Positions 1-47,549 of a stretch of DNA of 47,549 nt are shown here, piece after piece. The notes under the pieces are model-generated. The model did no database searches, had not been told where the DNA came from, and was given only the letters and a program-made list of their open reading frames with translations. Numbering within the stretch: the stretch's first letter is position 1; each line of letters opens with the position of its first letter. The DNA comes from a virus. Location of the stretch: positions 1 through 47,549 of the IMG/VR virus record IMGVR_UViG_3300032271_000539. The stretch is one strand, 5' to 3'. The position numbers and the translations under genes were made by a program.

Positions 1-330
1 ATCGCCAAGGACGCGGGAAGCAGCATTAGTCTTAAGGCTACCACCAGCATTAAGAAGCATATTCTTAATCTTAGAATTAAGAAACTCATCCTTTAACTGG
101 TCAAGATAGTAACCAGTCTCAGCCTTAGAAACTTCCGGCTCAAAATTACCATACCGTTCGACAAGCACCTGCACATCAGGCACAGCGCCAAACTTGTAAT
201 AATAAGACTTCAGACCCTCCCACACATCCCGGTGGGAAGTAAAAAAATCATCAACATTATCTTTCAGAAGAGTAGATATATCTTTATTTGTACATACAGC
301 GGAAATGACCGCAGCCTCAGTGTTCACCAT
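1..330 (-). CDS. Replicative DnaB-like helicase, N-terminal fragment (runs off the left edge)
   Basis: The frame is open from an ATG at 330 down to base 1, giving the first 110 residues of a longer protein. The fragment begins MVNTEAAVISAVCTNKDI and continues with DDFFTSHRDVWEGLKSYYYKFGAVPD spread over residues about 26-50. Its sequence resembles the helical N-terminal domain of DnaB-type replicative helicases (E.AVI.A, a short acidic stretch, then FF...H..IW..L...Y..G..PD). That domain organises the hexamer and contacts primase. The ATPase domain, which would prove the call, lies outside the window. The start overlaps the stop of the upstream 110-residue gene by 14 bases, so translation is probably coupled. 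Other DnaB-N-like proteins, such as primase-helicase fusions, cannot be excluded. Confidence 0.6.
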   Translation of the reverse strand, partial: MVNTEAAVISAVCTNKDISTLLKDNVDDFFTSHRDVWEGLKSYYYKFGAVPDVQVLVERYGNFEPEVSKAETGYYLDQLKDEFLNSKIKNMLLNAGGSLKTNAASRVLGD

Positions 331-649
331 TAACCTCTTCCATCATCTGTTTAGTTTGCAACCTAATCTTAGCACGCCAAGCATTATCTTCGTCAACCTT
401 TTTTAACATCTCATCTAATCGGTCAAAATTATAAAAAAACCAAGTCAACGAGTGTCCTTGGTTTGTAGTTTTGAAATAGTAATCAAGCAACTCTTTCGCT
501 CGATCATATCCGATGCTTTCGATAACATCATTCATCGCCCACTTTTCTCTGTGCCGATTAACCGTTGGCTTCCGCTCATACTTGTTATCAAACAACCTAA
601 TGTAATGATTAATCAGAGCGTAACATAGTTTGCTATCATCTTTAGTCAT
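317..649 (-). CDS. Unknown 110-aa protein directly upstream of the helicase
   Basis: This is a compact, charged, probably all-helical protein with no membrane segment or signal peptide. Aromatic residues cluster in YDRAKELLDYYFKTTNQGH and SLTWFFYNFDRLDEMLKKV (about residues 48-85). I do not recognise a family. It starts in an ATGA overlap with the stop of the 64-aa gene and its end overlaps the helicase start. This position and its small basic/helical character would suit a helicase loader or another replisome accessory protein, but that is inferred from context alone. Confidence 0.75.
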   Translation of the reverse strand: MTKDDSKLCYALINHYIRLFDNKYERKPTVNRHREKWAMNDVIESIGYDRAKELLDYYFKTTNQGHSLTWFFYNFDRLDEMLKKVDEDNAWRAKIRLQTKQMMEEVNGEH

Positions 650-840
650 CGCTTCAAATCTTTCTCAATCTCTTCCATCTTCTCCAATAACTTCTTCTCA
701 ACAAAGGAATACACACGATCCATCGCAGCATTCGTTGTTTCATTATTACGCAAAGAATCTTCTACACCAAGAGAAACACGAACACTCTCGTAGTTGCCAA
801 GATTCCTGACATATTCAAGATTCACTCGTACACTAGTCAT
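646..840 (-). CDS. Small conserved-looking phage protein (64 aa)
   Basis: The protein starts MTSVRVNLEYVRNLGNYESV followed by RVSLGVED. Its N-terminal half predicts as beta strands and its C-terminal half as a charged amphipathic helix (VEKKLLEKMEEIEKDLKR). The pattern N(L/F)GNYESV.V..GVE recurs in small uncharacterised proteins of many phages in early regions, as far as I remember; no function is established that I know of. Its ATG abuts the stop of the HTH gene (TAAATG) and its stop overlaps the next ATG (ATGA), so it is translated as part of the replication-side operon. Confidence 0.75.
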   Translation of the reverse strand: MTSVRVNLEYVRNLGNYESVRVSLGVEDSLRNNETTNAAMDRVYSFVEKKLLEKMEEIEKDLKR

Positions 841-1362
841 TTACCACTCCGGTTGCTTCCAGATGGGGACGAATTCCCCTTCTTCGCTCTTAGTATATAA
901 GACCTTTTCATTTCTAAGCAAGGCTTCTAGTTCCGCCTTGCTGGGAAGATCACTAATCGTTGTCCGACCATCTTTTCGTGGACGGCCTCGATGAACAGTC
1001 TTAAAAAACTCATAAATTTCTCTTACATCGTCTTCGTTAAACATGTATTGAATTAGTTTATTAGTACCATCTAAAGAATACACCGCTTGAGGTTTTCTAA
1101 TTTCTTCAGCACGAATATGTCTTTTCAAAGTATCGACGTGTCTATTTAACATTTTAGAAACTTGATTAGATGTGTAAGCGCGTTGCCTACGTCTATATGC
1201 ATCAGTCAAAACGTAGGCAACGCGCTTATTTTGTGAAAAATCCCAAGCAACAATAAGATCTTCAGAACGGTGAGTTTCTAAGGTTTTGTGCAAACTACCA
1301 TTTAAATAAAAGTAGTTCCACTTACGACCTTTGCTAACTTTTTTTCTTTTTTGTAAAGCCAT
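841..1362 (-). CDS. HTH DNA-binding protein with AT-hook motif
   Basis: The protein is 173 residues with a very basic N-terminus (KKRKKVSKGRK-like). Residues about 63-90 (YTSNQVSKMLNRHVDTLKRH) look like a MerR/excisionase-type helix-turn-helix, in which a wing follows (IRKPQAVYSLDG...YMFNEDDVREIYEFF). R125-GRPRK-130 is a classic AT-hook core (RGRP), which binds the minor groove of AT-rich DNA. It is probably a regulator or replication-associated DNA-binding protein. Its start lies inside the upstream zinc-ribbon gene (61-base overlap) with a weak GGAT-like ribosome site. The coding sequence contains a perfect 18-bp inverted repeat that is listed separately. The role as repressor, activator or origin-binding protein is not determined. 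Confidence 0.75.
   Translation of the reverse strand: MALQKRKKVSKGRKWNYFYLNGSLHKTLETHRSEDLIVAWDFSQNKRVAYVLTDAYRRRQRAYTSNQVSKMLNRHVDTLKRHIRAEEIRKPQAVYSLDGTNKLIQYMFNEDDVREIYEFFKTVHRGRPRKDGRTTISDLPSKAELEALLRNEKVLYTKSEEGEFVPIWKQPEW
1175..1228. repeat. Perfect 18-bp inverted repeat inside the HTH gene
   Basis: The arms lie at 1175-1192 (TAAGCGCGTTGCCTACGT) and 1211-1228, with an 18-base spacer. All 18 pairs match, and the arm is markedly more GC-rich than the surroundings. It falls within codons about 45-63 of the HTH/AT-hook gene. No T-run follows on either strand, so it does not look like a simple terminator. An operator, a replication or packaging signal, or a structured mRNA element are all possible. 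Confidence 0.85.
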
Positions 1363-1493
1363 TCTGTAAATCCATTCTTATCTGTTTTAAGCATCCATCT
1401 CTTACCACACATACTACAAAATAACTCTAGCCGTGTTTCAGATGAAAACACTCTATCAACAAATACTCGTCCCCGGCATTTTTTGCAATACAT
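1302..1493 (-). CDS. Small zinc-ribbon protein (63 aa)
   Basis: Two CxxC pairs, C3-KK-C6 and C26-SM-C29, are separated by 19 residues that would form a beta hairpin, as in a zinc ribbon. The C-terminus is lysine-rich (YKKEKKLAKVV). Such mini-ribbons are common in phages as nucleic-acid-binding or transcription-modulating proteins; no specific function can be assigned. It follows the holin candidate by two bases and overlaps the HTH gene by 61 bases, so the zinc ribbon and the HTH protein are probably co-expressed. Confidence 0.75.
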   Translation of the reverse strand: MYCKKCRGRVFVDRVFSSETRLELFCSMCGKRWMLKTDKNGFTEWLYKKEKKLAKVVSGTTFI

Positions 1494-1495
1494 AA

Positions 1496-1870
1496 TTATT
1501 CACCGGGAGTTGTAGTACCGCTCTCGTCAAGGACTGGAGCGACAACTTCGACTGCAACATCTGCTGCCTGCCCTGCCTTGCCCAGCGGGGAAAATGCTGT
1601 AAGAATCTGATCAAGATTTGTCCCGCTAAGTAGGTACTGGTAAAACAACTGTGATGATGCATATACTGCAGAGAATGACTGTAGCAAATTAGGTACAGAA
1701 TAATCTCCATTAAAATGCTGCCATGAAATTAGTACAGATGCTACTACTGAAATAGCAACTGCAATTGTATGACGCAATCTTGAACTAAGGTTAATTGTCT
1801 TAAGCACTGATGTAAGAATTGTTACAATAATGCCAAGGCTAAGTCCACCTACTAGTAGTCCACCGTTCAT
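1496..1870 (-). CDS. Holin candidate (small membrane protein, 124 aa)
   Basis: Two clear hydrophobic helices are visible: residues about 4-23 (GLLVGGLSLGIIVTILTSVL) and about 34-51 (HTIAVAISVVASVLISWQ). A third, weaker one may lie at about 60-80. A short basic loop (KTINLSSRLRH) separates the first two. The tail is polar and acidic and ends ESGTTTPGE. This architecture, the size and the location after the tail genes fit a holin, which would permeabilise the host membrane at lysis. A good ribosome site (TAGGAG) sits upstream of the ATG. No recognisable free endolysin is adjacent, so the call rests on topology and position and another small membrane protein remains possible. Confidence 0.5.
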   Translation of the reverse strand: MNGGLLVGGLSLGIIVTILTSVLKTINLSSRLRHTIAVAISVVASVLISWQHFNGDYSVPNLLQSFSAVYASSQLFYQYLLSGTNLDQILTAFSPLGKAGQAADVAVEVVAPVLDESGTTTPGE

Positions 1871-1890
1871 TTTTTTTCTCCTATTTAATC

Positions 1891-1909
1891 AAATGTATCT
1901 AATACATTT
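1891..1909. repeat. 8-bp inverted repeat in the leader of the holin candidate
   Basis: Perfect 8-base arms (AAATGTAT / ATACATTT) with a 3-base spacer occupy the middle of the 52-base gap between the metallophosphoesterase stop and the holin ATG. It lies just upstream of the TAGGAG ribosome site. It could be a small operator or an mRNA hairpin affecting holin translation. No T-run follows, so a terminator is unlikely. Confidence 0.4.
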
Positions 1910-1922
1910 TATTTTTTTGTTT

Positions 1923-2723
1923 TTATGCAGAAAACTTTTTTCCATCAATAAAAACAGTATAATCATTTGATATTTCTATCAATTGAATATGAGGATATTC
2001 ACCATTTTCAATATGAGCAATAGCAAAACCTTGTTGCCAATTATGCACAGTCGTATATTTAAATTGTGAATTTTTTACGTCACACATATGACCAATTTCA
2101 TATCCTCGTAAAGTCTCATTTCGAAGTTCATGAGTTTTATAATATGTTCCAAGTCTGTGCGAGTGACCACGCATCATTGAAACTCCATAAGACTCAACAT
2201 CTTTACGGGCTGATTCTCCAGCATTTTGAGATAAAGCAATTCCATGATGAACATGAATATCGCCAAAACGCTTTTTAGGCAAATCATTATAATAAATGTA
2301 TTCGTATCCAAAATCTTCTAATCCCCATAAATAATTAGGGTTAGCAAATTTAAGAATATCGGGATTCTTTTTTTCAAAATAATCAAATACTCTAATGTCA
2401 TGATTTCCCAATGCTGTAAACAACTGTGCTTTAGGAGCATGCTTTCTTACATCAGAATAAAACTTTTTTGTATCAGAAGACTCTAACGCTACCATTTTAA
2501 GAAGATTTTGCTCATCTTCTGGTTTAGCGTACTGTGTAAGAAATTCATCTGGCTTGCCATCGGAGTACCTTGAATAACAATTTTGATCATCAATGTCTCC
2601 AAGCAAATCAACTACATCTGGCTTCCACCATTTCATGACTTTAAAAAATAATTCAGTTGCTCTATTATCTTGATATGGAATTTGAAAATCAGAAGCAATT
2701 AACCATTTAAGATCGTTAGTCAT
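1923..2723 (-). CDS. Calcineurin-like metallophosphoesterase
   Basis: The 266-residue protein carries the full dinuclear-metal motif series: D12-F-Q14 (the usual DxH is DxQ here), GD43xxD, G106-NHD, HHG at about 159-161 and GHSH at 186-189. These phosphoesterases hydrolyse phosphomonoesters or phosphodiesters of nucleotides, nucleic acids or proteins using Mn2+/Fe-type metals; the substrate here cannot be told from sequence. There is no signal peptide, so it should act in the cytoplasm. The ATG overlaps the stop of the HNH gene by 8 bases. The DxQ variant occurs in some phage-encoded members and is not by itself a sign of inactivity, but it changes one metal-binding position. Confidence 0.85.
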   Translation of the reverse strand: MTNDLKWLIASDFQIPYQDNRATELFFKVMKWWKPDVVDLLGDIDDQNCYSRYSDGKPDEFLTQYAKPEDEQNLLKMVALESSDTKKFYSDVRKHAPKAQLFTALGNHDIRVFDYFEKKNPDILKFANPNYLWGLEDFGYEYIYYNDLPKKRFGDIHVHHGIALSQNAGESARKDVESYGVSMMRGHSHRLGTYYKTHELRNETLRGYEIGHMCDVKNSQFKYTTVHNWQQGFAIAHIENGEYPHIQLIEISNDYTVFIDGKKFSA

Positions 2724-2988
2724 TTAATTCCTTTGTTTGATGAGCCTTATTATGTTGCTCGCGGGTACAGAGAAAAAGATTCTTTAATCTATTATCTTTT
2801 TTATTTTCATTTATATGATGAACAGTTTCCCACTCTTCTAATATTCTGTCAAGATGAGATTCTACAACAAGGCGGTGTTCGTAATACCAGCCTTTAAAAG
2901 ACTTGGGATGTTCGGGAATATTTATTAAAATATAACCATCATTATTTTTAACTGTTCTTTTCCCCCATGATTTTACAGGGGTATACAT
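2716..2988 (-). CDS. HNH endonuclease
   Basis: The C-terminal half shows the HNH core of phage homing-type nucleases: EHRLVVESHLDRILEEWE, then VHHINENKKDNRLKNL and a final H in the REQHNKAHQ stretch. This fold cuts DNA using one divalent metal. I place the start at the ATG at 2988, which overlaps the upstream stop as TAATG and gives 90 aa beginning MYTPVKSWGKR, typical of the family. The frame is open to an ATG at 3042, but that would bury 55 bases in the preceding gene. It sits between a fibre-like gene and the metallophosphoesterase, as an inserted mobile nuclease might. No inverted repeats or intron boundaries are seen. Confidence 0.85.
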   Translation of the reverse strand: MYTPVKSWGKRTVKNNDGYILINIPEHPKSFKGWYYEHRLVVESHLDRILEEWETVHHINENKKDNRLKNLFLCTREQHNKAHQTKELND

Positions 2989-3428
2989 TAATGACCTATT
3001 GCTATAAAGTGTAATGCAAAATGATTTGTTGCTTGACTCCATTTACTGCCGGATGGTTGGGTGAGATAAAAAGTTACAGAATCTTTACCTTGTGCCCCAG
3101 TTGTTCCGCCAGTAATTGCAGTTGTCCTAATTGTAACACCTGCAGTTGGCCCATCATATGTTGCAGTTACTATTGGTGTAGACTGGAAACTATTTCTAAA
3201 CCCATAAGTATACTTTAAAGTTGGAGTGTTCCAACCAGTCCATCCAGCAGTGTATTGGATAATATTTGCTTCTATTCTCATAGATTTTATAGAAGAATCT
3301 AATTGTAATGGTGCCGACCAATTGCTAAGAATGTAATATTTATGTGCTGTTGCTTCATTTGCTAATGCTTCAGATTGTGCTATAAAATTATTAATAGCCT
3401 CTACATCAACAATTAGGTTATTAGACAT
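2988..3428 (-). CDS. Small structural/adhesin-like protein
   Basis: About 146 residues starting MSNNLIVDVEAINNFIAQSE. I prefer this ATG at 3428 because a GGTGGA site lies 7 bases upstream; an ATG at 3443 is the alternative. A short helix is followed by a beta-rich C-terminal part with a WTGWNTPTLKYTYGF stretch, a Thr/Gly-rich loop (RTTAITGGTTGAQGKDS) and VTFYLTQPSGSKW. That composition resembles the tip domains of phage fibres. It follows the fibre genes and the 130-aa gene, overlapping the latter by 8 bases. Function is not established. Confidence 0.6.
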   Translation of the reverse strand: MSNNLIVDVEAINNFIAQSEALANEATAHKYYILSNWSAPLQLDSSIKSMRIEANIIQYTAGWTGWNTPTLKYTYGFRNSFQSTPIVTATYDGPTAGVTIRTTAITGGTTGAQGKDSVTFYLTQPSGSKWSQATNHFALHFIAIGH

Positions 3429-3810
3429 ATAATGTTCCACCATCCTTATGCATGGATGCTTCTTTTGAACTTACAAGAATTACATCTTTATACACAAAAC
3501 CTAGATTTTTAAAAATATCTGGATCTGTAATATGCATCTTTTTATAATCTGATATTAAGTATATCTTATGAGTAGAGATATCCCTAATTAAAGTTCCATC
3601 TCTAAATCCAACTACACCAGAAATTTTAACGTCTTTCATGGCATATTCTGTTGTATGAATAACTTTAAGATTCCAAGACTCCCGCGCTCTATCTGAAACA
3701 AATCGGAACCTTTTGGAGCCTTTGACAAGAAAATATCCTTTTTCTGTCTGAGCAATCAAGCCGCCCGGAACGCGGGTATTAGACCTACGAACCTTTCTTC
3801 GAAGAAGCAT
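3421..3810 (-). CDS. Unknown protein with repeated beta (YLI..) motifs
   Basis: The protein is basic at the N-terminus (MLLRRKVRRSNTRVPGG). It then contains two degenerate copies of a beta motif: GGLIAQTEKGYFLVKGSKRFRFVSD and, after a spacer, GTLIRDISTHKIYLISDYKKMHITDP with DIFKNLGF. Patterns like G.L(I/V)....VYL....K..I.....F..LG.. occur in repeated modules of secreted or cell-wall proteins of Actinobacteria and relatives, so a host-surface role is possible. The ATG at 3810 has AAAGG 9 bases upstream; a TTG at 3837 would extend it by 9 residues. It overlaps the end of the coiled-coil gene in another frame. The link to lysis or adsorption is inferred from place only. Confidence 0.55.
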   Translation of the reverse strand: MLLRRKVRRSNTRVPGGLIAQTEKGYFLVKGSKRFRFVSDRARESWNLKVIHTTEYAMKDVKISGVVGFRDGTLIRDISTHKIYLISDYKKMHITDPDIFKNLGFVYKDVILVSSKEASMHKDGGTLYV

Positions 3811-4006
3811 TTGCCAATGCCTTTGAAAGTTCTTCAATACGCTTGTCGCGGCCCTGAATTTCCTGAGTTGCCTGTGCCTTCAGCACAGCCATCTGCATTT
3901 CATAATTTGTAGTAACCTGACCAATACGGTTCTGAAGTTCCTGCACTACAAGTTCAATCGTTGTCGGTTCAGCCTGCTGTGGCTGAGCAAAAGTTTGTTC
4001 TGACAT
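3785..4006 (-). CDS. Small coiled-coil protein (73 aa)
   Basis: The N-terminus is Gln/Pro-rich (MSEQTFAQPQQAEPTTIE). It is followed by a continuous amphipathic helix of about 50 residues (VVQELQNRIGQVTTNYEMQM and onward to the EELSKALANAS region) that should form a coiled coil. No membrane helix or lipobox is visible, which argues against a spanin. It has a good ribosome site (AAAGGAAA) and a putative promoter just upstream, so it may open a separately transcribed late cassette running leftward through the lysis genes. Function unknown. Confidence 0.65.
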   Translation of the reverse strand: MSEQTFAQPQQAEPTTIELVVQELQNRIGQVTTNYEMQMAVLKAQATQEIQGRDKRIEELSKALANASSKKGS

Positions 4007-4031
4007 TTTATTTTCCTTTCGTGTCTTTTAC

Positions 4032-4061
4032 AGTATAACAAAAATTTTATTTTATGGGCAA
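4032..4061 (-). promoter_or_regulatory. Putative sigma70-type promoter upstream of the lysis-side cassette
   Basis: On the minus strand a -35-like TTGCCC (4056-4061) is followed, after an 18-base spacer, by a -10-like TATACT (4032-4037). It lies in the 58-base gap between the fibre gene ending at 4065 and the coiled-coil gene starting at 4006. It is one of few real gaps in this part of the genome. Confidence 0.4.
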
Positions 4062-4064
4062 GGG

Positions 4065-4955
4065 TCACGAAGAATTAATAATGAATCCCCAGCCAATTTT
4101 ATTTATTTTCGGGTTACCTATATCATAATATGTTCCTGTACCACCAAATTCCATGTTCCCCCAGAAATTACCGCCAAATGCTCCGTATAAATGATTTGCT
4201 CCTACTACAGGGGGTAAGGGGGTAAAAACATAGTAAGGTCTTCCTCCTCCAAACGTATCTCCACCAAAACTGCTGATAAGGCTGGTGGTAAATGTTGAAG
4301 GAAGAGCAGAAATACTAACTGCATTTGCCCAAGTAATGCCTGCACTATTTGTAGTAATAGTTTTTGTAGAAGGAGTTTCAGAAGTTTGACTATATAAAAT
4401 AGTTTGTAAAATATTTGTACCATTAACATTTTGAGAAGCAGAAGTTGACATTCCTGAAGGTACAGTAGTAAAAGGAACACTTGCTCCGCCTCCCGTCCAT
4501 GTTGCTGCATTAATTAATAATAGATCACCTGACGTACCTTGAGATGGAACAGAAAGATTATTTCCATTATAAATAAAAACACGATTAGCGAATAATGGAT
4601 TTCTTCCATCTCTAACAGCAATAATTGTTACTTCTATTTGCCCAGAACCATCAAGATTGTATGTAAGATTAAAATTATCAGCAGATGTTCCTGTCGCAGT
4701 TCTTGTATAAACAACTAAAAAATCAATCGTACTTGCACCAGTCGTAGTTGTTAATCCAACAGTCCAACCCGTAGGAGTCGTTGGAATAAAATATCCTGAA
4801 CTATTTGGTTGATCATTTAATACATTGACAAAGGCAACAAGGATATCACCTGCAGAAGCAGTGCTTGGTGTTAATGATGATGCCGCTATGCTTAACGAAC
4901 CATTTGCAGCATCAGGATAAGCATTTGTAGAATAGCCACGAATGGTAGCAGGCAT
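4065..4955 (-). CDS. Tail fibre / surface protein (296 aa)
   Basis: A beta-rich Ser/Thr/Ala protein with no enzyme motif. The first about 210 residues look like one jelly-roll-type domain (SASAGDILVAFVNVL, PTGWTVGLTTTT, DFLVVYTRTATGTS, QIEVTIIAVRDGRNPLF), a pattern shared with uncharacterised phage and bacterial surface proteins that begin with a GDLLV..... strand. The C-terminus is glycine-rich (SSFGGDTFGGGRPYYVF and GAFGGNFWGNMEFGG), similar to short Gly-rich tips in other proteins here. Its ATG follows the collagen-like fibre gene by one base, so it is probably a partner of that fibre. Confidence 0.65.
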   Translation of the reverse strand: MPATIRGYSTNAYPDAANGSLSIAASSLTPSTASAGDILVAFVNVLNDQPNSSGYFIPTTPTGWTVGLTTTTGASTIDFLVVYTRTATGTSADNFNLTYNLDGSGQIEVTIIAVRDGRNPLFANRVFIYNGNNLSVPSQGTSGDLLLINAATWTGGGASVPFTTVPSGMSTSASQNVNGTNILQTILYSQTSETPSTKTITTNSAGITWANAVSISALPSTFTTSLISSFGGDTFGGGRPYYVFTPLPPVVGANHLYGAFGGNFWGNMEFGGTGTYYDIGNPKINKIGWGFIINSS

Positions 4956-4956
4956 A

Positions 4957-7803
4957 TTAACTCCACATAACTTGAACGACTAAATCTGAACCGGCAGTTG
5001 TTGAATCAACTTGAGTTACCGCCACGGTCAAATAATCACCAGAAGCCACGCTTGAGCCACTATTAAATCCAGATGAAATTAATCCAGAAGTTGTTGAGCC
5101 GGAAGGAATAGATATTCCAGATGCAGTGAATATACTATTTGCTCCAGTAATACCGTTTTTTCTAACGTCTATAATCATAGCAGAACCTGAAGGAGCAGTT
5201 CCTAAACTTGCTCTAACTCCAGTAATTGATCTTGTCCCGCCTGTATCATTATAGAATCTATAATCCCAAGGCCCGGTTGTTGAAACAACTCCTGTCACAC
5301 TAAAGGGAATTGTTTCATAGAAAAACTTATTATTAACATAATTTTGAGTTGCTACGCTTGAGCCAGAAACTGTTAAAGAACTAAAATTAGTTTGAGATGT
5401 TGATGCTGAATTTCCGGCATTTGTTGCATAAGCGACGGAAGCGTTTGTGATAGAAGCAGATGGGTAATAATAAGATGATCCTTGACCACCTAGATTTGTA
5501 GCATTACCGGCACTTGTAGCATAAGCAACTGATGCAACAGTAATTGAAGCAGAGGGATAATAATATGCTGAAGATTGTCCACCCAAAGTTGTAGCATTAC
5601 CAGCGTTAGCAATAGATCCAGAACTTGTTAGATACCCTTGACTTGTTACAAACGCTTGAGTTGCTAATGCTGAACCAGAAATAGATGCAGTATTAAAATT
5701 AGCAGATCCTCCCACAAATGTGACATTTGTTGCACTACCACCAGAAATTGAAGAACCTTGCTGAATATAAGTTATTTGAGAAATATTAAGAATGGCTGCG
5801 GGGGCAGCAGGCTGAGTACCGCTAGAAGCCTGACCTAACAATGATGAGACAGCCCCTGTTGTTAAAGCCATTACTTGAACAATATCTCCAGAACTAAAAG
5901 ATCCAGTATAAACACCTTGCATTAACTGATATTGTGTCTGATTGTTTACAACGGACTCATAATTAGTGTTAGGAACATCTACACCATTTTTTCGATACCA
6001 AGCATTTATAGAAGCAGAATTAGAACCATTTAATTGAAGACCAAAGTTAAGAGTGTAGTATCCGGGATACGTAAAAGTTACACTAGAACCATTAAAAGTA
6101 ACACCGTTTGCAGCAGTTGATCCATTCCACGGAATGGCTGAAGCAGTTCCAATAGTTAAGGGTACTGTGGCGGTTTGATAAAAATATCCTGTATACCCCG
6201 TAGAAGCAGTTAAGGCAGACTGAGTTGCTATTGCAGATTGAACAAACTGAGTCGTAGCAATCTGAGTTGTCGCAGTTCCCGATGCAGCCGTTGGCGCTAA
6301 TGGTGCGCCTGTAAAAGTTGGTGATGTTAATTGTGCATATGATGCTGCTGGTATACCACCTAAAGATGCTGAATTACTTGCGCTTGCAATAGAACCAGAT
6401 GATATTAGATAACCTTGATTATTTACATATGCTTGTGTAGCAACATTAGAACTTGAAATAGTTAATGTTAAAAAATTAGTTTGTGATGTTGTCAAAGAGT
6501 TACCGGCGTTTGTAGCATATGCCACAGAAGCAGCGGTAATTGAAGATGCAGGATAATAATATGATCCCGGCTGTCCAGCCAAAGAAGACGAATTTAAAGC
6601 ACTAGAAACTGATCCGGTTGCTACGCTGGAACCAAGATTCACAACTCCAGTAAAACTTGGGTTATTAATTGGTGATTTAAGTCCAATTAAAGAAGCAGTT
6701 GTAGTAGCAAAATTTGGATCATTTCCAAGTGCTGCAGCAAGTTCACTTAAAGTATCTAAAGTTGTTGGTGCAGAATTTACAAGATTAGTTATTTCTCCCC
6801 TGACAAAAGCGGTTGTAGCAATCTGTGTCGTATTTGTAGCAGAGGGAGCAGTGGGTGCTAAAGGTGTTCCTGTAAAATTAGGTGAACTTATAGGAGCATA
6901 ATATGATTGTGCTTGACCAGCAAAATTGATTGAATTGTTTGCTGTTCCGCTTGACGCGGAATATGAAACGCTGGCTGGAATTGGTGCTGCTCCAGCACTT
7001 GATGAATATAGGGAAGATCCTGAATTTGTAGCATACGCTACTGATGCTGCATTAATTGATGATGCTGGATAGTAATAAGTTGATGCTTGACCACCTAAAT
7101 TTGTAGAATTATTTGCTAAACCGCTAGATGCAGAATAACTAACAGATGCCGGAATTGGGGCAGACCCGGCACTTGAAGAATAATTAGATGAACCAGAATT
7201 TGTTGCGTAACTCACAGATGCTGCGGTAATGGATGATGCAGGATAATAGTAACTTGATGCCTGTCCACCCAAATTTATTGAATTATTAGCAATTCCTGTA
7301 GATGCCGAATATAAAACACTTGCTGGAATTGGGGCAGCGCCTGCTGATGCTGCATAATTTGCTGATGCGACAATAATTGAATAGTTTACTGATGAACTTT
7401 GTCCAGATGATGCAGAATAACTAACAGATGCGGGAACGGGGGCTGAACCAGCACTTGCAGCATAACTTACACTGGCGGGAGCGGGAGAATAACCAGCACT
7501 TGAAGAATAAGAAGAAGACCCAGAATTTGTAGCATATGCTACAGATCCTGAAGATGTTTGATAACCTAAACCTACAACATAATTTATAGTAGCAACACTA
7601 GCATTATTAAGAGTAAGAACATTAAAATTAGTTTGTGTAACAGAAGAAGAAATTCCTGCGCTTGCCGCATATTGTGCAATAGACGCACTTGTAGCATATT
7701 GTGCGGAAGCAGCAGAAGTTGATGAACCCGGTGGGCCTTGTGGTCCCGGAGAACTAACAGTTACTTGATTAATAACTTGTTGAATAATAATATTTTCTGT
7801 CAT
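4957..7803 (-). CDS. Long repetitive tail fibre with collagen-like start
   Basis: The 948-residue protein begins MTENIIIQQVINQVTVSSPG, followed by a short collagen-like GPQGPPGSS segment. Several imperfect repeats follow, built on SVSYSASSG, LGGQASSYYYPASSI and AASVAYATNSGSS (DNA about 6.9-7.5 kb and again 5.4-5.6 kb). Two segments read SPNFTGTPLAPTAPSATNTT followed by QIATTAFV and TLSELAAALGNDPNFATT, which are widespread tail-fibre motifs. The region about residues 535-690 looks like a C1q/TNF-like globular domain (YTGYFYQTATVPLTIGTAS, YYTLNFGLQLNGSNSASI). The protein is probably a trimeric adhesin. It starts in an ATGA overlap with the 119-aa gene. Confidence 0.8.
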   Translation of the reverse strand: MTENIIIQQVINQVTVSSPGPQGPPGSSTSAASAQYATSASIAQYAASAGISSSVTQTNFNVLTLNNASVATINYVVGLGYQTSSGSVAYATNSGSSSYSSSAGYSPAPASVSYAASAGSAPVPASVSYSASSGQSSSVNYSIIVASANYAASAGAAPIPASVLYSASTGIANNSINLGGQASSYYYPASSITAASVSYATNSGSSNYSSSAGSAPIPASVSYSASSGLANNSTNLGGQASTYYYPASSINAASVAYATNSGSSLYSSSAGAAPIPASVSYSASSGTANNSINFAGQAQSYYAPISSPNFTGTPLAPTAPSATNTTQIATTAFVRGEITNLVNSAPTTLDTLSELAAALGNDPNFATTTASLIGLKSPINNPSFTGVVNLGSSVATGSVSSALNSSSLAGQPGSYYYPASSITAASVAYATNAGNSLTTSQTNFLTLTISSSNVATQAYVNNQGYLISSGSIASASNSASLGGIPAASYAQLTSPTFTGAPLAPTAASGTATTQIATTQFVQSAIATQSALTASTGYTGYFYQTATVPLTIGTASAIPWNGSTAANGVTFNGSSVTFTYPGYYTLNFGLQLNGSNSASINAWYRKNGVDVPNTNYESVVNNQTQYQLMQGVYTGSFSSGDIVQVMALTTGAVSSLLGQASSGTQPAAPAAILNISQITYIQQGSSISGGSATNVTFVGGSANFNTASISGSALATQAFVTSQGYLTSSGSIANAGNATTLGGQSSAYYYPSASITVASVAYATSAGNATNLGGQGSSYYYPSASITNASVAYATNAGNSASTSQTNFSSLTVSGSSVATQNYVNNKFFYETIPFSVTGVVSTTGPWDYRFYNDTGGTRSITGVRASLGTAPSGSAMIIDVRKNGITGANSIFTASGISIPSGSTTSGLISSGFNSGSSVASGDYLTVAVTQVDSTTAGSDLVVQVMWS

Positions 7804-8159
7804 GAATTAATGACTCCAGTGTTTACAAGAAACCATCCTGTGAGCAGGGTTGTTTTAATCCCGCCCGATGAAGTCAATTGTAATTGATATGCTGCTCTTG
7901 GAGTAATAAATGCACTTGTTTTATTAGAGTTTAAATTAATATTTATTTGACCTGCTGAAGCGGTGAAAGTAATTCCATCTCCCGACACGCCGGGAGCGCC
8001 GGAAGCAGTAGCACATAAAATCTGTCCACCCGGCTTATCTCTAACTTCCATGTATGCAGAAGCACCTGTTAGATTAATAGCAGAGCCGGAAGAATCAGTA
8101 TATGTCAGGGCTAATTGAAAATTATCTCCCTGAATTACATTATAGTTAACTTCTTTCAT
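7800..8159 (-). CDS. Beta-sandwich baseplate/tail accessory protein (119 aa)
   Basis: The start MKEVNYNVIQGDNFQLALTY is followed by a GSAINLTGASAYMEVRDKPGG stretch. This is the familiar pattern of small phage Ig-like or BppU-type N-terminal domains (QGD.F...l.y.D..G..idLtG..a.m.vR). In other phages such proteins sit between baseplate and fibre genes and attach fibres to the tail tip. The ribosome site is AGGTGA, 6 bases before ATG. Located between two large fibre genes, it is likely a connector, although direct evidence is limited to the fold-like pattern. Confidence 0.65.
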   Translation of the reverse strand: MKEVNYNVIQGDNFQLALTYTDSSGSAINLTGASAYMEVRDKPGGQILCATASGAPGVSGDGITFTASAGQININLNSNKTSAFITPRAAYQLQLTSSGGIKTTLLTGWFLVNTGVINS

Positions 8160-8184
8160 TCAATTCACCTATTTTATTATATCA

Positions 8185-11100
8185 TTATGCTAGTTTACTT
8201 GCTAACATGGAAACGCTTGAACTTAATTCTTCAATTTTTATTTGTTGTTCTTGAACTACTGCCCATAATACAGAAATCATTCCAGACAGACCGTATCCAG
8301 ACGGATTACCATTTTCGTCATATGAGGCAAGTTGTGGCATTTTGTCTGCAATATCTTCTGCAATAAATCCAAAATTTTCTGTATCTTGATTATCATCTGG
8401 AAGAATTGATTTGTATACTACTGGAACAATTTTAAAAGCATCATAAATGTTAACTGAAGATGTATTTAAAATTTTATTTGATGAAACAGAAGAACTTAAT
8501 TCTGAAAAATTAGATAAAGGAAATATATCCTTTTTAAATTCTTGCTTAGAAGCAGGTCTATAGATACTCTTATTGGGGCCGATCAACAAATGATCGTAAC
8601 CCGTGGCGGTTGTTGTTGTATTAAAAATTGCCGGTGAATTCACTACTGCTCTATTATTAGAATCCGTACCCCAGCCAAGATATATGTATCTGGTAAGACC
8701 TTCCGTACCAAGGCTTATATCTGATGTAGTACTATTATTTTCTACAGTAAAACCATTTCCATAAATTAATGTGTATGAATTCCCAGAAAGAAGATTTATA
8801 TTGTTGGAATATAACGAAATGCCGTAGTCAGCAATTTCAATACTGCTACTGGCTGATTGACTATCTAGATTTATTAGCCCGTTAGCATAAGATCCCAGCC
8901 AACCGGCCACATTCCCATCTGGTCCATCAATTTGGATCGATGGGTTACCTCGCATATTTACATTTATAGCATTGCTTGGAGTTCTTGCATAAATTCTAAG
9001 ATTTTGTTCAGACCCAGTACCATTTTTATTAGGATAAATTCCATACCAACTATACGGTGTAATTGATCCACTGTCATTATATAAACCAATTCTGCTATAT
9101 GCATAAGGAGATGCTGAAGTAGGCTTAACTCTATATGATGTTTCAAAGGCAACTGTTGAATTACTAGCAGTTGGAACAGTTTGAGTAAATAAATAAGTTC
9201 CCGCACTTCCAGAAGTTGAACTAATTGAATTTGAAAATATAGCCCATCCACCAATAGATCCAGATTGAGCATTTACAGTTCCAGTTACAGAAGCACCAGT
9301 AGCATAAAGTGTACCATTAGCATTGACAGTGAATTTTGCATTATTACCAAAATTGTCTGATGCTCCTGCAAAGAAAATATTATTACCGCCTACAGTATCT
9401 CCAAGATACATTCCATAGTAACTGCTAGAATTGTTAGAATAAAGATTTTTTAAATCAATAGTCCACCCACCAATATTTCCTGAAGTTGCATTTATTACTC
9501 CAGTTACAGAAGCATTACCAGCAATTGAAACATTATAACCATCCCACCTGAAATAACTAGAAGCATTTCCAATATCAAGAACCGGGACAACCTGTGTAGT
9601 TATAGAAGTTATTTTTTTATCAGAGTAACCACCAAACGTACCATAGTTACCACCAAATTCTCCCGTTTGAAAACTATACGTTGTTGTTACTGGAACTGTC
9701 CTATAGCCAATAAACCAACCTGCACTAGAAGATCCATAATTTGATTTACCGGCGTAAACAGCGCCGCCCTGTAAAACTGTTGTGGGGTATTGAATATTTC
9801 CATTTGCATCAAGATTTACAAGTTGACCATTCATATTTATTACACTTGAACTTAAAGACGTAAAATTATTTTGAGTTACATACGTTGATGATGCTGCATC
9901 AGTTGTTAAAGCATTTCCTCCAGTAACATTAATTTGACCAGATATTTGTAAATTATTCCCATCCCATTTAACATAGTTAGTACTATTCCCAATATCAATT
10001 GTGGGAATATCAGAATTGTATCCAATAAACCATCCGGTACTTGAAGATCCATACGATGATTTACCTGCATAAATTGCTCCACCGCGCACTACAGTTGCAG
10101 GTGCTATAAATTGACCAGAGGCGTTTAAATTTTGAGTTCTATTATAAAGGTCTGCAACGCTTGAAGAAACATTAATTTGACCATTAATTGAAAGAGTCTG
10201 ACCATCCCATGTTAATTGATTTCCGAGGCTGAAAGATCCCGTACCATTAACATAAAAAGGAGTATTTGGATCGTTATAAGAAGCATTTGGATTTGAAGTG
10301 ATAGCAATAACATTTTCTGAATCAGTTTTACTTACTTGGAATACAAGTTTTTTATTGCTACCGCCTTGAATCAGGAACTGTGTGCCATTCCATTTGAAAT
10401 AAGTTAAATCATTACCAACTCTAAATTGATTACCTACGAACCACCAATTATACTTATTTAATCTTATTCCGGTATCTCCAGTGTGATACCAACTTTGAGT
10501 AGGCGCTCCTTCTGTTGGGTGGAAACCCATTGTTAATTCTTGAATTGATGCAATTACGTTTGATGATCCATTAGAAAAAACCGAATCTACATAATAATCT
10601 GTATAAATATCCGTATAGCCTGAATATGCCGAATTACTTAAGAAAAATGAATCGCCATAATAAGTATTTGTATAAATATCAGAATAGCCTAAATTTGTTG
10701 AAACCCCAGAAGGATTTGATGTGTTACTTGATAATTGATAAATTCCGGGTACATAAGGATTTGTAGTATTTATTACAAATTGTACAGAATTAGGAACAGC
10801 AACAATCGATGCAGCAGTTAAACTTGTTGAATAGTTAAGTCCTGATAATGATCCAGTAAAACCTTCAAGTTGTATTCTTAAACCGGGAGTAAAAGCGTGT
10901 CCAGTTGTACTAAATAAAATTGTTGTTGAAGATGTTGACACACTTGCACTTAATATTGTTGTGCTTAAAAGCAAAGGGGAGACTGGATTTATAGATTCAA
11001 CGATTCCAGATATTTTACCTTTAATTGAAAGTTCTGAATAGTCCAAGGAATTAAAATTACCAACTGTATTAATACCAGAATATACTGCAGACTTAGTTAA

Positions 11101-12375
11101 TACAAAAGTTGTGCTTGCCCCGTAAAGAATATTTGAAACATAAGTACTAGGTAAAAAGGCAGATCCCGTTACTTCTGTTTGTAAAGCAATAGATGAGGCT
11201 GTTGTACTATTTGGAACAATAAAATTATTTCCATTTACATACCCGGCAATTGGTGTAACAGAAGATGTGCCTGTTCCCGGAGTAAAAGTTAATTGACTAC
11301 CTAAACTAAAGTTACCTTGTGAATCAACATAAAAAGGAGTATCCATTGTTCCTTTATTGCCATAACCTATCCAAATGGCTGGCCCTGAAGGTGTTGTAGA
11401 TGAAGAATCCAAGGCAATTCTTGTGTTCCCAGAACCAGTAGTTATTCTGGTGTCTGAAATGGACCACCCACCTATTTGACCATAATTTGCGGAAATACTT
11501 CCAGAAACTGAAGCGTTAACTGCAGACAAATACCCGGCAGAACTTACCTGAAATTTCCAATTATTTACATCTGGAACATAAATGGCTGCACCAACAATTG
11601 CTCCAGTAACTTTTTGTGTTCCAGTTAAAACAGAATCAGATATTAAAGGCCCAGCAAGGCTGGCTGCATTAGCATATACGCTTCCACTATTTGTTACTGA
11701 AAATCGAGCATTTGTACCATTTTGGTCATCTGCTCCTGCAAAAAATGGTAAAGCATTAGGGATAAGTCCAGTATATGTACCCGGACTACCTGAATACAGC
11801 GAACTCGCGGTTAAAGAAAAACCACCAATATTTGCAACATTAATAGTTGCTACTTTTGCAATTAAACTACCAGTATTTGTTACTGAAAAATTTGCTGAGG
11901 CCGGATCGGGGTTACCCGCCCAAAAAGCATACAAACCACTGCCTGAAACACCAACATATTCAGTTTGTGAAACAGATGAAGTTAATTTATTGTTTTGAAT
12001 GGTGAAGCCACCAATTGCACCCGCATTTGCATAAATGCTACCTCTAAATAATGCATCGCCAGTTGAAGAACTTATAAAAACTGTTCGAAGACCTTTAGGA
12101 TCATAAGCATTTAATCCTGAAGAATTAATAAACATTGTTCCAGAAGGACCGCCGGGAACATTAATTCCACCGCCAGCACCTGCAACAATAGCAGCAAATC
12201 CGGTTAAATTAGTTTGAACAGTACTATTATTAGTTACTAGCCCATCTGCGGGTGTAGAAAAATTATAAGAATTAGACCATTCACTATACTGTCCATCAGA
12301 GTTTTTACTTCTAACTTGGACAGTATATGTTGCACTTGGCTGTAAACCATTAAGAATTCTAGATATTTGAGTCAT
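8185..12375 (-). CDS. Giant tail fibre with fibronectin III start and S74 chaperone end
   Basis: 1396 residues. Residues about 1-45 look like a fibronectin type III strand set (ATYTVQVRSKNSDGQYSEWS). The middle consists of recurring beta units: GNIGGWTID / GSIGGWAIF, FFAGADDQNGTNARFSVT / FFAGASDNFGNNAKFTV, and a near-duplicate YAGKSSYGSSSTGWFIGY / YAGKSNYGSSSAGWFIGY followed by DIGN....(K/R)WDG. The C-terminal about 130 residues resemble the peptidase S74 intramolecular chaperone: ASKQEFKKDI (likely self-cleavage before Ser), GFIAEDI, and a terminal coiled coil (LWAVVQEQQIKIEELSSSV). The chaperone trimerises the fibre and is then cut off. It is the best candidate receptor-binding fibre of the window. 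Confidence 0.85.
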   Translation of the reverse strand: MTQISRILNGLQPSATYTVQVRSKNSDGQYSEWSNSYNFSTPADGLVTNNSTVQTNLTGFAAIVAGAGGGINVPGGPSGTMFINSSGLNAYDPKGLRTVFISSSTGDALFRGSIYANAGAIGGFTIQNNKLTSSVSQTEYVGVSGSGLYAFWAGNPDPASANFSVTNTGSLIAKVATINVANIGGFSLTASSLYSGSPGTYTGLIPNALPFFAGADDQNGTNARFSVTNSGSVYANAASLAGPLISDSVLTGTQKVTGAIVGAAIYVPDVNNWKFQVSSAGYLSAVNASVSGSISANYGQIGGWSISDTRITTGSGNTRIALDSSSTTPSGPAIWIGYGNKGTMDTPFYVDSQGNFSLGSQLTFTPGTGTSSVTPIAGYVNGNNFIVPNSTTASSIALQTEVTGSAFLPSTYVSNILYGASTTFVLTKSAVYSGINTVGNFNSLDYSELSIKGKISGIVESINPVSPLLLSTTILSASVSTSSTTILFSTTGHAFTPGLRIQLEGFTGSLSGLNYSTSLTAASIVAVPNSVQFVINTTNPYVPGIYQLSSNTSNPSGVSTNLGYSDIYTNTYYGDSFFLSNSAYSGYTDIYTDYYVDSVFSNGSSNVIASIQELTMGFHPTEGAPTQSWYHTGDTGIRLNKYNWWFVGNQFRVGNDLTYFKWNGTQFLIQGGSNKKLVFQVSKTDSENVIAITSNPNASYNDPNTPFYVNGTGSFSLGNQLTWDGQTLSINGQINVSSSVADLYNRTQNLNASGQFIAPATVVRGGAIYAGKSSYGSSSTGWFIGYNSDIPTIDIGNSTNYVKWDGNNLQISGQINVTGGNALTTDAASSTYVTQNNFTSLSSSVINMNGQLVNLDANGNIQYPTTVLQGGAVYAGKSNYGSSSAGWFIGYRTVPVTTTYSFQTGEFGGNYGTFGGYSDKKITSITTQVVPVLDIGNASSYFRWDGYNVSIAGNASVTGVINATSGNIGGWTIDLKNLYSNNSSSYYGMYLGDTVGGNNIFFAGASDNFGNNAKFTVNANGTLYATGASVTGTVNAQSGSIGGWAIFSNSISSTSGSAGTYLFTQTVPTASNSTVAFETSYRVKPTSASPYAYSRIGLYNDSGSITPYSWYGIYPNKNGTGSEQNLRIYARTPSNAINVNMRGNPSIQIDGPDGNVAGWLGSYANGLINLDSQSASSSIEIADYGISLYSNNINLLSGNSYTLIYGNGFTVENNSTTSDISLGTEGLTRYIYLGWGTDSNNRAVVNSPAIFNTTTTATGYDHLLIGPNKSIYRPASKQEFKKDIFPLSNFSELSSSVSSNKILNTSSVNIYDAFKIVPVVYKSILPDDNQDTENFGFIAEDIADKMPQLASYDENGNPSGYGLSGMISVLWAVVQEQQIKIEELSSSVSMLASKLA

Positions 12376-12376
12376 T

Positions 12377-13294
12377 CTATGTCACCTGAATATAATATTC
12401 AATATCCATTGGCTGTGAATACTGCTTTGTAAATAATGGAGTTGTTGTAGTTGATGCTATTGTTCTACTTGTTAATTGAGAATCAGAGGTTAAATTATTT
12501 GCAGAAACAAATTTGAGATGATCTAGAACAATTGATCCAGAAGAACCATTAAATACAATTGAAGCAGTCATAATTGGATCTGTTATATTAGACTTTGTTA
12601 ACATAGGAATGTTAATGGAATAAAAATTACTTGCCGTAATATTTGTTATACTAGCAACAGATGATGACCATATGTTTTGGGGCACAGAACTGTCTCCAAA
12701 GATAACAGAAACAGAACCAGAAGAAAATGTAGACAAAGAATAGTACAAAAGGCTGAGGGAATCACTATCAGACCATAACGATGAGTCAAAGTACATATTG
12801 TTTATAGATGCTGTACTGTTAAAGGGTAGAATAATGCACCCCGCCCCGGATCTTGATACAGAATTAAAATTAGTTGCTCGATTCGCTCCGACATACCAAC
12901 TTGAAGATCCGCTTGAAGATTCTGCAAAATTGCTTATTTTATAATTATCAAAATAACTTTGTAGATCTACTTTTGCTGGGAAAACTCCTATTTCATAAAC
13001 GCTAAATGTTGCTGCAGGATCAAGCGTTGTTTTTAAAACAACTTGATTGCTTCCAGAAATAGTCCTATAAGACTTAAAGGTAGTTGGGTATCTGGCTAAT
13101 TCATATTGAAGTGTTTGAGTTGCAGAACTTGTAGCAACACTACTTAATGCTCCTATTGCTATAGTACCAGCCCAATCTCTGCCATTTCCCGTCAAATAAG
13201 CATTAATTGCAGCATAACCATTTGCAGTAATCATATTATCAGATTCTACAATAATTTTTCCATTAGAACTTACAACATATTTTCCTGTTATCAC
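12377..13294 (-). CDS. Minor tail / fibre-base protein (305 aa)
   Basis: The first about 115 residues (MITGKYVVSSNGKIIVESDN ... ANGYAAINAYLTGNGRDWAG) resemble proteins that precede fibres in siphoviruses, with a strand-rich N-terminal domain ending in a VYEIGVFPAKVDL stretch. The remainder (about 120-265) looks like a carbohydrate-binding jelly roll (SSSWYVGANRATNFNSVSRS, SSIVLDHLKFVSANNL). It starts in an ATGA overlap with the His/Pro-rich gene and ends one base before the giant fibre gene, consistent with a shared adsorption complex. Function is inferred from position and composition. Confidence 0.65.
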   Translation of the reverse strand: MITGKYVVSSNGKIIVESDNMITANGYAAINAYLTGNGRDWAGTIAIGALSSVATSSATQTLQYELARYPTTFKSYRTISGSNQVVLKTTLDPAATFSVYEIGVFPAKVDLQSYFDNYKISNFAESSSGSSSWYVGANRATNFNSVSRSGAGCIILPFNSTASINNMYFDSSLWSDSDSLSLLYYSLSTFSSGSVSVIFGDSSVPQNIWSSSVASITNITASNFYSINIPMLTKSNITDPIMTASIVFNGSSGSIVLDHLKFVSANNLTSDSQLTSRTIASTTTTPLFTKQYSQPMDIEYYIQVT

Positions 13295-13956
13295 TGTTTC
13301 ACAATCCTTATTTCATAATCAACATCTGAACTTTCTGAATTAAATGATAAAGAAACTGCATATGTTGCAATACCATCACCAGAAGAAACTTGTGGTTCTT
13401 GAGTTATAGACACAACAGAAATACTACTAGGAGGGATCAACCCATCGTGTTCTTCCTGTGTATGAACACCTTCTGTTGGACCGCCCGGAGCAGCATTAGT
13501 TCCATTATATTGAGAATCATCAGTAAATAAATCAAAATTTTCATTAATCATTTCATAAAAAATAAAATCTTGTTGGGCGTTATCTGAATCAGATTCTTCA
13601 GATCCTGTAACAATTTCACCATACTGAGTATCCATGTCTTGTGGTGAATTTGAACTTGCTGGCGGAGTTGAAGAAGGTGCCTGTGGTACAGATGCAGGAG
13701 CATGGGGATTAACCTGACTTGGCTGTGGTGTATGCATCGTAGGATTATGTACTGGAGGATTATGTCTATGAACACTAGGTGAATTACCAGCATGTGGTCT
13801 AGTTCTACCGCGTGCAGGAAGATCAAAAACTACATTTGGATGAGTTTTCTTAAAAGCAGCATTATTTCTTGAATCATCGACATGTAAATGAACTATACGT
13901 TCATGATGATTTACTCTTCTATTTGCATGATTTCCACTACTAGGGGGTGTATTCAA
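13291..13956 (-). CDS. His/Pro-rich tail-associated protein (221 aa)
   Basis: The N-terminal about 90 residues hold roughly a dozen histidines in short clusters (VNHHERIVHLHVDD, SPSVHRHNPPVHNPTMHTPQ). A Pro/Ser-rich low-complexity stretch follows, then an acidic middle (GSEESDSDNAQQDF). The last about 45 residues form a beta domain (ISVVSITQEPQVSSGDG ... YEIRIVKQ). I know no matching family. His-rich segments can bind Zn, Ni, Cu or Fe, as in iron-loaded tail spikes, but no defined motif is present. The start is a TTG at 13956 with GGAG 5 bases upstream; no better start was found in this frame. It lies between the hub-like protein and the adhesins. Confidence 0.6.
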   Translation of the reverse strand: MNTPPSSGNHANRRVNHHERIVHLHVDDSRNNAAFKKTHPNVVFDLPARGRTRPHAGNSPSVHRHNPPVHNPTMHTPQPSQVNPHAPASVPQAPSSTPPASSNSPQDMDTQYGEIVTGSEESDSDNAQQDFIFYEMINENFDLFTDDSQYNGTNAAPGGPTEGVHTQEEHDGLIPPSSISVVSITQEPQVSSGDGIATYAVSLSFNSESSDVDYEIRIVKQ

Positions 13957-14017
13957 CTAGACTCCATTAAATGCATTATATGTTTAAATTATACTCTGAA
14001 TTGCAATATAGATAAAA

Positions 14018-17000
14018 TTACTGAGGTAAATAAAACATAGGTTTTAAAACTAGGGAGGTATTCAAACCTTCATTATAAGTTTGAGTCACAGATTTTACAT
14101 AAAATATTTTTTTATTGTTTGAATCATCTGTATCTTCTGGGTCAAAACCTATCTTTTTTACAGAAAAAACTAGTTGACAATAGTCACCCACTTGAACTAA
14201 GGGGTTACCAAAAATTGTTACATTTAACTCTGAGTTGAAAGAATTGCATAAAATGGATATTTTTTCCATCAATCTTTCTGCATCTAATCTGGATTGAATC
14301 CAAGTTGAATTAAGTTGTATGTTATTTGATATGTTTGTTGGATCAATTATTTTATCTATTTGTAGAGGATCACTTAATACATTAACAGTACCAGCAATTT
14401 GTAAAGGATTCATTTTACCTTTATTTATGTTACCGTCTACGGTTGCTAAAGCAACTATTTGAGTATCACTATTGGATACAGCAAATTTTGCTCTAAATGG
14501 TGTAGCCAAAAGATGCGACTTTCTAATACTATTTGAAGTTGTTGGTTGTAAAGTTGGGTAAAGGTTTGTTGGAGTGCTTTTAGGATCGTACCCGGCAAAA
14601 TCTAAATACATTTTTTTAGGTCTAGCAGGCAGTGTACTAAAAGTTTCATTATCATAAAAATATACTCCAGTTAAAACATTTGGCCCCCAATAATAATAAG
14701 GAGGTTCAGCATTTGGAGTATTTCTTACCAACAGATTCAAAAACCTTTCTGTTTCCCAGTGCCACTTGTACCTTGATCCTAATATGGCATATCCAGAGTC
14801 CCCCCACCATCTACATGCGTACAATTCCATAAAGTGAACAGTTTTAGTAAATTCTGAAGGTTGACTAGAATTTGAATGTTTTGCTAGATTTTTTGCATAT
14901 ACCCCAAAATCTTTCTTTGGTACTGCACCAGCAACAGAACCTTTAGTTCCTATTGCATAGGGTCCATATCTCACATTATCTACAAAGAACGTGACATATG
15001 AATAACTCATCCTATTATTTGAATCCGGCTGTGAAGGATATGAGTAATTAGGGCTATTAGTAAAAATAACACTAAACCTATGAGATCTTCCGTCAAAAAC
15101 ATTTTTAACATTAAAATGGGGAACAATATCTCCACCATTGACACCTTTGGAAGATATTTTTCTTAAAACATAAGAACAATACTCATTGTCCGTTCTTATA
15201 TAAGACTTACCTTCACTATTATAAATACTAAACATAAGTTTACCGTAATTAGTGTCTATTTGAATTCCAACTTCTAATTGTTGTTTATCATGAATTTGAT
15301 TCCATTTAAAAGAAGAGAAATCGGGAACAGCAAAAACAGTTGTAAAATAATTAAAAATTGATGCTGATGTTGGAATTGAAGAATCTCCTACGGCAGAAGA
15401 ACTCTTTGGAGATATATAAATCGGGTATGTTGTAGAATTTTTTTGTTTTTTAAGAACAAAAGTAGCAATATTTTTATCAAAAATAATTGTTGAAGTTTGA
15501 TTACTAGGTGTGAGAGCAGTGATGCTTGTGCTAGAAGTTATCATATTTTTATTGAAATAGTTAGAAGAGTTGTAGTAACCAGTAGGAGTAGCAACATCGT
15601 CATACAGAAAATGATTTCTACTGGTTGTTCCTTTTAGTCCCCGGCTTAAACCTAAAACTTTTCCAGTAAATTCATATCTAATTTTAGTAATCCTATTATC
15701 TAAATTTTGAATTTCTTCTCTGGTAGTTGTAATGTCTTGAATTTCACTAATAACTGTATTAATACCACTGCTATAACTAGGAAGAACTGATGTTAAATCA
15801 GAGTTTAATAATGGGAAAAATTTATATTCTAGACCTTCCCATTTTACAAGTTCTCCATTCAAAAATGCGTAATCTTTAGCATTAATGATTAATGTCGGAC
15901 TGGACTCCTTTGTTGCTAAATTTACATAGTCCGGTTTTATATAAAAGAAATTTTGATTATAATTTATAGATTTATTAGACAAACTTTTAATTACTGAAGA
16001 TGGTCCTGCAAGCCATAAAATATCAGTTACTTCTTCTACATCTGCTAAACCATTTATATTTTGCTGATCGCTAAATTTCTTATTTGGAATTCTATAATTT
16101 ATAGTAATTTTACCAACATTACTAGTATTAGTTTCAATAAAAGTATCTTTTAATATATTAGAAGTGTACAAAATACGATTATCTAAATTATTCTTTATAG
16201 CAATTGGAATATCTGTAACAACAAAATTTGGAACAAGTGTTTTATCATTAAAAGAATTAACAATTTTATCAATATCTGTAAACCTTAAAATTCCATATTC
16301 GTCAAAGGTTGCTCCTATTTGATGAGCAACAAACAAAGATTGTAAAGTTTCAATAACTGATTGCTTAGATCTATCCGTCCAAAAATGTGAAATATTCACA
16401 TTCTTATTTTTTAAAATTTGAACAAGGCCATCATAATCATAATCACTGAAACCAGCAGCATCTAATAAATTAGTTATTGTAGTAAGTAAAGGTTCACCAT
16501 CACTTGAATAATCAATAGATTGTAAAGACATTAGTTGATTTCTTATACCATCAAATAATGTTAATTCTACTTCATTTGTTGAATTCATATTCCATTGATC
16601 TGTATACATAGTAAAAAATGGAACAATATCTGTAAAATCATTATTTGGAGATTTTAAAAACCCCATCATTTTTACATTCTTTTTTAATAAATTGTAAAAA
16701 GTTGAATTTTCAGAATACGCATCAAATATAGTATGAGGGAAAGAATTTTTATAAACTGGAATATTATTCAATGTTAAATTTGCACTATTTGAATTAATAT
16801 AACCAATGGGGAAGCCAGCAGCAGATTCAGCATTATCCAAAGTCTTATTGACAGTTACTCCTTGGACCAAACTGCTAATATCTACCTCTAATCTTGGAGA
16901 TATTTCAACAATGTGCCCCCTCAAAGTTTTATAAACATTTCTAGATTTAGGATCACTAAGGTCTGTGCTTGATAATCCGGTAACAGTTAAAATAATTCCT

Positions 17001-18829
17001 GTAACACTACCTGTTACATTTAACAATACTCCAGAATCACTAATTTTTGCAGGATACGTTTGAGTTTGTGGACGACTTGTACTCCAACTATTATTATCAT
17101 AATAAAGATCAAGGATGCCATGTGAATCAAACGCGCTGGCGGTAAAGGGTATAACAGTTGAAGCCCCGCCCGTTTGTAAGAGAGTCACACTACCACTTGC
17201 ATTAGTCAGATCTGAATAAAGATTTACTCCTTTAATAACAATCTTATTTACAGACATCATATTATTATATTGCGCTCTAATTGAAAAACTAGCACTTGAA
17301 TCTTTAACAGTAGGACTAACATAATACCTAAAATTATTATTTAAAGTTGAATCAAACATTTGTTTATATGGGTTTATTTGACCAAACAAGTAATCTGGAT
17401 TTAATGTAGCAAACGAGATTGGTTTAGAGGATGCCGTATTTATTTTTGAAGTTTTATTTATTAATAAATCATCTGGATTTGCGTAAGGATGAAGGAATAA
17501 TTCTCCCGGCCTAAAGGAATTAAAACAGGATTCTATCGGATAATATGATGTTGAATAAAAATTCCAATCATCTATTGCAAAAATCTCTGGCCTGTAAAGT
17601 AAAACCTGTGCCCCTTCATAAGAAGAATTAACATCAATAAAAAATTGAACAGCATCAAAGTTTTCTTTTGCACCAAAAAATATTTCAACTTTTTTATAAT
17701 TAATTGAATCTAAATTAATTTTAGAATCCATGAATTGATAATCAGAATAATCTGTATCATAAACTTTAATAAATTGTTGTGTAGTTTCAACCAAATTACC
17801 ACTATTTGTAAGTTTTATTTTAGGAATTACATCTATTTTTGTAGAATGTATCGCTGGAGCATGATAATATTGTGAAACATTTGAAAGATTATCCGTATAA
17901 GTAAAAAATCGAACCCATGCTTTTTGCTTCTTCCAACTATTTATATTAAAAGAAACACTATTTATTTTTTGATTTGAAGAAACAAGACTTGCAGTGAATA
18001 TGTGAGCAGCGTTGCTTGAAACTATTTGCCAAACTGTTTTATTTAAAAATGAAAATTTATTATTATCATTATATAAAACAAATTTTTCGCCGTTTTTAAC
18101 TCCTGCATAATTTTCAAAAGTTATACTGGCAGTGCTAGGATTTGCAGTATTATCAAATACTTTTATTTTTACTTCTTTTAAAGGGAAGGTAGTTATATAT
18201 GGTAAAAATCCAGAAGAAGTTCCTCTGTAAAGGTTGTATGCATTAGCATTATATTGATTAGTATCAAACTCTAGGGCTATCGATGAAACTCCCGGTCCTG
18301 CTTGAACGGGAACAATATTTAAACCATCAATATCATTATAAACACTTTTACCATTATTATTAACAGGATTAATTCTATAATAAAAATTTCTTCCTACACC
18401 GGGCACATCTGGATATGCAGTAATTGCATCCTTACCAATTGATTTCAATGTAGGATATGTGCCAGCCTGATCTGCTTTAATATAAAAAACCATTTTGTAA
18501 TATGAATTATTTTTGGGAGTAACAGAAATAGTAGGACTAGAAAGAGTTGCTTTTTTAGAAGGAATATAAAAATTTATAGCCGAAGCAGCCGTATCAAAAT
18601 CAGAAATAAAACTTGATAAAGTATCTGTCAATGGTATAGCAGCATCACTTGTTACCCAATTACCGGGATTACTTAAAGTAGCAGAAGATATTGGACCGTC
18701 AGGTATCGATGTTACAACATAAGGTTTTGATATAGCATTATAGTTCCACTCAGCATATACTACTGGAGCAATAACAATAGAATTTAATCCCGCAAACGCC
18801 GTTTCTGAATTTCCTGATAATTGAAGCAC
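14018..18829 (-). CDS. Baseplate hub / tail-tip protein with inserted lectin-like domain (1603 aa)
   Basis: It lies directly after the distal tail protein, where siphoviruses encode the tail-associated hub. Residues about 640-900 (ISPRLEVDISSLVQGVTVNK, VELTLFDGIRNQLMSLQSID, LLTTITNLLDAAGFSDYDYD) and the C-terminal about 80 residues (FGNPLVQVGDYCQLVF, IFYVKSVTQTYNEGL) look like hub-type beta domains. Residues about 1180-1330 resemble a concanavalin/LamG sandwich (FDGRSHRFSVIF, YVTFFVDNVRYGPY), and the N-terminal third also looks like carbohydrate-binding sandwiches. No peptidase motif is obvious. The start is GTG, overlapping the previous stop as TAGTG, with GGAG 6 bases upstream. The assignment is by position and general pattern. 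Confidence 0.7.
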   Translation of the reverse strand: MLQLSGNSETAFAGLNSIVIAPVVYAEWNYNAISKPYVVTSIPDGPISSATLSNPGNWVTSDAAIPLTDTLSSFISDFDTAASAINFYIPSKKATLSSPTISVTPKNNSYYKMVFYIKADQAGTYPTLKSIGKDAITAYPDVPGVGRNFYYRINPVNNNGKSVYNDIDGLNIVPVQAGPGVSSIALEFDTNQYNANAYNLYRGTSSGFLPYITTFPLKEVKIKVFDNTANPSTASITFENYAGVKNGEKFVLYNDNNKFSFLNKTVWQIVSSNAAHIFTASLVSSNQKINSVSFNINSWKKQKAWVRFFTYTDNLSNVSQYYHAPAIHSTKIDVIPKIKLTNSGNLVETTQQFIKVYDTDYSDYQFMDSKINLDSINYKKVEIFFGAKENFDAVQFFIDVNSSYEGAQVLLYRPEIFAIDDWNFYSTSYYPIESCFNSFRPGELFLHPYANPDDLLINKTSKINTASSKPISFATLNPDYLFGQINPYKQMFDSTLNNNFRYYVSPTVKDSSASFSIRAQYNNMMSVNKIVIKGVNLYSDLTNASGSVTLLQTGGASTVIPFTASAFDSHGILDLYYDNNSWSTSRPQTQTYPAKISDSGVLLNVTGSVTGIILTVTGLSSTDLSDPKSRNVYKTLRGHIVEISPRLEVDISSLVQGVTVNKTLDNAESAAGFPIGYINSNSANLTLNNIPVYKNSFPHTIFDAYSENSTFYNLLKKNVKMMGFLKSPNNDFTDIVPFFTMYTDQWNMNSTNEVELTLFDGIRNQLMSLQSIDYSSDGEPLLTTITNLLDAAGFSDYDYDGLVQILKNKNVNISHFWTDRSKQSVIETLQSLFVAHQIGATFDEYGILRFTDIDKIVNSFNDKTLVPNFVVTDIPIAIKNNLDNRILYTSNILKDTFIETNTSNVGKITINYRIPNKKFSDQQNINGLADVEEVTDILWLAGPSSVIKSLSNKSINYNQNFFYIKPDYVNLATKESSPTLIINAKDYAFLNGELVKWEGLEYKFFPLLNSDLTSVLPSYSSGINTVISEIQDITTTREEIQNLDNRITKIRYEFTGKVLGLSRGLKGTTSRNHFLYDDVATPTGYYNSSNYFNKNMITSSTSITALTPSNQTSTIIFDKNIATFVLKKQKNSTTYPIYISPKSSSAVGDSSIPTSASIFNYFTTVFAVPDFSSFKWNQIHDKQQLEVGIQIDTNYGKLMFSIYNSEGKSYIRTDNEYCSYVLRKISSKGVNGGDIVPHFNVKNVFDGRSHRFSVIFTNSPNYSYPSQPDSNNRMSYSYVTFFVDNVRYGPYAIGTKGSVAGAVPKKDFGVYAKNLAKHSNSSQPSEFTKTVHFMELYACRWWGDSGYAILGSRYKWHWETERFLNLLVRNTPNAEPPYYYWGPNVLTGVYFYDNETFSTLPARPKKMYLDFAGYDPKSTPTNLYPTLQPTTSNSIRKSHLLATPFRAKFAVSNSDTQIVALATVDGNINKGKMNPLQIAGTVNVLSDPLQIDKIIDPTNISNNIQLNSTWIQSRLDAERLMEKISILCNSFNSELNVTIFGNPLVQVGDYCQLVFSVKKIGFDPEDTDDSNNKKIFYVKSVTQTYNEGLNTSLVLKPMFYLPQ

Positions 18830-19917
18830 TATATCTCCGTAAACTCTATACTCATATCAACATAATCAGTAAGAGCATATCTATGAGTTACATTATATGT
18901 AAAATTAGCAATAAACGCTTTGACAATATCAGAACTAATCGCGGGACCGACAAAGCCGGGATAAATCTGATTAATATTCTTAGATTTTGAAGCCGTTGAA
19001 ACAATTATTCCAGTACCATAATAACCATAACTACTTCCAGAATATGAAGAATTACTTGCAGTAATAATATTAGTTCCAGACGTACCAGTAACAACCCAAT
19101 TATTGTTTATGTTGGCATATGTACCAGCAAAACCTTTACTATTATTTATAGTAATACTTGCCCCATCCGAAATGAAATCATTATTATCAACATTTAATGT
19201 AATTACACCATTTGTTTGAACATAAGAATTAATATTAAAATCAGCAGAAAGGTTTGGACTAGAGCCAAAAACATAGGTTATTTTATTACCAGAAGCAGAA
19301 GAAACTTTCCAAGTGCCATTAAATATTTGATCTACACCAGTCACATAAATATAAGGACTTGTATTTATATTCAAATTATGTGGAACTGAGGTAGTCAAAG
19401 TAGCCGTCGCCGTGCCATTAGAAAAATTAGTAAAACTAGCATTAGATATATAAAACTGATAAGCAGCAGAAGCGGGCAAGGATTGGGTTGGGAAATAAGT
19501 AAAGTTTGCAGCAGAAGCCATAGAAGGATCATTGACACCAGATTTCAAATAACTACTAACTGCATTAGGTCCAGCAAAAGCCCAATTTTCTTGAGCATAC
19601 GTCATCTTAACCCATACCGGCTTAAAAACATTTTCTTCATAAAAAGATTTAAGCCAAGCACCCCCAAGATTCCCATCAGCAGTAAAATTCCTACCGCCAG
19701 CAGCGGGGACAGTCTGCCAAGTAACCAAAATTTTTTTCTTATTAGCAGTAACAAACTTACGCATAGTGCCATCAGCCATACGATTAGAATCTTCAATAAT
19801 ATCATAAGAAATTTCTAATGCTTGCCTATTATGATCCGTCAAACTATACGCGACCGGACTTGAATTTGAAATCTCAGGGTCACTAGTAAAAATTTGAATA
19901 ACTGGTATAAAACTCAT
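18829..19917 (-). CDS. Distal tail protein (Dit-like), 362 aa
   Basis: It lies between the tape measure and the hub, the classical place for the distal tail protein, which forms a ring joining tube and tip. The N-terminal part (SLTDHNRQALEISYDIIEDS, RKFVTANKKKILVTWQTVPA) and the C-terminal part (FIANFTYNVTHRYALTDYVD) together look like the split beta sandwich of such a ring protein. Residues about 150-320 form a Ser/Thr/Asn-rich insertion with strand repeats (TATATLTTSVPHNLNINTSP, TVNV/NNNWVVTGTSG types), perhaps an extra domain displayed at the tip. The ATG overlaps the tape-measure stop as TAATG. Confidence 0.65.
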   Translation of the reverse strand: MSFIPVIQIFTSDPEISNSSPVAYSLTDHNRQALEISYDIIEDSNRMADGTMRKFVTANKKKILVTWQTVPAAGGRNFTADGNLGGAWLKSFYEENVFKPVWVKMTYAQENWAFAGPNAVSSYLKSGVNDPSMASAANFTYFPTQSLPASAAYQFYISNASFTNFSNGTATATLTTSVPHNLNINTSPYIYVTGVDQIFNGTWKVSSASGNKITYVFGSSPNLSADFNINSYVQTNGVITLNVDNNDFISDGASITINNSKGFAGTYANINNNWVVTGTSGTNIITASNSSYSGSSYGYYGTGIIVSTASKSKNINQIYPGFVGPAISSDIVKAFIANFTYNVTHRYALTDYVDMSIEFTEI

Positions 19918-22900
19918 TATGCGCCTATTCGCCTATTTGAAGAATTTGCTCTCTCTTTTTGTTTAATTGTATTAATAACAACTCTTGCAACATCATTAGG
20001 ATCAAGATCAGACCCAGAAAGAGTTACATTAACATTATACTGTATGTTGTTAACTGAAGAGTTTGAAGTATCTGTCTGATTAGGAACAACACGCACATTA
20101 CTTGAAGGCGTATCAAACTTCTTACTAGTTACACTCTTAAGGTTACCAAGATTGCCTGATATATACCTAGGAATACCACCATCTGCGAACTTTCCAATAA
20201 TACCGCCCTTAGCATAACCCTTTACCGACCCACCATCCGAATATTTACCTTCATTGATAGAATCCATAAAACCTACACCATATTTGCTAACGGCACTTGA
20301 ATTAACCACATACTCTCCATTAGACAACATGGCTGGAATATAATCAACATTATTCTGTGGAGTACCACCCTTTGCATAATAATTACTACTAAGGAATGAA
20401 TATCCAAATGTCCCAGCATTCTTGAAATCAGTTAATACATTATCCCAGAAAGTTGGCTTAGGAGCAGCGGCTGGTTTTGGTTTGGGTGCCGCAGGTGGAG
20501 TTGGTGCCTTTGGTGGAGTTGGAGCGGGTGCAGGGCTTGATGGTGATGTAGGTGTAGGCGTGGGCGTAGGTGTTGGGCTTGGAGTTGGCTTAGGAGTAGG
20601 TTTTGGTTTTTCAGGAAGTTGTGTCCAATTTTGTCCTGTTGCTTTTTTATAAATATAGGGGAACTCATTCCTGTAATAATTAATACGCGCTGCTCTAGGG
20701 TCTTTAGGATCAGGAACAATATCATGCAGGAAACCCCAAGGCTTAGTATTTTTCATCCAGTTACTTGTGTATGAATGCATAACTTTACCTTGGTATGCTC
20801 CATCATAAAGTTTACTAGTATTAATTTTGGCAGGTTTAAAATATTCACTAGGTATCTGGAAAAGACCTGCTTTAAAATCCCTATACTGTGTCAAGCCAGT
20901 GCGAGGATTCCTTAAAGCCTCATTTCCTCCAGACTCTTCCATTGCTACAGACCATGCAGTTAAAAGTCCAGCCTTGGTAAATCCTGCCTTTTGAAGAACT
21001 TTAACTAAATCCGTATCTTTTATGTAATGTGGGAAATCGCCACCTCCGGGGGATGCGCCGGGACCAAAATCACCTTTATCTTCATAAAAATCTTTTCCAG
21101 TTGCTTTTTTATAAATTCCCGGAAAAATCTTTTCCATACTCCTATAAGTTGATACTCTAGGATCATTGGTATTCATAACTACATCATGCAAGAAACCCCA
21201 AGGTCCAGTATTAGTCATCCAATTTTTTGTATAAGAATGCATAAGGTTAGACTGATACTTAGCATCATATATTTTACTTACATTTGCTTTCATTGATGTA
21301 AATAAATTACTAGGAATACCAAAAATACCAGCCTTATACCTACTTCGATCAACACCTACTGGTGATGGAGTTTTCATTTTTTCATCTCCGCCAGAAACTG
21401 TTTCAGCCACCGACCAAGCAATCATTAATTGAATTTTATCTTTAAAATCTTTATTTAAAATTTTTGCAAGATCTACCTGACCAATAATATGTGATGGTTG
21501 TACTCCACCGGGTCCACTATTTTCACTAGTTGGTTTACTTGGCGTAGTAAATGTTTTTCCAACACCGCCAGTAGATCCAACAGCAAACTTTTTAGCATTA
21601 ACAGAATCCATAAAACCAGTACCATAATGATTAACAGAATCTGATTTTACTACATATTCACCATTTGATAATCTAGCAGGAATAGAATCACTAGTACCTG
21701 TTCCCGGACCATAAACCTTGCCGCCGGATGCAAAACTTAATGCTGCTTTCATTGGAATAACTATATTCTTAATCTGATTAACAACATCTGTCAGTGAAGT
21801 GGTTGGGGAAGTTGAAGATGCTGTACTAGAAGTAGAAGTAGGTGTAGAAGAAGGCTGCTGGCCTCCTGCACCACCTGCGCGATCTGCACCGCCTCTTCCT
21901 GCCCCAGCACCAGTATTTCCAATATCATTTGGACCGTTAACGCCGGGAGAAACATAGACATGCATTTCATCTACTAATTTGCCATAATCTCCACCCCAAC
22001 TTAATTTACCCATCAAAGATTTAAGAATATTGTGTACGGCTTTTGTTTCAGAATTAGTCATATGTCTTTTATTATCTGCTTTCAAAATGTCGTATCTAAT
22101 ATCAATCGCATAACCAGCATGATCAGATATACCACTTGATGCTCTGGCCTGTCTAAACTCATATGAATCTAATGGACCCTTTTTCAAAGTCAATCTGCCT
22201 CCACCAAGGGCGGGGCTTGATTGCCACTGGCTAAGGAAGTTTTGGAATAAAGGTCCAGCCCAATCAGCAACAGTAATATTTCTTCCGCCTGCCACTGGGA
22301 AGGTTTCAAGTTTTTTAGGAGGTGCAACATGCCCTGAAAGGGTATGTCCACCATTAGCAAATTTACGAATAAATCCACCAACTGCATAATGTCCATTATT
22401 AACAGCATCTAAAAATCCAGTACCATATTTGTCAACAGAAGAAGCCTTAACTACGTATTCACCGTGAGAAAGCATAGCGGGAATAGAATCAGAAGTTTTA
22501 GTTCCCGGTCCATAAATTGGACCACCCTGAGCAAAGGGGGCCGGTAATGGTTTATTATTAGGACCAACCAAAGATGGGGAAGAACCAGCCTGACCCAATG
22601 TTAGGGTAGAAGTACTACCATCTGAAACCCATTTTGCAACGCCGCCGCCTAAATTAATAACTCCATTTTGAATACCAAGAGAAGTAATTGTACCAGTAGA
22701 ATTAAATTTAACTCCACCAGCAGCCATCCACGCCTTCGCAGCGTCAAACGACGGTTTAAGGTTCGCTTCAACCTGTGAGGGTAAAGTTCCAGTATCTTTT
22801 GCAAGTTGATCAATAGTTTTCTTATGTGCCCTAATAAAATCTGCAAATTTTTCTCCCTTTATCGCCGGACTTTGCATATATTTATCAATGGCACTAACTT

Positions 22901-25900
22901 GAAGAGTAATGTCTGCAGAATTCTTAGCAGCAGTGGCAGCAGCAGATGCTGCAAGTTTATTATTTCGATCAATTGAGTCTTGATAATTTTGTTGCTGAGA
23001 ATCGAAGGTGTCTTGTTGCGATTGCATCATTGCATCAAATCTATCCTGATTTTTCTGCATAGCATCACTAAGTTTATTAGCAGCATTTGTTGCTGCATCA
23101 ATCTTACTTTGATCTTTAGCATCTGCCGCATCTTTAGCCTTAAGATCTGCTTGACGGTTAAGTTCATCGTTGTATTGACTTTGAGCAAGCGCCAAGCCAA
23201 GGAGGTCACCAGAATTTCTTGCCCTTGAAACATCATTTTCAAGATTCTTTAATGTAAGATCCTGCTGTGCTTGTTGTTGCTTCTTGTCATAAAGTTTCTG
23301 ACGAGCATCCATTTCTTTACGAATAGATTCAATATACTTATTCTTACCCTTAATTTCTTCTTGAATACGTTTTTGAGATTCATTAAACGCTTTTTGTTCT
23401 TCTTTTTGATTTTTAGCAAAATCTTTAGCATTTTTCTGAGAACTTGCTTGGAGTTTAGCATTTAAAGCAGCATAGTCTATAGAAGTTCCAGTAGATTCTT
23501 TATTCGCAAAAGTTTGTTCAGCATTTTGATATGTCAATTGATCTTGAGCATTTGTAAGTAACTTACCGCTCCTATCTTGACTAATTGCTTTTAATTGACC
23601 CGTTGTCAAAGACAGACCTTGAGCCATTAAATTCAAACCAGACATAAAATTACCAACAGAAGCATCAGTACCCTGCAAACTCGTTAAAAGTTGCTTAAAT
23701 CCATCAGGCATTTGAGAAACAATTTGATTTAATGCTTGAAAACCAGTATTTGTAACACTCGCAAAAGAATCTCCGTTAATTTTATTTCCATCAACTCCGC
23801 CAGCACCAACAGCACCAGTCAAATAGTCTGGAAGACTTTTTAGAAAATCTTTAAATTGTGTCGGGTTTAAAGAACCTATTGCTTGAGATAATGGTTGAAC
23901 AGTTTCAGAATTAAATTTATTTAAAAGATTCTGAAGACCTGTTAATGATTTCTGTGTTCCATCAGAACCAAGATTTTTATTTAATTCTCCAAGACCATAT
24001 ACAAATTTGTTTAATTTATCTGTTGCTTCTTGAATTGTATCTGTTTGTAAAACTCCTGCAGCCTTTGAAACATTAGAAATAGAAGAATCACTACTTGTTA
24101 AAAGGTCATTACCCGTTTTTTTACCCTTAACTGCATCATCTATTGTTTGTTGAGTAACAGAAGCAAGATCAGAAAATTTAAAATCAGGTGAAAGTTTTGA
24201 ATAATTACTCTGAATTGAATCCATTACAAATTTGATAGAATTATTGCTCGCTGCTTGAACATCACCGGCAAGAGAGTTTCTTCCATACGCTTTAAATCCT
24301 GCATAAAATTCAGGCTTATCTATAGGAGCATAGGATTTATTTTGAGAAATAATATCATCTAAAGCGCGAGCCTGAATGTTAATACCTGACTTAGCATAAT
24401 CCTCAATTTGTTTGCTAACCTGATTTAAAGCATTCTGAGTTGTTATAAAACTTACCCCTGCCGCTTTAGCATTTGCCAATAAATCTACTTTTGCTTGATC
24501 GGCAGTTCCTCCTGCAGCAATAGTAGAGCGATATTGATCTTGTAACATTTTTACTTGATCTGCTGGAGTAGCAGCAGATAAAGTTTTTAAATAATTCTTA
24601 GTTGCAGAATCAGCAGAATTCTTTAAAGCATCAGACAATTGATCAATTGCTGTTCTAAGAGCAGTAGCATTTGAAGTAGCATTGCCAAAATTAATATCAG
24701 CAATTGTTTTAACATGCAATCCAAACATCTGCATAGCATCCGAACTAACTTTAAATTGTCCAGTAAGAGCAGACATGGAATCTCTTGTAACCTGTAAGGA
24801 CGCTTCAAATTTTCTCTGTGCTTCTTCCTGTGCGCCTTGAATTCCTCCATATATTGCACCAATAATCGGTCCACCCAGTAAAGCCAATGGAGCAAGTTCG
24901 GGGGCAAACATTGAAACTGTGCTACCTATAGATAAGCCTGTGGCACCGCCGGAAAGTGCTGAAGACATTGCATTGGGACCACCACTAGACTGCTCGATGT
25001 TAGAAGAAGCAACAGAAGCAATACCAGATAATGCTTGAGAGGCCATCATTGCTCCAAATCCCCCTCCAGCACTTAAGGCTTTGCCAAACTTTCCGCCCAT
25101 TTTACTTAATGTTCCTTGACCACCCATATTATTCAGCATATCAAGTTTTTCTTGTTGCATTGCAAGAGTTTTTTCCTGATCAATTTGTGCTTTCTTCATT
25201 TGATCAGCCATTTGATTTGCTGATTGCGCTTCTTGTTGAGCGTCCTGCATTCTTATTTTTGCTGATTTAAGTTCTTCTTCTGCTGCGGCAATTTGTTCTT
25301 TATTTGCCTCAGAAGAAACTTGCTTTAAATTTTTAATAAAAGATTCTTGCGCTTTATAACTATTAATTGCTTCAACGGCTGCATCATTTGCAGATTTTGC
25401 CACATTTTTTGCCGCAGACAATTCAGAATTAATTGAAGATAATTTATCTTTAGAAGCCTTAATTTGTTGCTTATATGCATCAACTTGCGCTTGGAAAGCC
25501 TTATTTTTCCAAAGTTTAATCTGATCATTCTGAGATTTATCCTGACTATCATCGGATTTTTCAACAGTTGACATTTTTTGTGGACCCTCAACTACTGAAC
25601 CGCCCATTCTAGGAACATCACTAGGAACACTTAAAGTCTTCTTATTATTAGGATCAACACTTCTATTAATCTGATTCTTAACATTATTTGCTGCTTCATT
25701 AACAGCAGTCATAGAAACTTTTGTTTCATTAACAGAAACATCTAATTGCTTAAAACCTTCAATCATTTGCTTAATTGCATTAGAAGATGCTTTAAAATCT
25801 AATTCTTGTCTTCTAAGAGTTTGTTTTCCAACACCTCCCGCCATCATCATTATTGATTCACCAGAATTATAAGGATCACCTGATCCTGTATTCAATTTAG

Positions 25901-28900
25901 CAATTCCGCCATTAGCAAATTTGCGGGAATTAATAGCATCAACAAAACCTACACCATAATGTTTAACAGCATCAGCATTCACTACATATTCGCCATTGGA
26001 AAGCATGGCGGGAATCATATCATCTTTAGGACCGCCCGGACCTGAAACATATGTTCCTTTTGCAAGACGCAGCATACCACCGTTAGAAAGCCGAACACCC
26101 TTTTCATCAAGTTTTATCATTGCTTCAATAACAGAAGATCCCATATTTTCTTCTGGGTATTTCCTAGACTCTTTACTAATTGAACCTGTAGCAAAAATTT
26201 GATCTGAAGCCATTGCGTATGGAGGATTATCAATATACCTATTAGCAATACCTTCCAAGATGCTAACAAATTTATCCTTAATAGTCGGATCTTTGTATGC
26301 TTTTCTGGTTGACTGAGCAGCAACAAAAGACCTTTCCATTCTAGATGCAATATCTGAGGCAAATATTTGTTCCGCCGGAATATTTAATTTTATAGATTGT
26401 TCTATAGCCTGATTAACTCTTTGTTGCAAAGAATTTTTCGCAATTTTTAATTGAAGCAATTTTTGTGGATCATTTTCTAATAAATTATTATTTTCCATTA
26501 TATTAAATGCTTCAATTGCTACATTTGCCTCTTTTAAGTTAGCAACTTGACCATTTCTATCAACAACTCTAAAGAAATCATTTTGCATCTCAAAATCAAG
26601 TAGTTCCCCTACTTGTCCTGAAAGACTTGATGTTTTGTTCAAATGTCCAAAAATTTGATTTTCTGCTGAAGTAGCAGAAACAGTACCAATTCCAATTGCG
26701 GATTTACCAGTTGTTCTATCTCCATAAGGAGAGGGCACTGAACCTAGTAAATGTCCATGCTGTAGACCAAAAATATTATTAATTGAATATACATCAAGAT
26801 TTTTTAAATAATTTTTAATATTTGAAGGTAAAGAATCCATTTCTGGAAAATAATTTTTTCTTACATATTCATTTAAATATTTTATTTCATCTGAAGATAA
26901 TTTTCTTGAAGCAAGAATTTTTCTTTGTTCTTTTCCTATATCTTTACCATATCTCATTTTATCTCTGACAAATACGCCCTTTTCATCATCATTCATTCTT
27001 ATAGTTTGAGGATAAATGTCTGTTAGAGTGTTTGAAACTTGCGTTGCCCTATCCATAAGCCCAGAAATAAATTGTGCATCCTCAAAGGAAAGATTTGCAT
27101 CTACCATCAAATTTTCAACAGTATTTAATCTTTTAACTTGACCACCAGTTTCAAAACTGGCAATTCCACCCTTAGCAAAACGACTAATAATACCGCCGTC
27201 TTTTCTACCAGTAACCATAGGCTCAGACCAAGCATACGAAGCCAGTCCCGGCTTATCAGAAACTATAGGAAGAAGAGGATCATACTTTCTATACCCAAGT
27301 TGATGCTGAAGCATCTGTCGAATGTAATAATCTTCAGAATCAACCTTGTAACCTTGAGTTGGGAACAACTTGTCATACTTACCCTTTTTAAGTTCCGCCA
27401 TAGGCATAGAATACTTACCCTCAAGATATTCTTGAGCAAACTTTAATTCTTCTGGAGTAATACCATAACGCTCTTTATCTGAAGCACCGTCCCATCCCGG
27501 AATATAATTCCGGGCACTAGATGGATTCCTCTTCTTATACCTCTCAACAATGTCTTGAATAGTAAATTTAATTGATTCTGGACCCGGAGGTGCTAGTCGG
27601 GAAAGGAAAGGATCATCAGCATTCTTAGGAATACTAGCAATACCGTAAGGATTAATATATCTTACGCCTGTCTGAGGAATACCATCAGACCTTACAATAA
27701 ATTCTTTCTCACCCATCTTGCCAGAATAGTTGGCTCCCTGAATACCAACAATTGAACTCTTAGGAACATCAACTTCAATAACTCTACCAGTGTCTCCACC
27801 ATCAATAGGTCTACCAAAATTCATAGGTAGAGTTGGATCTAGAGACATTGAATAATATGGTTGTGGTGCTTCAATTGGACCTGCTGTATAACCGAAATGT
27901 CCGGGAGAGAGATTCCTTCCAGTATTAATTCCATTATTGGGGAAACTGACTGCTCTATATAATCTTACAGTTTCGCCGGGGATTTTAGCAAGAGCATCTT
28001 GTATTGATTTTGATCCAGCAGATACAATTTGTGGATCAAGGTTTCTTAAAGGTTCTTTATTTCCCCAGTATTTAGATGCATGTAATTCAAGTGCTGCGGA
28101 TAGGGCTGCCTCATGTTCGCTATTATTAAGTTGATGAGATTCAATAATTCTAGTAAGATCTTCAGTTTTAACATTCTTAAGAACATCAGCATTTCTTGTA
28201 GCGAAGAACTGCTCTACCGCATTACCAATATATAGACTTTCAGGAGTTCTTAAATATGCTTCAATTTCGGCAGATGTTGCCATTGCTTTAGGAATAAGCA
28301 TTTCTGAAAGTGCTGCAAGGCCGCCGGAAGCATACTTATATCTACGAGGATGGTAACCAAATTGTCTGTGATGAGTAAATGAGCCAGATCTTCCCTTAGC
28401 ACTGCCGCCTTTAGCATACCCCATCGATGAATCATAATTCATTTCATTAGAAACATCATTAATCATTCCGCCTGAAGCATATCTTGGAGTAGTTAAAAAT
28501 TCATTTGCTGTTGGAGAAATTTGAGCAGGAGCATTTTCATAATTAGTATTTGCTACCCTTCCACCATTGGCAAACCTACGAGTATTTATAGCATCTAAGA
28601 AACCATTACCGTATTGACTTACTGCTGCTGCATTAACAACATATTCACCATTTGAAAGAAGTGCCGGAATTTTATCATCTTTAGGTCCACCCGGACCAGT
28701 AATTTTACCACCAGAAGCAAATTTAGGAATTACTCTACCAATTCCACCGGGAATTGAAATTTTCCCAATTCCACCAGCCATTGATTCTGCTGCAATAAGA
28801 TTAATTTTTTCTGCAAGAGCCGTTGCCTCCGCAGCCATTTTTTGAGTAGTATCTTTTACAGTATTCCCTAATTCCTGATATGCCATACCAAGAAATTCAA

Positions 28901-31841
28901 GTCCATTAGAAGATGCTGCCAAACTGTTAATCATTGCTGGAGCGAGGCTATCTTTCATAGAGCCTCTTATTCTATCAGCAAGTTTCTCACCCGTCTGAGT
29001 TGAAGTAACTGTAAGAGCATTCTGCATTGCAGCACTCATATTATTATATTCTTGTAAGAACATAGAAGAAGTTGATTTATAGAAATCAGTAGCAATTGCC
29101 CTAAAGTTTTCTGGACCTACTCCTACACCACCGGAAGCCTTAATTGACGCTTCAAACGAGTTGAACGCTTGATCGTAAGTATTTTTTACATCAGCCATAG
29201 CCTTTTGGCGCATACCTGCCCATTGTTCCGGCCCCAATTGCTGATTGAACCAGTTATTTGTATCTTCATAATTTGCGCCCATTTTAGCCAAGGATTTAAA
29301 GGAAGCAACAGCATCGGGATTGATCTCTTCTATTTGCCTCAAAGCCCTAAGTTGTGCTAATTGGTCACCAGATTGCTTTACAGCAGTAACAGTACTTAAT
29401 TCTTTACCATATGCTGAAATTGGACCTTGAGGTTTAATACCTAATTCGTTTAAAACAGTTGTAACAATTTCCGTTGTCATCATCTGTGCAGGAATAAGCG
29501 GTAATGTTTGATCTTGATTTTTTAAATTAATTTCTTTACCTTGTGGAGTATTTGTAAATATTCCGGGAACAATAGAGCGGCTGCCCATAATACTCTGAGT
29601 TATTTCATTTGCTAAACCATGAGAGAAAGTAACACCTCCTACTGGCCCCATCTCTGTTTGCTCTACAAGATTACGCCTAATACCTTTACCGCTTTGGTCT
29701 GTACCTGTTATAAACATTGTATTAACATAACCTGCTTGAGCAAGCACTTGCTCTGGAGTTCTTGCTGCTCCGCCGCCTCCAGATGATGGGACAATATATG
29801 GTCCACCACCAATTGGGTTTCCTTCTGTAGGTCCACCCGGACCACCCATAATTGGAGGAATCCCCCCTCTTTCAACTTGCATGAGTCTTTCAATATTATC
29901 GGTATATCTAGTTAGGGCAACATTAAATAAGTCAAGCATTTTTGCCTGAGTCCCCATTTGAGAACTTATAGTTTCACTTAATTTAGATGATGCTAATTGC
30001 GCTTTATCAATTTCTTCAAAGTAGTTGGACAGTCCCGCTACACCATTTTGAATTGCTTTAAATGGGTTACTCCATCCACCGCCTGACCCTACCCCCTCTT
30101 TAAACATTCGCATCATGTTAGTAAGTTTAAATACTTGTCCTACAAGGTTCGCCATAAGACCAGAGAACATAATGATGGGGCCAAGGATCGCTGCCCCGCC
30201 AAAAAGTCCTCCAATTATATATCTAAGTGGACCTAGTTTTTGAAAAATATTAACAATTGATGTTGCAGCATTAATAACTTTTGTTGCTAAATCTAAGAAT
30301 GCTTGACCAATGGGTAGCAGAGAGGTTTTAAGGCTCTCTACGGCTATTTTAAATCTACCTGAACTAGACTGCTGTAAAACATTTGTTTGTTGCGTAGCGA
30401 TATCTGTAAGGTCTTTAGAACTAAGGCTCATCATATTCATAACTTTGGCAGACTGAGTTCCAGTTCTATTAAAATTATCAAGTAGGGCGGTAACGCGGGC
30501 GGCTTGGAATTTTCCAAATAATTCCGTAATAACCTGCTGACGGGCAAGTTGTGGAAGTTTATTTAAAGCCGCTTGAAGTGATTCAATCATTCCAACAACA
30601 TTGCCAGTGTTTTCTTTTACAAGGTTCGGTAGATCGATACCATATTCTTTAAGTGCCATTACTGAGGCTTTTGTTGGAACAATTAATCTTTGCAAGGAAT
30701 TCTTAAGAGCATTTGCTCCGTCTGCTGCCCCGACGCCGCCTTCTTTCATTGCTACCAGAAAAGCAACGGTATCCTTATAGGTTCCACCCAAATTTTGTAC
30801 AATTGGTCCCACGCGAGGAATAGCATCAATCAAATCTTTCATTGTTGTACTAGTTGCTGCTTGAGCAGCACTGAAAAAGTTCATAGCATCAGCAGTCTGG
30901 CTTGTACTTAATTTATAAGCAGTTTGGAGAGAAATGGTGGCTTTCATTGCTGATTGCATATCTGTTTCACCTAGTACCATTGCTTGTGAAACTGTTTTAG
31001 TTAAATTAATTAATTGATCTTGCGTATAACCAGCAGCAGACAATGCTGCTGCGACTGATGTAGTCTCTTGGGCACTTTGTCCATACATATTAGACATTTG
31101 TTGAGCAACTTGTTGAACTTGAGTTTTAATCTTGTCAAGTTCCGCCTGTGAAGGAAGAGCCTTTGTAAAGGCTTGACCTGCTGCCCCGCCAATACCATAA
31201 GTACGTTGAAGCATTTGCATGTTTTTATCAACTTGGTAATACATGTTTGCAAGTCCGGCACCTGCTGCTGCAAGAGGTACTGTGAAGCCAACTGTTAACT
31301 GACGACCGGCCCACTGAGTATTCTTACCAAAATTAATGATTTTATTACTTGCATCCATCATTGCTGTGTTATAAGCCTGTTGTTGAATTGTTGCTACAGC
31401 ACTCTTTTGAGCAACAGAACCCATATCAGTAATTACTTGAGCATACCCAGACTTAGCAGCACTAGGAACTACAAAAGACTCAGAAATTTTTGCTTGCGCT
31501 TGAGCAATAATATTAAGGTAAGGAATATTTTCTTTAGAACGGTTTTTCCAAATATCAAAATATTGAGAAGTAGTAAATTTACCTTTTACAAATTGTTCCG
31601 TTAAATGTGCGGTAGCATCTGAAACTTTTACTGTTTCAACTTGCATATTCCTTAAAGAATTAACAGTTGTTAAAAAAGAATTTTCAGCACTTTTAAGACC
31701 GGCCTCAAGTTCTTTAGTAAAACCCGCGCCAATAGATTGACTATTAACATTAGCAATAGAAACTTTAAGTTTATCTAATTGAGCATATATAGCAGCAAAA
31801 TTAGCATTACCAACTACTTCAAATTCTATACGTTGGGTCAT
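19917..31841 (-). CDS. Tape measure protein with multiple embedded enzyme domains (3974 aa)
   Basis: It sets tail length and leaves with the DNA. Order along the chain: phage-tail tape-measure core about 190-460; membrane-like helix about 540-570; GEYVVNA module copy 1 (about 1041-1094); ADP-ribosyltransferase-like domain about 1270-1400 (R1296 in LYRAVSF, SMS at 1331-1333, E1378-K-E1380); an unassigned helical region about 1400-1920; module copy 2 (about 1926-1978); coiled coils about 2100-2240 and 2800-2960; copy 3 (about 3102-3155); M15-type zinc peptidase about 3180-3300 (H3241, D3247, H3294); copy 4 (about 3369-3423); two lysozyme-like domains about 3450-3590 and 3604-3740; Pro/Thr linker about 3745-3798; copy 5 (about 3819-3871). 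The start overlaps the G-T stop (ATGA). Identity as a tape measure is firm; enzyme activities are inferred from motifs. Confidence 0.92.
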   Translation of the reverse strand: MTQRIEFEVVGNANFAAIYAQLDKLKVSIANVNSQSIGAGFTKELEAGLKSAENSFLTTVNSLRNMQVETVKVSDATAHLTEQFVKGKFTTSQYFDIWKNRSKENIPYLNIIAQAQAKISESFVVPSAAKSGYAQVITDMGSVAQKSAVATIQQQAYNTAMMDASNKIINFGKNTQWAGRQLTVGFTVPLAAAGAGLANMYYQVDKNMQMLQRTYGIGGAAGQAFTKALPSQAELDKIKTQVQQVAQQMSNMYGQSAQETTSVAAALSAAGYTQDQLINLTKTVSQAMVLGETDMQSAMKATISLQTAYKLSTSQTADAMNFFSAAQAATSTTMKDLIDAIPRVGPIVQNLGGTYKDTVAFLVAMKEGGVGAADGANALKNSLQRLIVPTKASVMALKEYGIDLPNLVKENTGNVVGMIESLQAALNKLPQLARQQVITELFGKFQAARVTALLDNFNRTGTQSAKVMNMMSLSSKDLTDIATQQTNVLQQSSSGRFKIAVESLKTSLLPIGQAFLDLATKVINAATSIVNIFQKLGPLRYIIGGLFGGAAILGPIIMFSGLMANLVGQVFKLTNMMRMFKEGVGSGGGWSNPFKAIQNGVAGLSNYFEEIDKAQLASSKLSETISSQMGTQAKMLDLFNVALTRYTDNIERLMQVERGGIPPIMGGPGGPTEGNPIGGGPYIVPSSGGGGAARTPEQVLAQAGYVNTMFITGTDQSGKGIRRNLVEQTEMGPVGGVTFSHGLANEITQSIMGSRSIVPGIFTNTPQGKEINLKNQDQTLPLIPAQMMTTEIVTTVLNELGIKPQGPISAYGKELSTVTAVKQSGDQLAQLRALRQIEEINPDAVASFKSLAKMGANYEDTNNWFNQQLGPEQWAGMRQKAMADVKNTYDQAFNSFEASIKASGGVGVGPENFRAIATDFYKSTSSMFLQEYNNMSAAMQNALTVTSTQTGEKLADRIRGSMKDSLAPAMINSLAASSNGLEFLGMAYQELGNTVKDTTQKMAAEATALAEKINLIAAESMAGGIGKISIPGGIGRVIPKFASGGKITGPGGPKDDKIPALLSNGEYVVNAAAVSQYGNGFLDAINTRRFANGGRVANTNYENAPAQISPTANEFLTTPRYASGGMINDVSNEMNYDSSMGYAKGGSAKGRSGSFTHHRQFGYHPRRYKYASGGLAALSEMLIPKAMATSAEIEAYLRTPESLYIGNAVEQFFATRNADVLKNVKTEDLTRIIESHQLNNSEHEAALSAALELHASKYWGNKEPLRNLDPQIVSAGSKSIQDALAKIPGETVRLYRAVSFPNNGINTGRNLSPGHFGYTAGPIEAPQPYYSMSLDPTLPMNFGRPIDGGDTGRVIEVDVPKSSIVGIQGANYSGKMGEKEFIVRSDGIPQTGVRYINPYGIASIPKNADDPFLSRLAPPGPESIKFTIQDIVERYKKRNPSSARNYIPGWDGASDKERYGITPEELKFAQEYLEGKYSMPMAELKKGKYDKLFPTQGYKVDSEDYYIRQMLQHQLGYRKYDPLLPIVSDKPGLASYAWSEPMVTGRKDGGIISRFAKGGIASFETGGQVKRLNTVENLMVDANLSFEDAQFISGLMDRATQVSNTLTDIYPQTIRMNDDEKGVFVRDKMRYGKDIGKEQRKILASRKLSSDEIKYLNEYVRKNYFPEMDSLPSNIKNYLKNLDVYSINNIFGLQHGHLLGSVPSPYGDRTTGKSAIGIGTVSATSAENQIFGHLNKTSSLSGQVGELLDFEMQNDFFRVVDRNGQVANLKEANVAIEAFNIMENNNLLENDPQKLLQLKIAKNSLQQRVNQAIEQSIKLNIPAEQIFASDIASRMERSFVAAQSTRKAYKDPTIKDKFVSILEGIANRYIDNPPYAMASDQIFATGSISKESRKYPEENMGSSVIEAMIKLDEKGVRLSNGGMLRLAKGTYVSGPGGPKDDMIPAMLSNGEYVVNADAVKHYGVGFVDAINSRKFANGGIAKLNTGSGDPYNSGESIMMMAGGVGKQTLRRQELDFKASSNAIKQMIEGFKQLDVSVNETKVSMTAVNEAANNVKNQINRSVDPNNKKTLSVPSDVPRMGGSVVEGPQKMSTVEKSDDSQDKSQNDQIKLWKNKAFQAQVDAYKQQIKASKDKLSSINSELSAAKNVAKSANDAAVEAINSYKAQESFIKNLKQVSSEANKEQIAAAEEELKSAKIRMQDAQQEAQSANQMADQMKKAQIDQEKTLAMQQEKLDMLNNMGGQGTLSKMGGKFGKALSAGGGFGAMMASQALSGIASVASSNIEQSSGGPNAMSSALSGGATGLSIGSTVSMFAPELAPLALLGGPIIGAIYGGIQGAQEEAQRKFEASLQVTRDSMSALTGQFKVSSDAMQMFGLHVKTIADINFGNATSNATALRTAIDQLSDALKNSADSATKNYLKTLSAATPADQVKMLQDQYRSTIAAGGTADQAKVDLLANAKAAGVSFITTQNALNQVSKQIEDYAKSGINIQARALDDIISQNKSYAPIDKPEFYAGFKAYGRNSLAGDVQAASNNSIKFVMDSIQSNYSKLSPDFKFSDLASVTQQTIDDAVKGKKTGNDLLTSSDSSISNVSKAAGVLQTDTIQEATDKLNKFVYGLGELNKNLGSDGTQKSLTGLQNLLNKFNSETVQPLSQAIGSLNPTQFKDFLKSLPDYLTGAVGAGGVDGNKINGDSFASVTNTGFQALNQIVSQMPDGFKQLLTSLQGTDASVGNFMSGLNLMAQGLSLTTGQLKAISQDRSGKLLTNAQDQLTYQNAEQTFANKESTGTSIDYAALNAKLQASSQKNAKDFAKNQKEEQKAFNESQKRIQEEIKGKNKYIESIRKEMDARQKLYDKKQQQAQQDLTLKNLENDVSRARNSGDLLGLALAQSQYNDELNRQADLKAKDAADAKDQSKIDAATNAANKLSDAMQKNQDRFDAMMQSQQDTFDSQQQNYQDSIDRNNKLAASAAATAAKNSADITLQVSAIDKYMQSPAIKGEKFADFIRAHKKTIDQLAKDTGTLPSQVEANLKPSFDAAKAWMAAGGVKFNSTGTITSLGIQNGVINLGGGVAKWVSDGSTSTLTLGQAGSSPSLVGPNNKPLPAPFAQGGPIYGPGTKTSDSIPAMLSHGEYVVKASSVDKYGTGFLDAVNNGHYAVGGFIRKFANGGHTLSGHVAPPKKLETFPVAGGRNITVADWAGPLFQNFLSQWQSSPALGGGRLTLKKGPLDSYEFRQARASSGISDHAGYAIDIRYDILKADNKRHMTNSETKAVHNILKSLMGKLSWGGDYGKLVDEMHVYVSPGVNGPNDIGNTGAGAGRGGADRAGGAGGQQPSSTPTSTSSTASSTSPTTSLTDVVNQIKNIVIPMKAALSFASGGKVYGPGTGTSDSIPARLSNGEYVVKSDSVNHYGTGFMDSVNAKKFAVGSTGGVGKTFTTPSKPTSENSGPGGVQPSHIIGQVDLAKILNKDFKDKIQLMIAWSVAETVSGGDEKMKTPSPVGVDRSRYKAGIFGIPSNLFTSMKANVSKIYDAKYQSNLMHSYTKNWMTNTGPWGFLHDVVMNTNDPRVSTYRSMEKIFPGIYKKATGKDFYEDKGDFGPGASPGGGDFPHYIKDTDLVKVLQKAGFTKAGLLTAWSVAMEESGGNEALRNPRTGLTQYRDFKAGLFQIPSEYFKPAKINTSKLYDGAYQGKVMHSYTSNWMKNTKPWGFLHDIVPDPKDPRAARINYYRNEFPYIYKKATGQNWTQLPEKPKPTPKPTPSPTPTPTPTPTSPSSPAPAPTPPKAPTPPAAPKPKPAAAPKPTFWDNVLTDFKNAGTFGYSFLSSNYYAKGGTPQNNVDYIPAMLSNGEYVVNSSAVSKYGVGFMDSINEGKYSDGGSVKGYAKGGIIGKFADGGIPRYISGNLGNLKSVTSKKFDTPSSNVRVVPNQTDTSNSSVNNIQYNVNVTLSGSDLDPNDVARVVINTIKQKERANSSNRRIGA
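20450..20615 (-). repeat. Pro/Thr-rich low-complexity repeat in the tape measure
   Basis: The DNA is a run of degenerate hexamer-like units encoding KPTPKPTPSPTPTPTPTPTS and then APAPTPPKAPTPPAAPKPKP. On the plus strand it reads as a Gly/Val-rich false frame. It forms a rigid extended linker between the second lysozyme-like domain and the last GEYVVNS module. Length variation by slippage would be expected here. Confidence 0.85.
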
Positions 31842-32478
31842 ATTTGATCAGCACCGTCAACATTCATGAAACCAAGACCCATGCCAATACCAAAGCCTGA
31901 TTCCGCAGCCTGACGACCATTTAAGGTTAATACATCCTGTTTTGCTTCCTGCTGTTCCAATTCAACCTCATCCATGTCGATCCCTTGAAGGGCGGCAAGG
32001 AATTTCCTATCTTTATTTTCTCTTTCTCTAATAGCATTTATAGTTGCTATTAATTCTTCAAAACAAAGACTTTCTTCAAGTTCCTCGTAGTTCTTCCATC
32101 TTCCTAGAAGGAAGACCTCTGCTTCTAAGGCAACGAGGTCTAATTCATCCCAACTAGACCCGTTGCCGCGAGATTTGGGTCACCATTTAATTTAAGACCC
32201 CCCGCAACTTCAAGAATCTTCATTAGGGTTGGAACTTCAATAACATCTTCAAATTTTTCTTTATCTTTTGCTAGTTCTGGGGAAAACTGTTCCATGCACA
32301 CCATTCCCGCTTCAATAAAAACATCTAAAGCATCATCTTCAGTTTTTACATTTTCATCATCAAGTTTTGCAATTACCTTTGTAAACTTCTTCAAATTCTT
32401 AATTGTTAATGGACGAACGCTAATTTCTTCGCCACTTGAAAGTTGAATATCAACAACTTCATAAACGGTGTTTGCCAT
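31838..32478 (-). CDS. Tail assembly chaperone G-T fusion (by -1 frameshift, 213 aa)
   Basis: Reading frame 0 from 32478 to the CCCAAAT heptamer, then slipping back one base, the frame stays open to a TGA at 31838-31840. The added 111 residues begin SRGNGSSWDELDLVALEAEV and include FLLGRWKNYEELEESLCFEE and ENKDRKFLAALQGIDMDEVE, a typical acidic-then-helical T segment. The T stop overlaps the tape-measure ATG as ATGA. No independent start with a ribosome site is apparent for the T segment, which supports expression only as a fusion. Such G and G-T ratios are required for tail assembly in lambda-like phages. Confidence 0.8.
32140..32478 (-). CDS. Tail assembly chaperone G (upstream frame)
   Basis: A 112-residue acidic helical protein beginning MANTVYEVVDIQLSSGEEIS and containing RPLTIKNLKKFTKVIAKLDD. 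This is the usual look of siphovirus tail chaperones located between the tube gene and the tape measure. It binds the tape measure during tail assembly and is not part of the virion. The ribosome site is GGAGG 8-9 bases upstream. Near its 3' end it carries a canonical CCCAAAT slippery heptamer, so a fraction of ribosomes should continue into the -1 frame to make the longer G-T protein. The short form ends LVGMN. Confidence 0.85.
   Translation of the reverse strand: MANTVYEVVDIQLSSGEEISVRPLTIKNLKKFTKVIAKLDDENVKTEDDALDVFIEAGMVCMEQFSPELAKDKEKFEDVIEVPTLMKILEVAGGLKLNGDPNLAATGLVGMN
32173..32179 (-). other. Programmed -1 ribosomal frameshift site CCCAAAT
   Basis: On the minus strand the zero-frame codons are CCA AAT preceded by a C, forming X XXY YYZ = C CCA AAT, which re-pairs as CCC AAA after a one-base slip. 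The -1 frame is closed by stops a few codons upstream (TAA and TGA), and is open from here through the T segment, so the shift must occur in this short overlap before the zero-frame TAG at 32140. Confidence 0.85.
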
Positions 32479-32529
32479 TTATAGCCTCCATTTTTCTCTA
32501 CTTGATTATATCAACATTTACTTATAAAA

Positions 32530-32567
32530 TACAAATGCCCCCGTTTGTGAAAACGAGGGCATTTGTA
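32530..32567 (-). terminator. Hairpin terminator after the tail tube gene
   Basis: Outer arms of 11 bp (TACAAATGCCC / GGGCATTTGTA) and inner arms of 5 bp (CGTTT / AAACG) separated by one mismatch form a long stem with a 4-base loop. On the minus strand it lies 16 bases after the tail-tube stop and is followed by a T-rich ATTTTATAAG. It fits a rho-independent terminator or an mRNA-stabilising 3' hairpin that lifts tail-tube expression above the genes downstream. Confidence 0.75.
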
Positions 32568-32582
32568 CGATATAAGAATATA

Positions 32583-33416
32583 TCAGCCGTAGACTCTATC
32601 AATGATAAAGCCATATTCAGAACCACCGGCTTCTGGACGATCAACGTCTGGAAGGGCACGGAAAGATACTGGGAAAACAGTTGCAGCATCACGCTTGAGA
32701 GCATGGGCTGTAGTCTGTTCCTGAACAATACGACGTGCAACATAAACACGTTCCTTAGTTCTCTTAGCAGATACATCAGAACCATTGGTGTATGGATTTG
32801 TAACTGTTGAACCGCTTGTTGGGTATGGAGTCTGCTGTGAGCCAGAGACTGCACCCATAATACCGGGAGCATTACCAACAAAAACGAGTGTACGCTCTAC
32901 TGGTGCAATACCAAGTGAGCCACCATTGATGTTCAACTGCTGAACTGCTGAAGCAGTGCCAAGACCATACTGCTGAATTGCAGCGACAGAAGCAGCACTA
33001 GTACCTACGTTAAGTAGTGATTCCTGCTGGCCCCAAACGAAGTTCATGTTTTCAAATGTACCTTCATCAAGTTCAGTCTTGATTACGATCTTGAGACTCT
33101 GCTGGAATAGACGAGCAGCATCAAGCAACTGGTCAACAACAACATCTGAGTAGCCGGGTTCGTAAGAAACATCAACACCTGTACTAGTGAAACCAAGTTC
33201 ACGGAACATAGCAGAAGCATTACTGTTTAGGAATGCTGCAGTAGAAACTGAAGCAGCGCCAGCATTAGCATGACTATTTGACTGAGAACCGCCAGATACG
33301 TTTACAGTCCAAGGGAAAGCAGAAGAATCTGTTAGACCGGGACGGTTTGAGCCTGTGCCGAATGATACCCATAGACGAGCAGCACCGACAAGAATATTTT
33401 TCTGTGAAGCAGCCAT
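32583..33416 (-). CDS. Major tail tube protein (277 aa)
   Basis: It lies between the tail terminator and the chaperones, the invariant position of the tube protein, whose hexameric rings stack to form the tail. The sequence has a beta-rich body with AAFPWTVNVSGGSQSNS-like loops and a conserved-looking end HALKRDAATVFPVSFRALPD followed by EYGFIIDRVYG, similar to tube proteins of Gram-positive siphoviruses. It has its own candidate promoter, a hairpin terminator and a distinctive ribosome site (AAAGGTAGGTGAAA), all signs of high expression. No sheath gene neighbours it, so the tail is non-contractile. Confidence 0.85.
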   Translation of the reverse strand: MAASQKNILVGAARLWVSFGTGSNRPGLTDSSAFPWTVNVSGGSQSNSHANAGAASVSTAAFLNSNASAMFRELGFTSTGVDVSYEPGYSDVVVDQLLDAARLFQQSLKIVIKTELDEGTFENMNFVWGQQESLLNVGTSAASVAAIQQYGLGTASAVQQLNINGGSLGIAPVERTLVFVGNAPGIMGAVSGSQQTPYPTSGSTVTNPYTNGSDVSAKRTKERVYVARRIVQEQTTAHALKRDAATVFPVSFRALPDVDRPEAGGSEYGFIIDRVYG

Positions 33417-33423
33417 TATTTAT

Positions 33424-33437
33424 TTCACCTACCTTTC
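33424..33437 (-). promoter_or_regulatory. Bulged Shine-Dalgarno AAAGGTAGGTGAAA (tail tube gene)
   Basis: This element equals the ideal anti-SD complement AAAGGAGGTGA with one extra T, and lies 7 bases before the tail-tube ATG. The same 14 bases precede the major capsid gene and no other gene that I checked. It may mark the two most abundantly made proteins. Confidence 0.6.
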
Positions 33438-33465
33438 TTCAAAGATATGGTTATTGCATTTCCTC

Positions 33466-33493
33466 ATTATTATAATAACAGATTAATTGCCAA
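33466..33493 (-). promoter_or_regulatory. Putative promoter of the tail tube gene
   Basis: On the minus strand TTGGCA (33488-33493; five of six match -35) is followed, after 16 bases, by AATAAT (33466-33471; five of six match -10). It lies in the 84-base gap before the tail tube gene, together with a small hairpin (AATTGC / GCAATT, 33485-33501) that overlaps the -35. Confidence 0.45.
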
Positions 33494-33500
33494 AAGCAAT

Positions 33501-34013
33501 TTAAGCAAATCTGCCGTTAGAATCAAGTTTCCTACAGTATCCATATTGAATATTTATATGACCAACCATGAGTCCACCTTCATTTTTAAAAGGAGTTGGT
33601 GCTTTTACTGACTCTACCGCCGTATATTTAAAATCAAAATTATTTGAAAATATTGTTGATGATTTAAATATATCTCTTGCAGATTCATCGTATCTACGGA
33701 ACAGGTCGAACAAAAAATTTAAAATTGTGTTTATTTTATCGTGATATAGCGACACTATCATTAAGTCTAGTGTTTCATGTGTCATCCACCACATTTCTGG
33801 TGTTGGAAGAATTTCATAATCATAAACTAAATAAGTAGCAGTTGGAAGTAGATTATTAAATTCTGGAATTTGCTGAGATGGAATAATGGGAACTAACGGT
33901 GTATCAAAACCATCTGCATAGTAATCTTGAGGGTTTAAAATGCCCGTTGATTGTAACTGATCCCAAATATATTTTCTTATATCATAAACGGCTAAAGAAC
34001 TATAATCTGTCAT
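33501..34013 (-). CDS. Tail terminator protein (170 aa)
   Basis: The last neck gene before the tail tube. It begins MTDYSSLAVYDIRKYIWDQL and contains NLLPTATYLVYDYEILPTPE, then MIVSLYHDKINTILNFLFDL and a C-terminal strand pair (GGLMVGHINIQYGYCRKLDS). The alternating helix-strand layout and size (about 130-170 aa) fit tail terminator proteins, which cap the finished tube and join it to the head. The ATG overlaps the preceding stop (ATGA). Assignment rests on synteny and predicted fold. Confidence 0.65.
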   Translation of the reverse strand: MTDYSSLAVYDIRKYIWDQLQSTGILNPQDYYADGFDTPLVPIIPSQQIPEFNNLLPTATYLVYDYEILPTPEMWWMTHETLDLMIVSLYHDKINTILNFLFDLFRRYDESARDIFKSSTIFSNNFDFKYTAVESVKAPTPFKNEGGLMVGHINIQYGYCRKLDSNGRFA

Positions 34014-34738
34014 ACAACATCACGATCCTGAGAATAACTTGAAGTAACTTTCTTAATTGTTGCATAAACCATTTGAGGTGAAGATCCTTGAATATTAATT
34101 GTTTTTGCCACTTCATTACCAATTTGTTGAATTAGTCTAGAACTTTGAATCACTAAAGGTGCTTTTGTATCGTACCAAATTTTACTAAAATCTCTTAAAG
34201 CATGTGTAGTTTTGGTACCACCCGGATTTAAAATATTAATCACTCTACCCGCTGGTACAAAAACTAATTCTCTACCATCTGGAGAAAAAACAATTGTTTT
34301 TTTAGTTGTCATATAAATAGGAGTATTTTCTTCCATTATTTCCATTTTATTTCTAAAAATACTTCTTGTATTTACAAATTTACCTGTTTTACCGGGTTGC
34401 AGCAATGCTTGTGAAATTGGTACAGGTTTTGTTGATTTAAGAGGAATAATATCAATAGTTAAATTACCATATTTGATAGAAGATCTTTTTAACAAAAATA
34501 ATTTTCTAGGTTCTCTACCCACCTCACCCCATTCATAAAGATGATGATACCTTTTGGGGTCTTGCAACGCTGCAATAGACAAATCTTTTAAAAATTTTTT
34601 AGTAGTTATTGTAAATATTGCTTTAGATATTTCAGTAAGAGATATAGGACTAATTATTAATTCCATTTGTTTAACTTTAGAATTAACTAATACAGAAACT
34701 GCATCAAAATTAGATTTAGGAACCACTAGTTGAATCAT
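34010..34738 (-). CDS. Neck / head-tail joining protein (242 aa)
   Basis: I place the start at the ATG at 34738 (MIQLVVPKSNFDAVSVLVNS); the open frame extends to 34828, but the extra part is a hydrophobic shadow of the upstream gene. After a helical N-terminal part (KQMELIISPISLTEISKAIF) come basic beta segments (RKLFLLKRSSIKYGNLTIDI, IYMTTKKTIVFSPDGRELVF). The position between the stopper and the tail terminator corresponds to the joining protein of HK97-like phages, but it is longer than most, so the role is tentative. It overlaps the previous gene by 23 bases. Confidence 0.55.
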   Translation of the reverse strand: MIQLVVPKSNFDAVSVLVNSKVKQMELIISPISLTEISKAIFTITTKKFLKDLSIAALQDPKRYHHLYEWGEVGREPRKLFLLKRSSIKYGNLTIDIIPLKSTKPVPISQALLQPGKTGKFVNTRSIFRNKMEIMEENTPIYMTTKKTIVFSPDGRELVFVPAGRVINILNPGGTKTTHALRDFSKIWYDTKAPLVIQSSRLIQQIGNEVAKTINIQGSSPQMVYATIKKVTSSYSQDRDVV

Positions 34739-35165
34739 TTTGTTGAACCAAAACTCTCTGAATAGTAGTTTCATAATAACTGACTCTGCCAAAGGGGTCC
34801 AATTCAGCATGAGAAGCAGTAACATCAAAAATCATATCTGGTTGACCGTATTTATCAATTTCTTTATAAATAGAATTACCAGCAATATCTTTTATTCCAG
34901 ATACCCTCCATCTACGACTTAAAGGCTCTGGTGATTTCATTTTTAATTGAAATCTTTCTTGATATGAGTTATCTGAACCATAATCAAATGTTTTATTATC
35001 TGAACGATTAAGCGCCCCGCCGGATTTAATTGGCTCTATCTTGCAATCTAGAGTTCTATCATAAACCCACTGCCTTGTGACGTTTCCACTATCAGCCTGA
35101 GTATTTTGCTGAACATATATTTCAGCGGTCATATTCATAATACTGCCAATAAATGAATTAATCAT
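34716..35165 (-). CDS. Head-tail stopper-like protein (149 aa)
   Basis: It begins in a TAATG overlap with the connector gene. The chain shows beta hairpins (MTAEIYVQQNTQADSGNVTR, RTLDCKIEPIKSGGALNRSD, QERFQLKMKSPEPLSRRWRV) and ends DPFGRVSYYETTIQRVLVQQ. This is the general look of the small beta-barrel stopper that closes the portal channel after packaging. The position directly after the connector supports this. No decisive motif exists for the family, so the call is by context and fold. Confidence 0.6.
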   Translation of the reverse strand: MINSFIGSIMNMTAEIYVQQNTQADSGNVTRQWVYDRTLDCKIEPIKSGGALNRSDNKTFDYGSDNSYQERFQLKMKSPEPLSRRWRVSGIKDIAGNSIYKEIDKYGQPDMIFDVTASHAELDPFGRVSYYETTIQRVLVQQNDSTSGS

Positions 35166-36112
35166 TAAATAATAACAATCCCAACATTACGATATTGATC
35201 AAGGATGTTATCAACGATAAGATTACCAGTTCCATTATAGGCACCGGCTTTCATCTCAAATGAAACTTCACTCATGCTAATCTTATTAAGATATTTAACT
35301 CTCCAAGCGGAATCATTAGACATATAATCACCAGCAAGCAAAATAGCAGCAAGTTTAACATCTTGAGGAACATAATTCCAACCAATTAATCCAGTAAACT
35401 TATACCTTGATTGATTTCTAAATCTTCCGTAATAAAGAACTGTAGGATCAACTTGATTGTCATAGCGAACATCCCATGAATTATTTACAATTCTAACAAC
35501 TCTACTGGTTTGAGTTATTTCTAGATCAAAACCAAAAGTGTTGTAAGTTACGCTTCCATTAGATGCACTATAAACCAAAGTACCGTTTTCGTAAATTGAA
35601 TCTAAAGACTGAATAGGTTCAGTTAACCATGCAGCATCTGAACCATTTCCAACAACTTCCTGATATCCATATCTCAAAGAGAACTGTTGTCCAGTATAAC
35701 CATTAATAACAGTTCTTGCAAGTTTTTCCATATTAGTTATTTGAGCATGAGATTTATAATTATTATCCTGTGGACGAGTTCCAAATCCGTAGTAATCTAT
35801 AATATCTGAAACTGTTGCATAAGGTGTAACAATCTCAACATAATTAGTTTCTGTTGTTAAATTTCCATTTACAGAATAAGACCAAACTATTTTTAAAACT
35901 CTATTAATTGAAGTTATTGATGGACCTATCTCAAAACTATAAAGACCTAAATATGGTTCATTGTAGGCTGACCCAGAAATTAAAATTGTATTAGCAGGAT
36001 CATCTGCATTGTATATTTGTACCGTTACAGTACCATCAGCATCCACCTTATTACCATCACGGTAGATAACCAATTCTATTTTATCTGTAGCGCCACTATG
36101 AATTTCTTGCAA
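35165..36112 (-). CDS. Head-tail connector with N-terminal Ig-like domain (315 aa)
   Basis: Residues about 1-95 look like a beta sandwich (KIELVIYRDGNKVDADGTVT, LGLYSFEIGPSITSINRVLK) ending in an ETNYVEIVTPYATVSD linker. Residues about 100-315 resemble the adaptor (gp6/gp15-like) that binds the portal ring: a helix-rich start (ITNMEKLARTVINGYTGQQF), a beta part, and helices at the end (VPQDVKLAAILLAGDYMSND). The Ig-like addition is unusual for a simple adaptor and may decorate the neck. It follows the SAP-like head gene. Confidence 0.7.
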   Translation of the reverse strand: MQEIHSGATDKIELVIYRDGNKVDADGTVTVQIYNADDPANTILISGSAYNEPYLGLYSFEIGPSITSINRVLKIVWSYSVNGNLTTETNYVEIVTPYATVSDIIDYYGFGTRPQDNNYKSHAQITNMEKLARTVINGYTGQQFSLRYGYQEVVGNGSDAAWLTEPIQSLDSIYENGTLVYSASNGSVTYNTFGFDLEITQTSRVVRIVNNSWDVRYDNQVDPTVLYYGRFRNQSRYKFTGLIGWNYVPQDVKLAAILLAGDYMSNDSAWRVKYLNKISMSEVSFEMKAGAYNGTGNLIVDNILDQYRNVGIVII

Positions 36113-36128
36113 CTAATTCCCCTCCAGA

Positions 36129-36518
36129 TTAAGAGTAATACTCCTGTACCTCTTTTGGAGTGGCTGGTCTAAACCCTTCATGATGATCAAAAATTTCTTG
36201 AGCAAAACTTTCAGGGACAGCCAAGAAAGGGTGTTCTGCTGTAAAGGTTGCTGGACCAACTTGATAAGAAAAATTCTTTCTGTCCATCTTTACAAGAACA
36301 CTTCTCTCATTTACAAGGTTGAGAGGTGGAGTATTCTCTGTTGGTATTTCTAAATTTTCATTTTCTATCTGTGCAAATCTTTCATAATCCTGATAAGAAA
36401 CACCTTCTTCTTGAAGGAGTAGAATAACAGCATTCTTTGTAATTTTTTCAGGTACTTCCACACCAAAACTGTCTGCAATTGCTTTCAATTCTGATAGTTT
36501 AAGATCTTTAAAAGACAT
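36129..36518 (-). CDS. Small head protein with N-terminal SAP/HeH-like motif (129 aa)
   Basis: Residues 4-38 (KDLKLSELKAIADSFGVEVP, then KNAVILLLQEEG) fit a SAP/HeH helix-extended-loop-helix, a putative nucleic-acid-binding motif. The second half (RSVLVKMDRKNFSYQVGPAT, EHPFLAVPESFAQEIFDHHE, GFRPATPKEVQEYYS) has a pattern I associate with small proteins encoded just after the capsid gene in actinobacterial and related phages. It could help DNA packaging or stabilise the capsid. It has its own strong ribosome site (AAAGGAAA) after the capsid terminator. Confidence 0.65.
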   Translation of the reverse strand: MSFKDLKLSELKAIADSFGVEVPEKITKNAVILLLQEEGVSYQDYERFAQIENENLEIPTENTPPLNLVNERSVLVKMDRKNFSYQVGPATFTAEHPFLAVPESFAQEIFDHHEGFRPATPKEVQEYYS

Positions 36519-36555
36519 TTTTATTTCCTTTCTTTATAGTAAAATTATAGCAGAA

Positions 36556-36591
36556 ACCAAACAAGGGAGGCGTTTGCCTCCCTTGTTTGGT
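36556..36591 (-). terminator. Strong hairpin terminator after the major capsid gene
   Basis: Two perfect 16-bp arms (ACCAAACAAGGGAGGC and its complement) enclose a 4-base loop, 12 bases after the capsid stop codon. On the minus strand it is followed by TTTCTG and an AT-rich tract. It is one of the most stable stems in the window and would end or attenuate transcription of the capsid operon, or protect its mRNA. Confidence 0.8.
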
Positions 36592-36603
36592 CTTCCATTA
36601 CTA

Positions 36604-37773
36604 CTAGAATGTAGTGGTGTATGGAGATGTATTGGAACCAAATGTAATGCCAGAAGCATTGCTTGTTGTGAATGTAGATCCGAATGCTGGCTGAGTTCCA
36701 GCAACCTGAATATTCTTAACAATAACGTGTGCGTCGTAGTTTTCAATTGCACAGCCAACACGAATGAATAGAGTGTATTCAATTGTGTCTTTCTTGGGCT
36801 GGAATAGACGGTAGACGACAACATCGCGCTTGATACCAATGATGAAGTTCTGTGGGAATGTAAGGTGTACATCACCATACAGAGTTCCACTTGTAGTTAC
36901 TGTCATGCTTGGTGCGGTATTTAGTCCAAGATCTTCACGCATCAATGGTACGTTGATAACAGGAATACCAAAAGCAAATGGAGTAACTGTACCGGGACCG
37001 CCATCGTTAGCAGCAACATCACCACGAATAATTGGTGATGCGATATCGAATGGGTTGAATCCACCAGAAGTACCTGTATTCATGGAGGTCAAGTTGTACA
37101 GGTAATCCTGAACCAAGTTTGAACCTGCGAAGAAACGTAACTGGTTTCTACGCTGCTTGTACTTACGGGGAAGAGCCTTAATAGCATTATTGAAAATAGT
37201 GCGGTCAAGACCCTGCTGATTAGCATCAACAACGTGTGCATTTGATATTGCAAGTTGACGGAAACCATTGAATGCACCATAAAGACCTGACTGTGCGGTA
37301 TTACCGTTGATCAGTACGTCTTCAATATCATTACCGGCCTGTGTTGCCATAAGTCGTGCAATGTGATCTTCAAGATCTGGTCCTTCAATGTTATCTTCAA
37401 GTGCCTCTGCTGAGAGTTCCCAGTCAAGACGTAGTTTACGAGTTGTAAGAGAGATCTTTGAGAAAAGGGCACCGGCAGCGATGCTGTTTGTTCCCTGTGC
37501 ATAGTCTCTTGGATTTTCTTCAGATGCAACTGTCATGATTCTCTGACCTACGGCGACACGATCAATTTCAGTAGTATTTGAACGCATACGAATTGTGCGT
37601 GCAGACTTTGCCAAAATTGTAGCGTCCCACATGTAGTCAAGGAACCTGTTAGCCTGATCTGGGTAAAGAAGACCGTTACCTGAGTTTGTTACACCGTCAC
37701 CAGAAAGGTTTGGGTTTACAGTAGACCCAAGGTTACCAGTATCAATAACTTTTTGTAAAAGTTCGTTGCTCAT
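36604..37773 (-). CDS. Major capsid protein, HK97 fold (389 aa)
   Basis: It follows the protease/scaffold gene. The N-arm is MSNELLQKVIDTGNLGSTVN, then SGNGLLYPDQANRFLDYMWD and a body with EENPRDYAQGTNSIAAGALF, KISLTTRKLRLDWELSAEAL and DNIEGPDLEDHIARLMATQA, the usual spine and P-domain pattern of HK97-type capsids. The C-terminal part includes FPQNFIIGIKRDVVVYRLFQ and ends with a Thr/Ser-rich tail. The length is normal. It has a bulged strong ribosome site before it and a strong terminator after it, as expected for the most abundant virion protein. No separate N-terminal scaffold is fused, consistent with the nested scaffold upstream. Confidence 0.92.
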   Translation of the reverse strand: MSNELLQKVIDTGNLGSTVNPNLSGDGVTNSGNGLLYPDQANRFLDYMWDATILAKSARTIRMRSNTTEIDRVAVGQRIMTVASEENPRDYAQGTNSIAAGALFSKISLTTRKLRLDWELSAEALEDNIEGPDLEDHIARLMATQAGNDIEDVLINGNTAQSGLYGAFNGFRQLAISNAHVVDANQQGLDRTIFNNAIKALPRKYKQRRNQLRFFAGSNLVQDYLYNLTSMNTGTSGGFNPFDIASPIIRGDVAANDGGPGTVTPFAFGIPVINVPLMREDLGLNTAPSMTVTTSGTLYGDVHLTFPQNFIIGIKRDVVVYRLFQPKKDTIEYTLFIRVGCAIENYDAHVIVKNIQVAGTQPAFGSTFTTSNASGITFGSNTSPYTTTF

Positions 37774-37777
37774 ATTT

Positions 37778-37791
37778 TTTCACCTACCTTT
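37778..37791 (-). promoter_or_regulatory. Bulged Shine-Dalgarno AAAGGTAGGTGAAA (capsid gene)
   Basis: It sits 4 bases before the capsid ATG and is identical over 14 bases to the site in front of the tail tube gene. A small palindrome (ATAATC / GATTAT, 37819-37833) overlaps the protease stop codon just upstream and could be an mRNA hairpin or operator. Confidence 0.6.
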
Positions 37792-37829
37792 TTTTTAAAA
37801 TTTCTATTTTAAATTGTAATAATCTAAGA

Positions 37830-38315
37830 TTATAGATCGCGTGCGCCGAGGAAATGCCCGTTCCATATACTCTTTGTTATTTTATTATTATCTGTTGAAG
37901 CCTGTTCGACCTCACCAGACTTTCTTACTGCTGTTGCTGATTCAAAAGAATCAACGCGCTTCTGTAGATCCAGAAGTTTCTGAGTAACCTCTGCAACATT
38001 ATTTGAAAGATCTGTGATCTTTGAACCGAAATCATCAATAGACTTCTGAATGTTGAGGTTAAAATCATCAACTGATTTCTGAACATCCTGTGCTGCGTTA
38101 GTAGCATCAGCATAATTCTTCTTAATTGCATTTTCAAGGTCGATCTTAAGTCCATCAACCATCTTAACAAAGTCTAATTCATCTACAGGGAGTTCTGAAA
38201 CGGTTGCGGCCTTCTCTACAGCCTCTTCTTCAACGGTTTCAAAAACTTCTGCAACGGCTTCTTCTACCGCTTCATCGACCGGAGCGGCCTCAACTAAATT
38301 AGTTTCATCTGCCAT
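37830..38315 (-). CDS. Scaffold protein from an in-frame internal start (161 aa)
   Basis: Inside the protease gene, the ATG at 38315 is preceded 7 bases upstream by AAAGGAGG (38323-38330), about the best ribosome site in the window and better than that of the full-length gene. The product starts MADETNLVEAAPVDEAVEEA, is strongly acidic in its first about 60 residues, and then forms a coiled coil (DLSNNVAEVTQKLLDLQKRV). This matches scaffold proteins and the known Nu3-in-C arrangement of lambda. It should be made in excess over the protease, assemble the capsid shell and be removed by the protease. The existence of the separate product is inferred. Confidence 0.7.
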   Translation of the reverse strand: MADETNLVEAAPVDEAVEEAVAEVFETVEEEAVEKAATVSELPVDELDFVKMVDGLKIDLENAIKKNYADATNAAQDVQKSVDDFNLNIQKSIDDFGSKITDLSNNVAEVTQKLLDLQKRVDSFESATAVRKSGEVEQASTDNNKITKSIWNGHFLGARDL

Positions 38316-39410
38316 TTCATTGCCTCCTTTACTTATTATTTTTTCATCAATACTCTTATTAACTTTAACTTTTATTTTTTTAAGAGTACTCAATTTGTGT
38401 CCAACTATTTTGTCTGTGGGCACAAAACCTTTATCTGTTTTTTTATAAATTTTAATTACTGCCGCAGGATCTTCTTCACTTCCAGTAATTGTAAATGAAG
38501 AATCTGGAACTTTGTAACTTCCATTTTTAACAATTTTAGTAATTTTACCATAAGCAGTTCCACCGCTAGACCCCCATTTTACAAAGTCACCTGTGGACAA
38601 GTCATCTGCCTTCTTAATAGGGTTCTGATCAGGATACATATTTATAGTTTCATTACTATCAATTGCACCACTTGAATTAGTTCCAGCATCACCATCTCGC
38701 GTTGTTGCAGCATGAGTTGGGCCACCAGCATCATCTTTCTTGAACTGAGCCTGAACGAATTTCTTTACAGTTTCTGATTTAGTAACATCTGAACTTTCAA
38801 CCCAACCAATTGTTGACATTGGATCACCACAAATAACACAATCTTTATTATCAATTTCAGAAGTTGTTGCCATTTGATCATTCTTGCACCAGAAAACATT
38901 TTCAACAACAATTTCTGTAGCCATGCCCTTCATAAACATACCATCTTCATTTTTCTGAATAGAAAAAATATTAGCAAGGGGATTGGCTGGATTATCTACA
39001 AGTGAGAGTTCCATAAGTTCATAATCTTTAATTACTCTATTGTCTTCTTTTGAGTCACCGGGTTCGTATGAGGCTTCAACAATATTACCGCCAATAGAAA
39101 AGCCGGTAAGTGTACCATCTAATACTTTTTCCCATGTATCTTGGGCACCCTTAGAAATATAGGCATCAACATAGATACCTTTATAAGATTTTCCAGTTTC
39201 TCTATCAACATAATCTTGTGATTCAAACGAAACTACTTTGCCAACAGCAATTGGCTGATGCATTTCTCTCAGATTACCGCGAAAACGATTGAAAGCCTTT
39301 TCGCTGGCTTCTGGAGTTACAACATCACCATGACGATCAATATTGTCAAGGGTCGCAAACCCCGAAACAGTTCTTTTGTCCTTATTGACTTTAGCAATGG
39401 GAAAAGCCAT
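37830..39410 (-). CDS. Prohead maturation protease fused to Tudor-like and scaffold regions (526 aa)
   Basis: I start it at the ATG at 39410 (MAFPIAKVNKDKRTVSGFAT), which has AAGGAA upstream; the frame is open to 39476. Residues about 1-155 are a S78/XkdF-like prohead protease with H51 (EMHQPIAVGKV) and S105 (LTGFSIGG) as catalytic candidates. Residues about 170-200 hold C175, C191 and C194, a possible metal site. Residues about 270-347 resemble a DUF2945/Tudor-like module (LSTGDFVKWGSSGGTAYGKI, DPAAVIKIYKK, VGHKLSTLKKI). The last about 160 residues are acidic then coiled coil, as in scaffolds. The protease processes the procapsid. An in-frame internal start yields the scaffold alone. Confidence 0.85.
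   Translation of the reverse strand: MAFPIAKVNKDKRTVSGFATLDNIDRHGDVVTPEASEKAFNRFRGNLREMHQPIAVGKVVSFESQDYVDRETGKSYKGIYVDAYISKGAQDTWEKVLDGTLTGFSIGGNIVEASYEPGDSKEDNRVIKDYELMELSLVDNPANPLANIFSIQKNEDGMFMKGMATEIVVENVFWCKNDQMATTSEIDNKDCVICGDPMSTIGWVESSDVTKSETVKKFVQAQFKKDDAGGPTHAATTRDGDAGTNSSGAIDSNETINMYPDQNPIKKADDLSTGDFVKWGSSGGTAYGKITKIVKNGSYKVPDSSFTITGSEEDPAAVIKIYKKTDKGFVPTDKIVGHKLSTLKKIKVKVNKSIDEKIISKGGNEMADETNLVEAAPVDEAVEEAVAEVFETVEEEAVEKAATVSELPVDELDFVKMVDGLKIDLENAIKKNYADATNAAQDVQKSVDDFNLNIQKSIDDFGSKITDLSNNVAEVTQKLLDLQKRVDSFESATAVRKSGEVEQASTDNNKITKSIWNGHFLGARDL
38323..38330 (-). promoter_or_regulatory. Strong internal ribosome site AAAGGAGG
   Basis: It reads AAAGGAGG on the minus strand inside the protease gene, with 7 bases to the in-frame ATG at 38315. 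It encodes the K-G-G of the protein there, so its perfection is not forced by obvious protein constraints. Confidence 0.8.
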
Positions 39411-39497
39411 GTTGATCTTTTCCTTGCTATTTGTCCAATTAACTTTGTTAATGTCCATTTGAGTTAATAGTAACAATAAATTTTAACAAATCAAAAT

Positions 39498-41081
39498 TTA
39501 TCCTACTCGTCTACCCTCACCTTTAGGATTTCTTTCACCATCTGTTGAAGATTGATTCATATTTCTTTGCTGATCACGATTTCTATTACCAGAAGCCTGA
39601 GTTCTTTCTTCAGCACCTTGCTGAGCATTTAACTGAACTGGAGTATCGCCGCCGGGTCTTGGAGTAAGACCCTTACGAACACGAATTTCATTAGGTACAA
39701 GGACTTGCATTCTAAGTTGTGATTCGTCAATCTTACTTTGAGTAAGTTCATCAGTCAAAGTTAGTTCATCAAATGCAAGAATAAAAGCATCAGTAAATTC
39801 TTTAATAATTTGATTAATTTTACGTTCAAGTTCGTCCTGAGCGGGACGACATACTTGTTCTTTAAATGTTTTGTCTGCCGCCATTGCTGCCGCATTTCCT
39901 ACGCCATTTGGAGCGCCAATTTTAGAAATAGGAACACCATCTGCAAATAGGATACGATCACGATTCTCAACAGCGTAATTCCTGAATGAAGAATCTTGAA
40001 CACCTGCTTCAATTGGCTCCATTTTAAACTCTACGCGAGAATTTTCTCCATCTGAAGGCAATGGAATATATAATGTTCTATGATTTCTACCGCGCAAACC
40101 AGTCTGGAAGAATTCAAGAAGTTTTCTTTCAGAATCTCCGCTTAACTTAGCACCCTTGACAGTAATAATATATCTAGGAACCGCTTTATTCTCAAAATAA
40201 TCAAGATTAAACCTTGAAGCAAATTCGTCACCAGCAATTGCATTTTTTGCTGACAAAATATCAGGAACTCCATAATATGTGTTTGTTGGAGTATAAGTTT
40301 TAAAATGAATTACTTCGTTTGGTTGTGGATCTGTACCAATTTGATCTTGAGTCGTTGTATCACCAAAATTACGGAAATATGTGTAACGATTATATACAAC
40401 TTGAACAAATCCATCACGGTGACGGCGGATTCTCATAGTTACAGTTGGAATATGACCAATATAACCAATTCTTCCAGTAGATGTTCGACCAATTTCCATG
40501 TAAGCATTGCCACAAGTCTCTAAATCAATATAAATTTTCTTCATAATCCACAAAAAACTGTCATCAGAATTTAAAGATTCCAAATATTCTCTTAATTCTG
40601 TTTTTGCAGACACAATTCTTTTACGAAGTTTCTCTAATTTCTTATCATCATCCATCACATCTTCAATTTTGCTTAAAGTTTTAGGTGTTTCTTCAAAATG
40701 ATAACCAAGCCCCACAACATTCGCTGCTTTTGCATTAATTGCAGCATGATGGAATGGTGAAATATCGTAAAGTTGGGCTAAATACATCAAATTATAGGGT
40801 GGTTGAACAATTTGGAATAAAGAATATCCAGTAAGGTCTAGTGGATCAAGTTTCTTTGACTTTGCATCATCTAAACCAGTATATGCTTTCTGCAATCTTG
40901 TTGCTTTTCTTTTAAAATTAGTGCTTAAACCTTCTAATTTGCTTAACTCATCCCAATTTTTAGTAAAAGGATCATCAAAACTTGATTCAGAAAGTAAATT
41001 AGAGTTTTGAGTTCCCAAAGAAACTTTTATTAATTGATTTTCGTCTTCATCAAAATCATCTACCGGCACAAGCGATGTCAC
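39498..41081 (-). CDS. Portal protein (527 aa)
   Basis: A PBSX/HK97-like portal, the dodecameric ring through which DNA enters and leaves the head. Signatures include YNLMYLAQLYDISPFHHAAI, then NSDDSFLWIMKKIYIDLETC with GNAYMEIGR, NEVIHFKTYTPTNTYYGVPD, a basic strand (GRNHRTLYIPLPSDGENSRV) and the crown helices (EQVCRPAQDELERKINQIIK). The C-terminus is disordered, Gln/Asn/Arg-rich. The length is usual for the family. It overlaps the preceding small gene as ATGA. No terminase gene is next to it, so the terminase must lie outside the window. Confidence 0.9.
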   Translation of the reverse strand: MTSLVPVDDFDEDENQLIKVSLGTQNSNLLSESSFDDPFTKNWDELSKLEGLSTNFKRKATRLQKAYTGLDDAKSKKLDPLDLTGYSLFQIVQPPYNLMYLAQLYDISPFHHAAINAKAANVVGLGYHFEETPKTLSKIEDVMDDDKKLEKLRKRIVSAKTELREYLESLNSDDSFLWIMKKIYIDLETCGNAYMEIGRTSTGRIGYIGHIPTVTMRIRRHRDGFVQVVYNRYTYFRNFGDTTTQDQIGTDPQPNEVIHFKTYTPTNTYYGVPDILSAKNAIAGDEFASRFNLDYFENKAVPRYIITVKGAKLSGDSERKLLEFFQTGLRGRNHRTLYIPLPSDGENSRVEFKMEPIEAGVQDSSFRNYAVENRDRILFADGVPISKIGAPNGVGNAAAMAADKTFKEQVCRPAQDELERKINQIIKEFTDAFILAFDELTLTDELTQSKIDESQLRMQVLVPNEIRVRKGLTPRPGGDTPVQLNAQQGAEERTQASGNRNRDQQRNMNQSSTDGERNPKGEGRRVG

Positions 41082-41413
41082 AATAATCCCATTTTCTTTT
41101 TTTCATCTAAATCTTCTTTAATCGCAGGAACATCAAGTTCATCTGGAATTAATCCCCACTCCATGCGACTCTTTTGTTCTTCATATTCTTCATCCGTAAC
41201 TTGCCTATGACCAGAAAACCAAATAGGTCTACCTTCTTCTAAGCCATAATATTTTGCTGCTTCTTTTAACTTATTAATTTTTCTAATATCGCCTTTCATA
41301 GAAGCAATATTTAAATAATTTCCATCTTCATCACAAACTAGGCCGTCAGGCATCATCCATAAATATAGACCATAATCAACTTCTTCTACCTGTGTGACTC
41401 TTCTATTTACCAT
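41078..41413 (-). CDS. Small conserved-looking protein preceding the portal (111 aa)
   Basis: It begins MVNRRVTQVEEVDYGLYLWM and contains MPDGLVCDEDGNYLNIASMK, GLEEGRPIWFSGHRQVTDEE and a C-terminal acidic helix (YEEQKSRMEWGLIPDELDVP). It carries no recognised catalytic motif; similar small proteins seem to occur just before portals of actinobacterial phages, from memory. The ATGA overlap with the portal suggests a portal- or packaging-associated role. Function unknown. Confidence 0.7.
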   Translation of the reverse strand: MVNRRVTQVEEVDYGLYLWMMPDGLVCDEDGNYLNIASMKGDIRKINKLKEAAKYYGLEEGRPIWFSGHRQVTDEEYEEQKSRMEWGLIPDELDVPAIKEDLDEKKKMGLL

Positions 41414-41464
41414 GTCAATTATTTTACCATTTAATTGTTCTAAAGTACAATTTTTGTCACTAGA

Positions 41465-43888
41465 TTAACCAATTTTATAAGAAGAAACACTTGTCAACGC
41501 ATCATTATAGTAACTTGATTGCCATAATTGACTTGGAGTATCGTTTATTACTTGTATGTTGTTTGAAACAAAATGTTGATATCTGCTAGATGCTGTTGAA
41601 GGAAATACCTGACTGTTCCACAAATTAATATATCCATAAGAGGCGTGCGTATGATTGCCAGAATTCTGATATTTTCCATTTATATAAATTGAACTAGCGG
41701 CGGGACCACCAAAATCATAGAAAAAATGATAGTACTGACCAGTTGATGCACTAAAACTATTGCTATTGGCTTGATAATAAATTCCATTTATATATACACT
41801 ACCCGAACCATATCGAAGATTTCCAGTATTTTGTTCAATATACATATATGGGTGTGCGCCGCCACCATTTGCTTGATCTAAAAGATAATTTTGATTTTGA
41901 GGCCAAGCATCTGCTTTAAACCAAAAATCTATACCATATGCTTGATAAGCACTAGATGTTGGAGTAATAACAGCATACCCATCACTAGTACCAGAAGACC
42001 TGTCAAAATGCAGGCCAAATTTATTAATACGATTTAAAATTGGTTCTGGATTTTTCTTAACAGCATATGAATGTTGACCAGAATTATCTGTCAAAGGTTG
42101 TATTAAGTATTTACCATCCATTGTCACAAAAGAAAGATCTCTATAAAGCGTTATATTTAAATTGCTAAATGATTGATTAACATTTTCTATCTCATATTCA
42201 TAGGGAACAGTTACTTTTAACAAAATATCACTATTTAATGAATTATAGTTTATTGGCAACTGCTCTCCGCAAAGAATCGTATTCCAAGTACTACCATCTT
42301 GTGAATATTGAACCATGCAATTATCCATAGATGTCCAAAAAACTTTACTTCCAACTATATCTGAATTGAAATGTGATAAAGGTATGTTGGTTATCCAAGT
42401 AGATACTTGTGAGATAGAAAGATCTGAATTAAATCTAGACATAAACATTTTATTATCCGTAAAGTCATATCCAGAAAAAGTTGTTTGACTTACATTATTC
42501 ATTCCTAAATTTTTAATATAAATATTATTTGCGGAAGGAGAGTAAGGATTATTACCTGCATATATTGAAGTATATGAGTTTATTTTTAAATTAGTTATAG
42601 TACCACTTGCTGTTACTCCCGCTCCATATAAATATACATTTTCTCCCCAAAAAGACAGGCCAAAATTATAAACACTTGAACTATTTAAACTTGTTGATAG
42701 AGTAAAAATATTAGAAGATGTTGATGTTACCGGATCATAAGAATTTAAATAAAAACCGTTACTTGCTGCGTAAACATATAAAGTTGATTGATTATCAATA
42801 ACTTCAGGTAAAGCAAATAGTGTATTGTAAGAACCTACAACTCCTGAAATTTGAGCAGTTATAGTTTTATAACTTTCACTAGAAAAAAGATTTCCATATT
42901 TTGACATTTGTAATGCAGTAACATTATTTGCCATCTTAATTCCAGAAGCAGTTATTGTTACTGAACCACTAGGGGTAAGGTCACTAATAAAAAAATTTGG
43001 AATTCTTTTATATTGTATGCCTTCAACATCATCAATAATAATATTATTTTTATAAATTCCCTCAGAATTAAATAGGTTACCTGTAATATATTTATCTATA
43101 ATTACTTGATAATCCCTTTCATAAAAATTAAAAAGAGAAGATTCTAATTGAGATGTTATTGATGTGGGTTTATCTGGCAAAAAACCTATAACTACTCGTC
43201 TTCGTTGTTGATCTTTGTTCAAAAAATAATTGTATACAGCAAAATCACTTACAACAAAGTTTTTAGAGGAATCATTTATTGAAGATCCATCTATTTGATA
43301 TGTACTAGTTGTTGATTTTGAAGGAAAGGAAGATACGTCATAAGCATAACCAGATACTCCTTCTTCTCCATTGACAGTTATTGTTATTTTTCTATTTGAA
43401 AAACCGGCTAAAACATAAAAATTTGTATGTAAATTTCTAACAGGGATATATGCCTCAGTATTATTAACACCGTTTACTCTAAATCTAAAAGTATTTTTAT
43501 TGTAATCATAATAAATTAAACCAATTTCTGTAGAACCATTCATTATTTTTACAATCTTTAAAACATTATTTACATAATACTGAGAAACAGAACTTAAACT
43601 GTTAGGGTAACCATTTCCATTAAGCGTACCATTAAAAGAAAACCAAAATTCTATTTGAGTAGTAGTATCATCAAAATTTTTATAAAATCCATCATAAACA
43701 TTATTTATAGTTACAGAAGAAGAATTTTTATTAACTAAAATAGAAGATGCAGAATTTGAAATTAATGGAGGTGTTGTATAAATTCCATTAATCACACTTG
43801 CATTAGAACCAACTGTAGCAACTCCTGTACCATTCAGTTTCCAATAGCCTAACGGCTTGGAACCTTGTACCAATAATGTATAAGACAC
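41465..43888 (-). CDS. Large LamG/concanavalin-like surface protein (807 aa)
   Basis: The frame begins with a GTG at 43888 that has CGAGGT 5-6 bases upstream. Two concanavalin-like sandwiches stand out: residues about 60-215 (TQIEFWFSFNGTLNG, NFYVLAGFSNRKITITVNGE) and about 640-790 (AYGIDFWFKADAWPQNQNYL, YYHFFYDFGGPAASSIYING). The middle has further beta segments (ITAQISGVVGSYNTLFALPE, STWITNIPLSHFNSDIVGSK). Such domains bind glycans or protect the capsid. It lies ahead of the portal instead of with the tail adhesins, so it may be a head decoration or a displaced fibre. Confidence 0.75.
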   Translation of the reverse strand: MSYTLLVQGSKPLGYWKLNGTGVATVGSNASVINGIYTTPPLISNSASSILVNKNSSSVTINNVYDGFYKNFDDTTTQIEFWFSFNGTLNGNGYPNSLSSVSQYYVNNVLKIVKIMNGSTEIGLIYYDYNKNTFRFRVNGVNNTEAYIPVRNLHTNFYVLAGFSNRKITITVNGEEGVSGYAYDVSSFPSKSTTSTYQIDGSSINDSSKNFVVSDFAVYNYFLNKDQQRRRVVIGFLPDKPTSITSQLESSLFNFYERDYQVIIDKYITGNLFNSEGIYKNNIIIDDVEGIQYKRIPNFFISDLTPSGSVTITASGIKMANNVTALQMSKYGNLFSSESYKTITAQISGVVGSYNTLFALPEVIDNQSTLYVYAASNGFYLNSYDPVTSTSSNIFTLSTSLNSSSVYNFGLSFWGENVYLYGAGVTASGTITNLKINSYTSIYAGNNPYSPSANNIYIKNLGMNNVSQTTFSGYDFTDNKMFMSRFNSDLSISQVSTWITNIPLSHFNSDIVGSKVFWTSMDNCMVQYSQDGSTWNTILCGEQLPINYNSLNSDILLKVTVPYEYEIENVNQSFSNLNITLYRDLSFVTMDGKYLIQPLTDNSGQHSYAVKKNPEPILNRINKFGLHFDRSSGTSDGYAVITPTSSAYQAYGIDFWFKADAWPQNQNYLLDQANGGGAHPYMYIEQNTGNLRYGSGSVYINGIYYQANSNSFSASTGQYYHFFYDFGGPAASSIYINGKYQNSGNHTHASYGYINLWNSQVFPSTASSRYQHFVSNNIQVINDTPSQLWQSSYYNDALTSVSSYKIG

Positions 43889-43945
43889 AATTACCTCGTT
43901 ATAAAATTTAAAATATTATATTAATATTCTACATCATACAAGGAA

Positions 43946-45883
43946 CTATGCGGGAGAAGTTGATTGTGATGTAATATCAACAATTTCACAAACACCGGCT
44001 GAGCAGGCAAGATCCTGAGTACCAGTTGTGCTATCTACCGTTTCATAAAGAGAAAGCATTTCCCAAGTTATGCTGCGAGGGAAATCCTTGACCAATTGAT
44101 CATACTCTTCCTTCTCAATTTCCTGATATGGAGCCTGACGATAAGTATGTTCTGAATAAGGAAGAAAAGAGATACCAGAAACTTCATCAAAATGCTTCCA
44201 TACCCAAGCACCAACTTCCATCCATTCATGATCCTTTACAGAAACAGTAATTGAAGGCTTATGCTCACACCAAGCGCGTTGATAAACTAGCCAAATGTTT
44301 AAATGCTCAACTGCACTAAGATCTTCTCTGAACACAGCATTCGATGGTGCTTTAACTGGAAATGAAAATACAGTAGTATCATTTGGCTTCATAACATCAT
44401 CTTCTGCTGGAACACCAGAATCTTGAAGGAAACGAGTTAAAGGATCTTTTTTGTCACCACGAACAGTTCTAATGTAATACTGACTGTGCCAAGGGTGCAT
44501 TCCTGAAGAAACTCCGGTTAACTGAGAAACAGTTCCAGAAGGCTTAACACAGGTAATAGCAGCAGAAGGATTAATATTAAGTTTCTCTGCCTCAGATTTA
44601 TTTGCATCTACAGCAACTAGACGCAGATCTTCTAATACTTTTGAAAGTTTATCTAAACCATCTTGACCTGAGAAAAACTTATTACCAAATTGTCCCGTAA
44701 TTGAAACGCCTAGCAGTCTTTCTTCTTCAGTATTCTGTTTCCAGATCTTACGAAGATACTTAAAATCAGTAAGAGTGGATTGCCAAGTACCAAGGATAGT
44801 AGCAAGTTGTACCTTTCTAACCATAGACTTTGGAGTGTCATTTTCACGAACTACAACCTCTGAAAGATTGCAGAACTGGTATGGGCGCAAAATAATTTCT
44901 GAGCAAGGATTCGTGCCATAACGAATATTATCGTCCCTACGACCATACTTAGAAGCCTGCATTTGAGCAGCCTTAATATTATAAATGCCGCGCTCACCAG
45001 ACTTAGAATCATAAAGATTCTTCCATTCTTCCATGAAGTCTGCCATTGAAGGCTTTTCTGTGTAAGCAACTGAATTATTAGAAAGTGCGCGATGTCCTTC
45101 TGTTGCCCACCATGAGCCAAACTTGGCCTTAGCCATGTCTGTATCGCTAAGATCAGAAAGGCTGATCATAGCAGAACGACGTACGCCACCAACAACTACA
45201 ACCTCACCAATCTTACACATAATGTCATGTGCTTCAATAGGCTTAAGTTTGCGACCTGCAGCATTGCTAAATGTATAAATGCAGAAATCAAATAGTGCCT
45301 CAAGGGGTTCTGGACCGGAAGCCCTTCCACCGAAGGTCTTCAGTCTAGCACCTGCGGGACGAACTTTTGAAGTATCCCATGATGGGATTTGTCCTGCCCA
45401 AAGCATAGCAAGAAGTTCTCTTAACGCTCTAGCCCAACCAGCCTTAGAATCCTCAACAACAATAACAGTGCCTGACTTCTCAAAATGTTCATTGATAACT
45501 GGAAGTTTATTTACATATACCGACTCAACAGAAAAACCAACTCCAGTTCCACACATAAGGATATACATTGCTTCATCAAAAGAGCGGGGTGAGTCTACTG
45601 GAAGGAATGAGCAATTATATCCAGCAACATGATCTCTTTCTAAAGCGGGTCCAGCAGTCATAACGCCTCTCATAGAAGGCATAATATTCATTGTAAGGAC
45701 AGCATTCTTAATTTCATCAACAAGTTCTTTTTCGGGCCAATAGTTATAGGTTGCAAGATGCCCAACCATAAAGTTAAAGTATCGGTCTACAGTTTCTTCC
45801 CAAGTTTCACGACGGTTTTCTTGCTCTAGCCACCGGGCATAGCGAGATAGGGCAATAAAGTTCTGGAATGGATTTTCAATCAT
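43946..45883 (-). CDS. Adenosylcobalamin-dependent ribonucleoside triphosphate reductase (class II, 645 aa)
   Basis: It reduces ribonucleotides to deoxyribonucleotides using a cobalamin-derived thiyl radical. The active-site set matches the monomeric Lactobacillus leichmannii-type enzyme: C91 (GYNCSF) and C338 (FCNLSE) as the redox pair, C327 as the radical cysteine and E329 (NPCSEI), with the same spacing 327-338 as 408-419. C627 and C632 near the end (ACSAGVCEI) would re-reduce the enzyme. Other motifs are LMCGTGVGFSVE and TCVKPSGTVSQLTGVSSGMH. At 645 residues it is shorter than the about 739-residue bacterial form. It does not need oxygen and supplies precursors for phage DNA, but depends on host vitamin B12. 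Confidence 0.92.
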   Translation of the reverse strand: MIENPFQNFIALSRYARWLEQENRRETWEETVDRYFNFMVGHLATYNYWPEKELVDEIKNAVLTMNIMPSMRGVMTAGPALERDHVAGYNCSFLPVDSPRSFDEAMYILMCGTGVGFSVESVYVNKLPVINEHFEKSGTVIVVEDSKAGWARALRELLAMLWAGQIPSWDTSKVRPAGARLKTFGGRASGPEPLEALFDFCIYTFSNAAGRKLKPIEAHDIMCKIGEVVVVGGVRRSAMISLSDLSDTDMAKAKFGSWWATEGHRALSNNSVAYTEKPSMADFMEEWKNLYDSKSGERGIYNIKAAQMQASKYGRRDDNIRYGTNPCSEIILRPYQFCNLSEVVVRENDTPKSMVRKVQLATILGTWQSTLTDFKYLRKIWKQNTEEERLLGVSITGQFGNKFFSGQDGLDKLSKVLEDLRLVAVDANKSEAEKLNINPSAAITCVKPSGTVSQLTGVSSGMHPWHSQYYIRTVRGDKKDPLTRFLQDSGVPAEDDVMKPNDTTVFSFPVKAPSNAVFREDLSAVEHLNIWLVYQRAWCEHKPSITVSVKDHEWMEVGAWVWKHFDEVSGISFLPYSEHTYRQAPYQEIEKEEYDQLVKDFPRSITWEMLSLYETVDSTTGTQDLACSAGVCEIVDITSQSTSPA

Positions 45884-45936
45884 AAGTGTTTCACGGGCCT
45901 TTCGGAAAATTTAATTAGGTTTCTAGTCTAACATGC

Positions 45937-46956
45937 TCAACTTTCTAAATGAAGATTTTTATAAATATTTTTTAGTCGTCCGTATGCTGGTCTGGTGACT
46001 TTAATCCAATCAAATTGATCATGCGCTTTAAAAGAATTTTTAAATGCGAGGTCAGAAAGGTATCCATAATTATTTCTAGCATTTGCCATAGCATTTTTAA
46101 ATTGTTGCTCGTTTGGACGGTACATTTGACCGGGATGAATTGTAGGCCACGGTGTCTGAGTTATGGTAGAATCTATAGGAACTGTGATGAGATCTTTGTA
46201 ATCTGACCATTCATAAGTTGTAATAACTGGAATACCCATAGCAATTGCTTGAAGAGGTATGAAACCAAACCCCTCCCCCCATGTTGGATATATAACTACA
46301 TCTGCCATTTCGTAAAGTTGAATCATTTGTACTGGATTTAATAAATCTGTTGTTACGGTTATATTGCTATATAGCATTCCGGGGGATGCATTAAAACCAT
46401 TTTTTTTAGTTGTAATATTGTTGGCGTTAGTGCCTTTAATAATTAATCTATATTCAGGGTTATCGCCAAAGAGTTCTATGAAGCAACGTGCAGCCATTGG
46501 TCCATCTTTACGGTTATAAGGCTCGCCAATAAATAGAAAAGTAAAAGGTTTATTTTTATCGTACTTGCGTCTTTTAGGTTTAAACTCTGGATTAATACCA
46601 TGTATGTATGGGAAAATTTTCTTATCTGGAAGGTTTTTCTGAAAAACTTGACGACACCAAGATGATGTGGTCCAAATCTCATCGCAAGCATTCATCTTAG
46701 GGTACCATTCAGGATGAAATTCTGTAGACTCCCAAGGAGTGTATCCTATTTTGTAACCATTTGATAGGAATTTATAATCCGGCGGGAAACCAAAATATAT
46801 TTCTATGTCTGCTTCATAGGGAGTATTATCATTAACTTTTTTGCAATGTACGTCTACTCCTAGTTGTTTCAAGGATCGGTAGGCGTGGTAGGCGGCAGTT
46901 CCGTAACCGACTCTTCGATCTTGATACTCAAAAGACCCTGCCAGATAAACTTTCAT
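45937..46956 (-). CDS. GT-B fold glycosyltransferase, group 1 / GT4-like (339 aa)
   Basis: The N-terminal Rossmann domain begins MKVYLAGSFEYQDRRVGYGT with a GYGTAAYHAYRSLKQLG glycine-rich loop. The C-terminal donor domain contains FTFLFIGEPYNRKDGPMAAR, ADVVIYPTWGEGFGFIPLQA and IAMGIPVITT, which includes the E-x(7)-E-like element of retaining glycosyltransferases. It probably transfers a sugar to a virion protein, the cell wall or a modified base; the acceptor is not shown. It is the first gene of the long minus-strand block, ahead of the ribonucleotide reductase, so it is probably expressed with that gene. The ATG at 46956 lies in the divergent region. Confidence 0.85.
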   Translation of the reverse strand: MKVYLAGSFEYQDRRVGYGTAAYHAYRSLKQLGVDVHCKKVNDNTPYEADIEIYFGFPPDYKFLSNGYKIGYTPWESTEFHPEWYPKMNACDEIWTTSSWCRQVFQKNLPDKKIFPYIHGINPEFKPKRRKYDKNKPFTFLFIGEPYNRKDGPMAARCFIELFGDNPEYRLIIKGTNANNITTKKNGFNASPGMLYSNITVTTDLLNPVQMIQLYEMADVVIYPTWGEGFGFIPLQAIAMGIPVITTYEWSDYKDLITVPIDSTITQTPWPTIHPGQMYRPNEQQFKNAMANARNNYGYLSDLAFKNSFKAHDQFDWIKVTRPAYGRLKNIYKNLHLES

Positions 46957-47048
46957 GTGCTACACTTCGTTATAATTGAATAATATATATATTATATTAA
47001 ATATATTAGATTTACTGAATATTATTATATATGAAAGAGATTATAAAT
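46957..47048. promoter_or_regulatory. Divergent AT-rich intergenic region
   Basis: About 90 bases between the diverging glycosyltransferase and the first plus-strand gene consist of alternating A/T runs (TATATATATTATATTAAATA). A plus-strand TATAAT is at 46971-46976, and several TATAAT-like boxes read on the minus strand, but no well-placed -35 is clear. It must hold the promoter for at least one direction. Confidence 0.45.
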
Positions 47049-47288
47049 ATGACAGATGCAGAAATTTGTTTTCAATGGCGTCAATTTGTAGTTCAGGGAA
47101 GAATAGAACCATTTTTTGATTGTTTAGAAAATCATGAAGCCATGCATCCCTTTTTCAATCACGACCTTGACAAAATTGTTTTTGAATGTTTAGCCTGTAA
47201 TTACATTGTTAAACCGGGTCATGATATGCTGGAACGTATGAAGAGTGAGGTCGAAACGGTATGGCAATCTCCCATTTTCGATGTGTAA
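47049..47288 (+). CDS. Small unknown protein with a C-x2-C motif (79 aa)
   Basis: The first rightward gene. I prefer the ATG at 47049 (MTDAEICFQWRQFVVQGRIE) because AAAGAGA lies 8-9 bases upstream; an ATG at 47031 has no ribosome site. Near the C-terminus FECLACNYIVKPGHDMLERM holds a single CxxC knuckle, half a zinc ribbon, which might bind metal in a dimer. The family is unknown to me. It is followed by the 68-aa gene after 15 bases. Confidence 0.65.
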   Translation: MTDAEICFQWRQFVVQGRIEPFFDCLENHEAMHPFFNHDLDKIVFECLACNYIVKPGHDMLERMKSEVETVWQSPIFDV

Positions 47289-47303
47289 GAAGGGATTTCA
47301 GCG

Positions 47304-47510
47304 ATGAACGATAAACAATCTGAAGCATTATTAGAAATACTCTCAGGATTGTATATTCAATCTTTACGGCAATATGATGTATTATGTTTAATAGCCGATA
47401 AACTCGATGCTAAGATCATCGAGTTAAAGGACTTACATGAACAGGGTTATGTGCTTGCACCAGACCCGGCTTTGAGGATTGATGACAGTAAGACATCGGG
47501 TCATAACTGA
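47304..47510 (+). CDS. Small helical protein (68 aa), unknown
   Basis: The sequence MNDKQSEALLEILSGLYIQS then LRQYDVLCLIADKLDAKIIE predicts two helices, the second amphipathic, followed by a polar tail. The ribosome site GAAGGGA is about 9 bases upstream of the ATG. No family is recognised. It belongs to the rightward operon. Confidence 0.65.
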   Translation: MNDKQSEALLEILSGLYIQSLRQYDVLCLIADKLDAKIIELKDLHEQGYVLAPDPALRIDDSKTSGHN

Positions 47511-47520
47511 TTGGATAAAA

Positions 47521-47549
47521 ATGAAGCGGGGCTGTGAAGTTTGCGGGTA
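47521..47549 (+). CDS. Start of a possible zinc-binding protein (cut by the right edge)
   Basis: From the ATG at 47521 the first residues are MKRGCEVCG, a CxxC knuckle such as begins some HNH nucleases and zinc fingers. Only nine codons are visible, and the ribosome site (GGAT) is weak, so the gene call is provisional. Confidence 0.35.

What the first reader, a model, noticed from the sequence alone, without database searches (positions are those of the whole stretch)
27660..28040. ADP-ribosyltransferase-like domain buried in the tape measure protein
Residues about 1270-1400 hold an ordered R-S-E signature: R1296 in ETVRLYRAVSF, a Tyr-Tyr-Ser-Met-Ser core (S1331/S1333), and E1378-K-E1380 in GEKEFIVR. 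Order and spacing fit NAD-dependent mono-ADP-ribosyltransferases of the arginine-specific (ExE) type. T4-like phages carry such enzymes (Alt, ModA, ModB) as separate, injected or early proteins. Placing one inside a tape measure, which passes through the tail with the DNA, would be a way to deliver it at infection. I know of no description of this arrangement, but I cannot search.
Basis: partly seen in the sequence, partly recalled or inferred. Interest (0 to 1): 0.8.

Follow-up and report, generated by a model that had tools for sequence, protein, structure and literature searches.

The report
ADP-ribosyltransferase inside a phage tape measure
The protein that sets the length of this phage's tail, and is pushed out during infection, contains a swappable module that looks like an enzyme for chemically tagging host proteins, so the phage may deliver the enzyme as part of its own tail.

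Summary
Standard libraries (Pfam, PHROGs, NCBIfam, PADLOC, PDB sequences) recognise nothing there. Seven further environmental phage contigs carry the domain, always inside a tape measure protein; members are 29-80% identical and all five signature residues are invariant in all eight. An AlphaFold2 model of the core (pLDDT 75, pTM 0.75) puts R, SxS and ExE on successive strands as in ADP-ribosyltransferases (ARTs). Its eleven best PDB matches are all ARTs, though E-values (0.02-0.3) and TM-scores are weak. A profile comparison with T4 ModA/ModB aligns R, SxS and ExE in register (score 26.7; best of 60 shuffles 19.7). The module is under purifying selection (dN/dS 0.17-0.21), is exchanged independently of the backbone, lies between repeats, and is absent from tape measures 48% identical. 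I read it as an R-S-ExE ART carried as exchangeable cargo, most likely ejected with the tape measure to modify host proteins. Activity and delivery are inferred. Virion-borne phage ARTs are known (Alt, MuF fusions, polyvalent proteins); I found none described inside a tape measure.

The parts
19917..31841 (-). Tape measure protein, 3974 aa
   Evidence: single ORF; PhageMin_Tail 7e-31; PHROG tape measure families; gene order like Stanwilliamsviridae tail genes
30513..31112 (-). Conserved tape measure segment (PhageMin_Tail), residues 244-443
28563..28712 (-). Repeat 1 (GPGGPKDDxIPAxLSNGEYVVNAxAV...), residues 1044-1093, upstream border of the cargo region
27609..28283 (-). ART-like core, residues 1187-1411
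   Evidence: eight homologues, AF2 pLDDT 75.2, pTM 0.75, Foldseek, hhalign to T4 ModA/ModB
27954..27956 (-). R1296, predicted NAD-binding arginine on the first strand
   Evidence: invariant in 8/8; aligns with R72 of T4 ModA
27843..27851 (-). S1331-M-S1333, STS-like motif
   Evidence: SxS invariant in 8/8; aligns with SxS of the ModA/ModB family
27702..27710 (-). E1378-K-E1380, ExE motif; E1380 predicted catalytic glutamate
   Evidence: ExE invariant in 8/8; aligns with E163-x-E165 of ModA
27207..27608 (-). C-terminal extension conserved with the ART core, residues 1412-1545
   Evidence: 85% identical in L003; homologous stretch in L002, L004, L006, L008
26058..27206 (-). Second module of unknown function, residues 1546-1928
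   Evidence: full homologue found only in L003, 44% identical over aligned residues; a different module sits here in L004 and L013
25908..26057 (-). Repeat 2, residues 1929-1978, downstream border of the cargo region
24957..29834 (-). Residues 670-2295: stretch represented by only about 400-470 aa in related tape measures L014 and L015

Best explanation
Residues 1187-1411 (core) to about 1545 of the tape measure are a mono-ADP-ribosyltransferase of the R-S-ExE type, carried as an exchangeable cargo module between repeats of the tape measure. Shown here: the conserved signature, the module character, the purifying selection, and the confinement to tape measures in the collections searched. Inferred: it binds NAD+ with R1296 and the SxS strand and transfers ADP-ribose with E1380 to an arginine of a host protein (E1378 being the ExE glutamate associated with arginine specificity); a few copies per virion travel inside the tail tube, probably unfolded, are ejected ahead of or with the DNA, refold in the host and modify a host target early in infection, doing the job that head-packaged Alt does for T4.
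For: R1296, S1331, S1333, E1378, E1380 invariant in eight tape measures whose domains are as little as 29-33% identical. AF2 models of the 359-aa and 225-aa constructs give the ART order of elements: helices, R strand, SxS strand, further strands, ExE strand. The top eleven PDB folds for both models are ARTs: Vis, CDTa, cholera A1, Certhrax, Pierisin-1, KptA, PARP13. BFVD gives six hits below 1e-3, one a phage head morphogenesis protein. hhalign against T4 ModA/ModB: score 26.7, E 0.003, R/SxS/ExE in register; shuffles at most 19.7, reversed 11.9, other tape measure pieces at most 17.4. dN/dS 0.17 and 0.21. Module swapping: W and L002 are sisters in the backbone (91%) but their ARTs are 38% identical and fall in different clades; L006/L011 backbone dS 0.16 against ART 0.59; W/L003 backbone dS 1.43 against ART 0.78; identity changes at the module edges. 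Between repeats in the six tape measures first mapped; absent from L014/L015. Precedent: the T5 tape measure carries a muralytic domain, is cleaved, expelled, and its enzyme part is proposed to reach the periplasm (PMC10038345).
Against: No sequence library recognises it. Foldseek E-values for the leading ART hits are 0.01-0.3 with low TM-scores (mostly 0.13-0.32) and rmsd mostly 9-16 A, so the fold is not established by superposition. The hhalign probability is only 9%. A folded ART would hardly fit in a siphophage tube beside several tape measure copies, so it must unfold and refold (inference). Nothing shows that this part of the protein enters the cytoplasm.
Confidence: 0.66

Rival explanations
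1. An active ART that acts in the producing cell: translated as part of the tape measure late in infection, it modifies host or virion proteins there, or is cleaved off before assembly, and is not delivered.
For: Tape measures are processed during morphogenesis in T5 and lambda (PMC10038345); ModA and ModB of T4 are made in and act inside the infected cell (annotation; PMC9503650).
Against: A virion-bound reading frame is an odd place for an enzyme needed only in the producer; all eight homologues found are tape measures, none a separate gene.
Confidence: 0.14
2. An ART-like NAD+ hydrolase or NAD/ADP-ribose binder ejected to counter NAD-dependent host defence, rather than a protein-modifying transferase.
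For: The R-S-ExE site binds NAD+ in known ARTs; NAD-centred phage-host conflict is widespread (PMC9503650).
Against: Invariant ExE is the arginine-transferase configuration; a pure hydrolase need not keep the first Glu (general knowledge). No direct test.
Confidence: 0.12
3. A structural domain with an ART-like or unrelated fold and no catalysis, for example to bulk or anchor the tape measure; the motif is coincidence.
For: Weak fold scores; no library match.
Against: Five catalytic-type positions invariant while most other columns vary; register match to ModA/ModB; related tape measures do without it.
Confidence: 0.08

Closest known systems
T4 ModA/ModB/Alt (Alt/VIP2 R-S-E clade of ARTs)
   Same: Order and spacing of R, SxS and ExE; profile alignment puts all three in register with ModA/ModB; Alt is virion-borne and injected (PMC5512222).
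   Different: Separate genes; Alt rides in the head, not the tail tube. Sequence similarity is at the limit of detection.
MuF-ART and portal-ART fusions of phages (PMC9503650, PMC7302621)
   Same: An ART fused to a virion structural protein and predicted to be delivered.
   Different: The carrier is a head protein; here it is the tape measure, and the ART is internal, between repeats.
Polyvalent proteins with ARTs (PMC5512222)
   Same: Large multidomain virion proteins predicted to be injected with the DNA.
   Different: Their ARTs belong to the H-Y-D Tox-ART-HYD2 clade; this one is R-S-E. The word 'tape' does not occur in that paper.
Enzyme-bearing tape measures (T5 pb2 muralytic domain; M15-like and SLT-like stretches here)
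   Same: An enzyme inside a tape measure that leaves the tail at infection; this protein also has M15-like and SLT-like stretches.
   Different: Known ones open the cell wall; this one would modify host proteins using NAD+.
Vis, CDTa, Pierisin-1 (solved ARTs)
   Same: Best structural matches.
   Different: Free toxins, not parts of a tape measure; weak scores; no claim of close kinship.

Membership tests
ART superfamily, R-S-E type | Conserved R on the first strand, SxS/STS on a following strand, E-x-E or Q-x-E on a later strand, in that order | tested here: met
   Invariant in 8/8; strand placement in the model
ART superfamily, R-S-E type | Split beta-sandwich ART fold | tested here: inconclusive
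   Top eleven PDB hits all ARTs for both models, but E 0.01-0.3 and low TM-scores
ART superfamily, R-S-E type | Detectable profile similarity to known ARTs | tested here: inconclusive
   hhalign to ModA/ModB E 0.003 and above all controls, but probability 9%
ART superfamily, R-S-E type | NAD+-dependent ADP-ribosyl transfer | not testable with these tools
   needs purified protein
Pfam PF03496 (ADPrib_exo_Tox) | Score above the family's gathering cut-off | tested here: not met
   no match in the window record or 19 related records; none of the 8 members hits it
Arginine-specific (ExE) ARTs | E-x-E rather than Q-x-E | tested here: met
   8/8 have ExE; the specificity itself is not tested
Injected phage ART effector (Alt-like) | Present in the virion and delivered to the host | not testable with these tools
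   inferred from location in the tape measure
Polyvalent proteins | HYD-type ART together with other polyvalent domains | tested here: not met
   the site is R-S-E, not H-Y-D

The most novel reading that the evidence does not exclude
Tape measure proteins of these siphophages contain a cargo bay, framed by GPGGPxDDxIPAxLSNGEYVV repeats, into which different effector modules (an ART, and other unidentified modules) are exchanged by recombination and then delivered through the tail tube: a tail-borne counterpart to head-packaged Alt and MuF effectors.
Probability: 0.45. Interest if true: 0.8.

Novelty: new variant of a known kind. Interest (0 to 1): 0.66.

Why it matters
Phage proteins that modify the host at the first moment of infection have been found mainly in heads (Alt, MuF fusions, polyvalent proteins). 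An ART inside the tape measure would show that the tail's own ruler can carry an effector, and would make it testable whether internal parts of a tape measure reach the cytoplasm. It also adds a divergent ART family that standard libraries miss.

Tried and rejected
Direct annotation failed: Pfam, PHROGs, NCBIfam, PADLOC, PDB sequence search and PF03496 gave nothing usable. tblastn against 50,697 phage records gave no ART relative (one search listed only E = 6 matches), and a scan of GTDB genomes found none, so no isolate or host version is known to me. A viral scan with the single ART sequence found nothing; the tape measure N-terminus did. Global hhalign mode gave no useful alignment. Second-module searches in Pfam and PDB gave nothing; a His-containing motif there (HGHL / ERSH) made me think of a nuclease, but nothing supported it and I drop it. 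A polyvalent-type HYD ART is rejected on active-site grounds. The last viral scan added no new members.

Full report
The observation. The finding lies in one open reading frame on the minus strand, 19917-31841, 3974 aa. Translation confirms R1296, S1331, S1333, E1378 and E1380 exactly. The protein is a tape measure: PhageMin_Tail at 7e-31 and many PHROG tape measure families. Its neighbours are siphophage head and tail genes, in an order like that of Streptomyces phages of the Stanwilliamsviridae such as Faust and Wofford, whose tape measures match the N-terminus at 31-34%. The window is a virus record with 36% GC.

No library names the domain. Pfam, PHROGs, NCBIfam, PADLOC and PDB sequence searches, with the single sequence and with the family, return nothing convincing. 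PF03496 does not ring in this record or 19 related ones. No relative was found in 50,697 phage records or in one genome per species of GTDB.

Relatives. Scans of viral contigs with the tape measure N-terminus and with the growing domain alignment gave seven further contigs: L002, L003, L004, L006, L008, L011 and L012. In every one the domain is inside the tape measure; no free-standing copy appeared among the 4540 reading frames of the 90 loci then held. Identities to the window run from 80% to 33%, and as low as 29% between members.

Fold. AlphaFold2 with seven or eight sequences gives moderate models (pLDDT 71.7, pTM 0.64 for 359 aa; 75.2, 0.75 for the 225-aa core). The element order is that of an ART: N-terminal helices, a strand with R1296, a strand with S-M-S, then strands, with the ExE at the start of a later one. 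Foldseek against the PDB lists only ARTs in the first eleven places for both models (Vis, CDTa, cholera A1, Certhrax, KptA, PARP13; then Pierisin-1, CDTa, Vis, cholera A1), but with E of about 0.01-0.3, low TM-scores and large rmsd. I count this as agreement in kind, not proof of fold. Against predicted viral proteins there are six hits below 1e-3, one of them a phage head morphogenesis protein.

Independent alignment. I built an alignment of T4 ModA, ModB and five relatives and compared profiles. hhalign aligned the window's LYRA with LYRG, YYSMSLDP with SFSxD, and, when the alignment was extended, GEKEF with DEQE: all three catalytic motifs in register without being told. Score 26.7, E 0.003; the best of 60 column shuffles scored 19.7, the reversed profile 11.9, and other pieces of the tape measure at most 17.4. 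The HH probability is only 9%, so kinship is at the edge of detection.

A module, not backbone. Residues 1044-1093 and 1929-1978 are copies of a repeat (GPGGPKDDxIPAxLSNGEYVVNAxAV) of which this protein has five. The ART lies between two such copies in all six tape measures first mapped; L012 has a first copy before it and the next far downstream, and L011 is cut off by the contig end. In L002 and L012 another module precedes it and the ART sits later. Tape measures 48% identical in the first 660 residues (L014, L015) lack this whole stretch. Backbone and module have different histories: W and L002 are sisters in the backbone (91%, support 100/99) but their ARTs are 38% identical and L002's groups with L012's (100/100). 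L006 and L011 differ by dS 0.16 upstream and 0.59 in the ART; W and L003 by 1.43 upstream and 0.78 in the ART. Sliding identity shows the changes at the module edges for W/L002 and W/L003, and a divergent patch within the ART for L006/L011. dN/dS of 0.17 and 0.21 shows that the module is kept functional.

What it most likely does. The shown steps end here. By inference the domain binds NAD+ (R1296, SxS) and ADP-ribosylates arginine of a host protein (ExE). Tape measures fill the tail tube and leave it at infection. In T5 the tape measure pb2 is cleaved next to a muralytic domain, is expelled on receptor contact and is proposed to form a channel while the enzyme part reaches the periplasm, with refolding perhaps needed (PMC10038345). 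This tape measure also has M15-like and SLT-like stretches near the C-terminus, the expected wall openers, and a hydrophobic segment on either side of the module at 539-571 and 2309-2334. An ART in the same polypeptide would arrive before or with the DNA, as T4 Alt does from the head. The main difficulty is size: a folded ART will hardly pass the tube, so unfolding and refolding must be assumed.

Known or new. Surveys of phage ARTs describe Alt/ModA/ModB, fusions with MuF and portal proteins, polyvalent proteins and N4-type RNA polymerases (PMC5512222, PMC9503650) and MuF-VIP2 fusions in Microbacterium phages (PMC7302621). The word 'tape' does not occur in the first two. Searches for tape measure with ADP-ribosyltransferase, ADP-ribosyl and fused, effector domain, enzymatic domain or toxin domain gave no report of this arrangement; the library holds only open-licence papers, and I did not open every paper listed. 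I class it as a new variant of a known kind: a virion-borne phage ART on a carrier for which I found no description.

Confidence. That the domain is an ART by descent and active site: about 0.85. That it is also ejected and modifies the host: about 0.66. A general cargo bay in these tape measures: about 0.45, because the other modules remain unidentified.

Noticed in passing
window 28563-28712, 25908-26057, 22377-22526, 21576-21725, 20232-20381: Five copies of a 50-residue GPGGPxDDxIPAxLSNGEYVVNAxAV repeat in the tape measure; copies also flank the inserts in related tape measures. Role unknown; may be a folding unit or a recombination landmark.
   Followed up: partly
window 26058-27206: Second module (residues 1546-1928) with a conserved HGHL...ENQIFGHL stretch; a full homologue only in L003. 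L004 and L013 carry a different but perhaps related module (GFERSH...NQLL).
   Followed up: partly
window 21954-22139 and 20736-20999: M15 peptidase-like and SLT-like lysozyme stretches in the C-terminal part of the tape measure, in different inter-repeat segments (below Pfam cut-offs).
   Followed up: no
L013 13193-14428; L002 13562-14752; L012 7481-8296; L008 9056-9967: Alternative, mostly unrelated modules between or next to the repeats, without convincing Pfam match.
   Followed up: partly
window 43946-45883 and 45937-46956: Ribonucleotide reductase and a glycosyltransferase next to the head genes.
   Followed up: no
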